DNA from: Brevundimonas bullata
GTDB taxonomy: Bacteria > Pseudomonadota > Alphaproteobacteria > Caulobacterales > Caulobacteraceae
NCBI RefSeq assembly: GCF_014207965.1
Contig: NZ_JACHLM010000005.1
Location: forward strand, 124,001 to 188,000
Reading direction: 5' to 3'
DNA length: 64,000 bases
The translations under genes were made by a program, and so were the position numbers. This document shows, in pieces, positions 1 to 64,000 of the stretch. The stretch's first letter is position 1. Each line of letters begins with the position of its first letter. The notes under the pieces are model-generated. The model was not told the origin of the DNA. It made no database searches and saw nothing but the letters and a program-made list of their open reading frames with translations.

Positions 1-1986
1 GCCGGCGGTGCGCGCCGTGCCCTTGGGGTCCAAGATCAGGATGACGGCCCCGTCGCCCAGGATGGTCGCGCCCGAATAGAGGTTGAGGTGACGCAGCACC
101 CCGGCCACCGGCTTGACCACGATCTCCTCGATATCGAAGACCCGGTCGACGATGACGCCGAAGGTGCTGGCCCCGAAGTGGGTGACGACGATGCAGGTTT
201 CGTTGGCGGCCTTGCCCTGGTTTTGGGCTGGGCTCTCGTCGTCCAGCTTGAGCAGACGTTGCAGCGACACCAGCGGCAACAGACGCTCGCGCAGCCGCAG
301 GACGGGCGCGTCCTCGATCTGTTCGATGCTGCGGCCCGAGGCGCCGCTGGCGCTGACCAATTCGATGATCGACGACTGGGGCAGGGCGAACCGCTCGCCG
401 CCCGCCTCGACGATCAGGGCCGAGACGATGGTCAGGGTCAGGGGGATGCGCACGGTGAAGCAGGCGCCCTGACCCTCGGTGGATCTCAGCTCGATCACCC
501 CGCCTATCTGCTCGATGTTGGAGCGGACGACATCCATGCCGACGCCCCGGCCCGAGACGCTGGTGACCTGGGATGCGGTCGAGAATCCGGCGCGGAAGAT
601 CAGTTGCATCGCCTCGGCGTCGCTCATCTGTTCGGCTTCGGCGGCGCTGAGCAGGTCCAGGGCGACGGCCTTGGCCCGCAGGCGCGAAACCGACAGGCCG
701 CGCCCGTCGTCGGACACCTCGATGACGATGGCACCGCCCTCGTGGCGCGCCGAAAGGGTGATGCGGCCCGCCTCCGCCTTGCCGGCGGCGCGGCGCTGTT
801 CCGTTGTCTCCAGCCCGTGATCGGCGGCGTTGCGGATCATATGGGTCAGCGGGTCGCGGATCAGCTCCATGACCTGCCGGTCCAGCTCGGTCTCCTGACC
901 GGACATGTGCAGTTCGATGCGCTTGCCGAGTTCCTGCTCGAGATCGCGCACCAGGCGCGGCAGCTTGGCCCAGGCGCCGCCGATGGGCTGCATCCGGGCG
1001 ACCATGACCTTTTCCTGGATTTCGCTGGTCACCTGATTGAGGCGATGCAGCGGGCCTTTGAACGGGCTTTCCGGCTCCAGCCTCAGGGTCTGGATCATCT
1101 GGTTGCGGATCAGCACCAGTTCGCTGACCGAGCGCATCAGCTGTTCCAGCACCTCGACGTTGATGCGGATGGTGGCGGCGGACTTGCCGGCGCCCGCAGG
1201 TTGTGGGGCGTCGTCGCATGGCGGCGGCGCTGCGGCGGGCGTCTCTGTAAGGCTCAGGGCGCAGGCGCGCAGTTCCGCCACGTCCTCTGGCATGGCGCCG
1301 AGGGCGTCCAGCGCGACGGCGATGGCGGCGAACAGGGCGTCCTGCATCCCTTCTTCCAGACGGATGTCGGCGATGTCTTCCAGCGCGCGGATCAGGGCGG
1401 TGGGGTCGCCGCCGCGCGCCGCACCCAGCAAGCCTTGCAGCAGGGCGGCCTGCAACAGGATGGGGTCGGCGTCGCCAAACTGCGCCTCAAGCGCGGGCAG
1501 GCGCATCAGCGAGGGGGTGGCGGCTTCGGCGGCGGCGTCCAGGGTAGCGTCGCCGCCGAGGCGTTCGATCAGGGGGCTGGCCGTCGATGAGGTGGCGGGC
1601 GTTGGCCCCGCCACAACGCTGGCCGCCTCAAGCCGGGAAATCAGAGCGGCGTCTTGACCTTCAGGCTCGTCGCCTGTGGCGTCCAGGGCGTCGATCAGGC
1701 TGCGGATCAGGTCCACGGCTTCCAGAATGGTGGTGACGGCGGCGGCGCTGACGGTCAGGGAACCGTCGCGGAAACCGCCCAGAACTTCTTCCGCCGCATG
1801 GGCGACGCGTTGCAGCCGCACCAGGCCGATGAAGCCGCACGCGCCCTTGATGGTGTGCATCAGGCGGAAGACGCTGGCCAGGGGCTCGGGGTCGTGCGGA
1901 TTGCGCTCGAACCGCACCAGTTCGCTGTCCAGCGCCTCGAGGCCCTCGCGTGTTTCCGCGATGAAGTCGCCCAGAACCTCGTCCAC
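1..1986 (-). CDS. cheA: Chemotaxis histidine kinase CheA (C-terminus cut by window edge)
   Basis: Cytoplasmic sensor kinase of the chemoreceptor array, which phosphorylates CheY. Translating the minus strand from GTG at 1986 gives 662 residues with no stop before the edge. The P1 phosphotransfer domain opens with DEVLGDFIAETREGLEALD and carries the MHTIKGA box with phospho-accepting His44. No clear P2 domain is visible, only a variable linker. A dimerisation helix pair follows near residue 300 (EVLEQLMRSVSELVLIRNQM). The ATPase N-box (HMIRNAADHG) is near 380, the DDGRG box near 425 and the GRGVGMD box near 480, with a CheW-like domain from about 500. The start is chosen because AGGGAG lies just upstream and P1 homology begins there. 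It diverges from cheY across an AT-rich gap. Domain reading is direct; the function rests on family knowledge. Confidence 0.93.
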   Translation of the reverse strand, partial: MDEVLGDFIAETREGLEALDSELVRFERNPHDPEPLASVFRLMHTIKGACGFIGLVRLQRVAHAAEEVLGGFRDGSLTVSAAAVTTILEAVDLIRSLIDALDATGDEPEGQDAALISRLEAASVVAGPTPATSSTASPLIERLGGDATLDAAAEAATPSLMRLPALEAQFGDADPILLQAALLQGLLGAARGGDPTALIRALEDIADIRLEEGMQDALFAAIAVALDALGAMPEDVAELRACALSLTETPAAAPPPCDDAPQPAGAGKSAATIRINVEVLEQLMRSVSELVLIRNQMIQTLRLEPESPFKGPLHRLNQVTSEIQEKVMVARMQPIGGAWAKLPRLVRDLEQELGKRIELHMSGQETELDRQVMELIRDPLTHMIRNAADHGLETTEQRRAAGKAEAGRITLSARHEGGAIVIEVSDDGRGLSVSRLRAKAVALDLLSAAEAEQMSDAEAMQLIFRAGFSTASQVTSVSGRGVGMDVVRSNIEQIGGVIELRSTEGQGACFTVRIPLTLTIVSALIVEAGGERFALPQSSIIELVSASGASGRSIEQIEDAPVLRLRERLLPLVSLQRLLKLDDESPAQNQGKAANETCIVVTHFGASTFGVIVDRVFDIEEIVVKPVAGVLRHLNLYSGATILGDGAVILILDPKGTARTAG

Positions 1987-2110
1987 AGCCTCTCCCTGAT
2001 CTCTGCGGCGGCAGTTCCGACGGAGGGCTGGCGCCAAACGCATAAACGCGTGGAATGGCGTTGTTATCTATAGATTCGATCCTTCGGCTATAAATAAACG
2101 TGTTCAGAGC

Positions 2111-2137
2111 CATAATAATTTTGCCAAAATTATAATG
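2111..2137. promoter_or_regulatory. 27-bp near-perfect palindrome, possible operator
   Basis: Bases 2115-2133 are a perfect inverted repeat (9-base arms ATAATTTTG / CAAAATTAT around a central C). After one mismatched pair (2114/2134) it extends three more pairs to CAT...ATG at the edges, giving 12 of 13 pairs matching. It lies 125 bp upstream of cheA and 190 bp upstream of cheY, with no T-run typical of a terminator. It is probably a transcription-factor site, but I do not recognise the motif. Confidence 0.5.
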
Positions 2138-2244
2138 ATATATGCTCGACTTATGCGCTAACGGCGCATGCTATTATCAAGTTCGTGGATATATTTGCCC
2201 TTCTGGTGTATTTGTCTGTTCTTGTGTTGTTCAACTCATGAAAA

Positions 2245-2258
2245 TTGATCTGCATCAA
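2245..2258. promoter_or_regulatory. FNR/FixK-type box upstream of cheY
   Basis: TTGATCTGCATCAA is an exact match to the FNR/FixK consensus TTGAT-N4-ATCAA, and the symmetry extends one more A/T pair on each side. Its centre is about 75 bp upstream of the cheY ATG, a plausible activator position. It suggests that the cheY-cheZ-like operon responds to low oxygen. Confidence 0.65.
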
Positions 2259-2326
2259 TGTCCAGACTTTATTGACGATATCGCCGTTCATCTTGCTGCG
2301 ATCACGGAGGGTGATGGAGGGCGAGA

Positions 2327-2713
2327 ATGGCTGTTGATCAATCAATGAAGATCCTGGTCGTCGACGACTACAAGACGATGGTGCGGATCGTACGGGGGCT
2401 GTTGAACCAGCTTGGCTTCATGAACGTGGACGAGGCGACGGATGGCCCGACGGCCTTGTCGATGATCGGCGCCAACGGCTACGGCCTGGTCCTGTCGGAC
2501 TGGAACATGGCGCCGATGACGGGCTTCGAACTGTTGAAGCTGGTGCGCGCCGATCCCAAGACCAAATCGCTGCCCTTCGTTCTGGTCACGGCCGAGGCCA
2601 AGGTCGAGAACGTCATCGCGGCGCGTCAGGCGGGGGTGAACAGCTACATCATCAAGCCCTTCAACCACGCGGTGTTGAAGCAAAAACTGACGGCGGTACT
2701 GGGGGAGTTCTGA
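2327..2713 (+). CDS. cheY: CheY-type single-domain response regulator
   Basis: A stand-alone receiver domain of 128 residues that carries the phosphoryl signal from CheA to the flagellar motor. Acidic pair Asp13/Asp14, phospho-acceptor Asp58 (SDWNM), Thr88, a conserved aromatic at Tyr107 and Lys110 (IKPF) are all present, as in classical CheY. The start at 2327 is preceded by GGAGGG at good spacing; an internal ATG at 2345 (MKILVVDD) lacks such a site. The next gene begins one base after its stop, so the two are co-transcribed. The residue set is intact, so this should be an active phospho-relay output. Which of the several CheY paralogues usual in this family it corresponds to cannot be told from sequence alone. 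Confidence 0.93.
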   Translation: MAVDQSMKILVVDDYKTMVRIVRGLLNQLGFMNVDEATDGPTALSMIGANGYGLVLSDWNMAPMTGFELLKLVRADPKTKSLPFVLVTAEAKVENVIAARQAGVNSYIIKPFNHAVLKQKLTAVLGEF

Positions 2714-2714
2714 G

Positions 2715-3023
2715 ATGTCTCAGACGGACGATATCGTCGCGGAGATCCGTCGGGACCTGGCGATGGCGGCGGAGGTGCTGATGGCCGCCAGCGAAGCCGG
2801 GCTGCGGGATGTCGCCCTGCTTCGCCAAGGCGACGACACGGCCCTGGCGCGGATCGAAAACGGCTTTCTCAGTGTTCTGGAAGCCTGCGCCTTTGAGGAT
2901 CTGATCGGTCAGCGGTTGGCGCAGCTGCAGGGCGCGGCGGCGGCCGACAGCCTCGAAAACGGTCCCGCTCGACACGGCCAGGGGCTGGATCAGGCGGCGG
3001 CGGACGACCTGTTTGACGCTTGA
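2715..3023 (+). CDS. Miniature CheZ-like CheY-P phosphatase
   Basis: A 102-residue acidic helical protein placed directly after cheY. It contains FEDLIGQR at residues 60-67, so Asp62 and Gln66 sit in the same D-L-x-G-Q spacing as the catalytic Asp143/Gln147 of E. coli CheZ. It ends in LDQAAADDLFDA (91-102), which resembles the C-terminal CheY-binding helix of CheZ (D-x-V-D-D-L). Classical CheZ is about 214 residues with a long four-helix bundle, so this is under half size: one helical hairpin plus a tether. I infer that it dephosphorylates the neighbouring CheY. It could instead be a CheY-binding protein without catalysis. A strong bidirectional terminator follows the stop. Confidence 0.65.
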   Translation: MSQTDDIVAEIRRDLAMAAEVLMAASEAGLRDVALLRQGDDTALARIENGFLSVLEACAFEDLIGQRLAQLQGAAAADSLENGPARHGQGLDQAAADDLFDA

Positions 3024-3031
3024 CAAAACGA

Positions 3032-3060
3032 AGCCCCCCGCACGAGGCATGCGGGGGGCT
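3032..3060. terminator. Bidirectional rho-independent terminator
   Basis: A perfect 11-bp stem (AGCCCCCCGCA / TGCGGGGGGCT) with a 7-base loop lies between the convergent cheZ-like and M28 peptidase genes. The minus-strand transcript also reads a TTTT after the stem; the plus-strand U-tract is weak. Confidence 0.8.
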
Positions 3061-3084
3061 CGGCCGTTTCGCTTGTGAACGCCC

Positions 3085-4689
3085 TCAGTCGGCGGCCGGG
3101 TAGGCGAACGGATCGGTCGGCGTCGGCTCGGTCGGCAGCGGCATGCGCGGCAGGGGAGCGTCGCGGTTGGCCGCGTTCAGCAGGAAGCTGGCCAGGATGA
3201 CCGCCGCCTGACGCAGATCTTCGGGCTTCAGGTGGTCATAGCTGTCGATGCTGGTGTGGTGGATGCGGCTGGAATAGTCGAGCGGGTCCTGGATGAACTG
3301 ATAGCCGGGAACGCCCACTGCCTGCATATAGACGTGGTCGGTGCCGCCCGAGGGGCGCAGCGAGACGGTGGTCGCGCCCATGCTGGCGAACGGGGCCAGC
3401 CACTCCTGGAAGATGGGGGCGGCGGCGACATTGCCTTCGGCGTTGATGCCGCGGATCTTGCCGGAGCCGTTGTCCAGGTTGAAGTAGGCGACCAGGTCGC
3501 GATAGCCGGGGCGCGGCTCGACCGGCCAGCGGTTGCGCCAGGTGCGGTTGCCGGGCAGGGCGGCCAGGGCCGGGTCCGTCGCGGGCGCGCGCGTGGCCAG
3601 ATAGCGGTCGACATAGGCCAGCGAGCCGAGGATGCCTTGCTCTTCGCCATTCCACAGGGCGAAGCGGATGGTGCGCTTGGGCCTGACCTTCATCTGCGAC
3701 AGGATGCGAGCGGCCTCCATGACGACCGCGCTGCCGGCCGCGTTGTCCTGGGCGCCGTCCGAAGCGACCCAGCTGTCCAGGTGGGCGCCGGCCATGACGT
3801 ATTCGCCCGAGCGGTCCGAGCCCGGAATGTCGGCCAGGATGTTGTAGGCGTTGACGTCCTCGTCGTGGAACTGGACCTCGCTTTGCAGCGACAGCATCGG
3901 CGGGGTGTCGGTCAGAGCCAGGCGGGCGAGGCGGCGATAGTCCTCGGCGGCGATCTCCATGCCCGGCAGCTTGGGCGTGGCGCCGACCTGATAGGTGTAG
4001 CCCGTGCCGTGCAGCAGGCCGCCGTCGCGCTGGGACATACGCACCCAGGCCAGAGCGCCTTCCTCGGCCAGGAAGGCGTCGAGACGGCCGGCGAATTCGG
4101 CCATCTTCACCTGGCGTTCGACGGGGACGTGGGCGTGCTGCGGCTGGACGTAGGTGTTGCGGTCGCGCAGTTCGGCGTCGGTCCAGCGGCGGAAGGCCGG
4201 CTCGGTCGGCTCAGAGCCGGTGTTAGGCAGGGTGAGCATGACGATCTTGCCCGACAGCTTGCCGCGCCACTTGTCGAAGTCCTCGACCTTGGTGATCGGG
4301 GCGACGACGACGCCGGCGCTGATGGTTCCGTTGGTCGAGGGCGTCCAGGCCACTGGAATCGCGCGCAGATCGATGGCGCGCGGCGCCGTCATGCGGGCGC
4401 TGGAGTGGACGATGGACCAGCCGCGGCCGAACTCGAAGCCCTCGGCGCGGACGTTCGACAGGCCCCAGTCGCGGAAGCGCTGCTGGCTCCACTGCTCCGC
4501 CTGACGCATCTGCGGCGAGTTGGTCATCCGCCCGCCGATCCGATCGGTCAGATAGGCGGCGGTCTGCATGACCTCGCTGTGGTTCAGGCCCTGGTCGATG
4601 ATGCCGTTGATGGCGACGCGGTCGACCGACTGGGCCAGGGCAGGCGTGGCGATGCACAGCGCCGACAGGCCGACGAGCAGACGTTTCAT
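3085..4689 (-). CDS. Exported M28-family zinc peptidase
   Basis: A secreted or periplasmic metallo-aminopeptidase/carboxypeptidase of 534 residues. The start at 4689 is chosen because it begins directly with a signal peptide (MKRLLVGLSALCIATPALAQ, cleavage near 20); an upstream in-frame start at 4734 would bury it. A PA-like insert spans roughly 110-230, followed by the M28 catalytic domain. Metal and catalytic residues are visible: His303/Asp305 (GAHLDSW), Asp315 (QDNAAGS), the Glu pair 349/350 (WNGEEQG), the downstream Asp of FNLDNGSG and His of GGTDHVY. The layout resembles carboxypeptidase Q-like M28 enzymes. The substrate is unknown; it probably supplies amino acids from peptides. It converges with the chemotaxis operon and is monocistronic. 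Confidence 0.9.
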   Translation of the reverse strand: MKRLLVGLSALCIATPALAQSVDRVAINGIIDQGLNHSEVMQTAAYLTDRIGGRMTNSPQMRQAEQWSQQRFRDWGLSNVRAEGFEFGRGWSIVHSSARMTAPRAIDLRAIPVAWTPSTNGTISAGVVVAPITKVEDFDKWRGKLSGKIVMLTLPNTGSEPTEPAFRRWTDAELRDRNTYVQPQHAHVPVERQVKMAEFAGRLDAFLAEEGALAWVRMSQRDGGLLHGTGYTYQVGATPKLPGMEIAAEDYRRLARLALTDTPPMLSLQSEVQFHDEDVNAYNILADIPGSDRSGEYVMAGAHLDSWVASDGAQDNAAGSAVVMEAARILSQMKVRPKRTIRFALWNGEEQGILGSLAYVDRYLATRAPATDPALAALPGNRTWRNRWPVEPRPGYRDLVAYFNLDNGSGKIRGINAEGNVAAAPIFQEWLAPFASMGATTVSLRPSGGTDHVYMQAVGVPGYQFIQDPLDYSSRIHHTSIDSYDHLKPEDLRQAAVILASFLLNAANRDAPLPRMPLPTEPTPTDPFAYPAAD

Positions 4690-4841
4690 GTGTGGAAGCC
4701 CCCGAGAATCAAAACTGCGGGGATTTGACGCCATGCGCGGGCGCTCTGCAAATCACGGCGACGCTGGCGCGGGTCTTTGGTTGACCCGGACAAGGGCGCG
4801 GCCCTAGGTCCAGTGATGAGACGGATGTGCGCGGAGGGCCA

Positions 4842-6317
4842 ATGGCGGCGCTGATGATTCAGGGCTGCGGCTCGGACGTGGGCAAGTCAGTGCTGGTGGC
4901 GGGCCTGTGCCGGCTGTTCGCCAATCGCGGCCTGACGGTGCGGCCGTTCAAGCCGCAGAACATGTCCAACAACGCCGCCGTCACCGCGGCCGACGCCGAG
5001 GGCCGGGCGGGCGAGATCGGCCGCGCCCAGGCGCTTCAGGCCCTGGCCTGTCGCACCCCGCCGACGGTCGACATGAACCCGGTCCTGCTGAAGCCGCAGA
5101 GCGACACGGGCGCGCAACTGATCGTGCGCGGGCGCGTCGAAGGCGTGTGGCAGGCGGCGGGCTATCAGGACCGCAAGGCCGCTCTGCTGGACGTTGTGGT
5201 GGACAGCTTCCGTCGTCTTCAGGCCGAGGCGGATCTGGTCATCGTCGAGGGGGCGGGCAGTCCGGCCGAGACCAATCTACGCGCCGGCGACATCGCCAAC
5301 ATGGGCTTCGCCCGCGCGGCCGAGGTGCCGGTGGTGTTGGTCGGCGACATCGACCGGGGCCATGTCATCGCGGCTCTGGTCGGCGCTCACGCCGTGCTGG
5401 ACGAAGGCGACCGGGCGATGATCCAGGGCTTCCTGATCAACAAGTTCCGGGGCGATCCTGCCCTGTTTAACGAAGGCCGGGCCGAGATCGAACGCCGCAC
5501 CGGCTGGGCTGATCTGGGCATGGCGCCCTGGCTCATCGATGCGCGCTCCCTGCCGGCCGAAGACGCCGTTGTGCTGGACAGGGCCGTCGGGACCGGGGCG
5601 GGGCGGCGCGTGCGCATCGCCGTGCCCATGCTGTCCCGCATCGCCAATTTCGACGACTTTGATCCGCTGCGGCACGAGGCGGGGGTGGACTTCGGCTTCG
5701 TCCCGCCGGGTACGGCCCTGCCGGGCGACGCCGATTTGATCATCCTGCCGGGGACCAAGGCGACCCTGGCGGACCTGGCCTTTCTTCGGACCCAGGGCTG
5801 GGACATCGACCTCGCCGCCCACGTGCGGCGCGGCGGTCGGGTGCTGGGCGTCTGCGGCGGCTATCAGATGCTGGGCCGCACCATTAGCGACCCGGATGGG
5901 GTCGAGGGCGTGGCCAGATCGGCGCCGGGTCTGGGTCTGCTCGACGTCCAGACTGTGCTGGCGGGCGAGAAGACGCTGCGTCAGACCAGCGGGCGGTTGG
6001 CGATTTCGGACGCGGCGTTCGCCGGTTACGAAATCCACATCGGTCAGACCGGGGGGCCGGACACGGCGCGTCCTTACGCTCGGATCGAAGGGCGAGCCCA
6101 TGGCGCGACGTCCGCCGACGGGCGGATCACGGGCCTCTATGTCCACGGCCTGTTTGATAGGGTCGAAGCGCGGGCGGCGATCCTGGCTGACCTCGGCGCA
6201 TGCTCCGACGGAGTGGATCAGACGGAGCGGGTCGACCGCGCGCTGGACCGCATCGCGGCGGTGCTGGAAACGCATTTCGACATCCCAGCGCTCAGCCGGA
6301 TCGCGGGCCTGACCTAG
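4842..6317 (+). CDS. cobQ: Cobyric acid synthase CobQ
   Basis: Amidates the b, d, e and g carboxylates of adenosylcobyrinic acid a,c-diamide, using glutamine and ATP, in late cobalamin synthesis. It has 491 residues. The N-terminal dethiobiotin-synthetase-like ATPase has the P-loop GCGSDVGKS (8-16) and FKPQNMSNN. The C-terminal glutamine amidotransferase has the nucleophile Cys near 338 in [10 protein letters not shown] and the catalytic His near 434 in LYVHGLFD. The ATG at 4842 is chosen over the GTG at 4827 because GGAGGG lies just before it. No cobalamin riboswitch is recognisable upstream. It stands alone without other cob genes, but the B12-dependent mutase is encoded further along this window. 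It overlaps the convergent permease by 4 bp. Confidence 0.95.
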
Positions 6318-8611
6318 CCGACGGCGGGGTTGGACGAACGGTCGCCGAGCCTCCGCCAGGCGACCGCGCCGAAGGTCACGGCCAGTACGGCCAGCGTCAG
6401 CAACTCCGGCGCGACCTCGGCCACGTTCGCGCCCGCCGCGTTCAGCTTGACGAAGGCCTGGATGGCCGAGGTCGAGGGCGACAGGCGGGCCAGCCAGGCC
6501 AGCGGTTCAGGCATCAGGAACAGGGGCCAGGCGGCGCCGCCGAGGAAAAACAGCGGCACCGAGGTCGCGACCAGGATCTGCATGGCCCGCTCATGCCGGT
6601 CGAACAGGCTGCCGATGGCCAGACCCAGGGCTGAGACGCTGGCGGCGAAGACCGGCACGGCCAGGAAGATCCCGAACAGGTCGCCCATGCGCGGATAGTC
6701 CTGAAACCAGAAGACGAAGCCGAAATAGAAGAGGCTGGCGACGCAGCCGATCAGGGTCAGGGCGGCCCACAGGCCGAGGAAGCTGCGGGTCGAAAGCGGT
6801 TGCGCGCCCGTCTCTCGACGCAGTCCGGCGAACAGGGCGGCGCCCAGCAGAAGAGTCTGTTGCAGGATGATGGCGCTGACCGCAGGGACCGCATAGCTGC
6901 CGTAGCCGTCCGTCGTGTTGTAGAGCGGGCGCTGCACCACGGTCGGGGCGCGTTCCAGCAGACGCGTCGCCTCGATCACCGGGGTCAGGGTCTGTTCGGC
7001 GGCGGCGGCTGCAGCTCCGCCCAGCGCCTTGCCCATGGCCGTGGCGCGAACCAGATAGGCGCCGTTCAGATACAGACCGACCCCCTTGGCGTCGCCGTGG
7101 ATCAGCGACGACTCGAACCGTTCGGGGATGTGCATGACCGCGTCGACCTCGCCGTTGCGCAGCATTCGTTCGGCCTCGGAAGGCGAGGCGGTGACGACCG
7201 AGGCGTCCAGAGCGCGTGTGGCGTTCATTTCCTGAACCAGTCGTCGGCTCAGCGCCGAATGGTCCTGATCCACGACGGCGACGGGCAGCTTGACCGGCGT
7301 CTGACCCACATAGGCCATGGGGTAGTAGAAGGCGTAGGCGACCACGGCCAGAAGGATGGTGCTCGACAGGGGCCGGTGCTTGAAGATGCCGGCGAAGGTC
7401 CCGACGAAGGCGCCGCCGAAGCTGCGCGTGGGCAGGGACAGGCTGAGGTCTTCCGGCTTGGGCGCGCGTCGGGCGCGGCGATGGGCCAGGGGGACCGACA
7501 GGGCGAAGGTCCCGACCGCGACAGCCAGCAGGATCAGCAGAGGCTCTATTGATGCGGCGATGTCCGAGCCCAGCACCATCTGTTCGTTCTGCAGCCGCAG
7601 GTAATGGGTGAAGGGCAGGACGGCGCTCCACACCTGGGCGAAGGCCGGGCCGTGCAGCAGGGGCAGGGTGCCGTTGGAAAAGGCGATGGCTGACCCGGCA
7701 TAGACCGCCGTGGCCGAGAAGCTGACGTCCATGTCGCCGGTCAGCGTGACCAGCAGGGCCGAGATACCCGCCGTGGCCGCCATCAGGGCGAACAGGCCGC
7801 CCAACAGCACCAGCAGGCTGCCTTCCACGCCCCAGCCGCGCCAGCCGCACAGCCAGGCGATCCAGACCGCGCCCCACAGGGTGAAGGCGAGGACATAGGG
7901 CGTCAGCTTGCCCGCCAGCGCCGCCGCCAGCCGTCCATCCATACGCGCCGACCAGGCCTGCAACGACCCGCCGCGCAGTTCGCGTCCCACTCCCATGACG
8001 GCGGCGCAGGCCATCAGCAGATGCAGGACGCCGGGCATGATCAAGCCGCCGAGGAAGAGCTCGAAACTGAGGTGCGGATTGCCCAGGATGGTGACTTGCA
8101 CGGCGGGCGTCTTCAGTCGGGCGGCGGGAACCCCCAGCGCCCGCGCCCGGTCCAGGATTAACGGAGCGGCGGCGCTGGTCAGGGCCGTGGTCTGGGCCGA
8201 GGCGGCGAGCGAACCGACGGTCTGGAAGGCGCCGGTGAAATAGACGATCACCGCGTCCGGCTGGCGAAAGGCGTTCTTCTCCGCGCCGCGCGGGATGTAG
8301 GCGAGGCTGTAGATCTTGCCCGAGCGCATCAGGGGCCAGGCGGCTTCCAGATCGGTCGGCTGGGCCACGACCCGCACGCCGGGGCTGGCCTCCATGTGGC
8401 GGATGGCGGCGCGGCTGAAGGCGGAATGGTCCTGATCGACCACAGCGACCGGCACGTCGCGCACCACGCCTTGGTACAGCATGGCCCCGACCACGACCAT
8501 CAGCACGACCGGCATGACGATCAGCAGGATCAGGTCCCAGCCGCTGCGGGCCAGATGCGCGACCTCGGCGCGCAGGGCGCGGCCGAAGACGCCGCCGGTC
8601 GGCGTCGTCAC
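6314..8611 (-). CDS. Duplicated-fused ABC-2 type permease of an efflux system
   Basis: An inner-membrane permease of 765 residues made of two ABC-2 (YhhJ-like) halves. Each half has one TM, a large periplasmic segment and five further TMs. The duplication is visible in the near-identical motif [10 protein letters not shown] at residues 55-64 and again near 444-453, each after a first TM. The GTG start at 8611 overlaps the stop of the HlyD gene (GTGA), implying translational coupling. With the HlyD and TolC genes upstream it forms a tripartite exporter. No ATP-binding protein is encoded nearby, so the motor must lie elsewhere or be shared. The export substrate is unknown. Most relatives encode each half as a separate polypeptide. 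Confidence 0.85.
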
Positions 8612-9663
8612 CGGGCGGGCCAGTCGAACAGGACGCTCATGCCGGGACGCAGGCCCTGGACCGGGGCGACGGGCTTGGCGTGGATCTCGAAGCTGCGCAC
8701 GTCATAGCCGCGCGACTGGCGGGTGGCGCGCCAGGTGGCGAAGTCGCCCTGGGGGCTGATGAAGCTGACGCGGAAGGGCACGCCTTTGCGGTTCAGCGCG
8801 GGAATGTCGCCGCGCACGGTGTGGCCGATCTTCAGGCCGTTGAACTGGTCCTCCCGCAGGTTGAAGGCGACCCAGGCGTGATCCAGATCCACCACGGTGA
8901 AGACCGGCACCCCGATCAGCACCAGTTCGCCGGGGTTGGAGAAGCGTTCGGCGATCTCGCCGGCTGAGGGCGACGTCATTCGCGTTTCAGCCAGCAGCGA
9001 CGCCGTTCCACCGAGGCCGGCGCGGGCGGCGGCGACTTGGGCGTCGGCGATGGCCTTTTCCTCGCTGCGGGTCCCCGCGACGGCTTTCAGGTATTGCTGC
9101 CGGGCGGCCTCGGACTGGGCGGCGGTGGCGGCGCGGGCGGCGACGGCCTCGTCGCGACGCTGGGTCGAGATAACGCCCTCGGCGTACAGGTTTTCAGCCC
9201 GCCGCGCGGTCTGGGCGGCCAACTGGGCCGCGGCCTGGGCGCTGCGCCAGATGGATTCCAGCGAGCGGATGTCTTCGGGACGGGCGCCGACCCGGCTGAG
9301 TTCCTGCACCGCCTGGGCGCCTTGCAGGGCGGCGGCGGCCTGTTGATCGGCGGCGGTGATCTCGGGGCTGGAGAGGATGGCCAGCACCTGTCCCGGAACG
9401 ACGCGGTCGCCGGCCGAGGCCAGCATCTTCTCGACACGGGCGGGGGCCTTGGTGGCGACGGTGAAGGTCTCGGCCTCGACCATGCCCTGCACCTGCGGCG
9501 GGGCCGGGCGCGCCGCCAGGAACAGGCCGATGACGACGAAGGCCAGCACGGCCAGCGCCGCCACGGCGATCAGCAGGGTCCGGACGGGCGGTGCGCGGTG
9601 TGGACGGGGCGGCGGCGAGGTCGGGTCAGCGGCAATATCAGCGACGGGGGCGGTCTCGGTCAT
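8608..9663 (-). CDS. HlyD/EmrA-family membrane fusion protein
   Basis: Periplasmic adaptor of the tripartite efflux system, 351 residues. A short proline-rich cytoplasmic N-terminus is followed by one TM at about 29-51. A lipoyl/biotinyl half-motif follows (APARVEKMLASAGDRVVPGQ), then a long alanine-rich coiled-coil hairpin (roughly 100-210). The second lipoyl half is SPSAGEIAERFSNPGELV, and a beta-barrel domain comes after. The ATG at 9663 overlaps the TGA of the TolC gene, and its own stop overlaps the permease GTG, so the three are one operon in the order tolC-like, hlyD-like, permease. Specificity cannot be read from this protein. Confidence 0.9.
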   Translation of the reverse strand: MTETAPVADIAADPTSPPPRPHRAPPVRTLLIAVAALAVLAFVVIGLFLAARPAPPQVQGMVEAETFTVATKAPARVEKMLASAGDRVVPGQVLAILSSPEITAADQQAAAALQGAQAVQELSRVGARPEDIRSLESIWRSAQAAAQLAAQTARRAENLYAEGVISTQRRDEAVAARAATAAQSEAARQQYLKAVAGTRSEEKAIADAQVAAARAGLGGTASLLAETRMTSPSAGEIAERFSNPGELVLIGVPVFTVVDLDHAWVAFNLREDQFNGLKIGHTVRGDIPALNRKGVPFRVSFISPQGDFATWRATRQSRGYDVRSFEIHAKPVAPVQGLRPGMSVLFDWPAR

Positions 9664-11174
9664 GGGGCGATCACCCGGTCGGCGCGTTGCAGATAGCTGA
9701 TGAACTCGTCGCTGCGGTCGCTGGCGGCCAGCAGGGCGGCCAGCGCCAGCTCATACTCATAGGCCGCCGCCGCGCGCTGCAGCCGGGCCGCGCCCAGCAG
9801 GGTGCGGGCGTCGATGACGGCGGAGGCGGGCGCTTCGCCCTCCCGGAAGGACAGGTCCTGAACCCGCAGATTCTCGGTCGCCGCCTCCAGACTGGAGTCC
9901 AGCGACAGGAACTGACGGCGCGACAGTTCGACCAGATTGTAGGTGCGGATGATCAGGATGCGCACCTCGTCGCGAGCCTGACGCTCCAGCTGTTCGGCGG
10001 CTTGCGACCGGGCGCGGGCGGCGCTGATCATCCGCCCGCGATCCAGCGAGGACATCAGGGTGTAGCGGGCGCCGACGCCGACGGCCCAGTCCGGCTCTGT
10101 CGGCAGGGCGTCCTCGCGGTTCAGGTTGTAGGCGCCGAAGGCGTAAACCGACGGACGCAGCCGCGACCGCGCCAGATCGACGCCTGCCTCGGCCAGATCG
10201 CGGCCCGCGCCGGCCAGAGCGACGCGGGGATTGTCGGCGGTCCCGGCTTCAATGAAGTCGTCGACAGGGCCGGGCGGGGTCGAGTTGACAAACAGCGGGC
10301 TGGTCGGGGCGACAGGGGCGGTCACATCCAGCATCCGGGCCAGGCTCTGGACCGCCGTGTCATGCTCCAGTTCGGCGCGATCTACCTGACGCTGGGCGGC
10401 GTCGCGGGCCACCTGAACCTGTAGGCGTTGAGCGGCGCTGAGGAAGCCCTCGCGTTCCATAGCCTGGGCGTTGCGCAGGTGCAGGTCGAAGCCGTCGCGC
10501 GTGTCGCGGGCGATGGTCAGGGCCTCGCGCGTCAGGATCTGGCCGAAATAAACCCGCACCAGATTGACGCTTTCCAGATTGCCCGCCTCGGCCTGCCGGG
10601 CGCGCGCCATGTCGACATTGGCGCCGGCCGCGTCGCGCAGGGCCGGGATGGCGCCGCCGGTGTAGATCGGCATGACGGCGGTGGCGACGGGACGGAAGCT
10701 GGTATCGGCGGTCTTCAGCCGCACGCTGCCGGGCAGACTGGCGAAGAACTCGGGCAGGGCGGTTTCCAGCCGGTCGTTGATGGCTTGCAGGATGTCGCCG
10801 GGGACCCCGGGCAGGTCGCCGATGATGCCGGGCAGCAACTGATTGGCGACGGACTCGGCCTGGCCGAGGGCGTCGGACAGCGAGATGTCGAAGGTCTTCT
10901 GATAGCGCAGCACCTGGGCGTCGACGGCGATGGTCGGCCGGTTCAGCGTGCGCGCCGCGGCCGCCTGTTCCTCGGCCGCCGTCACGTCGGCGCTGGACGC
11001 GCGTCGGATGCTGGAGGCAGCGTCAAGCCGAGCGGCGGCCGCTTCGAAGCTGAAAGGAACGGTCTCCTGGGCATGGGCCGCGGACGCCAGAAGGGCGGGT
11101 GTTGCAAGCGCCAGAGCGACCAGGCCGACGCCGCGCCGCCACACGCCCCGAGCTCTCCGTCCTGATCTCACCAT
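9660..11174 (-). CDS. TolC-family outer-membrane efflux protein
   Basis: Outer-membrane channel of 504 residues, first gene of the efflux operon. A basic N-terminus and hydrophobic signal peptide end at AHAQ (about 36). The mature part has the alternating long helices and short beta segments of the OEP family, with characteristic repeats such as LRVQDLSFREGEAPASAVIDARTLL in the second half. A proline/glycine-rich insertion (LLPGIIGDLPGVPGD) lies at roughly 120-140. ATG 11174 has a modest upstream AGGGGG. The downstream HlyD-like gene overlaps its stop by 4 bp. Function as an exporter exit duct is secure at family level; the cargo is not known. Confidence 0.9.
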   Translation of the reverse strand: MVRSGRRARGVWRRGVGLVALALATPALLASAAHAQETVPFSFEAAAARLDAASSIRRASSADVTAAEEQAAAARTLNRPTIAVDAQVLRYQKTFDISLSDALGQAESVANQLLPGIIGDLPGVPGDILQAINDRLETALPEFFASLPGSVRLKTADTSFRPVATAVMPIYTGGAIPALRDAAGANVDMARARQAEAGNLESVNLVRVYFGQILTREALTIARDTRDGFDLHLRNAQAMEREGFLSAAQRLQVQVARDAAQRQVDRAELEHDTAVQSLARMLDVTAPVAPTSPLFVNSTPPGPVDDFIEAGTADNPRVALAGAGRDLAEAGVDLARSRLRPSVYAFGAYNLNREDALPTEPDWAVGVGARYTLMSSLDRGRMISAARARSQAAEQLERQARDEVRILIIRTYNLVELSRRQFLSLDSSLEAATENLRVQDLSFREGEAPASAVIDARTLLGAARLQRAAAAYEYELALAALLAASDRSDEFISYLQRADRVIAP

Positions 11175-11292
11175 CGAGGCGACATCCCCCTGAAGGATCA
11201 GACGGTCAGCCGACCGTCGGGCCAGCGCAAGGCACGAGCTTGGCTATAAATCGCGCGAGAGGGCTTCGGGTTGCATGCCTTCGAAGGTCCAG

Positions 11293-11328
11293 AAAAAAAG
11301 AGGCGCCGACGATCAGATCGTCGGCGCC
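11293..11328 (-). terminator. Rho-independent terminator of the TonB receptor gene
   Basis: A perfect 12-bp stem (GGCGCCGACGAT / ATCGTCGGCGCC) with a 3-base loop. On the minus strand it is followed by a run of seven T (A-run at 11293-11299), 35 bp after the receptor stop. Confidence 0.85.
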
Positions 11329-11362
11329 CAGTTCACCGCTCAGGAGTGCGGTGGAAGTCGGC

Positions 11363-14128
11363 TCAGAACTTGTATCGGAAGCCCGCGAAGACCTGACGAC
11401 CGGTGTGGTGGTGGACCGAGACCAGGTTGTAGTCGCCGACGTATTGGGTCGGGACCTCGTCGGTCAGGTTGATGCCTTCCAGCGTCAGGGTGAAGCTGTC
11501 GCTGACCTGCCACGAAGCCGAGGCGTCGACGTTGAAGGTATCGACCACGCCCTCGATCGCATTGCCGTTCCGGCCCGGAACCTGGGTCAGATAGCCGTCG
11601 CGATAGGTGCCCGAGACTCGGGCGCTGAAGCGCTCGTCCTCATAGTAGAGCGTGCCGTTGTAGGCGTTCTTGGACAGTTCGGTCAGGGTGTTGGTCGTGC
11701 CGTTCGGATACTCGATTTCCGAGTCCACGAAGGTGTAGTTGGCCATCACGCCGAAGTTCGACCAGATGCCCGGCAGGAAGGTGAAGGGCTGCTGATACGA
11801 GACCTCAAAGCCGGTCAGGTCGCCGCCGTCGGTGTTGACCGGCTTGTTGAACACCCAGTCCGCTGAGGCCGAGCAGCCGACGACCGTGCCGCAGGCGGCG
11901 GTTGCGACGCTGTCCGGTATGCCCAGGCTGTTGCCGGTGAAGGGACCGGTGGTCGTCTGGGTGGCGATGAAGGTGTCGATCTTCTTATGGAAGACGCCGA
12001 GCGACAGGATCGACTCCGGCGCGAAGTACCATTCAATCGCGGCGTCATAGGTCGTGGCTTTGGTGGCTTCCAGCATGGGGTTGCCCGAGCTCACGGTGCG
12101 ATTGTTGCCGGACACGGAGACGCTGCCGCCGGGGGTCAGATTGCCCAGGCCCGGTCGCGACATGACCTTGGCGGCGGCCAGGCGAACCAGCAGGTTTTCG
12201 CGGGGCTCGATGACGATGTTGGCCGAGGGCAGCCAGTCGGCGTAGTTGCGCGAGGCACGCACCTCGATCGGCGCGCCAGCCGCGATTTGATAGCCCTTGG
12301 ACGACTGGTCGGTCGAGACGTAGCGCGTGCCGATGTTGCCGCGGATCGGGATGGTCGTGTCCAGATCGAAGTCGATCTGGGCGTAGGCGCCGGTGGTCTT
12401 TTCCTGAACCGAGCGGTTGTTGCCGCTGGCCGGTTTCCAGCTCAGGGCGTAGCCGTCCAACCCGAACAGGTCCGAAGCCTTCTGATAGTCCGGGATAAGC
12501 CAGTTCAGCGCCGTGCCAGAGGGAATGTCCCAACCGTCGGAGAAGCCGACCGTGCGGCTGTAGCCGCTGATCGCGGCAGCGGCCACCGAGGCGGGGATGC
12601 AGGCTTCGGCGTTCGCCGTCACCGCCAGGGGCGGCGTGCAGGAGGCCGGATCGCGACGCTGCTCGGTCGTGGCGAAGCTGTAGTCCTTGAAGAAGTAGCC
12701 GGTCTTCAGCTGGAAGCGATCACTGATGTCGAAGGTCGTGTTGACCTGAACCGTGTCATAGGTGTTGTCCGCCGTCTGGGGACGCATACGGATCTGCGTC
12801 AGCTTCCACTGGGCCGGATCGTTGACGTCGAAGCCGTAGGTGATCAGCGGCAGGTTCGAATTTTGACGATAGTCATAGACGTAGTTCTGCGAGTCGACCT
12901 TGTCGAACAGGAGCGTCGTCTGGATCGGGTTGTCGTGCTCAGACTTGCTGGAGCCGACCAGGGCGTCCATGCGGAAGCGGTCGTTGAACTCGTGCTTGAA
13001 GTTCAGGGTGACCTGGGTGAACTCGGTCGACAGTTCATCGTAACGCGACTCCGAACGAACATCGACGTTGTCGAAGCGCCCGTAGAGCATATTGCCATTG
13101 GCGTCGACGAACGAGTCGCGAACGATGATGCCGTTGCGTCCAGCGTTTCCGCTGGCGCTGAAGTCCGGCGCCTGCAGGAAGTGCTCGAAGCGGGTGGCGC
13201 TGAAATCGGCGTAGAGGACGTCCAGACTGACTTCGGTCGCGTCGCTGGGCCGCCATTGCAGGGCGGCGGTCAGGCCCAGGCGGTCCTGATCGTGTTCGAG
13301 GATACCGTAGCGCGGCAGGCGCGGCGTGAAGGCATTGATGACGCCCTGGCCCTGGCCGGCGCGACCGATGTTTCCACCCTGCCAGCGCACGGTGCTGTGC
13401 CCTTCTTCCAGGGCTTCGCGGCTCGAATAGGCGACCGAGAGCAGGGCGCCGAACTTACCGTCGGCCCAGGTGTTGGAGATCAGGAAGGCCCCGCGCGGGT
13501 CCGCATTCTGAGCCAGATCATTGTAGCCCATCTGACCCGAGACGGCGATGGTCAGGCCGTCCTTGTAATCGAACGGGCGCGCAGCGCGCAGGTCGACGGT
13601 GGCGCCCAGCGAGCCTTCCTCGGTTTCGGCCGAGGCGGTTTTGCGCACCGTGATGCTATTGAACAGGTCAGAGGCGAAGACGTTGAAATCGAAGCCGCGT
13701 CCGCGGTTGGTGCCGCCTGAACTATCGGTGCCGCCGGTGGTGCCCAGGGCCTCCATGCCGTTGATGCGGATGCGAGTGAAGTCGGGGCCGAGGCCACGCA
13801 CGGAGATGTTGCGGCCTTCGCCCGCGTCACGCGTGATAGCGACGCCCGGGATGCGCTGGATGGCCTCCGCCAGATTCTGATCCGGGAAGTCGGCGATGTC
13901 TTCGGCGACGATGACGTCCACCGCGCCGGCTTCGCGGCGTTTGACATTCAACGCCTGAGCCAGACTGCCGCGGAAGCCGGTGACGACGACTTCATCGACG
14001 GTGGTGGCCTGGCCGTCGGCGGAGTTGGCGTCCTGGGCGTAGGCGCCGCCAGCCATTGCGAGCGTTAGGGCGCCCAGCGAGGCGCCAAGGGTCAGCGCGT
14101 AACGCGCACGGGTAGCGTGGTGGGTCAT
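11363..14128 (-). CDS. TonB-dependent receptor of the uronate island
   Basis: Outer-membrane active-transport barrel of 921 residues, probably importing pectin-derived oligogalacturonides. The signal peptide ends at AYAQ. The TonB box DEVVVTG follows, then a plug with FPDQNLAEAIQRIPGV and the ISVRGLGPDFTRIRINGMEA segment typical of the large Caulobacter/Xanthomonas carbohydrate receptor class. The barrel ends in the terminal aromatic GFRYKF. GGGAGGAGG precedes ATG 14128. Its promoter gap, shared with uxaC, carries two copies of the island operator, linking it to the LacI-type regulator at 24.2 kb. The substrate is inferred from neighbours, not from the protein itself. Confidence 0.88.
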   Translation of the reverse strand: MTHHATRARYALTLGASLGALTLAMAGGAYAQDANSADGQATTVDEVVVTGFRGSLAQALNVKRREAGAVDVIVAEDIADFPDQNLAEAIQRIPGVAITRDAGEGRNISVRGLGPDFTRIRINGMEALGTTGGTDSSGGTNRGRGFDFNVFASDLFNSITVRKTASAETEEGSLGATVDLRAARPFDYKDGLTIAVSGQMGYNDLAQNADPRGAFLISNTWADGKFGALLSVAYSSREALEEGHSTVRWQGGNIGRAGQGQGVINAFTPRLPRYGILEHDQDRLGLTAALQWRPSDATEVSLDVLYADFSATRFEHFLQAPDFSASGNAGRNGIIVRDSFVDANGNMLYGRFDNVDVRSESRYDELSTEFTQVTLNFKHEFNDRFRMDALVGSSKSEHDNPIQTTLLFDKVDSQNYVYDYRQNSNLPLITYGFDVNDPAQWKLTQIRMRPQTADNTYDTVQVNTTFDISDRFQLKTGYFFKDYSFATTEQRRDPASCTPPLAVTANAEACIPASVAAAAISGYSRTVGFSDGWDIPSGTALNWLIPDYQKASDLFGLDGYALSWKPASGNNRSVQEKTTGAYAQIDFDLDTTIPIRGNIGTRYVSTDQSSKGYQIAAGAPIEVRASRNYADWLPSANIVIEPRENLLVRLAAAKVMSRPGLGNLTPGGSVSVSGNNRTVSSGNPMLEATKATTYDAAIEWYFAPESILSLGVFHKKIDTFIATQTTTGPFTGNSLGIPDSVATAACGTVVGCSASADWVFNKPVNTDGGDLTGFEVSYQQPFTFLPGIWSNFGVMANYTFVDSEIEYPNGTTNTLTELSKNAYNGTLYYEDERFSARVSGTYRDGYLTQVPGRNGNAIEGVVDTFNVDASASWQVSDSFTLTLEGINLTDEVPTQYVGDYNLVSVHHHTGRQVFAGFRYKF

Positions 14129-14194
14129 CTATGTCCTCCTCCCAGTTGGGCCTTTCGAGGATCGTTGCGTCCCCGTTCCGGCCTCCGCGATCGC

Positions 14195-14208
14195 GGGAAC
14201 CGGTGTCA
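14195..14208. promoter_or_regulatory. Uronate-island operator 1
   Basis: GGGAACCGGTGTCA, matching consensus GGNAACCGGTGTCA with the central palindromic core ACCGGT. It lies 67 bp upstream of the TonB receptor ATG. Proposed binding site of the LacI-family protein encoded at 24240-25289. Confidence 0.65.
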
Positions 14209-14227
14209 TTTGGCGTTTGTCAGCCTG

Positions 14228-14241
14228 TGCCACCGGTGTCA
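14228..14241. promoter_or_regulatory. Uronate-island operator 2
   Basis: TGCCACCGGTGTCA, one mismatch from the perfect palindrome TGACACCGGTGTCA. It lies 33 bp from operator 1, on the same DNA face, which suggests cooperative binding in the receptor/uxaC gap. Confidence 0.65.
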
Positions 14242-14379
14242 TACAAAGCTACGCACAGTTTTTGACGTGTGGCAAGACGAGGGCGAACGCCGTTTCCGTC
14301 AATGTCGCAGGCCGGAGCTGGGCCCAGCGAAATACGACCGATCGACCGCAGCAGACGGTCGGCGAACAGGGAGACGACC

Positions 14380-14454
14380 ATGCCGCTGCTGATTGCCGCG
14401 ACCGCAACCAGGGTCGAATCAGGGTTCGTCCGACCGTTGTTTCCGACCGCCTGA
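14380..14454 (+). CDS. Possible 24-residue leader peptide upstream of uxaC
   Basis: A short frame starting MPLLIAATATRVESG and ending 21 bp before the uxaC ATG. AGGGAGA lies 6-7 bp before its start, a better ribosome site than uxaC itself has (none is obvious there). It may therefore couple translation into uxaC or be chance. No homology is recognised. Confidence 0.25.
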   Translation: MPLLIAATATRVESGFVRPLFPTA

Positions 14455-14475
14455 CTCCTTGCTTCGAGTATCTGC

Positions 14476-15891
14476 ATGACCCAGCCGCTTCGCCTGAACC
14501 CCGACCGCCTGTTCCCGGCCGACGCCGACACGCGCGCAGTCGCGCGTCGTCTCTACGCCGAAGTGAAAGGCCTGCCGATCATCAGCCCGCACGGTCACAC
14601 GGACCCCAGCTGGTTCGCGGGCAACGAGAACTTCGCCAACCCGGCCGAACTGCTGATCACGCCCGACCACTACGTCTTCCGCATGCTGCACTCGCAGGGC
14701 ATGGCGATGGAGGACCTGGGGGTGCCTCGCGCCGACGGCGGTCCGGTCGAGACTGATCCGCGCACCATCTGGCGGCGCTTCGCCGAGAACTATCACCTGT
14801 TCCGCGGCACGCCCTCGCGCATGTGGCACGACTGGGTCTATGCCGAGGCCTTCGGCATCGACGTGCGCCTGTCGGCCGAGACGGCGGACCACTATTACGA
14901 CGTCATCGACGCCGCGCTGAAGACCGACGCCTTCAAGCCGCGCGCCCTGTTCGACCGCTTCAACATCGAGGTGCTGACCACGACCGAGAGCCCGCTCGAC
15001 ACCCTGGAGCACCACAAGGTCATCAAGGCCTCGGGCTGGAAAGGGCGGGTGCTGACCGCCTATCGCCCCGACCCGGTTCTGGACCCGGATTACGAGGGCT
15101 TCCGCGACAATCTTAAGGTTCTGGCTGAACAGACCGGCCGGGATACCCAGAGCTGGGAAGGCTACCTCCGGGCCCTGCGCGACCGCCGTGCCTTCTTCAT
15201 CGAGATGGGGGCCACTTCGACCGATCACGGCCACCCGACCGCCTTCACCGCGGACCTGTCGAAGGGCGAGGCCGAGGCCCTGTTCAAGCGGGTCTCGACC
15301 GCTCCGGCCAGCGCCGCCGATGCTGAACTGTTCCGTGGCCAGATGCTGACCGAGATGGCCGCCATGTCGGTCGAGGACGGGCTGGTGATGCAGTTGCACC
15401 CTGGCAGCTTCCGCAACCATTCGGCCACGGTCTTCAACCGCTTCGGCCGCGACAAGGGCTGCGATATTCCGACCCAGACCGACTATGTCCGGGCGCTGAA
15501 GCCGCTGCTGGACCGGTTCGGTTCGGACACTCGCCTGACCCTGATTCTGTTCACGCTGGACGAGACCTCCTACAGCCGCGAACTGGCCCCGCTGGCGGGC
15601 CACTATCCCGCGCTGAAGCTGGGCCCCAGCTGGTGGTTCCACGACAGCCCCGAGGGCATGCGCCGCTTCCGCGAGCAGGTCACCGAGACGGCGGGCTTCT
15701 ACAACACCGTTGGCTTCAACGACGACACGCGGGCCTTCCTGTCGATCCCGGCCCGGCACGACGTGGCCCGGCGCATGGACTGCGGCTACCTGGCCAAGCT
15801 GGTGGTCGAGCACAGGATGGAAGAGGACGAGGCGCATGAGCTGGCCCACGCCCTGACCTATGGTCTGGTCAAGGCGGCCTACAAGCTGTGA
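14476..15891 (+). CDS. uxaC: Glucuronate/galacturonate isomerase UxaC
   Basis: Interconverts D-glucuronate with D-fructuronate and D-galacturonate with D-tagaturonate, the entry step of hexuronate catabolism. It has 471 residues, the usual length. The N-terminal ISPHGHTDP metal-site segment of the amidohydrolase fold, DHYVFRMLHSQG, and the C-terminal GFNDDTRAFLSIPARHDVARR are all characteristic of UxaC. The ATG at 14476 has no clear Shine-Dalgarno site; a small upstream frame may couple it. Its stop overlaps the GTG of the reductase gene (GTGA), and the altronate dehydratase gene follows, so uxaC-uxuB-uxaA is one operon. Control by the island operator in the upstream gap is inferred. Confidence 0.95.
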   Translation: MTQPLRLNPDRLFPADADTRAVARRLYAEVKGLPIISPHGHTDPSWFAGNENFANPAELLITPDHYVFRMLHSQGMAMEDLGVPRADGGPVETDPRTIWRRFAENYHLFRGTPSRMWHDWVYAEAFGIDVRLSAETADHYYDVIDAALKTDAFKPRALFDRFNIEVLTTTESPLDTLEHHKVIKASGWKGRVLTAYRPDPVLDPDYEGFRDNLKVLAEQTGRDTQSWEGYLRALRDRRAFFIEMGATSTDHGHPTAFTADLSKGEAEALFKRVSTAPASAADAELFRGQMLTEMAAMSVEDGLVMQLHPGSFRNHSATVFNRFGRDKGCDIPTQTDYVRALKPLLDRFGSDTRLTLILFTLDETSYSRELAPLAGHYPALKLGPSWWFHDSPEGMRRFREQVTETAGFYNTVGFNDDTRAFLSIPARHDVARRMDCGYLAKLVVEHRMEEDEAHELAHALTYGLVKAAYKL

Positions 15892-17357
15892 CCCGCCTCA
15901 ACGACGCGGCCCTGTCGAGCCTGCCCGCCGACGTCGCCCGTCCGGCCTATGACCGCGCCCAGGTGAAGACCGGCGTGGTCCATCTGGGCATTGGGGCCTT
16001 CCACCGCGCCCATCAGGCGGTGGTGTTCGACGATGTGCTGGCCAGCGGCGACCTGCGCTGGGGCGTGCTGGGGGCCTCGCTGAGGTCGCCAGGCGTGCGC
16101 GACCAACTGAACCCTCAGGACGGGCTCTACACCCTAGTCGTGCGCGACGGGCCGGCGGAGCATCTGCGGGTGATCGGCGCCGGACGCGGGGTTCTGGTGG
16201 GGCCGGAAGACCCTGCGGCCCTGGTCGCGGCCATGGCTGACGCCGAGGTTCACATCGTCACCCTCACGGTGACCGAGAAGGGCTATCGCCTTGATCCGGC
16301 GACCGGCGACCTGCTGCTGGACGATCCCGAGGTGGCCGCCGATCTGGCGGACATTGAGGCTCCGCGCACCGCGCCGGGCTTCATCGTCGCGGCCTTGCGG
16401 GCGAGGAATGCCAAGGGGCTGAGGCCCTTTACCGTCATCAGCTGCGACAACCTTCCGCACAACGGCCAGCGCATCCGCGCTGGGGTGCTGGCCATGGCCC
16501 GGCGGATCGACCCGGCTCTGGCTGGCTGGATCGAGGCCGAGGGGGCTTTCCCCCAGACCATGATCGACCGGATCGTGCCGGCGACCATTCCCGACGACAT
16601 CGCCCGCCTGACCGCTCGTCTGGGCGTCGAGGATCAGGGCATGGTCAAGGCTGAGCCCTTCACTCAGTGGGTAATCGAGGACTGGTTCGCGGGTGAGCGG
16701 CCCGACTTTGCGGCCTTCGGGGTTCAACTGACCGATGCGGTCGAGCCCTGGGAGGACGCCAAGCTGCGCCTGCTCAACGGCGCCCATTCGGCTGTGGCCT
16801 ATCTCGGCGCCCTGTCGGGCTATGAGCATGTGCATGAGGCCGTGGCCGTTCCCGCTTTCAGGGCCTTTATCGAGGCCCTGTGGGACGAGGCGCAGACCAC
16901 GCTGAGCCCGCCGCCCGGGCTGGATGTGGACGCCTATCGCGCTGAGCTGATGGCCCGCTTTTCCAACTCGGCCCTGATGCACCGGACGCGGCAGATCGCC
17001 ATGGACGGGTCGCAGAAGCTGCCCCAACGCCTGCTGGCGGGGGCGGCTGAACGCCTTGCCGCCGGCCAGGGCGTCGAGGCGCTGGCGCTCGGCGTCGCCG
17101 CCTGGATGCGCTGGCAAGAGGGCGTGACCGAGGGCGGCGAGGCCGTGGTGGTTGATGACCCGCTGGCGGCGCGCACCGCCGAGCTGATCGCGGCGTCGGA
17201 GAACGACGAGGCCGAGGTCCGCGCCCTGCTGACCCTGTCGGCGGTCTTCCCTCAGGCTCTGGCGACCGACCGGCGCTTTGTCGAGGCGGTGACCGGGGCC
17301 TTTCTGTCGTTGAGAGAGCACGGCGCGGTCGAGGCCGCTCGCCGGGTGACGGAGTAG
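15888..17357 (+). CDS. uxuB: Fructuronate reductase-type hexuronate dehydrogenase (UxuB)
   Basis: NAD-dependent reductase of the polyol long-chain dehydrogenase family, converting D-fructuronate to D-mannonate. It has 489 residues. VHLGIGAFHRAHQ at the nucleotide-binding N-terminus, LTVTEKGYRLDPATGDL, FTVISCDNLPHNG and the substrate-region KLRLLNGAHSAVAYLG with IAMDGSQKLPQR align closely with E. coli UxuB rather than with tagaturonate reductase UxaB. GTG start at 15888 overlaps the uxaC stop. The next gene is an altronate-type dehydratase and no mannonate dehydratase (UxuA) is present here. The enzyme might therefore also reduce tagaturonate to altronate; sequence alone cannot decide this. 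Confidence 0.88.
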   Translation: MTRLNDAALSSLPADVARPAYDRAQVKTGVVHLGIGAFHRAHQAVVFDDVLASGDLRWGVLGASLRSPGVRDQLNPQDGLYTLVVRDGPAEHLRVIGAGRGVLVGPEDPAALVAAMADAEVHIVTLTVTEKGYRLDPATGDLLLDDPEVAADLADIEAPRTAPGFIVAALRARNAKGLRPFTVISCDNLPHNGQRIRAGVLAMARRIDPALAGWIEAEGAFPQTMIDRIVPATIPDDIARLTARLGVEDQGMVKAEPFTQWVIEDWFAGERPDFAAFGVQLTDAVEPWEDAKLRLLNGAHSAVAYLGALSGYEHVHEAVAVPAFRAFIEALWDEAQTTLSPPPGLDVDAYRAELMARFSNSALMHRTRQIAMDGSQKLPQRLLAGAAERLAAGQGVEALALGVAAWMRWQEGVTEGGEAVVVDDPLAARTAELIAASENDEAEVRALLTLSAVFPQALATDRRFVEAVTGAFLSLREHGAVEAARRVTE

Positions 17358-17360
17358 AGC

Positions 17361-18860
17361 ATGAGCCGCGTCCTGGTCCTGAACCCTGCCGATGATGTCG
17401 CCATCGCGCTGGATGACATTGCCTTGGGCGACACGCCCGAAGGGCTTGAAGCGCCCGCGCGCGCCGACATCGCCACCGGGCACAAGATCGCTCGCCATGC
17501 GGTGGAGGTGGGCGGATTGGTCCGCCGCTATGGTCAGGTCATCGGGCGGGCCAGAGCCGCGATCGCCGCCGGGGATCACGTTCATGTCCATAACCTGGCC
17601 ATGGCCGAGGACGGGCGCGAGGCCGAGGTCGGCGCGGATGTGCGGACGCCGGAGCCGCTGTCGGGGGCGACCTTCAACGGCATCATCCGCGCCGACGGTC
17701 GGGTCGGGACGCGGAACTATATCGGCGTCCTGACCAGCGTGAACTGTTCGGCCACGGTGGCGCGGCGGATCGCCGACGCCTTCCCCGACGCCAGCCTGCC
17801 CAAGGGCGTGGACGGCGTCGTGGCCTTTACACATCAGGGCGGTTGCGGCGGGTCTTCGCTGTCCAGCGATACGACCCTGTTGCAGCGGACGCTGGCGGGC
17901 TATGCCCGGCATCCGAACTTCCATTCCATCCTGATCGTCGGTCTGGGCTGCGAAGCCAATCAGATCTCGGCCTGGCTGGTCAACGAAGGCCTTGAAGCCG
18001 GTTCGACCCTGCGTGCCCTGACCATTCAGGAAGCCGGCGGCACGGCCCGCGCCATCGAAGCGGGCATTGAGATTGTCCGCGAACTGGTGGCCGACGCGGC
18101 CAAGGTTCAGCGCCAGCCGGTGTCGGCCTCGCACCTGACGGTGGGTCTGCAATGCGGCGGCTCGGACGGTTGGTCCGGAGTGACGGCCAACCCGGCCCTG
18201 GGGGCGGCGGTGGACCTGCTGGTCGCGCACGGCGGTTCGGCCATGCTGTCAGAGACGCCCGAAATCTGGGGCGCGGAACATCTGCTGCTGCGCCGTGCGG
18301 CCTCGCAGGACGTGGCGGATCGGCTGAACGCCCGTCTGGAATGGTGGCGCGCCTATGCCGACAAGCACGGCATGGAGCTGAACAACAACCCCTCGCCCGG
18401 CAACCTGAAGGGCGGTCTGACCACCATTCTGGAGAAGTCGCTGGGGGCCGTGGCCAAGTCCGGATCGACCCCGCTGAACGACGTGATCGGCTATGCCGAG
18501 CCGCTGACAGCCAAGGGCCTCAGCTTCATGGACAGTCCCGGCTATGACCCCTGCTCGGCGACGGGGCAGATCGCGTCGGGCGCCAATCTGATCGTCTTCA
18601 CCACGGGGCGGGGCTCGGTCTTCGGCGCCAAGCCCGCGCCGTCGATCAAGGTGGCGTCGAACGCCAAGCTGGCGAATTGGATGGACGAGGACATGGACAT
18701 CGACGCCTCGCCGGTGCTGACCGGGACGTCGATGGAGGAGGTCGGTCGCGCCATCTTCGAGCGGATGCTGGCGGTGGCCTCGGGCGAACCGTCCAAATCC
18801 GAGGCCCTGGGCATCGGCGACAACGAGTTCGTGCCCTGGCAGGTCGGCGCCTATCTCTAG
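17361..18860 (+). CDS. uxaA: Altronate dehydratase UxaA (SAF plus catalytic domains)
   Basis: Dehydrates D-altronate to 2-keto-3-deoxy-D-gluconate (KDG). It has 499 residues. An N-terminal SAF-like domain (about 1-95, with ATGHKIARHAVEVGG and IAAGDHVHVHNLAM) is followed by the UxaA catalytic domain. That domain has GIIRADGRVGTRNYIGVLTS, the Cys/His-rich HQGGCGG, LGCEANQIS and GLQCGGSDGWSG, and FMDSPGYDPCSATGQ, segments that carry metal-binding cysteines in the family. It starts 3 bp after the reductase stop. It is paired with a UxuB-type rather than UxaB-type reductase, which is unusual and discussed in the findings. KDG is passed to KdgK, encoded at 20.7 kb. Confidence 0.92.
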   Translation: MSRVLVLNPADDVAIALDDIALGDTPEGLEAPARADIATGHKIARHAVEVGGLVRRYGQVIGRARAAIAAGDHVHVHNLAMAEDGREAEVGADVRTPEPLSGATFNGIIRADGRVGTRNYIGVLTSVNCSATVARRIADAFPDASLPKGVDGVVAFTHQGGCGGSSLSSDTTLLQRTLAGYARHPNFHSILIVGLGCEANQISAWLVNEGLEAGSTLRALTIQEAGGTARAIEAGIEIVRELVADAAKVQRQPVSASHLTVGLQCGGSDGWSGVTANPALGAAVDLLVAHGGSAMLSETPEIWGAEHLLLRRAASQDVADRLNARLEWWRAYADKHGMELNNNPSPGNLKGGLTTILEKSLGAVAKSGSTPLNDVIGYAEPLTAKGLSFMDSPGYDPCSATGQIASGANLIVFTTGRGSVFGAKPAPSIKVASNAKLANWMDEDMDIDASPVLTGTSMEEVGRAIFERMLAVASGEPSKSEALGIGDNEFVPWQVGAYL

Positions 18861-18879
18861 GCGCCGCCGCTACCCCTGA

Positions 18880-20541
18880 TCAGCCCTCCAGCGCCTCGAT
18901 CAGTTCGCCCATGTTGCGGATGAAGACCTGGGTCGAGACGCACTCGACCGGATAGTCGGTGTTGTAGGGCGAGGTGTCCCACAGGTCGCCGACGCGGGTG
19001 GTCTGATACTCGCCGCCGGTCACCGCCGCCGGGGCCTCGCCGATATAGGGGTTGGAGGTCGTGGTCAGGGGCGAGGGCCAGTAGCCGCGCGCGTTCAGCC
19101 CGGCCACCAGTTCGGCGGCGCGACCCGGCGCGGGCTTGGCCAGACGGCGCGCGTCTGACGACATGTCCCAGACGTCCACGTCCTGAAGGGTGAAATACTT
19201 CGGCAGCTTCAGCGACCCGGCGCGGGCCTTCAGCGGCGAGTTGCGGCTGACTTCCGCGGGCGACTGGGCGGCCAGTTCTTCGTACTCGCGACGCAGGGCG
19301 GCGGTGTCGACGCTGCGGAACGAGCCGTAGTGGACGATCAGATTGTTGGGGTTCGTGTCGGCGTAATACTGGCCGTTGGTGATGTTGGACCCGCGCCGGT
19401 GGATATAGACCGGGGTGTTGGAGCCCTCGAGGATGAAGGTCGGATGGGTCCGGCCCGGCGCGATCAGGTTCTGCGGCGTCTTGACCTGATCCAGCCAGTC
19501 CAGGGCCTCCGGCAGGCGGGCGATGAACTTGCGGTCGCCGGTCAGGCGGTAGAAGCCCAGCATCGACCTGATGTTCGTGCCGGTGGCGTGGGTGGCGAAG
19601 GCTTGGGGCTCTATGGTCCGCGCGCCCGCGGGCTTCAGGGTGTCAGGGAAGTGTTGCAGGCCCCAGGCCGGCTGCGGCTGCGGCTGCTGGGTCTTCACGA
19701 AGATGTCCATGCCGCGCTGGATGGCGTCCAGCACGCGGGCGTCGCCGCGACCGTTCACCGCCAGACCATGCCAGGCGTAGAGCAGGAACTCCAGGTTCTC
19801 GCCCGCCACGTCGTCGTTGAAGGTGATGTAGGGGGTGTAGTCTTCGTGGCCGTGGACGCCGCCGCCCTGGACGAAGGGGAAGCGTTGGGGCCAGCCGCCG
19901 TTGGCGTACTGGGCGTCGAGGACAAACTGGATCGCCTTGTCCAAGGGCGCGCGATATTTACGCTCGCGCTTCTCCAGATAGATGCGCAGCAGCAGTTGCG
20001 AGGCCTCGGCCGTACCCGCGTCGTCGAAGGTGGCGTTGCCGTAGTAGCGATGGAATTCCTCCATCCGCCAGGCGTTCTTGCCATAGGTGGCGTACCAGCG
20101 TTTCAGCGATTCCTCGCCCGCCGTGTCGATGACGTAGTTCCAGCCGCCCGCCGGGTGCTGGCCGCGCACCAGGGCGTCGGCGGCGGACTTGGCGGCCTGA
20201 TAGAACTGTTCGTCGCCGGTGGCGTGATAGGCGTCCAGATAGAGGTGGCCGACGGTGGCCGTGCCGGGCGGCTGGACCCAGATCATGGTCGGCGAGGCTT
20301 CCAACTCGCCCCACCGGCGCGAGAAGTCGGGCAGGACGTTCCAGACATAGCCGCCCTCGACGGCGGCCTCGTCGGTCATGAACCGGGTCGCGCGCTTCAT
20401 CGCGGCGATGACGGCGGCGCGCTCGGGCGCGGCCTGCATGACGGTTTTTGCCAGAGCAGGGGACAGGGCAGGGGCGGAGGCGGCCGTGAAGGTCGCGGCG
20501 GCGCCGGCGGCCAGCAGGGCGCGGCGGTTCATGAGCGTCAT
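18880..20541 (-). CDS. Exported pectate lyase, PL10-like
   Basis: Probably cleaves polygalacturonate outside the cytoplasm to unsaturated oligouronides. It has 553 residues from ATG 20541, which has GAGGAAG upstream; an earlier in-frame start at 20616 is rejected for lack of one. MNRRALLAAGAAATF is a Tat-like twin-arginine signal. The body is an all-helical toroid-type fold with GGWNYVIDTAG, the PL10-like GGWPQRFP, ITFNDDVAGENLEFLLYAWHG and WGLQHFPDTLKP segments. Resemblance to PL10 is by motif, not a full alignment, so a related alpha-toroid glycoside-active enzyme is possible. An island operator lies 70 bp upstream, and its stop faces the uxaA stop 20 bp away. Confidence 0.68.
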   Translation of the reverse strand: MTLMNRRALLAAGAAATFTAASAPALSPALAKTVMQAAPERAAVIAAMKRATRFMTDEAAVEGGYVWNVLPDFSRRWGELEASPTMIWVQPPGTATVGHLYLDAYHATGDEQFYQAAKSAADALVRGQHPAGGWNYVIDTAGEESLKRWYATYGKNAWRMEEFHRYYGNATFDDAGTAEASQLLLRIYLEKRERKYRAPLDKAIQFVLDAQYANGGWPQRFPFVQGGGVHGHEDYTPYITFNDDVAGENLEFLLYAWHGLAVNGRGDARVLDAIQRGMDIFVKTQQPQPQPAWGLQHFPDTLKPAGARTIEPQAFATHATGTNIRSMLGFYRLTGDRKFIARLPEALDWLDQVKTPQNLIAPGRTHPTFILEGSNTPVYIHRRGSNITNGQYYADTNPNNLIVHYGSFRSVDTAALRREYEELAAQSPAEVSRNSPLKARAGSLKLPKYFTLQDVDVWDMSSDARRLAKPAPGRAAELVAGLNARGYWPSPLTTTSNPYIGEAPAAVTGGEYQTTRVGDLWDTSPYNTDYPVECVSTQVFIRNMGELIEALEG

Positions 20542-20610
20542 GGTGTCTTCCTCGGATGCGTCGCCTCGCAGCTCTGGCGGCTGCTTGAGTTCAGCGAAGC
20601 TAATCACGAC

Positions 20611-20624
20611 TGACACCGGTTTCC
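20611..20624. promoter_or_regulatory. Uronate-island operator 3
   Basis: TGACACCGGTTTCC (reverse complement GGAAACCGGTGTCA), a full consensus match, 70 bp upstream of the pectate lyase ATG. Confidence 0.7.
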
Positions 20625-20669
20625 TAGTGCTGGAGCGCAGCAGGAAACCCGTCGATTTTCACGAATCCG

Positions 20670-21716
20670 TCAGCGGCGAATGTCGAAGCCGCCGTCGCCC
20701 ATGGCCGCGCGCACCTCGGCGGCGGTGAACAGGTTGAAGTCGCCGGGGACCGAGTGTTTCAGGCCCGCCGCCGCCAGACCGAAGTCGAGCGCTTCCTGAT
20801 CGGACCAACCGCTCCACAGGCCGAACAGCACGCCCGACGCAAAGGCGTCGCCGCCGCCGACCCGGTCCACGACGCCGGTCATGTGGAGGGCTTCCGCGCA
20901 GGTCTCGATCACAGTGTCATCGGGGCCGCGCGTCAGCATGACGGCCGACAGGGCCTGATCGGCGACGCTTTCCTGGACGCGCAGGGTGCAGGCGATGCGT
21001 TGCAGGCGGGGGAAGGCCTTGAAGGCGGCGGCGGCGGCCAGACGGCGGCGCGCATTGGGATCAGCGTCTTCGAACTTCGTCTTCAGCACCAGGGCGAAGT
21101 CGCGGTCGTCGGCGAAGGCGATCTCGGCGCCGGCCAGCATCTTGCCGAGGGTGGCGGGCGGATCGCCGGCCCACTGCTCCCACAGCTTGCCGCGGAAATT
21201 GCCGTCATAGCTGACGCGGACGCCCTTGCGCACGGCGGCCTCGACCAGTTCGACCGCCGCGCGCGACCCGTTCGGCCCAGTGGCGGGGGTCACGCCGGAA
21301 ACGTGCAGCCACTCATAGCCGTCGAGCAGGGCGTCCCAGTTGAAGGCGTCGGCGACGCGCTCGACAAAGGCCGAACCGGCGCGGTCGTAGAGGACTTCGG
21401 ACGGGCGACGCACGGCGCCCGGCGTCAGGAAATACAGACCCATGCGGCCGGGGGCGAAGACAATGGGCGCAGTGTCCACGCCATAGCGGCGGACCTCGTC
21501 GCGCGCGGCCTGACCCAGGGCGTTGTCGGGCAGGACGGTGGCCATCGCCGCCGGCGCGCCGAAGCGGGCCAGGGCGACGGCGACATTGGCCTCGGCCCCG
21601 CCCGGACGCGCGGTCAGGGCCGGGGACTGAAGCAGCAGTTCGTTCTGGTTCGGACTGAACCGCAGCAGCATCTCGCCGAAGCAGAGGATGCGGCCGCCCG
21701 ATTTCGTCTGGGTCAT
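20670..21716 (-). CDS. kdgK: 2-keto-3-deoxygluconate kinase KdgK
   Basis: Phosphorylates KDG to 2-keto-3-deoxy-6-phosphogluconate, feeding the Entner-Doudoroff aldolase. A PfkB-family kinase of 348 residues. ILCFGEMLLRFSP at the N-terminus, the sugar-binding ARPGGAEANVAVALARFG, and the C-terminal PfkB signature VDRVGGGDAFASG (283-295) with catalytic base Asp290 are all present. It is the last gene of kduI-kduD-kdgK, 21 bp after kduD. It joins both branches of the island: KDG from UxaA and from KduD. No KDPG aldolase is present in the window, so that step must be encoded elsewhere. Confidence 0.95.
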   Translation of the reverse strand: MTQTKSGGRILCFGEMLLRFSPNQNELLLQSPALTARPGGAEANVAVALARFGAPAAMATVLPDNALGQAARDEVRRYGVDTAPIVFAPGRMGLYFLTPGAVRRPSEVLYDRAGSAFVERVADAFNWDALLDGYEWLHVSGVTPATGPNGSRAAVELVEAAVRKGVRVSYDGNFRGKLWEQWAGDPPATLGKMLAGAEIAFADDRDFALVLKTKFEDADPNARRRLAAAAAFKAFPRLQRIACTLRVQESVADQALSAVMLTRGPDDTVIETCAEALHMTGVVDRVGGGDAFASGVLFGLWSGWSDQEALDFGLAAAGLKHSVPGDFNLFTAAEVRAAMGDGGFDIRR

Positions 21717-21737
21717 GGTTGGGACGCTAGCGCGGGA

Positions 21738-22502
21738 TCAGCGCGCCAGCCAGCCGCCGTCGACCGGCAGGGTGATGCCCTGCACATAGTCGCTGGCGCG
21801 GCTGGCCAGGAAGACGGCGGCGCCGCCGATGTCCGACGGGTCGCCCCAGCGGCCAGCGGGAATGCGGCCCAGGATTTCCTTCGAACGCACCGGGTCCTCT
21901 TGCAGGGCCTGGGTGTTGTCCGTGGCGAAGTAGCCGGGCGCGATGGCGTTGGCGTTGATGCCGTGCTTGGCCCACTCGTTGGCCATCAGCTTGGTCAGGC
22001 CCGCCACGCCGGACTTGGACGCGGTGTAGGACGGCACGCGGATGCCGCCCTGATAGGACAGCATGGAGGCGGTGTTGATGATCTTGCCGCCGCGCTGGTC
22101 CGCGATCATCCGCTTGGCCGTCGCCTGGCTGAGGAAGAACAGCACCTTGAGATTGACGTTCATGACGTCGTCCCAGTCCTGCTCGGTGAAGTCCACGGCG
22201 TCGTTGCGGCGGATGATGCCGGCGTTGTTCACCAGGATGTCGACGGGGCCGAGGGCGGCGGTCGCCTCGTCCAGAACGCGCTCGACCGGTTCGATCGAGG
22301 TCAGGTCGGCCTGGATGGAGACGGCCTGGCGGCCCTTGGCCAGCACCTTGCCGACCGTGTCGTCCGAGGCGCGGCGGGCGACCGAGGCGATGTCGGCGCC
22401 CGCTGCGGCCAGAGCCAGGGCTATGCCCTGACCGATGCCCGTATTGCCGCCGGTGACCAGCGCGACCTTGCCGGTCAGATCAAAAGGATTGGCCATGCCC
22501 AT
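21738..22502 (-). CDS. kduD: 2-keto-3-deoxygluconate oxidoreductase KduD (SDR)
   Basis: Reduces 2,5-diketo-3-deoxygluconate (DKII) to KDG with NAD(P)H in unsaturated-uronate breakdown. A classical short-chain dehydrogenase of 254 residues: nucleotide motif TGGNTGIG (17-24), NNAG (92-95), catalytic Ser146, Tyr159 and Lys163 (YTASK), and a C-terminal QGITLPVDGGW. AAGGA sits just before ATG 22502; the ATG at 22496 is an alternative start with wider spacing. It lies 6 bp downstream of kduI, clearly one operon. The same fold also covers DhuD-type enzymes; the KduI neighbour favours the name used here. Confidence 0.92.
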   Translation of the reverse strand: MGMANPFDLTGKVALVTGGNTGIGQGIALALAAAGADIASVARRASDDTVGKVLAKGRQAVSIQADLTSIEPVERVLDEATAALGPVDILVNNAGIIRRNDAVDFTEQDWDDVMNVNLKVLFFLSQATAKRMIADQRGGKIINTASMLSYQGGIRVPSYTASKSGVAGLTKLMANEWAKHGINANAIAPGYFATDNTQALQEDPVRSKEILGRIPAGRWGDPSDIGGAAVFLASRASDYVQGITLPVDGGWLAR

Positions 22503-22508
22503 AGGTCC

Positions 22509-23366
22509 TTATTTCAGCTGACAGATGTCGAGCTTGTCCATGTCAGTGTAGTCGAGGTTCTCGCCGCCCATGCCCCAGATGAAGGTATAGTTCGACGTGC
22601 CCGCGCCCATGTGGATCGACCACGGCGGGCAGATCACGGCCTCGCCGTCGGCGACGACGATGTTGCGCGACTTGTCCGGCTCGCCCATGAAATGGAAGAC
22701 GCGGTCGTCCTCGCCCAGGCCGAAATAGAGGTAGGCTTCCGAGCGGCGGTCGTGAATGTGCGGCGGCATGGTGTTCCACACCGAGCCCGGCTTCAGCACC
22801 GTCACGCCCAGCAGCAGCTGGCAGGACTTGACCTTGGCCGGGACGATATACTGGTAGATGGTCCGTTCGTTGGACGTCTCCAGCGCGCCCATCTCCAGCG
22901 GCACAGCGTCGGCGATGGAGATCCTGGTCAGGTCGTAGCGGGCGTGGGCCAGGGTGGAGACCAGGTAGAATTTGGCGGGATTTGCCGCATCCTTCGAAGT
23001 GAAGGAGACCTCGACCGAACCCATGGGCACATAGGCGCCGTCGCGGAAGTCCAGCTCGAGCGTTTCGCCATCGACCGTGAGCAAGCCGGCGCCGCCGATA
23101 TTGACCACGCCCAGTTCGCGCCCCTGGAGGAAGGGCGCGCCGGCCAGCGACGCTGGGACAGAATGGGTCGGCAGGGTCAGGGGGGCGTCGGTCGGGGTCG
23201 CGCCGCCCATGATCATCCGCTCGTGGTGCGAATAGTTCAGGCTGATCTTGCCCGGAACGAACAGGCCCTGGATCAGGTAGCGATCCCGCAGCTGCTGGTT
23301 CGTCGCGCCGTCCATCATGTCGGGATGGGTGGCCTGATAGACCTTGTCGTACATCGGATCGTACAA
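22509..23366 (-). CDS. kduI: 5-keto-4-deoxyuronate isomerase KduI
   Basis: Isomerises 5-keto-4-deoxyuronate, the open form of the unsaturated uronate released by lyases, to 2,5-diketo-3-deoxygluconate. A cupin enzyme of 285 residues. [31 protein letters not shown] (the His/Glu metal ligands), [19 protein letters not shown] and the terminal [11 protein letters not shown] match the family end to end. The likely start is TTG at 23366, with GGGAG six bases upstream. An ATG at 23354 lacks a ribosome site but would lose only four residues. It is the first gene of the kduI-kduD-kdgK operon, with an island operator 69 bp upstream shared with a divergent RpiB-family gene. Confidence 0.93.
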
Positions 23367-23434
23367 GCGGGGCTCCCTAGGAACTCATGACGCGAGCAGT
23401 GGGCCGGATCTTGCGTCCGTCCTTCGGTGGACTA

Positions 23435-23448
23435 GGTAACCGGTGTCA
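23435..23448. promoter_or_regulatory. Uronate-island operator 4
   Basis: GGTAACCGGTGTCA, a full consensus match. It lies in the 154-bp gap between kduI and the DhuI-like gene, so one site could control both directions. Confidence 0.7.
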
Positions 23449-23520
23449 TATAATGATGCAATCGCTTAGACCATAATCGCCGACATCCATCCGGCATCGC
23501 TTCGTCTTGAGGACACCGTT

Positions 23521-24162
23521 ATGAAAATCGCTCTCATCATCGAAAACAGCCAGGCCGCGAAGAGCGAAGTGGTGCACACCGCCCTGACCAGCGTTGCAGA
23601 ACCTCTGGGCCATCAGGTCTTCCACTACGGCATGTACGCGCCCGAGGATAAGGCCTCGCTGACCTACGTGATGAACGGCCTTCTGGCCGGCATCCTGCTG
23701 AACTCGGGCGCTGCCGACTTCGTCGTCACGGGCTGCGGCACGGGCATGGGATCCATGCTGGCCGCCAACTCGATGCCGGGCGTCTTCTGCGGCCTGGTCA
23801 TCGATCCGACCGACGCCTTCCTGTTCGGCCAGATCAACGACGGCAACGCCATCTCCATGCCCTACGCCAAGGGCTTCGGCTGGGCCGCCGAGTTGAACCT
23901 TCAGGACGTCTATCGCAAGCTGTTCGAGGGCGAGCGCGGTCTGGGTTATCCCAAGGAACGCGCCGAGATCATGGCCAAGAACCGCGGCATCCTGAAGGAT
24001 CTGAAGGCTGTCACCTGCCACGACATGCTGACTGTCCTGAAGTCCATCGACCAGGACCTGCTCAAGGCCACCATCGCCGGTGAAAAGTTCCAGGAATACT
24101 TCTTCGCCAACGCCACCGACGAGGGCATTCGCGAGTACCTGAAGGGCGTCGTCAGCGCGTAA
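23521..24162 (+). CDS. RpiB/LacAB-family sugar isomerase, DhuI-like
   Basis: A predicted ketol-isomerase of 213 residues. The N-terminal MKIALIIENSQAAKSEVV and the TGCGTGMGS motif with Cys72 are hallmarks of the RpiB/LacA/LacB fold, but the protein is about 60 residues longer than ribose-5-phosphate isomerase B. Family knowledge: streptococcal DhuI, an RpiB-family protein, isomerises 4-deoxy-5-hexosulose uronate, the same reaction as KduI. Its place in this island, divergent from kduI across a shared operator, makes that activity the best guess here too. It would then duplicate KduI's role or act on a different stereoisomer. A strong terminator follows. Confidence 0.7.
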   Translation: MKIALIIENSQAAKSEVVHTALTSVAEPLGHQVFHYGMYAPEDKASLTYVMNGLLAGILLNSGAADFVVTGCGTGMGSMLAANSMPGVFCGLVIDPTDAFLFGQINDGNAISMPYAKGFGWAAELNLQDVYRKLFEGERGLGYPKERAEIMAKNRGILKDLKAVTCHDMLTVLKSIDQDLLKATIAGEKFQEYFFANATDEGIREYLKGVVSA

Positions 24163-24192
24163 ATCCGCGCTCTAGAACGGCTCTAGAAGAAC

Positions 24193-24227
24193 AGGCGGTC
24201 GGCGCGCAGGCATCGACCGCCTTTTTT
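24193..24227 (+). terminator. Rho-independent terminator after the DhuI-like gene
   Basis: A 9-bp stem AGGCGGTCG / CGACCGCCT with a 12-base loop, followed by TTTTTT. It begins 31 bp after the stop. Confidence 0.88.
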
Positions 24228-24239
24228 GCAGGTGGTTCG

Positions 24240-25289
24240 CTATCCCAGGGGTATGGCGGAGCGGCGGACCACCAGGGCAGGGCGCACCTCGGGCTGCTGT
24301 AACTTGGCGGGATCGACGCCGCGGGTCGGGGCCAGCAGCTTTTCTGCCGCCATTCGCCCCATGTCGCGGATCGGCAGGCGCACCGAGGTCAGGTTCGGCC
24401 AGACGCGGGCGGCCATCGGCAGGTCGTCAAAACCGACGATCGACAGGTCGCGCGGCAGTTCCATGCCCCGTTCGCGCGCCGCCTGCATGACGCCCAGGGC
24501 CATGTCGTCGTTCAGGGTGAAGATGGCGGTCGGCGGTTCGGGCAGGGACAGCAGGGCGTGGCCCGCTTCAACACCGGATTCGTAGGTATAGGCGCCCTGC
24601 AGGTCATAGGCGGCGGGGATGTCGATGCCACGTTCCGCCAGGGCGTCGATGAAGCCCTGACCACGCACCACAGACGAACGGAACGAGGCCAGACCGCGGA
24701 CCAGGGCGATGCGACGGTGACCCAGGTCGGCCAGATGCTGGGCGGCCTCGGCGGCCCCGATCCAGTCGTTGGTCACGACCATATTCTGCGGCTCGTCCAG
24801 CGCCAGCGAGGCGATGCGGACATAGGGGCAGTCCAGTTCCTGCAGCAGTTCGATCACCGAATCATCCTCGGACACCGAGGGCGGCATGATGACGCCGAAC
24901 AGGCGCTGGCGCTCGACGAAGCCGCGAATGTCCTTGAGCAGGGTGGGGGAGTTGCGGCTGCACGGATGGACGACCAGTTCGAACCCCGATCCCTTGAGCG
25001 CGTCCAGGATGCCCTGCTGCATATTGACGACATAGGTCGGGCTGGGCTGATCGTAGATCATCCCGACCAGGAAGGACCGGCGGAAGGCCAGGCCGCGCGC
25101 CTGCGGGTCGGGGACAAAACCCAGTTCGTCGATGGCGGCCTGAACGCGCTCACGCGTGTCCTCGCGCACGAAGGGCGACTGGTTGATGACCCGCGACACC
25201 GTCTTCTTGGAGACCTCAGCCACGCGGGCGACGTCGTTGATGGTGGCTCGCTTGCCCGGTTTGGCTGAGCGCGAATCGTCTTCCGACAA
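24240..25289 (-). CDS. LacI-family repressor of the uronate island
   Basis: A 349-residue LacI/GalR regulator. The N-terminal helix-turn-helix TINDVARVAEVSKKTVSRVINQ spans about 16-37. The hinge DPQARGLAFRR leads into a periplasmic-binding-protein-like effector domain (FLVGMIYDQPSPTYVVNMQQGI; FTLNDDMALGVMQAARERG; GFDDLPMA). The start is set at TTG 25289, which has AGGGGA six bases upstream; the longer frame to 25397 is a low-complexity basic leader without a ribosome site. It is the only sugar-type regulator in the island and lies divergent from the hydratase-exuT operon, with an operator in between. I infer that it represses the GGNAACCGGTGTCA sites until an uronate or KDG-like inducer binds. 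Confidence 0.88.
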   Translation of the reverse strand: MSEDDSRSAKPGKRATINDVARVAEVSKKTVSRVINQSPFVREDTRERVQAAIDELGFVPDPQARGLAFRRSFLVGMIYDQPSPTYVVNMQQGILDALKGSGFELVVHPCSRNSPTLLKDIRGFVERQRLFGVIMPPSVSEDDSVIELLQELDCPYVRIASLALDEPQNMVVTNDWIGAAEAAQHLADLGHRRIALVRGLASFRSSVVRGQGFIDALAERGIDIPAAYDLQGAYTYESGVEAGHALLSLPEPPTAIFTLNDDMALGVMQAARERGMELPRDLSIVGFDDLPMAARVWPNLTSVRLPIRDMGRMAAEKLLAPTRGVDPAKLQQPEVRPALVVRRSAIPLG

Positions 25290-25371
25290 CAGCGTTCCCC
25301 TTCGTGTTCTTGTTGACGCTAGGCATAGCCCCGCTCGACGTCGCGCGCCATGGGCAGTTTTCAAGGCGCAT

Positions 25372-25385
25372 TGACACCGGTTTCC
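25372..25385. promoter_or_regulatory. Uronate-island operator 5
   Basis: TGACACCGGTTTCC, an exact repeat of the site upstream of the pectate lyase. It lies between lacI and the hydratase gene, 83 bp before the lacI TTG. Confidence 0.7.
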
Positions 25386-25395
25386 TAAGCCGCCC

Positions 25396-25409
25396 ATTAT
25401 CCGGTGTTT
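25396..25409. promoter_or_regulatory. Degenerate uronate-island operator 6
   Basis: ATTATCCGGTGTTT keeps 9 of 14 consensus positions including CCGGTGT. Its centre is 24 bp from operator 5. It is a weak secondary site at best. Confidence 0.35.
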
Positions 25410-25461
25410 TCCAAATGGGGCGTCACTTGACCGACCAGATCATTCTTTCGGAGGGCCGCGC

Positions 25462-26289
25462 ATGACGGCGGCTCCCGTGCAGACGCCGGACGCCGATCAG
25501 GCCGTCGCCGAGACCTTCGTCAGCGCGCGCTTGGCGGCGCGCGCCGTGGTCGATTATCCGGGCGAGAAGCCGGAGCAGATGGCGCGTTCCTATGCCATTC
25601 AAGACGCCGCCATCGCCCTCTACCCGGACCAGGTTGTGGGCTGGAAGGTCGGCGGCGTGCCCCCCGCGCAGCAGCCGGCCCTGGGCATCCATCGCCTGGC
25701 CGGCGCCATCTTCGCCGGCAATGTGTGGCTCGCCGGCGAGGCGCCGACGCCTCTGCCGGCCATCGAGGGCGGCTTCGCCGCCGTCGAGGCCGAGTTCATC
25801 GCCCGTATCGGCGCCGACACGGACCCCGCCAAGACCGACTGGACCGTTGCAGAGGCCGCCGATCAGATCGACGCGGTCTTTATCGGCGTGGAACTGGCGG
25901 GCAGTCCGCTGTCGGCCATCAATGATCTGGGCTCGGCGGTCGTCGCCTCGGACTTCGGCAACAATGGCGGTCTGGTGATCGGTCCGGAGCTGACCGACTG
26001 GCGTGACCGCATGGATGCGATCCAGGTCGAGACCGTCATCGACGGCGTCAGCGTCGGCAAGGGCGGCTCGCTGTCGCTGGCCGGGGGCGCTCTGGAATCC
26101 GTGCGCTTCCTGTTGGAGCACTGCGCCCGCTGGGGGCGCCCCCTGACCGCAGGGACGCTGGTTTCGACCGGCGCCGTGACCGGGGTTCACCGCATCTACG
26201 CCGGAAGTGAATCGACGTGCCTGTTCGAAGGCGTGGGAGAAGTGCGCTGCACGGTCGTGAAGGCCGCGCCGCATCCGACGTCAGACTAG
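25462..26289 (+). CDS. 2-keto-4-pentenoate hydratase-like protein (FAH superfamily)
   Basis: A 275-residue protein of the MhpD/fumarylacetoacetase superfamily, normally hydrating or decarboxylating 2-oxo-pentenoate-type acids with a divalent metal. ARSYAIQDAAIALYPDQVVGWKVGG matches the N-terminal part, and AVEAEFIARIG, DFGNNGGLVIG and GALESVRFLLEH match the core of the family. GGAGGGCCGCGC precedes ATG 25462. It sits directly behind the lacI/operator region and 89 bp before exuT, so it belongs to the uronate regulon. No aromatic meta-cleavage genes are nearby. Its true substrate here may be a keto-deoxy sugar acid, which is my inference only. Confidence 0.75.
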   Translation: MTAAPVQTPDADQAVAETFVSARLAARAVVDYPGEKPEQMARSYAIQDAAIALYPDQVVGWKVGGVPPAQQPALGIHRLAGAIFAGNVWLAGEAPTPLPAIEGGFAAVEAEFIARIGADTDPAKTDWTVAEAADQIDAVFIGVELAGSPLSAINDLGSAVVASDFGNNGGLVIGPELTDWRDRMDAIQVETVIDGVSVGKGGSLSLAGGALESVRFLLEHCARWGRPLTAGTLVSTGAVTGVHRIYAGSESTCLFEGVGEVRCTVVKAAPHPTSD

Positions 26290-26378
26290 TATTTAATCAC
26301 AGCGCGAACCCGTCCGCCGTTCAGGGCGGTCAAGAAGACGGGGCGTGCGAGGAAACCAAAGGGAATGGGTCTCGTACC

Positions 26379-27680
26379 ATGAGTGACGCTTCGAAAGCCG
26401 CACCCGCCGGGGAGGGGCCGATCCGCGTGATGGCGCCGCCGGCGGGCAAGTACCGCTGGATCGTGATGTGGCTGCTGTTCGCAGCCATGGTCATCAACTA
26501 CGTCGATCGTCAGATGATCGGCTTCCTGAAGCCGACGCTGTCGAGCGAGTTCGGCTGGTCCGAGACGGACTATGCCGACATCGTCTTCTGGTTCCAGGCC
26601 TCCTACGCCGTCTTCTACCTGATCTTCGGACGGGTGATGGACAAGATCGGGGCGCGCTGGGGTCTGGGGATCGCTTTCCTGATCTGGCAGATCGGCCACA
26701 TGATGCACGGCGCCGCGCGCGACCTGTCGCACTTCATCATGGCCCGGATGCTGCTGGGCGTCGGCGAGGCCGGCGGCTTCCCCGGCGGGATCAAGGCCGT
26801 GGCCGAGTGGTTCCCCAAGAAGGAACGCGCCTTCGCCACTGGCCTGTTCAACGCCGGCACCAACATCGGCGCCATCGTGACGCCTCTGGTCGTGCCCATC
26901 CTGGTGCTGAGCTTCGGCTGGCAGGCGGCCTTTGTCGTCACCGGCGTGCTGGGGCTGGTCTGGCTGCCGATCTGGCTGATCGTCTATCGCCGCCCGCGTG
27001 AAGTGAAGACCCTGACCCAGGGCGAGCTGGAATGGATCGAGCAGGATCCAGCCGACACCGTCGAGAAGATAGGCTGGAAGAAGCTGCTGACGGTCAAGGA
27101 GACCTGGGCCTATGCTGCGGGCAAGTTCCTGATCGACCCGATCTGGTGGATGTTCCTGTTCTGGCTGCCCGACTTCCTGGGCAAGAACTATGGTCTGGAC
27201 CTGAAGACCTTTGGTCCGCCGATCGTGGCCATCTATCTGCTGTCGGACGTCGGTTCGGTCGGCGGCGGCTGGATGTCCGGGCGCTTCATGAAGAGCGGCA
27301 TGAGCCTGAACAAGGCGCGCAAGCTGACCATGCTGATTTGCGCCCTGTGCGCGGTGCCGGTCGCCTTCGCCGCCTTTGCGTCCAACCTGTGGGTGGCGGT
27401 GCTTATCATCGGTCTGGCCACGGCGGCGCACCAGGGCTTCTCGGCCAACCTCTACGCCTTCCCCGGCGACGTCTTCCCGCGTTCGGCGGTGGGCTCGGTC
27501 GTCGGCATCGGCGGGATGCTGGGCGGCATCGGCGGCATGATCATGGCCAAGTACGCCGGCTTCGTCCTGGACAAGATCGGCACCTACACCCCGATCTTCG
27601 TGGTGGCGGCCTCGGCCTATCTGGTGGCCCTGCTGGTGGTCCACCTGATCTCGCCAAGATACGAACCGGCCAAGGTCTGA
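26379..27680 (+). CDS. exuT: ExuT-type hexuronate transporter (MFS)
   Basis: A major-facilitator proton symporter of 433 residues in the inner membrane, with about 12 TMs. MVINYVDRQMIGFLKPTL in TM1, the loop FGRVMDKIGARWG, and GVGEAGGFPGGIKAVAEWFPKKERAFATGLFNAG match the anion:cation symporter (ExuT/GudP) branch. The start is ATG 26379 (MSDASKAAP); a longer upstream frame overlapping the hydratase gene is rejected as non-protein-like. It is probably co-transcribed with the hydratase gene and ends at a terminator. It would bring in galacturonate or glucuronate released by the periplasmic pectinolytic enzymes. Confidence 0.88.
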   Translation: MSDASKAAPAGEGPIRVMAPPAGKYRWIVMWLLFAAMVINYVDRQMIGFLKPTLSSEFGWSETDYADIVFWFQASYAVFYLIFGRVMDKIGARWGLGIAFLIWQIGHMMHGAARDLSHFIMARMLLGVGEAGGFPGGIKAVAEWFPKKERAFATGLFNAGTNIGAIVTPLVVPILVLSFGWQAAFVVTGVLGLVWLPIWLIVYRRPREVKTLTQGELEWIEQDPADTVEKIGWKKLLTVKETWAYAAGKFLIDPIWWMFLFWLPDFLGKNYGLDLKTFGPPIVAIYLLSDVGSVGGGWMSGRFMKSGMSLNKARKLTMLICALCAVPVAFAAFASNLWVAVLIIGLATAAHQGFSANLYAFPGDVFPRSAVGSVVGIGGMLGGIGGMIMAKYAGFVLDKIGTYTPIFVVAASAYLVALLVVHLISPRYEPAKV

Positions 27681-27696
27681 TGATCTGAGGCCCAGG

Positions 27697-27730
27697 AGGG
27701 CGCTCGTCTGAGGGGGCGAGCGCCCTTCTT
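27697..27730 (+). terminator. Terminator after exuT
   Basis: A 10-bp stem AGGGCGCTCG / CGAGCGCCCT with a 10-base loop, then TCTTCAATTCT. The U-tract is modest. Confidence 0.65.
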
Positions 27731-27752
27731 CAATTCTGGACAGGAGGCGGGC

Positions 27753-28733
27753 ATGGATCTGCATCGACGCGGTTTGCTGATCATGGGGGCGGCGGCTCCG
27801 GCCCTGGCGGCGGCCCTGCCGACGATGACGACGGCCCAGAGCCTCGCGCCTGCGGACCCGACCGAGGTGATCCGCCTGTGGCCGGACCGAGCGCCGGGCG
27901 GGGAGGGGGTGACGGTCACCCCTATTGTTCCCGAACGTTCGACCGACCCCGCCTATCGCGACCGCTACGCCCAATACACCACTGACCCGATCATGACGGT
28001 GATGCGGCCCGAGAAGCCCAATGGCTCGGCCATGCTGCTGATTCCCGGCGGCGGCTACCGTTGGGCCGTTCTTGACAAGGAAGGCTTCGACGTCGCCCGC
28101 GTATTCGCCGCCAGCGGCACGACCTGTTTCGTCCTGCGCTATCGCCTCCCCGCCGACGGCTGGGCGGCGGGGGCGGATGCGCCCTTGCAGGATGCGCAGA
28201 GGGCGATCCGACTGATCCGCAGTCGGGCGGCGGAGTTCGGCGTGCGGCCGGATCGGATCGCCGTGCTCGGCGCCTCGGCGGGCGGGCATCTGGCGGGACT
28301 GGCCAGCGCGCGGACGGACGCCGCCTATGCGCCGATCGACGAGGCGGATGTTGTATCGCTGCGGCCCGATCTGAGCCTGCTGATGTATCCGGTGGCGACC
28401 ATGGCGGACCCGCATGTTCACGCCGGATCGCGGACGCACCTGCTGGGCCAGACGCCGAGCGAGGCCCGCATCGCCGCCTATTCGCTGGAGCGGATGAACT
28501 GGAGCGGCGCGGCGCCCGTCTTCCTGCTGCACGCGATGGACGACGTCTCTGTCCCGGTTGAAAACAGCCTGATGCTGTTGACCACGCTGAAGGCGGCGTC
28601 GGTCAAGACCGAGGCCCACCTGTTTCAGGAAGGCGGCCACGGCTTCGGCATCCGCCTGATCCAGGGGCGGCCGGCCCAGGTCTGGCCCGAGCTGGCGCGC
28701 GCCTGGGCCGCGCGTCTAGACTTCGCTCTTTAA
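27753..28733 (+). CDS. Exported alpha/beta-hydrolase esterase
   Basis: A 326-residue serine esterase. The N-terminus MDLHRRGLLIMGAAAPALAA is an export signal with a twin-arginine-like start. The oxyanion segment IPGGGYRW, nucleophile in GASAGG (Ser about 174), Asp in HAMDDVSVP (about 264) and His in GGHGFG (about 293) form the triad. The fold resembles the acetyl-xylan/pectin acetyl-esterase and BD-FAE type hydrolases found in polysaccharide loci. Its position in the pectin island suggests removal of acetyl (or other acyl) groups from pectin. It lies 72 bp after exuT behind a modest terminator and overlaps the convergent type-B esterase by 4 bp. Confidence 0.78.
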   Translation: MDLHRRGLLIMGAAAPALAAALPTMTTAQSLAPADPTEVIRLWPDRAPGGEGVTVTPIVPERSTDPAYRDRYAQYTTDPIMTVMRPEKPNGSAMLLIPGGGYRWAVLDKEGFDVARVFAASGTTCFVLRYRLPADGWAAGADAPLQDAQRAIRLIRSRAAEFGVRPDRIAVLGASAGGHLAGLASARTDAAYAPIDEADVVSLRPDLSLLMYPVATMADPHVHAGSRTHLLGQTPSEARIAAYSLERMNWSGAAPVFLLHAMDDVSVPVENSLMLLTTLKAASVKTEAHLFQEGGHGFGIRLIQGRPAQVWPELARAWAARLDFAL

Positions 28734-30292
28734 GTCCCGGGCTGGATGTAGGGGATGGCCGAGAAGAAGGCCCGCTCGTCGCCGCGGGGGTCATTGGCCA
28801 TCCTGGGCTTGATGTCGAACAACAGGGTCTGGCGCGTCGGCAGTTCGTAGCGATCCCAGTGCGGCAGGCCCGCGTGGTTGGGATCGCCGTTGCGGGCCAG
28901 GGCGATGAAGGCGTCGCTCATCTGATCCGCCACGTCTTGCGCGCTCGGTCCCCTGGTGCGTGATCCGGCGGCGTTCACGTTGTCGAACACCAGAGGGATG
29001 TCGGCGGTGTGGAAGGCGCCCTTGCGGCCCGAGGCCGTCTCCCCGGGGAAGTCCAGTTGATAGACCCAGGCGGGCGCGCCGGCCTTGGCGCGCTCCTCGG
29101 CCTCGATCACCGCGCCGCGCCACGAGCGTCCGGCGGTGGTGGCGGCGATCAGAACCTGATCCGGCGACCAGTCGGGATGCATCCGGCGATAGGCGGCGAT
29201 GACGGCTTCGGGCGTGACGTCGATACGCATGACGCCGGGCGACATCCGCGCGGCCAGCGTCTCCCAGGTCAGGCCGACATTCTTCGGATCATTGCCCATG
29301 AAGCCGAGGGTTTCTTCGCGCGTATTGCCGATGATCATGGGGATGCCGAGGCCCTGCGGCGCGGCGTCGGGATAGAAGGGGTGGCGCGGCAGGCTGCGGA
29401 AATCCAGCACCGGCCCGAAATAGAGCCCGCCGTAGCCGAGGATGGGGTCCTCCACGCCCTGGGCTTCCAGCAGACGCTCCACCGGCAGGGCCGCGGCTTC
29501 GTGGGCGCGATCCGGCGTCAGCCCCAGGGCCTTCAGCCATGTGGTTGCGCGGGTCGTGGCGTTGATGGGGCCGGACGCCGTGACCTGTTGACCGCTCATG
29601 GTCGCGGCGCGGTGGAACAGGCCCTGGGCGGCGGGCGTGGCCATCAGGGTGGCGATCTTGGCCCCGCCGCCCGACTGGCCGAAGACCATGACGCGGTTGG
29701 GATCGCCGCCGAAGGCCGCGATGTTGTCGCGCACCCAGCGCAGGGCCAGGATCAGGTCCAGTTGCCCGACATTGCTCGAGTCCTCGAACCCCGGCGTCAG
29801 CCGCGCCAGATAGGCGTAGCCAAGGGCGTTCAGGCGGTGGTTCAGCGTCACCACCACGACGTCGCCGCGCGTGGCCAGCCGCGTTCCGTCATAGAGGGGA
29901 TCGGAGCCTGATCCGCTCGAATAGGCGCCGCCGTGGATATAGACCATGACCGGCCGACGACCTGAGTCCAAGCCCGGCGTCCAGACGTTGAGGAACAGGC
30001 AGTCCTCGCTCTGGTTCGGCTCATTTCCTCGCTGCGGACTGGCGGCGCCATAGTCGAAGGCTGGAGCCGGATCGCGCCAGGGCGTGGGCGCCTCGGGCGG
30101 CTGGAAACGCCGCGTCGGCGCGCCGTAGCGCACGCCCTTGAAGACGTTGAGCCCGTCCTGACGGCGGCCGATGACCGGCCCGGCGGTTGTGACGGCGCGG
30201 GGGGCTCGCGGCGCGGCATGGCTGGCGGTGGCGGTGGCGGTCGCTGTGGCGGCCAGGCCTGCGAGAACCGCCGCGCGTCGTGTCATCCCCAT
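28730..30292 (-). CDS. Exported type-B carboxylesterase
   Basis: A 520-residue carboxylesterase of the cholinesterase-like family. The N-terminus MGMTRRAAVLAGLAA is an export signal. NVFKGVRYGAPTRRF, SEDCLFLNVWTP, VYIHGGAYSSGSG (oxyanion hole) and FGQSGGGAK (nucleophile Ser about 203) are the family signatures. GGAGGGGCGGCC precedes ATG 30292. It carries an exact-core island operator 15 bp before its start, so it is predicted to be induced together with the pectin enzymes. It may remove methyl, acetyl or feruloyl esters from pectin or bound phenolics; the precise ester is not decidable from sequence. Confidence 0.85.
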   Translation of the reverse strand: MGMTRRAAVLAGLAATATATATASHAAPRAPRAVTTAGPVIGRRQDGLNVFKGVRYGAPTRRFQPPEAPTPWRDPAPAFDYGAASPQRGNEPNQSEDCLFLNVWTPGLDSGRRPVMVYIHGGAYSSGSGSDPLYDGTRLATRGDVVVVTLNHRLNALGYAYLARLTPGFEDSSNVGQLDLILALRWVRDNIAAFGGDPNRVMVFGQSGGGAKIATLMATPAAQGLFHRAATMSGQQVTASGPINATTRATTWLKALGLTPDRAHEAAALPVERLLEAQGVEDPILGYGGLYFGPVLDFRSLPRHPFYPDAAPQGLGIPMIIGNTREETLGFMGNDPKNVGLTWETLAARMSPGVMRIDVTPEAVIAAYRRMHPDWSPDQVLIAATTAGRSWRGAVIEAEERAKAGAPAWVYQLDFPGETASGRKGAFHTADIPLVFDNVNAAGSRTRGPSAQDVADQMSDAFIALARNGDPNHAGLPHWDRYELPTRQTLLFDIKPRMANDPRGDERAFFSAIPYIQPGT

Positions 30293-30306
30293 GGCCGCCC
30301 CTCCAA

Positions 30307-30320
30307 AGAAACCGGTGTCA
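30307..30320. promoter_or_regulatory. Uronate-island operator 7
   Basis: AGAAACCGGTGTCA, 13 of 14 consensus positions, immediately upstream of the type-B esterase start. It is the right-hand boundary of the operator set. Confidence 0.65.
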
Positions 30321-30458
30321 TAGCTGTAGCAGGCAATTCAGCGCGGGCTCCAGAGGCCTGTCGCGAGAGCACGTCGCCAAACCTGTCCAATCTGTAACTT
30401 GTCGAGGGGGGCGGGAAGCCGTCAGTGTGAAGTCTCTTTTACATCGCGGGGGCGCTTC

Positions 30459-31352
30459 ATGCTGACGATCAACAATCTGGTCCATGTCTACGGCAACGGG
30501 ACACGGGCCTTGGGCGACGTCAGCCTGACGATCCCCACCGGCATGTTCGGCCTGCTGGGCCCGAACGGCGCAGGCAAATCGACGCTGATGCGGACCATCG
30601 CCACGCTGCAAACCCCGACCTCGGGCGAGATCCGCTTCGGCGACATCGACGTGATCCGCCAGCCTGAGCTGCTGCGCCGCACGCTCGGCTATCTGCCCCA
30701 GGATTTCGGCGTCTATCCGCGCGTCTCGGCCTACGACATGCTGGACCACATGGCGGTGCTGAAGGGCATTGCCGATGGCAAGGAGCGCAAGCAGACGGTC
30801 GAGGCCCTGCTGAACCAGGTCAATCTTTGGAGCGTCCGCAAGAAGGCCCTGGCCGGCTTCTCGGGCGGGATGCGCCAGCGCTTCGGCATCGCCCAGGCCC
30901 TGATCGGCAATCCCCGCCTGATCATCGTCGATGAGCCGACCGCGGGTCTGGACCCGGAAGAGCGCAACCGTTTCTTGAACCTGCTGGCCGAGATCGGCGA
31001 GAACGTGGTGGTCATCCTGTCGACCCACATCGTCGAGGACGTGGCCGACCTGTGCCCGCGCATGGCGGTGCTGGCGGGGGGCAAGATTCAGCTGGAGGGC
31101 GCCCCGTTGGAGCTGATGAAGCAGATGTCGGGTCGCGTCTGGAAGAAGGCCATCGCCAAGGAGGCCCTGCCGGAACATCGCGCCCGCTTCGAGGTCATCT
31201 CGACGCGTCTGTTCGCCGGTCAGACCGTGATCCACGTCCTGGCCGACGCCCAGCCGGGCGAGGGCTTTGAGCCGGCTTCGGGCGGTCTGGAGGACGTCTA
31301 TTTCTCGACCCTGGCCGCCTCGCGCCGCCCGGCCGTCGCTCAAGCCGCCTGA
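30459..31352 (+). CDS. ABC transporter ATP-binding protein
   Basis: ATPase subunit of 297 residues. Walker A GPNGAGKST (34-42), Q-loop YLPQDFG, signature FSGGMRQR (near 134-141), Walker B LIIVDEPTAGLD (near 154) and the switch His in LSTHIVEDV are all present. ATG 30459 begins MLTINNLVHVYGNG; earlier in-frame starts add a non-homologous tail. Ten bases after its stop begins the permease-aminopeptidase fusion gene, so this ATPase is its motor. It resembles the CcmA/NatA-type ATPases that pair with ABC-2 permeases. The transported or processed substrate is unknown. Confidence 0.92.
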   Translation: MLTINNLVHVYGNGTRALGDVSLTIPTGMFGLLGPNGAGKSTLMRTIATLQTPTSGEIRFGDIDVIRQPELLRRTLGYLPQDFGVYPRVSAYDMLDHMAVLKGIADGKERKQTVEALLNQVNLWSVRKKALAGFSGGMRQRFGIAQALIGNPRLIIVDEPTAGLDPEERNRFLNLLAEIGENVVVILSTHIVEDVADLCPRMAVLAGGKIQLEGAPLELMKQMSGRVWKKAIAKEALPEHRARFEVISTRLFAGQTVIHVLADAQPGEGFEPASGGLEDVYFSTLAASRRPAVAQAA

Positions 31353-31362
31353 GGCCCGGATC

Positions 31363-34300
31363 ATGTTCGGGAAAGTCGCGGCCTTCGAGTTCCGCTATCA
31401 GCTTCGCCAGCCCGCCTTCTGGGTCATCTCCATCCTCTTCTTCCTGCTGAGCTTCGGCCTGGTCGCCAGTCCGAACGTCAGCCTGGGCACGGGCGGCAAC
31501 GTCTTCAAGAACGCCCCCTATGCGATCGCGCAGGCCCATCTGGCCTTCAATCTGTTCTTCATGCTGGCGACGACGGCCATTGTCGCCAACGTCGTGGTGC
31601 GTGACGCCACGACCGGCTTCGGCCCCATGATCCAGGCCAGCCGATTGTCCAAGTTCGACTACCTCTATGGTCGTTTCCTCGGCGCATTCGCCGTGGTGGC
31701 CCTGGCCTTCCTGTCGGTCGCCCTGGGCATCCTGATCGGCACGCTGATGCCGTGGGTGGACAAGGAGACGGTCGGGCCGTTCCGTCCGCTGGACTACCTC
31801 TATGGTTTCGTCGTCATGGGCCTGCCGGGCCTGCTGTTCAGCTCGGCGGTCTTCTTCACCCTGGCGACCGTGACGCGCTCGATGATGGCCACCTATGTCG
31901 GCGTCGTCGGGGTCTTCATCCTGTATATGACGACCACCTCGGTGTTCGGTTCAAAGCCGGAGCTGGAGACCCTGGTGGCCTGGCTCGAACCCTTCGGGGC
32001 CGGCGCCTATGGCCTGGCGACCAAGTACTGGACGGCGGCTGAGCGGAACACGATCAACGCCCCCCTGACCGGCCTGCTGCTCGGCAACAAGCTGTTGTGG
32101 CTGGGCGTCAGCCTGGCCTTCCTCGCCGCCGCCTGGCCCCTGTACAATCCGTCGCCGCGGGGATCGAAGCTGCGCAAGCAGGAGAAGCTGAAGGCTCTGG
32201 CCGAGGCCTCGCCCGATACGGCGGCGCCCATCGCGCCCCTGGCTCAGCCCTCCTACGGCTTCAAGGCCGGGTGGACGCAGCTGATCTCGCGCACCGCCTT
32301 CGAGATGAAGACGGTGTTCAAGAGCCCGGCCTACTTCGTCATGCTGGCCCTGGGCTTCGCCTTCGGCATCGCCGTCCTGCTGTTCGCGGGCGAGCTGTAT
32401 GGCGCGCCGGTCCTGCCGGTGACGCGGGTGGTGATCGAGACCCTGGGCGGCTCGTTCGGCCTGATCGTCATGATCATCTCGATCTACTATTCCGGCGAAC
32501 TGGTCTGGCGCGACCGCGAGCGGCGCACGCATGAGATCATCGATTCCACCGCGACGCCCGACTGGACCTTCCTGCTGCCCAAGACGCTGGCGTTGATCCT
32601 GGTGCTGGTGTCGACCCTGCTGGCCGCCTCGGTGGCGGGCATGATCGTGCAGACGATCAAGGGCTACACCAACTACGAGATCGGCAAATACCTGTTCTGG
32701 TATGTCGTGCCCCAGTCCATCGGCTTTGCGTTGACGGCGGTGCTGGCCATTGTCGTCCAGTCGCTGTCGCCCAACAAGTTCGTCGGCTGGGCCGTCATGG
32801 TGGTCTATCTGATCTCGACCATCGTCCTGTCCAACATGGGCTTCGACCACGTGCTCTATCGCTACGGCGCGGGGACGGGGATGCCGCTGTCGGACATGAA
32901 CGGCCTGGGCAAGTTCGCCGGCTATGCGGCGTGGATGCAGGCCTACTGGTCGGCCTTCGCCATCGTCCTGCTGGTCATCGCCTATGGCCTTTGGCGTCGC
33001 GGGGCGGAGACGCGCTTCATGCCGCGCCTGAAGCGTCTGCCGCGTCGCCTGATGGGGTCTGCGGGCGTCATCGGCGGCGTCGCCCTGACCGCCTTCGTGG
33101 CCCTGGGCGTCTACGCCTTCATCAACACCAACGTCTGGAACGAGTACCGCACCCAGAATCAGCAAGAGAAGCTGATGGCGGACTATGAAAAGACCCTGCT
33201 GAAGTACGAGAAGACGCCTCAACCCTCGATCACCGACGTCAAGCTGGACCTGGACCTCTATCCGCACCAGCCGCGCCTGACGACCAAGGGCGGCTATGTC
33301 ATCGAGAACCGCACGGACGCGCCTCTGAACGAGGTTCACCTGCGCTGGAACTACGGTCTGAAGATCGCCAGCCTGGATGTGCAGGGCGCCACCCTGGCCA
33401 AGGAATGGCCCGAGTTCGAGTATCGCATCTATCGCTTCGCCACGCCCATGCAGCCGGGCGAGAAACGCACCATCGCCTTTGAAACCGTGCTGGAGCAGCG
33501 CGGCTTCAAGAACAGCGGCGACACCACGCGGATCGTTGACAACGGCACCTTCGTCAACAACGGCGAGTTCGGCCTGACCATCGGCATGGGGCGTGACGGT
33601 CTGCTGTCGGATCGTTCAAAGCGTCGCAAGCACGGCCTGCCGGCCGAGCTGCGGATGGCCAAGCTGGAGGACGAAAGCGCGCGGGCTCACAACTACATCG
33701 GGGCCGACTGGGTCAACGCCGACATCACTGTGACCACGGTGGCCGATCAGACCCCGATCGCGCCGGGCTACAAGGTGTCGGACGTGACCAAGGACGGCCG
33801 CCGCACGGCCCGCTTCGTCACCGAGGCGCCGGTGCTCAACTTCTTCTCGGTCCAGTCCGCCGACTATCAGGTGGCCAAGGAGCAGCACGGCCCCATCGAA
33901 CTGGCCGTCTATTACCACAAGGGTCACGAGCAGAACGTGGCGCGGATGCTGGCCGGGATGAAGGCGTCGCTGGACTACTACGGTACCGCCTTCAGTCCTT
34001 ATCAGTTCCGTCAGGCCCGGATCATCGAGTTCCCGGCCTACCAGAGCTTCGCCCAGGCCTTCGCCAACACCATGCCCTACTCGGAAGGGATCGGCTTCAT
34101 CGCCGACCTGACGGACGAGGAGAAGATCGACTACGTCACCTACGTCACCGCCCACGAGGTCGGCCACCAGTGGTGGGCCCACCAGGTGGTGGGTTCGGAC
34201 CAGCAGGGCTCGACCCTGTTGTCGGAATCCCTGGCGCAATACTCGGCGCTGATGGTGATGGAGAAGCTGTACGGACCCGACAAGATCCGTCGTTTCCTCA

Positions 34301-34938
34301 AATTCGAGCTGGACCGCTACCTGCGTTCACGCGGGATGGAGCGGCTGGAGGAGATGCCCCTGCTGCGCATCGAGAACCAGCAGTACATCCACTATCAGAA
34401 GGGCGGCCTGGTCATGTATCTGCTGCGCGATCAGATCGGCGAGGAGGCGGTGAACCGCGCCCTGCGTCGGGTGCTGGCGCAGTATGCCTTCAAGTCCGCG
34501 CCCTATCCGCGCTCGCTGGATCTGGTCAACGCCATCCGCGCCGAGGCGCCGGCGGACAAGCAGGCCCTGATCACCGACCTGTTCGAGAAGATCACCCTGT
34601 ATGATGTGGCGGCCAAGTCGGTCACGGCGACCAAGCGGGCCGACGGCAAGTGGGACGTCGCCCTGACGGTCGAGGCCCGCAAGCTGTACGCCGACGGCAA
34701 GGGCGAGGAGACCGAGGCCCCGCTGAACGAGAGCTTCGACGTCGGCCTGTTCTCGGCCGAACCGGGCAAGGGGGCGTTCGACCAGAAGTCGGTCATGCTG
34801 ATGGAGCGCCGTCCCCTGCGTAGCGGAACCCAGGTCTTCCGCTTCGTCACGGACAAGAAGCCGACGTTTGCAGGCATCGATCCCTACAACCGCTGGATCG
34901 ACCGCAACTCGGACGACAACGTCAAGCCGGTCGGCTGA
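31363..34938 (+). CDS. ABC-2 permease fused to an M1-family aminopeptidase
   Basis: A 1191-residue membrane protein. The first half holds two ABC-2-like membrane blocks, with TMs near 20-40 and 55-250 and again at 320-550 (including FVMLALGFAFGIAVLLF and LALILVLVSTLLAASVAG). A further TM near 570-590 leads to a large domain with M1 gluzincin features: HEVGH at about 930-934 followed by a zinc-ligand Glu in LLSESLAQY. The gap between HEVGH and this Glu is 19 residues by my count, against 18 in canonical M1 enzymes. It pairs with the ATPase gene 10 bp upstream. An energy-coupled membrane peptidase is plausible but undemonstrated. The start is ATG 31363 (MFGKVAAFEFRYQ). Confidence 0.88.
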   Translation: MFGKVAAFEFRYQLRQPAFWVISILFFLLSFGLVASPNVSLGTGGNVFKNAPYAIAQAHLAFNLFFMLATTAIVANVVVRDATTGFGPMIQASRLSKFDYLYGRFLGAFAVVALAFLSVALGILIGTLMPWVDKETVGPFRPLDYLYGFVVMGLPGLLFSSAVFFTLATVTRSMMATYVGVVGVFILYMTTTSVFGSKPELETLVAWLEPFGAGAYGLATKYWTAAERNTINAPLTGLLLGNKLLWLGVSLAFLAAAWPLYNPSPRGSKLRKQEKLKALAEASPDTAAPIAPLAQPSYGFKAGWTQLISRTAFEMKTVFKSPAYFVMLALGFAFGIAVLLFAGELYGAPVLPVTRVVIETLGGSFGLIVMIISIYYSGELVWRDRERRTHEIIDSTATPDWTFLLPKTLALILVLVSTLLAASVAGMIVQTIKGYTNYEIGKYLFWYVVPQSIGFALTAVLAIVVQSLSPNKFVGWAVMVVYLISTIVLSNMGFDHVLYRYGAGTGMPLSDMNGLGKFAGYAAWMQAYWSAFAIVLLVIAYGLWRRGAETRFMPRLKRLPRRLMGSAGVIGGVALTAFVALGVYAFINTNVWNEYRTQNQQEKLMADYEKTLLKYEKTPQPSITDVKLDLDLYPHQPRLTTKGGYVIENRTDAPLNEVHLRWNYGLKIASLDVQGATLAKEWPEFEYRIYRFATPMQPGEKRTIAFETVLEQRGFKNSGDTTRIVDNGTFVNNGEFGLTIGMGRDGLLSDRSKRRKHGLPAELRMAKLEDESARAHNYIGADWVNADITVTTVADQTPIAPGYKVSDVTKDGRRTARFVTEAPVLNFFSVQSADYQVAKEQHGPIELAVYYHKGHEQNVARMLAGMKASLDYYGTAFSPYQFRQARIIEFPAYQSFAQAFANTMPYSEGIGFIADLTDEEKIDYVTYVTAHEVGHQWWAHQVVGSDQQGSTLLSESLAQYSALMVMEKLYGPDKIRRFLKFELDRYLRSRGMERLEEMPLLRIENQQYIHYQKGGLVMYLLRDQIGEEAVNRALRRVLAQYAFKSAPYPRSLDLVNAIRAEAPADKQALITDLFEKITLYDVAAKSVTATKRADGKWDVALTVEARKLYADGKGEETEAPLNESFDVGLFSAEPGKGAFDQKSVMLMERRPLRSGTQVFRFVTDKKPTFAGIDPYNRWIDRNSDDNVKPVG

Positions 34939-34944
34939 CGTCAG

Positions 34945-35011
34945 GGCCTTCTCCTCCCGCTGCTAGGCGGGAGGAGGGGCCTACGGCGAGTTAATCTCGC
35001 CGCCTCATTTT
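34945..35011 (+). terminator. Double hairpin terminator region after the permease-peptidase gene
   Basis: A 10-bp stem CTCCTCCCGC / GCGGGAGGAG (34951-34976), then a second stem CGGCGAG / CTCGCCG (34984-35002) followed by CCTCATTTT. The U-tract is short. Confidence 0.6.
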
Positions 35012-35022
35012 AGACTCGATCC

Positions 35023-35050
35023 GCTACGCATGTAGCGCTACAAATGTAGC
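35023..35050. promoter_or_regulatory. Tandem BlaI-type operators
   Basis: Two abutting 14-bp sites, GCTACGCATGTAGC (35023-35036) and GCTACAAATGTAGC (35037-35050). Both have the GCTAC-N4-GTAGC dyad; the second fits the BlaI/MecI TACA-N2-TGTA pattern exactly. They lie 24 bp before the blaI-like start and predict autoregulation. Confidence 0.75.
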
Positions 35051-35073
35051 GTCAACCGTTGCGGAGAGTCCCA

Positions 35074-35444
35074 GTGATCGAGTCCCTGCCCAGACGCGAA
35101 CGCGAGGTGTTCGAGACCCTGTGTCGCCTGGAAACCGGCACCACGGCCGGGGTGCGCAATGCCCTGACCGATACGCTCAGCGATTCCGCCATCCGCACCC
35201 TGCTGGCCCGTCTGGAGAGCAAGGGACTGGTCGAGCGTGAGGCGGGGACGGACGGCTTCGTCTACCGCCCCGTGCCGCGCACCGAGACGGTTGCAGCGGG
35301 CGCGCTGCAGCGGATGATCGACACCTTCTTCGCCGGGTCCGCCGCCAGCGCCGCCACGGCCCTGCTGGGCATGGGCCAGCGTCTGACGCCCGATGAGGCC
35401 GCCGCCCTGGAGCGCGCTATCGACGAAGCGGTGGAGCGCCAGCC

Positions 35445-35448
<4 letters not shown>
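35074..35448 (+). CDS. BlaI/MecI-family winged-helix repressor
   Basis: A 124-residue penicillinase-repressor-type regulator. Winged-helix segments PRREREVFETLCRLE, AIRTLLARLESKGLVERE and FVYRPV are characteristic, followed by a C-terminal dimerisation helix (ALQRMIDTFFAG). The GTG at 35074 (MIESLPRRE) is chosen because GGAGAG lies before it; the TTG at 35059 lacks a site. The stop overlaps the M56 peptidase start (ATGA), the usual BlaI-BlaR1 arrangement in which the peptidase cleaves the repressor on a signal. Two tandem operators lie directly upstream. No beta-lactamase gene is present in the window, so the role is probably broader envelope sensing. Confidence 0.9.
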
Positions 35449-37160
<1,712 letters not shown>

Positions 37161-37166
37161 TCCGCC

Positions 37167-38051
37167 TTAGCTGGGATAGGGCGACAGGCGTTCGGCGGCG
37201 TCGCGGCACAGGCTCTTGATCCAGCGCCGCGCCGCTTTCAGCCGCGCGGCGCCGTGGACCTCGCGGTGGGTGCTGAGCCAGAAGCGGCGCTCGATCAGCA
37301 CCTGATCCGGCAGAACCCGCGTCAGTCCCTCGGCCAGGAAGCAGGGCAGGACCCCGATGCCGCCGCCCGCCGCGATCATGTCCCGCTGCGCCCGGATCGA
37401 GGAGGAGGCCAGGCGCGGGCGCAGGTTGGGCCGTATCTCGTCCAGATAATGCAGTTCCGGCGCATAGATAAGGTCATCGACATAGCCGACGATGTCGAAG
37501 CGGGGCAGGTCGTCCACACGCTCCGGCGCGCCATGTCGTTCCAGATGCTCGGACGAAGCATAGAGCGCCAGCTGATAGGGCGTCAGCGGCTCGACGATCA
37601 GGCGCGGGCTGGCGGCGGGGCTGAGGGTGATGGCCATGTCCACCTCGCGGCGGCTGGGCGACAGGAAGCCGGAACTGGCGGCCAGTTCGATATTCAGCCC
37701 CGGATGCGCCGCCAGCAGGCCGGGCAGGGCGGCGGCCAGGACGGCTCCACCGAAGCCTTCCGAGGCGCTGATCCGCACCGTGCCGGCGATCAGGTCGGGC
37801 CGCGTCACCCGTTCGGCGGCCTCCATGGCGCTCTCGGCGTCCAGCGCCGTCTCCAGCAGTTGCGCGCCCGCCGCCGTCAGCAGCAGACCCGACGCCGAGC
37901 GCACCACCAGGGTTGATTTCAGCGCCGTCTCCAATCGCGCCACGCGCCGCCCGACCGTGGCCGCGTCGATGCCCAGCCGCTGCGCCGCCGTCGCCAGCGA
38001 GCCCGCCCGCGCGGCGGCGATGAAGATGCGAACGTCGTCCCAGTCGAACAT
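37167..38051 (-). CDS. LysR-family transcriptional regulator
   Basis: A 294-residue LysR-type activator/repressor. The start MFDWDDVRIFIAAARAGSL is typical of the family, followed by the winged HTH (TAAQRLGIDAATVGRRVARLE). The effector domain of the periplasmic-binding fold extends to the C-terminus. ATGs at 38069 and 38078 are possible earlier starts, but none has a clear ribosome site; 38051 is chosen by family N-terminal position. It diverges from mmsA, and two TGCA-N4-TGCA dyads lie in the gap. A role in controlling mmsA (valine or beta-alanine catabolism) is suggested by arrangement only. Confidence 0.85.
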   Translation of the reverse strand: MFDWDDVRIFIAAARAGSLATAAQRLGIDAATVGRRVARLETALKSTLVVRSASGLLLTAAGAQLLETALDAESAMEAAERVTRPDLIAGTVRISASEGFGGAVLAAALPGLLAAHPGLNIELAASSGFLSPSRREVDMAITLSPAASPRLIVEPLTPYQLALYASSEHLERHGAPERVDDLPRFDIVGYVDDLIYAPELHYLDEIRPNLRPRLASSSIRAQRDMIAAGGGIGVLPCFLAEGLTRVLPDQVLIERRFWLSTHREVHGAARLKAARRWIKSLCRDAAERLSPYPS

Positions 38052-38085
38052 TGCAGGAATGCACAGCATAGGATGCAAGATTGCA
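38052..38085. promoter_or_regulatory. Two TGCA-N4-TGCA dyads between lysR and mmsA
   Basis: TGCAGGAATGCA (38052-38063) and TGCAAGATTGCA (38074-38085) have centres 22 bp apart, two helical turns, as expected for LysR recognition and activation sites. The first abuts the chosen lysR start codon. Confidence 0.5.
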
Positions 38086-38154
38086 ATGGGTAGTCTCGCG
38101 TCGGTCTGCTAGGCCATGCTGGAACGAACAACGACATCACAGGGAAACGCCTCC

Positions 38155-39657
38155 ATGCGCGACATTCGCCACTTCATCGACGGTGCGGCCTTCGACGGCG
38201 CATCGGGCCGTTTCGGCGACGTGTTCAACCCCAACACCGGCGAGGTTCAGGCCCGCGTCCAGCTGGCGACCGTCAGCGAGATGGACCGCGCGGTTCAGGC
38301 CGCCCAGGCCGCCTTTGAGGGCTGGTCCAGCACCAACCCCCAGCGCCGCGCCCGCGTCATGTTCGAGTTCAAGCGCCTGGTCGAGGCCAATATGAACGAG
38401 CTGGCGGAGCTGCTGTCCTCGGAACACGGCAAGGTCATCGCCGACTCCAAGGGCGACATTCAGCGCGGCCTGGAAGTCATCGAGTTCGCCTGCGGCATCC
38501 CCCACGCGCTGAAGGGCGAATACACGCAAGGCGCCGGCCCCGGCATCGACGTCTATTCCATGCGTCAGCCGCTGGGCGTGGTGGCGGGCATCACCCCGTT
38601 CAACTTCCCCGGCATGATCCCGATGTGGATGTTCGGCATGGCGATCGCCGCCGGCAACACCTTCATCCTGAAGCCGTCGGAGCGTGATCCGTCGCTGCCG
38701 GTGCGCCTGGGCGAACTGATGATGGAGGCGGGCGCGCCCAAGGGCGTGCTGAACGTCGTGCACGGCGACAAGGTGGCGGTCGACGCCATCCTGACCCACC
38801 CCGACATCCACGCCGTCAGCTTCGTCGGTTCGTCCGACATCGCCCATTATGTTTACCAGATGGGCGCCCAGCACGGGAAACGCGTCCAGGCCATGGGCGG
38901 CGCCAAGAACCACGGCATCGTCCTGCCCGACGCCGACATGGATCAGGTGATCAAGGACCTGACCGGCGCGGCCTATGGCTCGGCCGGCGAGCGCTGCATG
39001 GCCCTGCCGGTCGTGGTGCCGGTCGGTCAGCGCACCGCCGACGAACTGCGCGAGCGCCTGGTCTCGGAAATCCCCAACCTGCGCGTCGGCGTCTCGACCG
39101 ACGCCGAGGCCCACTACGGCCCGGTCGTCACCCAGACCCACAAGGACAAGGTCCTGGGCTGGATCAACAAGGGCGTCGAGGAAGGCGCCGAACTGGTCGT
39201 CGACGGCCGTGAGTTCAGCCTGCAGGGTCACGAGAAGGGCTTCTTCATCGGCCCGTCGCTGTTCGACCACGTTAAGCCGGAGATGGAATCCTACAAGGAA
39301 GAGATCTTCGGCCCCGTGCTGCAGATCATGCGCGCCGCCAGCTTCGAGGAGGCGTTGAGCTTGCCCAGCAAGCACCAGTACGGCAACGGCGTCGCCATCT
39401 TCACCCAGAACGGCCGCGCGGCCCGCGACTTCGCCGCCCGCGTCAACGTCGGCATGGTCGGCATCAACGTGCCGATCCCGGTGCCGGTGGCCTATCACTC
39501 GTTCGGCGGCTGGAAGCGCTCGGCCTTTGGCGACATCAACCAGCACGGCATGGAAGGTCTGCGTTTCTGGACCAAGACCAAAACCGTTACGGCCCGCTGG
39601 CCTGATAGCGAACTGGAGCACGCCGACAGCTCCTTCGTCATTCCGACGATGGCCTGA
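38155..39657 (+). CDS. mmsA: Methylmalonate-semialdehyde dehydrogenase (CoA-acylating)
   Basis: Oxidatively decarboxylates methylmalonate or malonate semialdehyde to propionyl-CoA or acetyl-CoA with NAD and CoA, at the end of valine, beta-alanine and inositol breakdown. It has 500 residues. MRDIRHFIDG at the start, GITPFNFPGMIPMWMFGMA, catalytic Cys281 in GERCMALP, and VNVGMVGINVPIPVPVAYHSFGGWK are specific for MmsA within the aldehyde dehydrogenases. CAGGGAAA precedes ATG 38155. The propionyl-CoA product feeds the carboxylase-mutase operon at 46-53 kb. A divergent LysR gene is the probable regulator, and a strong terminator follows. Confidence 0.93.
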   Translation: MRDIRHFIDGAAFDGASGRFGDVFNPNTGEVQARVQLATVSEMDRAVQAAQAAFEGWSSTNPQRRARVMFEFKRLVEANMNELAELLSSEHGKVIADSKGDIQRGLEVIEFACGIPHALKGEYTQGAGPGIDVYSMRQPLGVVAGITPFNFPGMIPMWMFGMAIAAGNTFILKPSERDPSLPVRLGELMMEAGAPKGVLNVVHGDKVAVDAILTHPDIHAVSFVGSSDIAHYVYQMGAQHGKRVQAMGGAKNHGIVLPDADMDQVIKDLTGAAYGSAGERCMALPVVVPVGQRTADELRERLVSEIPNLRVGVSTDAEAHYGPVVTQTHKDKVLGWINKGVEEGAELVVDGREFSLQGHEKGFFIGPSLFDHVKPEMESYKEEIFGPVLQIMRAASFEEALSLPSKHQYGNGVAIFTQNGRAARDFAARVNVGMVGINVPIPVPVAYHSFGGWKRSAFGDINQHGMEGLRFWTKTKTVTARWPDSELEHADSSFVIPTMA

Positions 39658-39666
39658 TGAGACCGG

Positions 39667-39701
39667 AACCCGACCTCAGGCTCTGAGGTCGGGTTTTTCT
39701 T
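39667..39701 (+). terminator. Rho-independent terminator after mmsA
   Basis: A 12-bp stem AACCCGACCTCA / TGAGGTCGGGTT with a 5-base loop, then TTTCTTGG. It lies between the convergent mmsA and tetR genes. Confidence 0.88.
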
Positions 39702-39704
39702 GGT

Positions 39705-40406
39705 TTATCGCCGGATAGCCTCGAAGCCGCCGGTGAAGACGGCCTCCATGGCGTCGCAGATGGCGCCCATTTCCGAGGACTTGCACAGGCCTCCGGACAG
39801 GACGTCGATACGGCCGGTCTGGGCCAGCGACAGGGTCAGCGACCCTGACAGCAGGTGATAGAACCAATAAATCTGACGCGGCGGCGTGTCGGGCGCGATG
39901 CGTCTCAGCACGCCGATGAAGCGGTCGATCACCGGGTCGAAATGCTTGTGCATGGTGTCGCCGCCCCAGACCGGGGTGTTGTTCACCTGAGCCACCAGGG
40001 CGGCGTAGTTCAGCCAGGCCGGGTCGCCGTTGTCGAACAGGACGAACAGCGGGCGCAGGAAGGCGTCGATGGCCCCGCGCACGGTCATGGCGTCGCCGTG
40101 CTCGGCTTCATACTGGTCCAGACTGTCGAGGCGCAGTCGGTTCACCACCTCGGCGCGGCGGCCGAAGACGGTCGAGAACAGCCGGTTCTTGTCGTCGAAA
40201 TAATAGTGCAGCAGGGCCGTATCGACGCCCGCCTCCTTGGCCACGGCCTTCAGGGTGACGCCGTGCAGGCCGTCGCGCGCGAACAGGGCCTCGGCCACAT
40301 CGAGGATACGGGTCGTCGTCTCCTCGCGGCGCTGGGCCTTGGGCTTGGGCGGGGCTTTCGCTTTCGGCGTCGCCCTGGGGCGCGGCTTGGTCTCGGCAGC
40401 GGTCAT
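39705..40406 (-). CDS. TetR-family transcriptional regulator
   Basis: A 233-residue repressor. The N-terminus is unusually basic and proline-rich (KAKAPPKPKAQRRE). The TetR HTH follows at about 30-80: TTRILDVAEALFARDGLHGV, LKAVAKEAGVDTALLHYYF and DDKNRLFSTVF. The ligand domain has no recognised specificity. Its ATG overlaps the stop of the esterase gene upstream (ATGA), making an esterase-tetR operon. Two copies of a palindromic site (TTCAT-N3-AGAATGAA) in the esterase/TonB-receptor gap are the likely targets, giving repression of both its own operon and the receptor. Confidence 0.88.
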   Translation of the reverse strand: MTAAETKPRPRATPKAKAPPKPKAQRREETTTRILDVAEALFARDGLHGVTLKAVAKEAGVDTALLHYYFDDKNRLFSTVFGRRAEVVNRLRLDSLDQYEAEHGDAMTVRGAIDAFLRPLFVLFDNGDPAWLNYAALVAQVNNTPVWGGDTMHKHFDPVIDRFIGVLRRIAPDTPPRQIYWFYHLLSGSLTLSLAQTGRIDVLSGGLCKSSEMGAICDAMEAVFTGGFEAIRR

Positions 40407-41926
40407 CGCGCGACTTTAGCCGAGAACAGGGTTCGCAGGCGATCCCGCGCCCGCAGCAGCAGGATCAGCAGCCCGCCTTTGCGCCCATGGTGGTCCAGGG
40501 CGGCTTTCCACCAGCCGCGCTTCACCTCTCCGCCGGGCGTGTCGTTGAACACCATCCAGGCGTCGTCGGCGGGGACATAGGCGGGCCAGTCGGCGCCCGG
40601 CGCGCCCGTCCTGGCGAAGTCGATCCAGCGGGCGTGCATGGCGGCGCTGATCGCGCGGTCGGCCTCGGTCGGGGGCGGTGCGCCGTCGGGGCGGTGGTCC
40701 AGGGCCTCGAAGACGTGGAAGATCTCGGCGGCATGGGCGGCGCGCGACATGGTCTCGCGCCGGGCTTCCTCCACATAGTCAAAGGCATAGAGCCAGGCCT
40801 TCGAGCGACGCGGGCGCGAGGCGACCCAGCGCGCGGGGGCGGCGAAGGCGAAGTCGCGGAAGCCGAGGCGGATCAGTTGCTCCGCGTCGCCGTTCGCCTC
40901 GGGATAGAGGGCGGCCAGTTTGGCGTTCGGCTTGATCAACTGACCAAAGCGTTTCAGCCCGCCGCCGTAGTTGAGCAGGGAATCCTCGCCGCTGTTGACC
41001 CCGATCATCAGCGGCACGTCGGCGAAGTCCCCGCGCGCGAAGGCGCTGATCGGATCGCGGTCCAGCAGCCGGCCGTCGATGACCGGGCCAAAGGCGCCTT
41101 CGATCGCCGTCAGGTGCTCCGGCGCGAGGGTGCGCAGGGCGGCGGCGTCGGGATTGCTCAGGCCCAGGGCGGTCGCCGCCGCCGCGCCGCGCTCGTGCGC
41201 GGTCTTCAGCGGCGTTGCGGGCAGCCAGCCGCCGCCGGACTGAACGACAGCCTTGTGGAACAGGCCGCGCGCCCGCCTGGCCGTCATCAGGGCCAGGATG
41301 TCGAGGCCGCCGGCGGACTCTCCGAACAGGGTGACATTGGCCGGGTCCCCGCCGAAGGCGCCGATGTGGTCGCGCACCCATTCCAGGGCCGCGATCTGAT
41401 CCAGCAGGGCGTGGTTGCCTAGCGGCTCATCGGGCGCGGCTTCGGCCGTCAGCGCCGGGTGGGCGAAGAAGCCGAGTTGGCCCAGGCGATAGTTGACGCT
41501 GACCAGCACCACCCCGTCGCGGGCGAAGGCGGCGCCGTCATAGAAGGGCAGGGAGCCCGCCCCCATCCGGTTCGACCCGCCGTGCAGCCAGACCATGACC
41601 GGCGCCGGTCCGGTCGTCTCGGCGGGCGCCCAGACATTCAGCGTCAGGCAGTCTTCGCCGGTTGGTTCCGGCGCGCCGCCGATGGACACGATGTCGGCCA
41701 CGTCCGCGGGACCGGCCTGAGGGGCCGATGGTCCGAAATCCGCCGCCTCGCGCACGCCGTCCCAGGCCGGAACCGGCTGCGGCGCTCGCCAGCGCTGCTC
41801 GCCCACTGGGGCAGCGGCATAGGGCACGCCGCGAAACACGTTCGCCGAGCCTTCGCGACGACCGCGCAGGTCGCCAGACGGGGTGCGCGCGACGGGCGAG
41901 GTCGCGGCCAGATTGATCTGATCCAT
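40403..41926 (-). CDS. Type-B carboxylesterase/lipase
   Basis: A 507-residue serine esterase. NVFRGVPYAAAP, GEDCLTLNVWAP, VWLHGGSNRMGAG (oxyanion hole) and LFGESAGGLD (nucleophile Ser near 190) mark the type-B family. The start ATG 41926 (MDQINLAAT) is preferred, with AAGGGACGG upstream; the frame extends to an ATG at 41968 that would fall inside a palindromic operator. There is no signal peptide, so it is probably cytoplasmic, unlike the two esterases of the uronate island. It is co-transcribed with the TetR gene and diverges from a TonB receptor, suggesting uptake and hydrolysis of an ester-containing compound. Confidence 0.85.
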   Translation of the reverse strand: MDQINLAATSPVARTPSGDLRGRREGSANVFRGVPYAAAPVGEQRWRAPQPVPAWDGVREAADFGPSAPQAGPADVADIVSIGGAPEPTGEDCLTLNVWAPAETTGPAPVMVWLHGGSNRMGAGSLPFYDGAAFARDGVVLVSVNYRLGQLGFFAHPALTAEAAPDEPLGNHALLDQIAALEWVRDHIGAFGGDPANVTLFGESAGGLDILALMTARRARGLFHKAVVQSGGGWLPATPLKTAHERGAAAATALGLSNPDAAALRTLAPEHLTAIEGAFGPVIDGRLLDRDPISAFARGDFADVPLMIGVNSGEDSLLNYGGGLKRFGQLIKPNAKLAALYPEANGDAEQLIRLGFRDFAFAAPARWVASRPRRSKAWLYAFDYVEEARRETMSRAAHAAEIFHVFEALDHRPDGAPPPTEADRAISAAMHARWIDFARTGAPGADWPAYVPADDAWMVFNDTPGGEVKRGWWKAALDHHGRKGGLLILLLRARDRLRTLFSAKVAR

Positions 41927-41963
41927 AATTCCGTCCCTTGAGGCGCGATCTTCGCCGCGCTCG

Positions 41964-41979
41964 TTCATTTGAGAATGAA
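41964..41979. promoter_or_regulatory. TetR-type operator, esterase-proximal
   Basis: TTCATTTGAGAATGAA, part of a perfect 7-base dyad GTTCATT / AATGAAC with a 4-base spacer, 38 bp upstream of the chosen esterase start. Confidence 0.6.
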
Positions 41980-42012
41980 CAACGCTCGCCCGGCTGTCGA
42001 GCCGCTTCGTGA

Positions 42013-42042
42013 AACATCATTCATGCAAGAATGAATGATGTT
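42013..42042. promoter_or_regulatory. TetR-type operator, receptor-proximal
   Basis: A perfect 12-base inverted repeat (AACATCATTCAT / ATGAATGATGTT) around GCAAGA. It shares TTCAT-N3-AGAATGAA with the other site 56 bp away. A TTGACA directly overlaps its right edge (42041-42046), so binding could block a -35 region of the receptor promoter. Confidence 0.65.
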
Positions 42043-42125
42043 GACAGCGGGGCCGTTCGCGGACCACCGTCGGCCCAACACAGATCAGCGGCGACCAAAC
42101 GACCGCGCGTGGAGAGGAAACGAGA

Positions 42126-44360
42126 ATGCGAACGACAGGACAGTTGCGTCTGGCGCTGATGACCAGCGTCTTCATCACGGCCTCGCTGTGCGCGGCGCCG
42201 AGCTTCGCCCAACAGGCGTCGGACACCGAACAGGCCTCCAGCGTCGACGACATCGTCGTCACCGCCCGCCGCCGCGAGGAAAGCCTGAAGGACGTCCCGG
42301 TCGCCGTCTCCGCCGTCAGCGCGGAGCGCCTGGAACAGACCGGCGCCGCCGACATCACCACCCTGCAGCAACAGACCCCGAACGCCACGGTCCAGATCGC
42401 GCGCGGCACCAACTCGACCCTGACCAGCTTCATCCGCGGCGTCGGCCAGCAGGACCCGCTGTGGGGCTTCGAGCCCGGCGTCGGCCTCTATGTCGACGAC
42501 GTCTATGTGGCCCGTCCGCAGGGCGCGGTGCTGGACATCTTCGACATCGAGCGTCTGGAGGTCCTGCGCGGCCCGCAGGGCACCCTCTATGGCCGCAACA
42601 CCATCGGCGGCGCGATCAAGTACGTCACCAAGCGTCTGGGCCAGGACCCGGAACTGACGCTCAAGGGCGCCTACGGCAGCTATAACCAGGTCGATCTGAT
42701 CGCCTCGGGCTCGACGCCCCTGACGGACACCCTGCGCATCGGCGGCGCTGTGGCCCGCTACACCCGCGACGGCTACGGCACCAACCTGACCACGGGCGCC
42801 GAGCACTACAACAAGGATGTCACGGCGGGGCGTCTGAGCGTCGAATGGACCCCGACCGACGACCTCTTCTTCCGCCTGGCGGGCGACATCACCGAGGACG
42901 AGTCCAACGCCCGTCACGGCTATCGCCTCAAGGCGCCGACGACGGACGGCATCTACGACACCCGCGCCGGCATCGGCGACGACGGCTATGTCCGCACGCG
43001 CGGCCTGTCCTTCACCGGCGAGTGGAACGTCAACGACGCCCTGACCTTCAAGTCGGTCACGGCCTGGCGCGACGGCGACACCAAGGGCGACGGGATCGAC
43101 TTCGACGGTCTGCCGCAACCGATCCTCGACATTCCCGGCTACTACGCCGACAGCCAGTTCACCCAGGAATTCCAGCTGCTGTTCGAAGGCGAGCGCTGGC
43201 AGGGCGTGGCGGGCCTCTTCTATATGGACGCCTCGGCCGAGGGGGCGTTCGACACCGTCATCGGCCTCTATCCCAGCATGGGGCCGGGGCTGCCGGCGGG
43301 CCTGACGACCTTCACCGGGGGCAAGGTCGACACCGAGAGCTTCGCCGTCTTCGCCGACTTCAGCTACGACCTGACGGACCAGCTGTCGCTGTCGGTCGGC
43401 GGCCGCTGGACCCAGGACAAGAAGAGCGTCGATCAGCTGCGCCAGAACTATCTGGGCATCAAGAGCCCGTTCTTCGGCAACAGCGTGCCCATCCCGGCGG
43501 GCCGTCCCTCGACCGACTACACCAACTCGGACACCTATTCGGAGTTCACGCCCCGGATCAGCGCCAGCTACAAGTTCACGCCGGAACTGACGGGCTACGC
43601 CTCCTACGGGCGCGGCTTCAAGTCGGGCGGCTTCGACATGCGCGGCGACGCCAGCCTCTATCCCGAGACGATCAACGGCTATCAGCCGGAACTGGTCGAC
43701 ACCTACGAGGTCGGCCTGAAGGGCTCGCTGCTGGACCGGCGGATCAACTTCGCCACGGCCCTGTTCAAGTCGGAGTACACCGACCAGCAGATCACCTCGC
43801 AGTTCTTCATCCCGCCCGCTTCGGTCGTCAGCTTCGTCGACAACGCCGGATCCAGCGAGATCTGGGGCTGGGAGCTGGAAGCCAGCGCGCGGATCACTGA
43901 CAGCTTCATCCCGCGCCTGACGCTCGGCTACCTGGACGCCAAGTTCAACGAGTTCGTCACCTTCAACCCGGTGACCGGCAAGCGGGAGAACATGGCCGAC
44001 CAGCGCCAGTTCCAGAACACGCCCGACTGGACCGCCAATATCGCGCTGCCCTACAGCGTCGATTTGGGCGATCGCGGCTCGGTCATCTTTACCCCGATGG
44101 CCTCCTATCGCGGCGCGACTCAGATGTTCGAGACGGCCATTCCGCTGCTCGATCAGGGATCGTACTGGCTGTACGACGCCACCCTGATGTGGACCGCGCC
44201 GGACGCGCGCTATCGCGTCAGTCTGGCCGGGCGGAACCTGGGCGACGAGCGTTATCGCGCGGGCGGCTACAACTTCCCGGGCGCCATCACCGGCGATTCC
44301 GTCATCGGCTTCTACGGCGCGCCGCGCACGGTGACGCTGAGCGTGACCGCCAACTTCTAG
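42126..44360 (+). CDS. TonB-dependent receptor
   Basis: An outer-membrane importer of 744 residues. The signal peptide ends at SFAQ (about 29). It has a TonB box (VDDIVVTARRREESLKDVPVAVS), a plug (FIRGVGQQDPLWGFEPGVGLYVDDVYVARPQG; IERLEVLRGPQGTLYGRNTIGGAIKYVT) and a 22-strand-type barrel ending in VTLSVTANF. GAGAGGAAACGAGA precedes ATG 42126. This plug style belongs to the catch-all FecA/BtuB-like group common in sphingomonads and Caulobacter. The ligand is unknown; it is probably an ester compound processed by the divergent esterase, and its promoter overlaps the TetR-type operator. Confidence 0.92.
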   Translation: MRTTGQLRLALMTSVFITASLCAAPSFAQQASDTEQASSVDDIVVTARRREESLKDVPVAVSAVSAERLEQTGAADITTLQQQTPNATVQIARGTNSTLTSFIRGVGQQDPLWGFEPGVGLYVDDVYVARPQGAVLDIFDIERLEVLRGPQGTLYGRNTIGGAIKYVTKRLGQDPELTLKGAYGSYNQVDLIASGSTPLTDTLRIGGAVARYTRDGYGTNLTTGAEHYNKDVTAGRLSVEWTPTDDLFFRLAGDITEDESNARHGYRLKAPTTDGIYDTRAGIGDDGYVRTRGLSFTGEWNVNDALTFKSVTAWRDGDTKGDGIDFDGLPQPILDIPGYYADSQFTQEFQLLFEGERWQGVAGLFYMDASAEGAFDTVIGLYPSMGPGLPAGLTTFTGGKVDTESFAVFADFSYDLTDQLSLSVGGRWTQDKKSVDQLRQNYLGIKSPFFGNSVPIPAGRPSTDYTNSDTYSEFTPRISASYKFTPELTGYASYGRGFKSGGFDMRGDASLYPETINGYQPELVDTYEVGLKGSLLDRRINFATALFKSEYTDQQITSQFFIPPASVVSFVDNAGSSEIWGWELEASARITDSFIPRLTLGYLDAKFNEFVTFNPVTGKRENMADQRQFQNTPDWTANIALPYSVDLGDRGSVIFTPMASYRGATQMFETAIPLLDQGSYWLYDATLMWTAPDARYRVSLAGRNLGDERYRAGGYNFPGAITGDSVIGFYGAPRTVTLSVTANF

Positions 44361-44384
44361 GGTTTCCAGCCCCGGAAAAACTGA

Positions 44385-44418
44385 AGCCCCGCCGGTCCGC
44401 CCGGCGGGGCTTTCTTTT
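44385..44418 (+). terminator. Rho-independent terminator after the TonB receptor
   Basis: An 11-bp stem AGCCCCGCCGG / CCGGCGGGGCT with a 5-base loop, then TTTCTTTT. Confidence 0.88.
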
Positions 44419-44423
44419 GAGCC

Positions 44424-45833
44424 TCAGCTCAGGGTGTAAGGGATCACGCCGCGCTCGTTTTCCGGCACGCGCAGGGTCCGGTCGATGGGCGGGAAGGCGC
44501 GCTGGGCGCAGTCGGTGCGCTCGCAGATGCGGCAGCTGACGCCCATTCGCGTCGGCGGACCGTTCAGGTCGAGGCCGGCCGCATAGACCAGCTGATCCGC
44601 GTGCTCGATTTCGCAGCCGAGGCCGAGCGCATAGCGGCGATCCGGTTCGAGGTAGGAACCGCCCGGCTTGGACACGCTCTTGGCGATGCAGATGTAGCGC
44701 GAGCCGTCGGGCATCTCGGACAGGTTGACCAGGATACGGTCCGGCGCGCCGAAGGCCTCGTGCACGTTCCACAGGGGGCAGGCGCCGCCGAAGCGGGCGA
44801 ACTGGAAGCGCGTGGCGCTGTGCCGCTTGGTGATGTTCCCGGCCATGTCCACCCGCGCAAAGTAGAAGGGCACGCCACGCCAGCCGGGGCGCTGAAGCGT
44901 GCTGAGCCGGTGGCAGACCTGCTCGAAGCTGACGTGGAAGCGGTTGCGCAGCCGGTCCACGTCGTGACGCAGCTCGCGCGCCGCCTCCAGGAAGCGACGA
45001 TAGGGCAGCAGCAGGGCCCCTGCCGCATAGTTGGCTAGACCCACACGGCAGACGTCGCGCGCGGCGGGAATGTCGAAGGCGGCGCGGTCCAGTTCGTGCT
45101 CGATCAGATCGTGAAACCGCAACAGCACCAACTGGTGCGCCATCAGGAAGGACCGCGTCGCGCCGGGCAGGCTGGCGTCGACGTAGAGGATGCGCGCCGC
45201 CGGATCGAAGCGCCGCATGGCCCCGCGCCCTTCGCCGGTGGCCAGGCGCACCCCGCACAGGTCGTTCAGCGCCGCCTCCAGATCGCGCTCGGGATGACCG
45301 CCCGCGCCCAGCCCCAGCTGCTCGGCCAGGGCCTCCGCCGCTTGATCCAGAACGTCGATGTAGTTGTCGCGATAGTGGAAGAAGTCGCGCACGGCTTCGT
45401 AGGGCAGGGCAGGGGCGGCTTGCGCCCGCTCGTCGCGACCCAGGGTCTCGTTCAGCGTCTTCAACCGCTCGTCCAGCCGGCGATAATCCTGATGCAGGGC
45501 CAGGAACTGACGCGCCAGTCGCGGCGTCGTCGTCACCGCCTGCTTCAGCTCGACGGCGGACGGCGCCTCGGCGTGACCGGCCACGTCGGTGACGGCCTCG
45601 CGCAGGTCGGCGATCAGGCGGGCGTCGCCGTCCAGATCAAACAGGCTGGCGTCCACGTCGAAGGCCCGCGTCAGGGCGATCAGAACCCGCGCTGTCGCCG
45701 GGCGTTGATTGGTCTCGATCTGCGACAGATAGCTGGGCGACAGGGCCAGCCGTCCGGCGCAGGCTTCCAGCGTCCAGCCGCGCGCCTCGCGCAGCTTGCG
45801 CACCTTGGCCCCGAGGTAGAGTTTTTCCGCCAT
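44424..45833 (-). CDS. ScfR/RamB-type short-chain fatty acyl regulator
   Basis: A 469-residue transcriptional regulator. The N-terminal XRE-type HTH is [19 protein letters not shown] / [21 protein letters not shown] (about 5-60). A linker leads to an IrrE/M78-like region ([17 protein letters not shown]) and a C-terminal Cys-containing domain with [16 protein letters not shown]. This layout matches the RamB/MccR/ScfR family that senses acyl-CoA and controls acetate or propionate pathways. ATG 45833 (MAEKLYLG) is chosen by homology. It diverges from pccB. A 15-bp box and its exact inverted copy lie in the 131-bp gap, with the first box touching its own start, so autoregulation plus control of pccBA-mutAB-mce is likely. 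Confidence 0.87.
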
Positions 45834-45848
45834 CGCAACTTTGCAAAA
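45834..45848 (-). promoter_or_regulatory. RamB/ScfR-like box 1
   Basis: CGCAACTTTGCAAAA. It contains AACTTTGCAAA, the RamB-type core as I recall it from Corynebacterium work. It lies immediately upstream of the regulator ATG. Confidence 0.65.
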
Positions 45849-45887
45849 CAACCCGTCGACCTTGGCAGGCTTACGCACTTACGCCCC

Positions 45888-45902
45888 TTTTGCAAAGTTG
45901 CG
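45888..45902 (+). promoter_or_regulatory. RamB/ScfR-like box 2, exact inverse of box 1
   Basis: TTTTGCAAAGTTGCG is the perfect reverse complement of box 1, with 39 bp between them and 62 bp before pccB. A third half-copy TTTTTGCAACG follows at 45909-45919. Confidence 0.7.
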
Positions 45903-45964
45903 ATTGCCTTTTTGCAACGAAGCGTCTCAGTGATCACCAAAGATTACAGGGAGCAGCCCAAACC

Positions 45965-47500
<1,536 letters not shown>

Positions 47501-47509
47501 GGCCCAGAA

Positions 47510-49486
<1,977 letters not shown>

Positions 49487-50869
49487 ATGACAACCTTTCC
49501 CACGCCGACGCCGCTGGAGTGGCGGGAACAGGCCGAGAAGGCGCTGAAGGGGCGGGCGATCGAAAGCCTGCTCCACCTCGACGCCGACGGCTTGCTCATC
49601 CGGCCGCTCTATGCCGACGCAACTGGGGTGCAGGCGCTTCGCGCGCCGCGCACCACGGACGCCGAGGGGCGGGCGTGGGACCTGCGCACCCTGGTCGAGG
49701 GCGACGAGGCGGCGGCGATCAAGGCCGCCGTCCTGACCGACCTTGAAAACGGCGCCGCCTCGGTGGTGCTGAAGGGGGCGTTCACGACGGACGAGACGAC
49801 GTTGGCCGCCGCCCTGGAGGGCGTGGCGCTGGAACTGGCGCCGGTGGCGCTGGACGCGGGCTTTGACGGCGTGAAGGCCGCCGATGCTCTGGCGGCCGTG
49901 GCCAAGGGTTCGCCCCGCGCCCAGCTGCAATTCCACCTCGACCCGATCTCGGCCTTTGCCGAGGCGGGGGAGGGTCCGATCGACGCTGCCGTGACTGAAG
50001 CCGCCGAGGCCGCTGTGCGCCTGGCCGGGACCTATCCCGACGCCCGGCTGTTCCTGGCCTCGGGCCGCGTGGTGCATGAGGCGGGCGGTTCGGCGGGACA
50101 GGAACTGGCCTTCGCCGCCGCCTCCGCCGTCGCCTACGTCAAGGCCGCCGTGCTGGCCGGTTTGACGACTGAGCAGGCGCTGAAGGGCGTGGTGCTGGGC
50201 GTTTCGGTCGACGCGGAATATTTCGACGCTCTGGCCAAGGTGCGGGCCATGCGCCTGATCTGGGCCAGCGTCAGCAAGGCCTTCGGGCATGAGACCCCCG
50301 CCATCATCGAGGCCCGCTCGTCGCGGCGGATGTTGTCGGCGCGCGATCCGTGGCCCAACCTTCTGCGCCTGACCGCCGCTGGCTTCGCGGGCGCTGTCGG
50401 CGGCGCCGACGTGGTGGTGCTGGACGCCTTCACCCGCGCCGAGGGCCGTCCCGACGCCTTCGCCCGCCGCCAGGCCCGCAACACCCAACTGGTGCTGATG
50501 GAAGAAGCCAATCTGGGCCGGGTCGATGATCCCGCCGCCGGCTCCTGGTTCCTGGACAGCCGCACCCGCGATCTGGCCGAGGCGGGCTGGAAGGAGTTCC
50601 AGTCGATCGAAGCCGAAGGCGGCGTGGTCGACGCCCTGAAACATCACCTGATCCAGCCGCGCGTCGAACGCACGCGTGGTCAGCTGGAGGCCGCGCTCAA
50701 GGACGGCGCCCGCCACATGGTCGGCGTCACCAAATACGTCGATCCCGATCCGCGCCCGGCCCCGGTCGAGACCGCTGATCCCTCCTTCGTCCCGGTGCGC
50801 CACGGCGCCCTGACCCCGGTGCGCTTCGCCGCGCCCTTTGAGATCGCGTCCGAGGAGGCGAACCCATGA
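49487..50869 (+). CDS. mutA: Methylmalonyl-CoA mutase small subunit
   Basis: The non-catalytic beta subunit of the heterodimeric B12-dependent mutase, 460 residues. [32 protein letters not shown] aligns with the N-terminal part of the mutase barrel. The region [29 protein letters not shown] parallels the large subunit's structure without its cobalamin motif, and no D-x-H-x-x-G is present. ATG 49487 follows the pccA TAA with no gap, and its stop overlaps mutB (ATGA). Its presence indicates a MutA/MutB-type enzyme rather than the homodimeric ScpA form. Confidence 0.92.
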
Positions 50870-53025
50870 GCTTCCCCGACTTCTCCAAGGTCGATCTCGA
50901 CCTGACCGCGACAGGTGAAGGCCCGAGCCGCGATCCCTGGCTGACGCCCGAGGGCCTGACGGTGGAAACCGCCTATGGTCCCGGGGCGCTGGAAGGCCTC
51001 GACGCCATCCACGGCCTGCCGGGCTTCGCCCCCTATATGCGCGGCCCCTATCCGACCATGTACGCGGGCAATCCGTGGACGATCCGCCAGTACGCGGGCT
51101 TCTCGACCGCCGAGGAGTCCAACGCCTTCTATCGTCGCAACCTGGCGGCGGGTCAGAAGGGCCTGTCGATCGCCTTCGATCTGGCCACGCACCGGGGCTA
51201 TGACAGCGACCATCCAAGGGTAAAGGGCGACGTCGGCATGGCCGGCGTGGCCATCGACAGCATTCTGGATATGCGGACCCTGTTCGACGGCATCCCGCTG
51301 GATCAGATGTCGGTGTCCATGACCATGAACGGCGCCGTCCTGCCGATCCTGGCCCTCTATGTCGTCGCGGCGGAAGAGCAGGGCGTGCCGCACGCGGCCC
51401 TGACCGGAACCATTCAGAACGACATTCTGAAGGAGTTCATGGTCCGCAACACCTACATCTATCCGCCCGCGCCCTCGATGCGGATCATCTCGGACATCTT
51501 CGCCTGGACAGCGCAGGAGACGCCGAAGTTCAACTCGATTTCGATTTCCGGTTATCACATGCAGGAGGCGGGGGCCTCGGCCGAGATCGAGCTGGCCTAT
51601 ACGCTGTCGGACGGGCTGGAATACATCAAGGCGGGCGTGGACGCGGGGATGGACGTGGATCGGTTCGCGCCGCGCCTGTCCTTCTTCTGGGCCATCGGCA
51701 TGAACTACTTCATGGAGGTGGCCAAGATGCGGGCCGGCCGCCTGTTGTGGGCCGAAAAGGTCGCCGAGACGTTCTCGCCCAAGGATCAGAGGTCGCTGTC
51801 GCTGCGGACCCACTGCCAGACCTCGGGCTGGTCGCTGGCTGCCCAGGACGTGTTCAATAACGTGCCCCGCACCATGGTCGAGGCCATGGCGGCGGCGGGC
51901 GGTCAGACCCAGAGCCTGCATACCAATGCCCTGGACGAAGCCCTGGCCCTGCCGACCGACTTCTCGGCCCGGATCGCGCGCAACACCCAGATCCTGCTGC
52001 AGATGGAGACGGGCCTGACCCGGACCATCGATCCCTGGGGCGGTAGCTTCTACGTCGAGCGTCTGACGCATGATCTGGCGAACCGCGCCCGCGCCCTGAT
52101 GGCCGAGGTCGAGACGGCGGGCGGCATGGCCAAGGCCATTGAGGCCGGCATTCCCAAGCTGCGCATCGAGGAAGCGGCGGCCAAGACCCAGGCCCGCATC
52201 GACACCGGCAAGCAGACCGTGGTCGGCGTGAACCGCTATCTGAACGATACGCCCGACGACATTCCGATGCTGAAGGTCGACAACGCCGCCGTCCTGACGG
52301 CCCAGATCGAGAAGCTGAAGCGCCTGCGCGCCGAGCGTGATCAGGCCGCCACCGACGCCGCGCTGGAAGCCCTGACGGCTGGTGCGCGGGGCAACGCCAA
52401 CCTGCTGGAACTGGCGGTTCAGGCCGCCCGCGCCAAGGCGACGGTGGGCGAGATTTCGGATGCTCTGGAGGCCGCCTTTGGGCGTCACGTCGCCACGGTG
52501 AAGACGGTCTCGGGCGTCTATGGCAAGGAGGCTGGCAATGATCCCAAGGTCGCCCGCGCCCGCGACATGGTCGCGACCTTCGTTGAAAACGACGGCGGTC
52601 CGCCACGCATCCTGATCGCCAAGCTGGGTCAGGACGGCCACGACCGGGGCCAGAAGGTCGTCGCCACCGGCTACGGCGATATCGGCTTCGACGTCACCGC
52701 CGGTTCGCTGTTCCAGACGCCCGCCGAGGCCGCCCGGGATGCGGTCGAGAAGAATGTCCACGCGGTCGGCGCCTCGTCGCTGGCGGCGGGGCACCTGACG
52801 CTCGTGCCGGAACTGCGGGCCGAACTGGCCAAGCTGGGCCGCGAGGACATCATGATCGTGGTCGGCGGCGTCATCCCGCCGTCGGACGTTCAGCCCCTGC
52901 TCGATATGGGGGCGGCCGCCGTCTATCCGCCTGGCTCGGTGATCGCCGACACGGCGGCGGACCTGATCGAGAAACTGAACCTGCGTCTGGGCTACGCCCA
53001 GCCTGCTCCGGCGGAGACGAAGTAA
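50866..53025 (+). CDS. mutB: Methylmalonyl-CoA mutase large (catalytic) subunit
   Basis: Rearranges (R)-methylmalonyl-CoA to succinyl-CoA by an adenosylcobalamin radical mechanism. It has 719 residues. The TIM barrel has [31 protein letters not shown] (with the substrate Tyr), [18 protein letters not shown] and [11 protein letters not shown]. The C-terminal B12-binding domain has GQDGHDRG with cobalt-ligand His592, then [14 protein letters not shown] and [18 protein letters not shown]. It overlaps mutA by 4 bp, and its TAA overlaps the epimerase ATG. No MeaB-type GTPase chaperone gene lies in the window. Its cofactor needs link it functionally to cobQ at 4.8 kb. Confidence 0.97.
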
Positions 53026-53447
53026 TGATCGGCAATCTGAACCACGTCGGCGTCGCCACGCCCTCGATCGCGGACTCGATCAAGCTGTATCGCGACATCC
53101 TGGGTGCGACGAAGATCGGCGAGCCGTTCGACCTGCCGGCCCAGGGGGTGAAGGTCTGCTTCATCGACACGCCGACGGCCCAGATCGAACTGATCGAGCC
53201 CTATGACGAGACCAGCCCGATCACCGGCTTCCTGGCCAAGAACCCCAAGGGCGGCCAGCACCACGTCTGCTTCGAAGTAGCCGACATCCACGACGCCGTC
53301 GCCGAGATGCGCGCCAAGGGCGTGACCATCCTGGGCACCGGCGAGCCCCGCATCGGCGCCCACGGCACGCCGGTCGTCTTCCTGCACCCCAAGGAGATGG
53401 GCGGGGTCCTGATCGAACTGATGGAAGCGCCGAAAGAGGCGCACTGA
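53025..53447 (+). CDS. mce: Methylmalonyl-CoA epimerase
   Basis: Converts (S)- to (R)-methylmalonyl-CoA, connecting the carboxylase to the mutase. A VOC-fold metal enzyme of 140 residues: [24 protein letters not shown] with metal His7, GGQHHVCFEVADI with a second metal His, and the C-terminal GGVLIELMEAP with a metal Glu. The ATG overlaps the mutB stop (TAATG). Last gene of the propionyl-CoA operon, followed by a strong terminator. Confidence 0.95.
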   Translation: MIGNLNHVGVATPSIADSIKLYRDILGATKIGEPFDLPAQGVKVCFIDTPTAQIELIEPYDETSPITGFLAKNPKGGQHHVCFEVADIHDAVAEMRAKGVTILGTGEPRIGAHGTPVVFLHPKEMGGVLIELMEAPKEAH

Positions 53448-53451
53448 AGTC

Positions 53452-53483
53452 AAAAGGCCCGGTCGCTGACCGGGCCTTTTTCT
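53452..53483. terminator. Bidirectional terminator between mce and a TonB receptor
   Basis: A 13-bp stem AAAAGGCCCGGTC / GACCGGGCCTTTT with a 3-base loop and T-tracts in both orientations. It separates the convergent mce and receptor genes. Confidence 0.88.
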
Positions 53484-56032
53484 TAGAACAAAATCTTGCG
53501 GAAGCTGACCCGGAAGGTCCGGCCCAGCGGGTCCAGATAGTCGGGCTGATAGGCGTCAGGCGTCACGCCTAGCCCGTTTCGCACATCCAGCTTCTGGTCG
53601 AAGAGGTTGTCGATCCCGACGCTGACGCGGGCGCCCTTCAGCCAGGGATATTTCGCCACCCAGGTCTGACGCGACGACAGGTCGGCGAACAGGTTCAGGT
53701 TGACCGTCGTCAGGTCCGAGAAGCTCAGGTCGTCGTCGGGCGACGAGCCGCCGTTGATCCGCGTGGACTCCTTCCAGTTGGCGTTCAGGAAGCCGCCCAT
53801 GCCGCTCTTGAACAGGCCCATCTGGAGCTGGACCTCGTTGCGCGACTGCCCGCCGCGCGCGCCGATGGCGGCGCCGTCCAGCAGGTCCAGCACCGGCAGG
53901 CCGTCGCGGATCGTGATCTCATCCTGGATGCGATAGGTGTGATACAGCGAGACGTTGAAGCGCCCCTGGCCGGGCTGCATGGCCGGGCCGCGCCCGCCGC
54001 GTCCGCCGCCCATCTGCATCCGCATGCCTCCGGGGGGAGGGCCGCCGGCGCCGCCGCCGGGGGGCGGCCCGCCTTCCATTCGCATCGTCACGGGACCGCC
54101 GCCTCCGCCGGGACGTCCGCCGCCCGGGCCGCGCTGCCCCATCCGCGCCGCCGCCGCCGGATCAGGCTTGCCGAACGGGGTCGAGAAGTTCAGGCCCCAG
54201 CGGATCTCCTGCTGCTCGGCCTTCTGGAAGTTCAGCGGCCGGGCGTCGATCGACAGCAGATTGCCGTCCAGGTCGCGGTCGAAGCGCTCGGGCAGGGCGG
54301 CTTCCAGTTCCGGGGTGATGGTCGGGAAGGCGGCGATGGAGCCCTCCACCTCGGTGCGGCTGTAGTTGGCCGTCAGCCGCAGGTCCTTGTCCTTCAGCGG
54401 CGTCAGGTTGAAGCCCAGCTTCAGGATGCGCTTGGTTTCCTCTGACAGGCCGGAGTTGCCGCCTTCGATGCGGGTGATGTTGACCGACTCCCCCTTCAGG
54501 AAGTCATAGACCGGCACATTTGCGGTCGAGATGGTCGGGTCGTTCAGCTGCGACATCGACGGGGCGTTCTGCTCGTCCGACCAACTGACGTTGAAGTTGA
54601 TCGGGCTCCAGGGCGACCAGTTCAGGCCCAGGGTATAGGCCGACAGGCCGCCGAAGTCGGACAGGTCCTGATAGGCCAGGTTCAAGTTGGCCGACAGGTC
54701 GCCGAGCACGCCCAGGACCTCGCGGTCGCGGCTGGCGATGGGCAGGTTGAAGTTGCCCGAGGCGCTGGTCCGGTCGCGCGACAGCGAGCGCTCGGAGAAG
54801 ACGCTGGCCTTCAGGTCCGCATCATATCGCAGGCTCTCGGAATCCAGCGTCTGGGTGTCGAAGCCGACCTTGAAGGTCGAGGTCAAGGCGCCCGCCGGCG
54901 CCTCCCAGGCCGTGCCGTTGATGACGGCTTCGAGGTTGCCGCTGCTGGAGACGGAGCGGGCGGTGTCGAAGGGCAGGCGCGGCAACTGGTCCGCATCGCC
55001 GAACGGGTCGATCAGGCCCGCCGTCACCCCGGCCTGCAGCGCGTCCTGATCAAGCCCGCGCCCGGTGCGGGTCTTGGTCTCTGTGCGGTCGTAGCCGCCG
55101 GTCAGCGTCCAGCGCCAGTCGCCCAGATAGCCGTCCACCAGAGCCCCGACCTTGCCCGCCAGGGTGTCAGTGGTGCGCGACAGGGCGTCGGGCGCGGTCA
55201 GGTAGAGTTGCTCCGCGACGGTGGACGGCGGCACGGCCAATTGGACGCCCGGCAGCCCCTGCCAGGCCAGTCGCGACGTGTCCTCCAGACTGGCGCTCAG
55301 CGTCACGGCGGTGGTGTCGTTCAGGTCGCGCACCAGCGACCCGGCGACGGACGCCTGCTCCTGCTTGGGCAGGATGGTCCGATAGGCGGTCGGTGCGCCG
55401 TTGCTGCGCTCGATGTCGCGCTCCGTCTCGAACAGGGCGGTGTCGTTTTCGTACTCGAGGTCCAGCGTGGTCCGCTGCTTGCCGGCGATGCGCAGGACGT
55501 TGCCTTCCAGATCGCTGACGGTGCGGCCGCCCTCGTCCGGGCGGCGGACGCTGGCTTGCATCGTCAGCGAGCGGAAGTTGGCCTTGAGGACGAAGTTCAC
55601 CACCCGCTGGTCGGCGCTGTAGCCGTAGGAGAGGGCGGTCTCCTCGGGCAGGATCTCGGTGCGTTCGATGGCTTCGGGCGGGATGCCGCGGATTTCCTGG
55701 AAGCCCGAGATGCGTCGTCCGTTGACCAGGAAGACCGGCGAGCCGCCGCGCGAGCTGCGCGTCACCGGCTCCAGCAGGGTCATCAGCTCCTGTATGCTGC
55801 TTGCGCCGTAGGCCTTCAGCTGTTCCTCATCCAGCACCAGCTCGGGTTCGTAGTCGCCGAGCGCCGCGCCCCGTCGCCGGGTCGCGACGGCCTGGATCTC
55901 GCCCAGGTCATAGGCTTCCTGCTCTTCGGCCGCAGGGACGGCGGGCGTCTGGGTCTGCGGCGCGACCGCGGGCGTCGTCTCCGCATTGGGATCGAGCGAG
56001 GCGAGAGCAAGAAGCAGAACGACAGGCGACAT
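53483..56032 (-). CDS. TonB-dependent receptor with Gly/Met/Pro-rich insert
   Basis: An outer-membrane receptor of 849 residues. A short signal peptide (MSPVVLLLALASLD) is followed by a plug (LDEEQLKAYGASSIQELMTLLEPVTRSSRGG; VFLVNGRRISGFQEIRGIPPEAIERTEILPEE). A long barrel ends in the terminal aromatic FRKILF. At about 631-691 lies a low-complexity segment of glycine, proline, arginine and methionine (for example GGRPGGGGGPVTMRM and GGMRMQMGGGRGGRGP), probably a surface loop or periplasmic turn. Methionine-rich stretches can bind Cu(I), but that is speculation here. There are no linked transport genes. The terminator region shared with mce follows its stop. Confidence 0.82.
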   Translation of the reverse strand: MSPVVLLLALASLDPNAETTPAVAPQTQTPAVPAAEEQEAYDLGEIQAVATRRRGAALGDYEPELVLDEEQLKAYGASSIQELMTLLEPVTRSSRGGSPVFLVNGRRISGFQEIRGIPPEAIERTEILPEETALSYGYSADQRVVNFVLKANFRSLTMQASVRRPDEGGRTVSDLEGNVLRIAGKQRTTLDLEYENDTALFETERDIERSNGAPTAYRTILPKQEQASVAGSLVRDLNDTTAVTLSASLEDTSRLAWQGLPGVQLAVPPSTVAEQLYLTAPDALSRTTDTLAGKVGALVDGYLGDWRWTLTGGYDRTETKTRTGRGLDQDALQAGVTAGLIDPFGDADQLPRLPFDTARSVSSSGNLEAVINGTAWEAPAGALTSTFKVGFDTQTLDSESLRYDADLKASVFSERSLSRDRTSASGNFNLPIASRDREVLGVLGDLSANLNLAYQDLSDFGGLSAYTLGLNWSPWSPINFNVSWSDEQNAPSMSQLNDPTISTANVPVYDFLKGESVNITRIEGGNSGLSEETKRILKLGFNLTPLKDKDLRLTANYSRTEVEGSIAAFPTITPELEAALPERFDRDLDGNLLSIDARPLNFQKAEQQEIRWGLNFSTPFGKPDPAAAARMGQRGPGGGRPGGGGGPVTMRMEGGPPPGGGAGGPPPGGMRMQMGGGRGGRGPAMQPGQGRFNVSLYHTYRIQDEITIRDGLPVLDLLDGAAIGARGGQSRNEVQLQMGLFKSGMGGFLNANWKESTRINGGSSPDDDLSFSDLTTVNLNLFADLSSRQTWVAKYPWLKGARVSVGIDNLFDQKLDVRNGLGVTPDAYQPDYLDPLGRTFRVSFRKILF

Positions 56033-56177
56033 GGATTGTCCTGATTAGACCGGAAGCGAGCGCCGACCTGCTTGAAGACCGATGTGCGCCGAATAATGGC
56101 GGAAAGGGCTCTGGCAGATTAACAGCCTGTAATGACGCGGAAATGTCACGGCAGGCTCGACAGTGATCTAACGCAGA

Positions 56178-56215
56178 AAGGGGCGGCGTCCGTCGCACGC
56201 CGCCCCTTCTTTTTT
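56178..56215 (-). terminator. Terminator downstream of the ZnuD-like receptor
   Basis: A 10-bp stem GGGGCGGCGT / ACGCCGCCCC with a 7-base loop and A/T flanks. The T-tract is stronger on the plus strand (TTCTTTTTT) than on the minus strand (CTTTCT), but the only gene ending here is the minus-strand receptor. Confidence 0.6.
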
Positions 56216-56230
56216 CCAGCTCTGATGAAA

Positions 56231-58306
56231 TCAGAAGCGGGCGCGGACGCCCAACACCAGGTTACGGCCCCGTTGCGGCGCGGTCTCGGCTAGGAAGGAG
56301 GCGTGGTTCAGCGCCAGCTCGTCCAGCAGGTTGGTGCCGCGCAGGAAGACCTGCGACTTCACCCCGGCCAACTCCACGTCATAAGCCACGGTGGCGTTGA
56401 CCATGTTGTAGCCCGGCGTCTCGCTCTCGAAGGCGGCGATGTCGTTCTGCTTGAAGGTGCGGCTGTATTCCACATCGCCCGACCACGGGCCTGCGAAGGC
56501 CTCGGCCCGGACGCCCAGACGCGCCGCCGGGATGCGGGGCAGATTTCCGCCGTCGCCCTTCAGCTCGCCGCGCACATAGTCGCCGAAGACGCTGGCGGAC
56601 AGCCAGGGCGTCAGCTGCTGGCGCACCTCGCCTTCCAGACCCGTGAACGTCGCGTCGGCCTGGCTGTACTGGATCAGGCGGAAGTCCTCGAACTGGTCCA
56701 GGGTGCGGGCGAAGATGTAGTCGTCATAAACATAGTGATAGGCGCTGACCGAGGCCGTGGTGGACCCCGCCGTCTTGCGCAGGGTCAGCTCGAGGGCGTT
56801 GGCCGTTTCGACGTCCAGGCCGCTGTCGCCGATCTCGTATGTGTTGGTCGCCAGGTGGACGCCGTCGGCATAGAGCTCCTGCGCCGAGGGGGCGCGTTGC
56901 GAACGCGACAGCGACACCGCGCCCGACCAGCCGGGCATGAAGTGCCAGACCGCCGATCCCGAGATCGAGAAGGGCTTGTGCTCGGCGTCGGGCAGACCGA
57001 GGGCCGAGGCCTCCTGCCATTTCTGACGCAGGGCGCCCTCCAGATGCCAGTCGCCCAGTTCGTATTCCTCCATCACGAACAGGCCGGTGTTCTTGGTCGT
57101 GCTGGGAGCCAGGAAGCTTTCCTCCCCGACGGCGGCGAAGTCGCTCTTGCTCAGTTGCAGGCCGACCACGCCCTTGAAGCCGGCGATCGGCTTGTGCTGG
57201 GCCTCGATGCGGCCGTCATAGCCCTCGTTGGTGAAGGTGGTCGAGACGACGCCTTCTTCCAGTTCCTGATGCTGATAGTCGGTGTAGCCGGCGCGCAGGC
57301 GCACGTTCTCCATGCCGGGCAGGGGATCGCTCAGTTCGCCGCGCAGGTCGAGGCGGCGGCTCTTCAGCCGGACTTCGGGCACGCCGTGGTCGTGATCGTG
57401 CTCCTCGCCTTCCTCATGATCATGGCCGTCGTGGTCGTGATCGTCGTGACCGCCGCAATGCAGGTGGTCGCCATGCGGGTGGCAGCCCTCGTATTCATGG
57501 GTGTGCCCGGCCAGGCCGTAACGGCTGGTCTGTTCGGTATAGGCCGCGCCCAGATAGCCGCGCGAACCGATGTATGAGGCGCCGAGCGTCGCGGTCGAGG
57601 TCTCGTTGTAGGAACCGTCCAGACGCGGTTCGTCCCAGTCCGGCACCTTGTAGTCGTCGGCCTTGCGCGCCGCCGCCTCGATGCGGACGGCGAAGTTTCC
57701 ACCGCCGACCGTGGCCCCGACCACGCCGGCTTCCTCGTTGTCGACCGAGCCGCGACGGTATTCGACCACGCCCTCGCCGCCGTTGGCTGGCACGCGCGTC
57801 GGGATCTTCTTGTCCAGCAGGTTGACCGCCCCGCCGATGGCGCCGCCGCCGTAGAGCAGGGCCGAAGGGCCGCGCAGGATCTCGATGCCTTCCAGCAGCA
57901 GGGGCTCGCCGGAGATGGCATGGTCGGGCGAGACTTCGGAGGCGTCCATCAGGCCCGCGCCTTCGCTCAGCACCTTGACGCGGGGGGCGGCCTGACCGCG
58001 CACCACCGGGCGGCTGGCGCCGCCGCCGAAGGTGTCGGAGTTGACGCCGGGAATGCCGCTGAGGGTGTCGCCCAGGGTCGACTGGCGGCGGTGGACCAGT
58101 TCGTCGCCGCTCAGCAGGGCGACGTGCGAGCCTACGTCGTCGCCGGCACGGCCCAGGGGCAGGGCGCGGACCACCACATCGGCGATCTCGGTCGGCTCGT
58201 CCTGATGGGCGGTCTGGATGACGTCATCAGCCGCGAAGGCGGACGTCGAGAGGGCGGCGGCCCCGGCAGCGGTCAGCAGGAAGGTTTGAAGTCGCAAGGC
58301 ACGCAT
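56231..58306 (-). CDS. ZnuD-like zinc TonB-dependent receptor with His-rich loop
   Basis: An outer-membrane receptor of 691 residues. The signal peptide ends near SAFAAD. The plug has STLGDTLSGIPGVNSDTFGGGASRPVVRGQ and EGIEILRGPSALLYGGGAIGGAVN, characteristic of the ZnuD branch. A His/Asp/Glu-rich extracellular loop at about 264-309 contains over a dozen histidines (HTHEYEGCHPHGDHLH; HDHDGHDHEEGEEHDHDH), a metal-capture feature known from ZnuD. The barrel ends in LGVRARF. Upstream at 58329-58348 lies a Zur-like dyad. I infer zinc import derepressed by zinc starvation; copper or nickel is a less likely alternative. It diverges from a lipoprotein gene. Confidence 0.88.
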   Translation of the reverse strand: MRALRLQTFLLTAAGAAALSTSAFAADDVIQTAHQDEPTEIADVVVRALPLGRAGDDVGSHVALLSGDELVHRRQSTLGDTLSGIPGVNSDTFGGGASRPVVRGQAAPRVKVLSEGAGLMDASEVSPDHAISGEPLLLEGIEILRGPSALLYGGGAIGGAVNLLDKKIPTRVPANGGEGVVEYRRGSVDNEEAGVVGATVGGGNFAVRIEAAARKADDYKVPDWDEPRLDGSYNETSTATLGASYIGSRGYLGAAYTEQTSRYGLAGHTHEYEGCHPHGDHLHCGGHDDHDHDGHDHEEGEEHDHDHGVPEVRLKSRRLDLRGELSDPLPGMENVRLRAGYTDYQHQELEEGVVSTTFTNEGYDGRIEAQHKPIAGFKGVVGLQLSKSDFAAVGEESFLAPSTTKNTGLFVMEEYELGDWHLEGALRQKWQEASALGLPDAEHKPFSISGSAVWHFMPGWSGAVSLSRSQRAPSAQELYADGVHLATNTYEIGDSGLDVETANALELTLRKTAGSTTASVSAYHYVYDDYIFARTLDQFEDFRLIQYSQADATFTGLEGEVRQQLTPWLSASVFGDYVRGELKGDGGNLPRIPAARLGVRAEAFAGPWSGDVEYSRTFKQNDIAAFESETPGYNMVNATVAYDVELAGVKSQVFLRGTNLLDELALNHASFLAETAPQRGRNLVLGVRARF

Positions 58307-58328
58307 CCCCGTTACAATGTCGCGAACT

Positions 58329-58348
58329 TGATATGTTATAGTGTATCA
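58329..58348. promoter_or_regulatory. Zur-like box between ZnuD-like receptor and lipoprotein
   Basis: TGATATGTTATAGTGTATCA, with TGATA/TATCA arms and TGTTATA inside, resembling the alphaproteobacterial Zur pattern. It lies 22 bp upstream of the receptor ATG and 88 bp before the divergent lipoprotein gene. Confidence 0.6.
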
Positions 58349-58436
58349 CTACGCAACCGCCTCGCTGCATTTCCTTGCAAGCGGAGCCTTTGACGAAGAG
58401 CAGCGTTCGGACGGGACGCTCATAGAGAGGCTGTCG

Positions 58437-59294
58437 ATGACCCGTTCCGCCGTTGCGCTGCTGTCCTGTCTCGGCCTGACCGCCGCCGCCTGTTCGCAAG
58501 AGCCGGCGCCCGCGCCGACCGCCCCGATCGAGGCGCCGGCCGGCCCGCCCGCCGCCGCCGTCGGCTACGCCTGCGAAAGCGGCAAGGTCGTCACCGCCAC
58601 CTACCCGGACACGGAGACGGTGCGGGTGTCCTATGACGGTCGCGACTATGTCCTGGCCAGCGCCGTCTCGGCCAGCGGCGCGCGCTACGCCGGACAGGGG
58701 CTGGAGTGGTGGACCGCCAGCCGCGACGGGCAGGAAAGCGGAACCCTCAGCCGACTGGCGCCCAATGACACGACAGGCGGGACCATCATCGAGCGGTGCA
58801 GCCGCCCGGTCCCGGTTCTGGCCCCGTCTCCCGAGGCGCCCTGCGTCGCAACCAACCTGAGGCTGTCGGTCGAGGGCGGCGACGCGGGCATGGGCAATCG
58901 CGTCACCACCCTGGCCTTGCAGAATGCGGGGACGCAGGCATGCAGCCTGACCGGCTATCCCGGCGTGACGCTGGCCGATGCGAACGGCGGCGCTCTGACG
59001 ACCGTCCAGGCGGTGCACGAGCCCGGCAACTATTTTGCGAAGGGAACTGTGCCGACGCCGGTCTCGCTGGCTCCCCAGGCCAAGGCCTATTTCGATCTGG
59101 CCTGGAACGTCGTCCCGCATGAAGCCGAGGGCGAAAAGGCGTGTCCGGAGGCCAAGACCCTGCGCTTGACCACGCCCGGCGATACCGCCGTGGTCAGCCT
59201 GCCGCTGGCGCTCACGCCGTGCGGGAAGCAAGTTCGTGTCAGCCCGTTCCGCCCGGTGGCCGACGCCTCGGCCAGACCTGCCCCGGCGACCTGA
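58437..59294 (+). CDS. Lipoprotein with MliC-like and DUF4232-like domains
   Basis: A 285-residue probable lipoprotein. The signal MTRSAVALLSCLGLTAAAC ends in a lipobox-like LTAAAC (Cys19). An MliC-type lysozyme-inhibitor domain covers about 42-120: YACESGKVVTATYPDTETVRVSYDG, YAGQGLEWWTAS and the paired Cys in IIERCSRP. A second domain (about 133-275) has CVATNLRLSVEGGDAG and ACSLTGYPGVTLAD, resembling DUF4232. DUF4232 is better known from actinobacteria. The start is ATG 58437; a frame beginning at 58341 is longer but places the signal internally. It diverges from the zinc receptor across the Zur-like box. The function is probably envelope protection. Confidence 0.72.
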   Translation: MTRSAVALLSCLGLTAAACSQEPAPAPTAPIEAPAGPPAAAVGYACESGKVVTATYPDTETVRVSYDGRDYVLASAVSASGARYAGQGLEWWTASRDGQESGTLSRLAPNDTTGGTIIERCSRPVPVLAPSPEAPCVATNLRLSVEGGDAGMGNRVTTLALQNAGTQACSLTGYPGVTLADANGGALTTVQAVHEPGNYFAKGTVPTPVSLAPQAKAYFDLAWNVVPHEAEGEKACPEAKTLRLTTPGDTAVVSLPLALTPCGKQVRVSPFRPVADASARPAPAT

Positions 59295-59339
59295 AATCGG
59301 GGGTTCAAACCTGCCTGAATTCAGCGTAGCGGAGAAATC

Positions 59340-60542
59340 ATGACCCAGAGCACCAATACGGCCTTCTACGACCGCATCTCCGCCGAACTGACCGACATTG
59401 ACGCCCAGGGGCTGACCAAGCCCGAGCGCGTCATCGCCTCGCGCCAGGGACCCGTGATCTCGGTGAACGGTCGCGACGTCCTGAACTTCTGCGCCAACAA
59501 CTATCTCGGTCTGGCCGGCGACGAGCGCGTCACCCAGGCGGGCATCAGGGCGATGGAGAAGTGGGGCGCCGGCACGGCCTCGGTCCGCTTCATCTGCGGC
59601 ACGCTGGAAATCCATAAGGAACTGGAACGCGCCGTCGCCGACTACCTCGGCTTTGAAGATGCGATCCTGTTCGCCGCCGCCTTTGACGCCAACGGCGGCA
59701 TCTTCGAGCCCCTGTTCACCGAGGCCGACGCCATCGTCTCGGACAGCCTGAACCACGCCTCGATCATCGACGGCGTGCGCCTGTGCAAGGCCAAGCGCTA
59801 TCGTTTCGCCACCTCGGACATGGCCGACCTGGAGGCCCAGCTGAAGCAGGCCCGGGCCGACGGCGCGCGCGAGATCATCATCGCCACCGACGGCGCCTTC
59901 TCGATGGACGGCTACATCGCCAAGCTGAAGGACATCCGTGCCCTGGCCGACCAGTACGGCGCCCTGATCATGGTCGACGACTGCCACGCCACCGGCTTCA
60001 TGGGCGACAAGGGGCGGGGTTCCTACGCTCACTGCGGCGTCGAGGTGGACTTCGTCACCGGCACCTTCGGCAAGGCCCTGGGCGGCGCCATGGGCGGCTT
60101 CATCTGCGCCAAGGCCAATGTCGTGGCCCTGCTGAAGCAGCGCGCGCGGCCCTACCTCTTCTCCAACGCCCTGGCCCCCGCCGTCTGCGGCTCGTCGCTG
60201 GAGGCCATCCGCATCGCGGCGGGCGAAGAGGGCGACGCCCTGCGCAAGCAACTGTTCGCCAACGCCGCGCGCTTCCGCTCGGCCATGACCGAGGCGGGGT
60301 TCACCCTGCAACCGGGCGAGCACCCGATCATTCCCGTCATGCTGGGCGACGCCAAGCTGGCGCAGGACATGGCGGCGCGGATGCTGGAACTGGGCGTCTA
60401 TGTGATCGGCTTCAGCTTCCCGGTGGTCCCGCGCGGCCAGGCCCGCATCCGCACCCAGATGTCGGCGGCGCATACGTTTGAGCAGATCGACGCCGCCGTC
60501 GCCGCCTTCATCCAGGCCGGCAAGGAGTTGGGGGTCATCTGA
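59340..60542 (+). CDS. kbl: 2-amino-3-ketobutyrate CoA ligase (glycine C-acetyltransferase)
   Basis: Cleaves 2-amino-3-ketobutyrate with CoA to glycine and acetyl-CoA, the second step of threonine catabolism. A PLP-dependent alpha-oxoamine synthase of 400 residues. NFCANNYLGLAGD, GTASVRFICGTLEIHKELE, MVDDCHATGF (the PLP-pairing Asp) and VTGTFGKALGG with Schiff-base Lys245 are diagnostic. GCGGAGAAATC precedes ATG 59340. Its usual partner tdh lies 2.1 kb downstream on the same strand, separated by a minus-strand exosortase module, so the pair cannot be a simple contiguous operon here. Confidence 0.96.
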   Translation: MTQSTNTAFYDRISAELTDIDAQGLTKPERVIASRQGPVISVNGRDVLNFCANNYLGLAGDERVTQAGIRAMEKWGAGTASVRFICGTLEIHKELERAVADYLGFEDAILFAAAFDANGGIFEPLFTEADAIVSDSLNHASIIDGVRLCKAKRYRFATSDMADLEAQLKQARADGAREIIIATDGAFSMDGYIAKLKDIRALADQYGALIMVDDCHATGFMGDKGRGSYAHCGVEVDFVTGTFGKALGGAMGGFICAKANVVALLKQRARPYLFSNALAPAVCGSSLEAIRIAAGEEGDALRKQLFANAARFRSAMTEAGFTLQPGEHPIIPVMLGDAKLAQDMAARMLELGVYVIGFSFPVVPRGQARIRTQMSAAHTFEQIDAAVAAFIQAGKELGVI

Positions 60543-60554
60543 CCCCCAACCGAC

Positions 60555-61205
60555 CTACGACTTCAGGCTGTCGTCGGCCATGATGACCGAGCGGCCCGCC
60601 GGATTGAGCGCAGCCCAGAGCACCACTGCGGCGACCAGCGGCGCCACCGACATGCCGATATAGCGGCCGATGATGGCGATCTGCGCCAGGATGGGGTGCA
60701 GGGCCGGTTGATCCAGCGCCTGACGCGCGGCGGCGCTGGGCGGCGCCAGGGCAGGGTTCAACTGCGCCGCCAGGTCGCCCCAGATCAGGGACGCCAGCGA
60801 CAGGATGAACAGCAGCGTCAGGACCAGGGTCGTGATGATCGCCGCCTTGAGCGGCTTCTGCGTCCGCGGCGGCGCGGTCAGGAAGGCCAGCGCCAGGGGG
60901 AAGCCCAGCAGCAGCCGACGCAGCGAGGTATGGGGCACATCGTAGGCGATGGGGACGCCGCTGCTGGTCAGCCGCGTGCCGACGCTCCAGCTCCCGTCCG
61001 CCAGCACGGCGATCTCGCCCGACAGGCCGAAGAGGCGGAAGACCAGACCCGCCAGCGGGCGCAGGGCCGCCGCAAACAGGTCCGCGCCCCACAGCCACCA
61101 GATCGGCAGCACCAGAACGAAAAGACCCAGCGACCACAGGCCGAATCGACGCCGCGCGGCCTCTTCCGGGGTCTTGGCGCCGAGGGTTTCGAACCAGGCG
61201 GCCAT
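60555..61205 (-). CDS. Exosortase H-associated membrane protein
   Basis: A 216-residue inner-membrane protein. About four hydrophobic segments: 24-43 (LWSLGLFVLVLPIWWLWG), 100-112, 121-146 and 183-202. A soluble segment between the first and second (LFGLSGEIAVLADGSWSVG; DVPHTSLRRLLLGFPL) probably faces the periplasm. Its ATG overlaps the exosortase stop (TGATG), so it is the last gene of the module. Small membrane partners next to XrtH-type exosortases are known, but their function is not established. I assign it by position and topology, not by a diagnostic motif. Confidence 0.6.
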   Translation of the reverse strand: MAAWFETLGAKTPEEAARRRFGLWSLGLFVLVLPIWWLWGADLFAAALRPLAGLVFRLFGLSGEIAVLADGSWSVGTRLTSSGVPIAYDVPHTSLRRLLLGFPLALAFLTAPPRTQKPLKAAIITTLVLTLLFILSLASLIWGDLAAQLNPALAPPSAAARQALDQPALHPILAQIAIIGRYIGMSVAPLVAAVVLWAALNPAGRSVIMADDSLKS

Positions 61206-61747
61206 CAGGCGGCTTCCTCAGCGACGGTCTTGGGCGCATTGCCCGGCTGGCGGCTCTGCCAGCGGGTCCAGAAGAAGAAGACCAGCAGGCCCTCCAGCCC
61301 GATCATCGCGTCCCAGACGTAGTGGTGGAAGAACTCGAACATCGATTCAGAGCCACGCGACAGATACAGAAGGCTGATGATCCGCAGCAGGTTGACCAGT
61401 TGCAGGGCGATCACGCCGACGGCGGCGCCGATCAGGCCGTCGCGCAGACGCCCAGGGAAGGCCAGGATGGCGGCGATCAACAGGGCGCAGACCTCGACGG
61501 CATTACAGCCCGCCAGCACCTGAACCGCGCCGTGCCCGTCGGAGAAGCGCAGGATGTCGCCTTGCGCCTGAACTCGACCGTCAAACGGCGCGAGCACTAA
61601 GGCGCAGATGTCGACCAGAAGTTGGGTGAAGGGCTGGACGAACAGCCGTTCTGCCCACGGCGTGGCCAGAACGCTGAACAGGGTGATCGCCAGCAGGGCG
61701 AACAGACCCAGATACTGGACAGCAGGCGATTTGAAGAAACGCGGCAT
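61205..61747 (-). CDS. xrtH: Exosortase of the XrtH (IPTL-CTERM) type
   Basis: A polytopic membrane cysteine transpeptidase of 180 residues that processes C-terminally tagged exported proteins. The exosortase/archaeosortase triad is visible: Cys81 in AGCNAVEV, Arg122 in NLLRIISLLYL, and His141 or His142 in FEFFHHYVWD, each in or next to a predicted TM. The protein is short relative to the large EpsH-type exosortases, as expected for single-domain types. The start is ATG 61747 (MPRFFKSPAVQ); a GTG at 61792 would prepend a non-homologous stretch and overlap the upstream hairpin. Its presumed substrate, with a VPTLTEW tail, is encoded directly upstream; naming it XrtH rests on that pairing. Confidence 0.85.
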   Translation of the reverse strand: MPRFFKSPAVQYLGLFALLAITLFSVLATPWAERLFVQPFTQLLVDICALVLAPFDGRVQAQGDILRFSDGHGAVQVLAGCNAVEVCALLIAAILAFPGRLRDGLIGAAVGVIALQLVNLLRIISLLYLSRGSESMFEFFHHYVWDAMIGLEGLLVFFFWTRWQSRQPGNAPKTVAEEAA

Positions 61748-61769
61748 GGACTGTCGCCTGAAGTGCAGT

Positions 61770-61805
61770 GAAAAAAAGCAGGGGCGGACCACGAGGGCCC
61801 GCCCC
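61770..61805 (-). terminator. Hairpin between the substrate gene and the exosortase gene
   Basis: On the minus strand GGGGCGGGCC / GGTCCGCCCC (one G-U pair) with a 5-base loop, then TGCTTTTTTT. It lies just after the substrate stop and would attenuate transcription into xrtH. Confidence 0.82.
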
Positions 61806-61823
61806 GACCGTTATCTGATCCGA

Positions 61824-62435
61824 TCAGACCGTGCGGCGACGCTTGTGAATGGTCAAGGCGGCGAAACCGCCCAGAGCCGCCGTCAGCAGGATCATGGCCC
61901 ATTCCGTCAGGGTCGGGACGGGGGCGGGCGGCGGTGCATTGGTGATGGTGTAGCTCGGCATCGGCGACGGCATATCAACGGCGGCGCCGCCGCTGTTGAT
62001 CTCGAACATGGTCGGCGAATAGACGCCCTCGGTAGATGACGTCGTCACCAGCGACTTGTCGATCTTGATGCTGATGACGGCGCCGGCCGGGATGACGATG
62101 CCGTTCCTCAGTCGCAGTTGAACGCCCGAGTTCCAGGTCTGGCAGAAAACAAAGTCGCTCTGAGGCATGGTGACGCCGTTAAGCGTCGCCGTGATGTTGC
62201 TGTCGCACTGGTTGGTCGCGGCGGCCAGGACGAGCCCGTCAAACCGGGCGTAGAGCATGTGAGGCGCCGTGTTCACCAGGGTTTCGGTCGTAAACCGAAT
62301 GTCGACGTCGGTCGGTTGCGACGGAGCGGCGTTCGACAGGGTGACGCTGACGTTGGTCAGGGTTCCCGCCATGGTGGCGGTGGCGGCCATCGACAGGGCG
62401 GCCGCAGTAACGGCGGCGGCGATCATTTTCTTCAT
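61824..62435 (-). CDS. Exported protein with IPTL-CTERM-type sorting tail
   Basis: A 203-residue secreted protein and likely substrate of the adjacent exosortase. MKKMIAAAVTAAALSMAATATMAG is a signal peptide (cleavage near 23). The middle 140 residues are a beta-rich, Ser/Thr-rich domain with two cysteines (Cys77, Cys98) and no match I recognise. The tail is the classic tripartite sorting signal: a proline-rich spacer, VPTLTEW at 173-179, a hydrophobic segment (180-195), then the basic cluster KRRR (198-201). This matches the IPTL-CTERM pattern I-P-T-L-x-x-W with V for I. The start is ATG 62435; a GTG at 62465 would bury the signal. It is probably displayed on or released from the cell surface. 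Confidence 0.85.
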   Translation of the reverse strand: MKKMIAAAVTAAALSMAATATMAGTLTNVSVTLSNAAPSQPTDVDIRFTTETLVNTAPHMLYARFDGLVLAAATNQCDSNITATLNGVTMPQSDFVFCQTWNSGVQLRLRNGIVIPAGAVISIKIDKSLVTTSSTEGVYSPTMFEINSGGAAVDMPSPMPSYTITNAPPPAPVPTLTEWAMILLTAALGGFAALTIHKRRRTV

Positions 62436-62679
62436 GGGTTTTCGCAGGATGGGGTCTGAATCCACGTCGAGACCATCTCGCCGCCGATCTTCGAATCGCC
62501 GCTAGCTGATTCGCGTTCTTATAGCCAAGCTTGTTTGAGCGGGGGTGTCTCATTTTGCTACGGTAGGGCGCCAGGGCGAACGCAGCTGGCCGCTGATCTA
62601 AGCCGCCGGGCGCATGAACCGCTTGCGGTCCAGGCCAAGGCGGCCTAGCGGCTGCATCTGAGTAAAGGGAGCACCCACC

Positions 62680-63726
62680 ATGACCGCCACCATGAAGGCC
62701 CTGGCCAAGACTAAACCTGGCGTGGGCCTGGAACTGATCGAGGCGCCGATCCCCGTCGCGGGCGACGAGGACGTGCTGATCCGCGTCCACCGCACCGCCG
62801 TCTGCGGCACCGACATCCACATCTGGAACTGGGATGAGTGGTCGCAAAAGAACGTGCCCGTCCCCATGATCACCGGCCATGAGTTTGCGGGCGAGATCGT
62901 CGCCATCGGCAAGGACGTAGATCGCCGCCTGAAGATCGGCCAGCGCGTGTCGGCCGAGGGTCACGTCATCGACCTGAACTCCGAAGCGGCCCGCGCCGGT
63001 CACTTCCACCTGGACCCCGACACGCGCGGCATCGGCGTGAACCGCCAGGGCGCCTTCGCCGAGTTCGTGGTGGCCCCGGCCTTCAACGTGATCGAGCTGC
63101 CCGACGACGTGCCCTATGAGATCGGCTCGATCCTGGACCCCTTCGGCAACGCCGTGCACACGGCGCAGCAGTTCGACCTGCTGGGCGAGGACGTGCTGGT
63201 CACCGGCGCCGGCCCCATCGGCATGATGGCCGCCGCCGTGGCGCGCCACGCGGGCGCCCGCACCGTGGTCCTGACGGATATCAATGACTTCCGCCTGGAA
63301 CTTGCGCAAAAGGTTGCGCCTGGCGTGCGCACGGTGAACACCACCAAGGAAGACCTGCGCGACGTCATGCATGAGCTGGGCCTGAAGGTCGGCTTCGACG
63401 TGGCGCTGGAGATGTCGGGCTCGCCCATCGCCTTCAAGCAGTGCGTCGACACCCTGATCATGGGCGGCGGCATGGCCATGCTGGGCATCCCGTCAAAGCC
63501 GATGGAGACCGATTGGGGCGCGATCATCCTGAAGGCCCTGACCATCAAGGGCGTCTATGGGCGTGAGATGTTCACCACCTGGCGCAAGATGCTGGGCCTG
63601 CTGAAGGCCGGTCTGGACCTGACGCCGCTGATCACCCACCAGATGCCCTATCAGGACTTCGAGGCGGGCTTCGAGGCCATGCGCTCGGGCCAGTCGGGCA
63701 AGGTCGTCCTGAACTGGGCCGACTGA
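62680..63726 (+). CDS. tdh: L-threonine 3-dehydrogenase lacking the structural zinc cysteines
   Basis: Oxidises L-threonine to 2-amino-3-ketobutyrate with NAD. A medium-chain dehydrogenase of 348 residues, close to E. coli Tdh: VCGTDIHIWNWDEWSQ with catalytic-zinc Cys42, GHEFAGEIV with His67/Glu68, DPFGNAVHTAQQFDL, VTGAGPIGMMAAAVARH and YGREMFTTWRKM. In the lobe that normally holds four structural-zinc cysteines, the aligned positions are Asp98, Ser101, Ala104 and Asp112, so that site is lost. AAAGGGAGCACCCACC precedes ATG 62680. It completes the pathway with kbl, and a terminator follows. Confidence 0.94.
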   Translation: MTATMKALAKTKPGVGLELIEAPIPVAGDEDVLIRVHRTAVCGTDIHIWNWDEWSQKNVPVPMITGHEFAGEIVAIGKDVDRRLKIGQRVSAEGHVIDLNSEAARAGHFHLDPDTRGIGVNRQGAFAEFVVAPAFNVIELPDDVPYEIGSILDPFGNAVHTAQQFDLLGEDVLVTGAGPIGMMAAAVARHAGARTVVLTDINDFRLELAQKVAPGVRTVNTTKEDLRDVMHELGLKVGFDVALEMSGSPIAFKQCVDTLIMGGGMAMLGIPSKPMETDWGAIILKALTIKGVYGREMFTTWRKMLGLLKAGLDLTPLITHQMPYQDFEAGFEAMRSGQSGKVVLNWAD

Positions 63727-63747
63727 TCCGGACCTGAAGCGAACCGA

Positions 63748-63780
63748 AGGCCCCCTGACCGCAAGGCAGGGGGCTTTTTC
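63748..63780 (+). terminator. Rho-independent terminator after tdh
   Basis: An 8-bp stem GCCCCCTG / CAGGGGGC with a 9-base loop, then TTTTT. Confidence 0.88.
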
Positions 63781-63818
63781 GTGTCAGGCGCTCTCCGAAC
63801 CCGGGCGCGGTCGCCATT

Positions 63819-64000
63819 TTATTGGGGCGACAGCAGCCGGATCAGGCTGGGCTCGAAGCCTTTGGCCTCGGCGCCGGGCAGGGCCGCGGCCAGCCCCCCG
63901 TTTTCGAACAGGTCCAGCACGCGAGGATGGACGTAGGCGGCGCGGCAGACCGTGGGCGTATTGCCGAGCAGGCCGGACACCGCCTTGACGCAGAGGGTGA
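63819..64000 (-). CDS. DNA topoisomerase IB, C-terminal fragment (5' end beyond window)
   Basis: The minus strand ending at TAA (63819-63821) encodes 60 residues without a start. VSGLLGNTPTVCRAAYVHPRVLDLF is the C-terminal signature of eukaryote-type (poxvirus-like) bacterial topoisomerase IB, in which the Tyr of the C-R-x-x-Y-x-H-P segment is the DNA-attacking residue. The tail ends FEPSLIRLLSPQ. The enzyme relaxes supercoils by a transient 3'-phosphotyrosine link. Nothing can be said about the rest of the gene. Confidence 0.82.
   Translation of the reverse strand, partial: TLCVKAVSGLLGNTPTVCRAAYVHPRVLDLFENGGLAAALPGAEAKGFEPSLIRLLSPQ

Follow-up and report, generated by a model that had tools for sequence, protein, structure and literature searches.

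An exosortase H locus of Brevundimonas bullata whose neighbouring IPTL-CTERM protein is one of several in the genome

The described system closest to the locus analysed here is that of exosortase H (XrtH) and its IPTL-CTERM tails; a search of a literature collection with few subscription journals returned no paper on XrtH, exosortase H or an exosortase together with IPTL-CTERM. Related sorting systems are covered by reports of which parts were available. In one exoproteome, 12 of 35 PEP-CTERM proteins were seen, according to the part consulted of PMC12188702. For archaeosortase A, a Cys-His-Arg set is named in the accessible part of a review, and the corresponding part of another paper gives a cysteine in the active site together with a triad like that of sortases. 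Haft and Varghese describe, in the portion available, multi-target genomes without a target gene beside the rhombosortase (PMC3237569).

We analysed a stretch of 64,000 nucleotides from Brevundimonas bullata (the window), in which three minus-strand genes lie between a kbl-like and a tdh-like gene. The original prediction had described an exported cargo protein, an exosortase and a small membrane partner overlapping it by TGATG. All three open reading frames are present as described, with the ATG of the partner overlapping the xrtH stop, and because all three proteins pass curated models the genes are not chance reading frames. The features of the locus are as follows.

59340..60542, plus strand: kbl-like gene, left flank (open reading frame; same neighbour at 6 of 14 xrtH loci), which we take to encode 2-amino-3-ketobutyrate CoA ligase
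60555..61205, minus strand: XrtH-associated membrane protein (partner), 216 aa (NF041730)
61205..61747, minus strand: xrtH, exosortase H, 180 aa (TIGR04177, TIGR04178)
61325..61327, minus strand: His141 codon (alignment of 14 genus XrtH)
61382..61384, minus strand: Arg122 codon (alignment of 14 genus XrtH)
61505..61507, minus strand: Cys81 codon, predicted nucleophile (alignment of 14 genus XrtH)
61781..61805, minus strand: terminator-like hairpin in the gap between cargo gene and xrtH, 10-bp stem (9 G-C), then a run of seven T
61824..62435, minus strand: cargo gene, exported protein of 203 aa with IPTL-CTERM tail (PF18203, TIGR04174)
61833..61925, minus strand: IPTL-CTERM tail, VPTLTEW, hydrophobic stretch and HKRRR (PF18203, 38.7 bits; G000:C5:185833-185925)
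62367..62435, minus strand: cargo signal peptide at the N-terminus (residues 1-23, ...TMA|GTL), by eye
62680..63726, plus strand: tdh-like gene, right flank (open reading frame), presumably a threonine dehydrogenase gene

Four terminator-like sites were found in the region against 1.2 expected, and the fold of the hairpin has a z-score of -2.79.

The assignment of the system to XrtH and IPTL-CTERM held, as curated cut-offs were passed for enzyme (TIGR04177) and tail (PF18203, TIGR04174). The enzyme scored 134.7 bits with the exosortase H model TIGR04177 (cut-off 86) and 45.1 bits with the superfamily model TIGR04178 (cut-off 23), and searches with the exosortase models found no second exosortase in the genome, leaving this single XrtH. 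It carries cysteines at positions 48, 81 and 87, Arg122, and histidines at 141 and 142. Cys81, Arg122 and His141, three of the residues singled out originally, are invariant in all 14 XrtH of the genus; His142, also proposed, is variable. By analogy with archaeosortase A, a catalytic role is predicted for the three invariant residues.

The partner, whose role the prediction had left open, belongs to a named family: it scored 85 bits with NF041730 (cut-off 35), 'exosortase H-associated membrane protein'. xrtH and partner are adjacent at all 14 genus loci, with coding ends that overlap in 13 and abut in one. By passing the NF041730 cut-off and adjoining xrtH the window partner matches the described family, and no difference was seen. 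Its predicted fold (mean pLDDT 85.5) places a three-stranded sheet between helices; a Foldseek comparison of the model with solved structures gave no match at E <= 0.001 (best E 1.5).

The cargo beside xrtH was likewise found to be as described, an exported protein with a VPTLTEW motif, transmembrane stretch and KRRR end, insofar as its tail passes both tail models and its start, judged by eye, resembles a signal peptide. The C-terminal end, APVPTLTEWAMILLTAALGGFAALTIHKRRRTV, scored 34.9 bits with Pfam PF18203 (cut-off 20.8) and passed NCBIfam TIGR04174 marginally, at 20.7 bits against 20.5. The mature domain of 140 residues had been said to match nothing recognised; it is not unique, since two full-length relatives, 44 and 43% identical, occur in one further genus genome, G097, on contigs other than that of the G097 xrtH, which gives a family of three. 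Both cargo cysteines noted originally (Cys77, Cys98) are kept in the two relatives. A sequence search found no solved relative up to E 10, and Foldseek gave no match for the model at E <= 0.001. This fold model, made with three sequences, has a mean pLDDT of 60.1, with blocks in residues 61-140 at 73-86, and its best structural alignments, with several proteins of the beta-sandwich type (TTHA1873, pilins, cohesins), reach Z <= 7.4. The model predicts a core of the common beta-sandwich type; because alignments at the level Z <= 7.4 may reflect the common arrangement as such, we read no function from the fold. An assignment to the midcut-by-XrtH proteins (NF033207) was rejected at 29.5 bits against a cut-off of 45, with the match confined to the tail.

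That no other tailed protein lies in the window was borne out, for PF18203 had no further match on contig C5 at E <= 10. From this the prediction had gone on to a self-contained system dedicated to one protein, a view that fails on the rest of the genome (G000; 3.69 Mb, 15 contigs, 99.99% complete). Dedication was to be refuted by many other tailed substrates in the genome, and by this test it fails: PF18203 gave 12 matches at E <= 10, seven of them over cut-off against one XrtH, and these lie on contigs C1 (one), C2 (two), C3 (three) and C5 (one, in the window). At E <= 10 the model also matched 7 of 14 control genomes, one of them over cut-off. The six tails outside the window end exported-looking proteins, are well formed and all pass the NCBIfam tail model. 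Two weaker matches are plausible, L016 (VPTTSEW) and L018 (IPSLTTW), and both fail the NCBIfam model. Among eight other clients of the genome tested, two contain Pfam domains, bacterial Ig-like in L014 and ubiquitin in L012. The bare pattern P-T-L-x-x-W in DNA, with one extra window match (22895-22912, minus strand), was discarded as a genome-wide test for tails; it is worthless alone because its 31 genome-wide matches compare with 47 for a reversed control. As a separate observation, L016 belongs with L287 (in G054) and L288 (in G124) to a small client family below the IPTL cut-off whose odd tail, VPTxxEWT-WGL..., is possibly a separate subtype.

Enzyme and tails go together across the genus. 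XrtH was over cut-off in 14 of 131 genus genomes (a fifteenth, G060, holds a fragment with three stops), the partner in the same 14, and tails in 15, namely the 14 XrtH genomes and G101; G003 has one tail match, below cut-off. Each of the 14 carries between 3 and 23 tails over cut-off. In a phylum sample of 398 genomes, our own included, XrtH and tails were over cut-off in the same six; six further genomes that match the XrtH model at E <= 0.001, below cut-off, were not counted. Fisher tests of co-occurrence, which ignore relatedness, gave p values of 6e-18 for the genus and 2e-13 for the phylum sample. Two phylum-sample genomes with XrtH, G282 and G522, gave just one tail over cut-off each, located away from xrtH, and these counts may be too low because only 20 first-look candidates were scored in that sample. 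A census by pattern, with 6 of 140 rows dropped as spurious ahead of clustering, comprised 134 tails from 15 genomes; their bodies form 39 clusters, of which 21 have a single member. It misses some tails that the model supports (in G113, 13 against 15 by model). The consensus of these tails reads [VI]PT[LM][ST]EWAMIL[LF]G..LAGGAAL.[IL]Q and then basic residues; the invariance of P and W in it proves nothing because the pattern demands both.

We compared gene order around xrtH, using gene calls from a crude ORF picker. In 6 of the 14 genomes (G000, G019, G036, G052, G054 and G092) the xrtH-partner pair sits between the kbl-like and tdh-like genes, and of these only G000 has a cargo gene between xrtH and tdh; all five relatives with the same site lack it. 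The gap measures 932 bases in G000 against 214 to 219 in G019, G036, G054 and G092, and about 300, again without cargo gene, in G052. Without the cargo gene the gap could be aligned in four of the five relatives, and in BLAST comparisons of G054 and G092 with G000 both ends matched, over 122 and 68-69 bases, with one additional match of 20 bases in G092. On this comparison of gaps, the simplest reading is that the cargo gene was gained beside xrtH in the G000 lineage. Elsewhere, a cargo gene stands immediately beside xrtH in G086, making 2 of 14 loci with G000, and in G124 a single gene intervenes. The cargos of G086 and G124 belong to another family than that of the window. The phylum-sample genomes G324 and G353, with 10 and 7 tails, each have one tail within about 2 kb of xrtH. 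Within the one genus, xrtH and partner occupy several chromosomal sites (L076-L088 and the window). These varied sites suggest that the pair moves as a two-gene unit.

Because the genome holds seven tails, all 14 XrtH genomes hold 3 to 23, five same-site relatives lack the neighbouring cargo and a hairpin stands before xrtH, we consider it highly probable that this is a many-to-one exosortase H system with one client gene beside xrtH. Clients would be exported through their signal peptides and stay in the inner membrane through their C-terminal helix. XrtH, through Cys81, Arg122 and His141, would then cut at or near P-T-[LM]-[ST]-E-W, and the new C-terminus would most likely be passed to an acceptor, so as to anchor the protein at the cell surface. 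The partner, as constant companion of XrtH, probably assists in presenting the substrate or the acceptor. The cargo of the window would be one client of several, placed beside xrtH in the G000 lineage and set off by the hairpin.

A variant in which XrtH serves many clients and the adjacent cargo is the main or a co-regulated one appears unlikely. In its favour, a cargo is adjacent in 2 of 14 loci (G000, G086), one gene off in G124 and within about 2 kb in the many-tailed G324 and G353, and such adjacency looks commoner than scattered clients would give. The terminator-like hairpin and T run that part the cargo gene from xrtH speak against it, as does the neighbour itself, whose family varies between genomes and which close relatives lack.

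The exceptions to co-occurrence bear on another alternative, that some other enzyme, rhomboid-type or not, processes the tails and XrtH merely travels along. G101 (L090, L091, L092, L221, L222, L243, L257, L268, L285) is a single contig with a completeness rating of 100% and holds 16 tails over cut-off; searches with TIGR04177 and with TIGR04178 (E <= 10) found no exosortase in it, and no partner was found. With XrtH as query, tblastn yielded just one weak hit, which covers residues 2-60 at 38% (E 0.26). Tails selected by pattern in G101 have a mean score of 80.9 against means of 55 to 89 in XrtH genomes. Inspection by eye of ORFs of at least 80 aa at the site that holds xrtH in the relative G120, beside what is presumably a ribonucleotide-reductase gene, recognised no replacement enzyme; since xrtH sites differ between genomes, this covers one site only. 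Recent loss, an incomplete assembly or another enzyme could each account for G101. Of the control genomes, none has XrtH over cut-off and one, Thermus composti, yields a tail match over the tail cut-off, so that tails, in G101 as in T. composti, can occur without a recognisable XrtH. Such tails speak for another enzyme. Recent loss of xrtH, or its absence from the assembly, fits G101 equally well, and co-occurrence otherwise holds strictly, in all 14 XrtH genomes of the genus and all six of the phylum sample; we therefore hold processing by another enzyme to be very improbable. In G060 the broken xrtH (L089:6200-6900) retains 54% identity over 106 residues with three stops and directly follows a short frame that holds little beyond a signal peptide and an altered tail (LTMSEW). 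No partner was found in this genome, nor any Pfam tail match at E <= 0.01 beyond the relic beside xrtH. These remnants suggest a joint decay of enzyme and tails.

Hardly any credence is left for an XrtH acting on the neighbouring cargo alone, for although the cargo adjoins xrtH, the 64-kb window holds no other model-supported tail and, in the part consulted of PMC3237569, rhombosortase adjacency accompanies a single target, the genome has seven tails over cut-off against one XrtH, at least three are present in 14 of 14 genus XrtH genomes, and the cargo is missing beside xrtH in 5 of 5 same-site relatives.

One client of the many-to-one system is an exported ubiquitin. In the 132-aa protein L012 (G000:C1:223677-223760; L012 1207-1602, plus strand), a signal-like segment with the last residues ...ASPAFA is followed by residues 1-71 of ubiquitin and then by VQPLAAIPTMSEWALILLGVSLAGGAAFQLQRRRLIRA. 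Its ubiquitin part is identical to the human protein at 56 of 71 positions (PF00240, 87.7 bits) and begins exactly at Met1, and the IPTL-CTERM tail replaces the Gly-Gly end. G036, G054 and G092 encode proteins of this design (63, 61 and 63 of 71), which gives 4 of 14 genus XrtH genomes with such a client (L012 with L262, L255 and L267). Scanning a collection of genome contigs with L012 yielded 166 relatives, the best 80 of which (L136-L215) were analysed; as the query carries its own signal segment the ranking is biased, and many records are MAGs. By a simple rule, ubiquitin Met1 is immediately preceded by a signal-like segment in 76 of these best 80 of 166. The 80, many of them fused to longer proteins, come from records of many bacterial phyla. 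IPTL-like tails are present in three, L136 from Cocleimonas, L138 from Thermodesulfovibrio and L144 from Desulfobacteraceae; a fourth, L154, was flagged by script and rejected. Also among the best 80 of 166, L170 bears an LPXTG-like tail (LPATG).

In the parts consulted of PMC3352274 and PMC5705921, BfUbb is an exported ubiquitin of Bacteroides fragilis, reported as a mediator of inter-strain antagonism. As far as those parts go it shares with L012 a signal peptide that ends exactly before ubiquitin Met1 and the lack of a Gly-Gly end, and differs in that L012 adds an IPTL-CTERM tail. Judged by titles and the beginnings of abstracts, the literature searched contained no paper joining ubiquitin with exosortase, and a search on bacterial ubiquitin, signal peptides and horizontal transfer returned none on exported ubiquitin. 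By analogy with BfUbb, there is a modest chance that XrtH sorts a eukaryote-type ubiquitin, among seven to nine clients, to the surface as an antagonism or mimicry protein. Such a client unexpectedly links exported bacterial ubiquitins with a Gram-negative sorting system.

In kind the window system is ordinary, XrtH and IPTL-CTERM with the standard partner. It corrects a tempting inference: a tailed gene beside XrtH does not imply a dedicated pair. Natural comparisons within the genus are provided by the apparent gain of a cargo beside xrtH, the apparent joint decay in G060 and the tails without detected enzyme in G101. With the described XrtH (TIGR04177) and IPTL-CTERM (TIGR04174, PF18203) it shares the Cys/Arg/His residues, the tripartite tail and one enzyme for several tails; nothing essential differs, apart from a window cargo that is weak in NCBIfam and a client gene beside xrtH. 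The PEP-CTERM/exosortase systems, in the accessible parts of PMC12188702 (see also PMC1569441), likewise have a C-terminal tail of motif, helix and basic end and several clients per enzyme, whereas here the motif is [VI]PT[LM][ST]EW and the enzyme, of 180 residues, is of XrtH type. Like the single-target rhombosortase genomes in the part of PMC3237569 available, the locus has a target gene adjoining the enzyme; those genomes have one target, against at least seven tails here. Measured against that same part of the report, XrtH departs from the rhombosortase pattern, since in G000, G324 and G353 a tail lies near xrtH despite the many tails in each genome.
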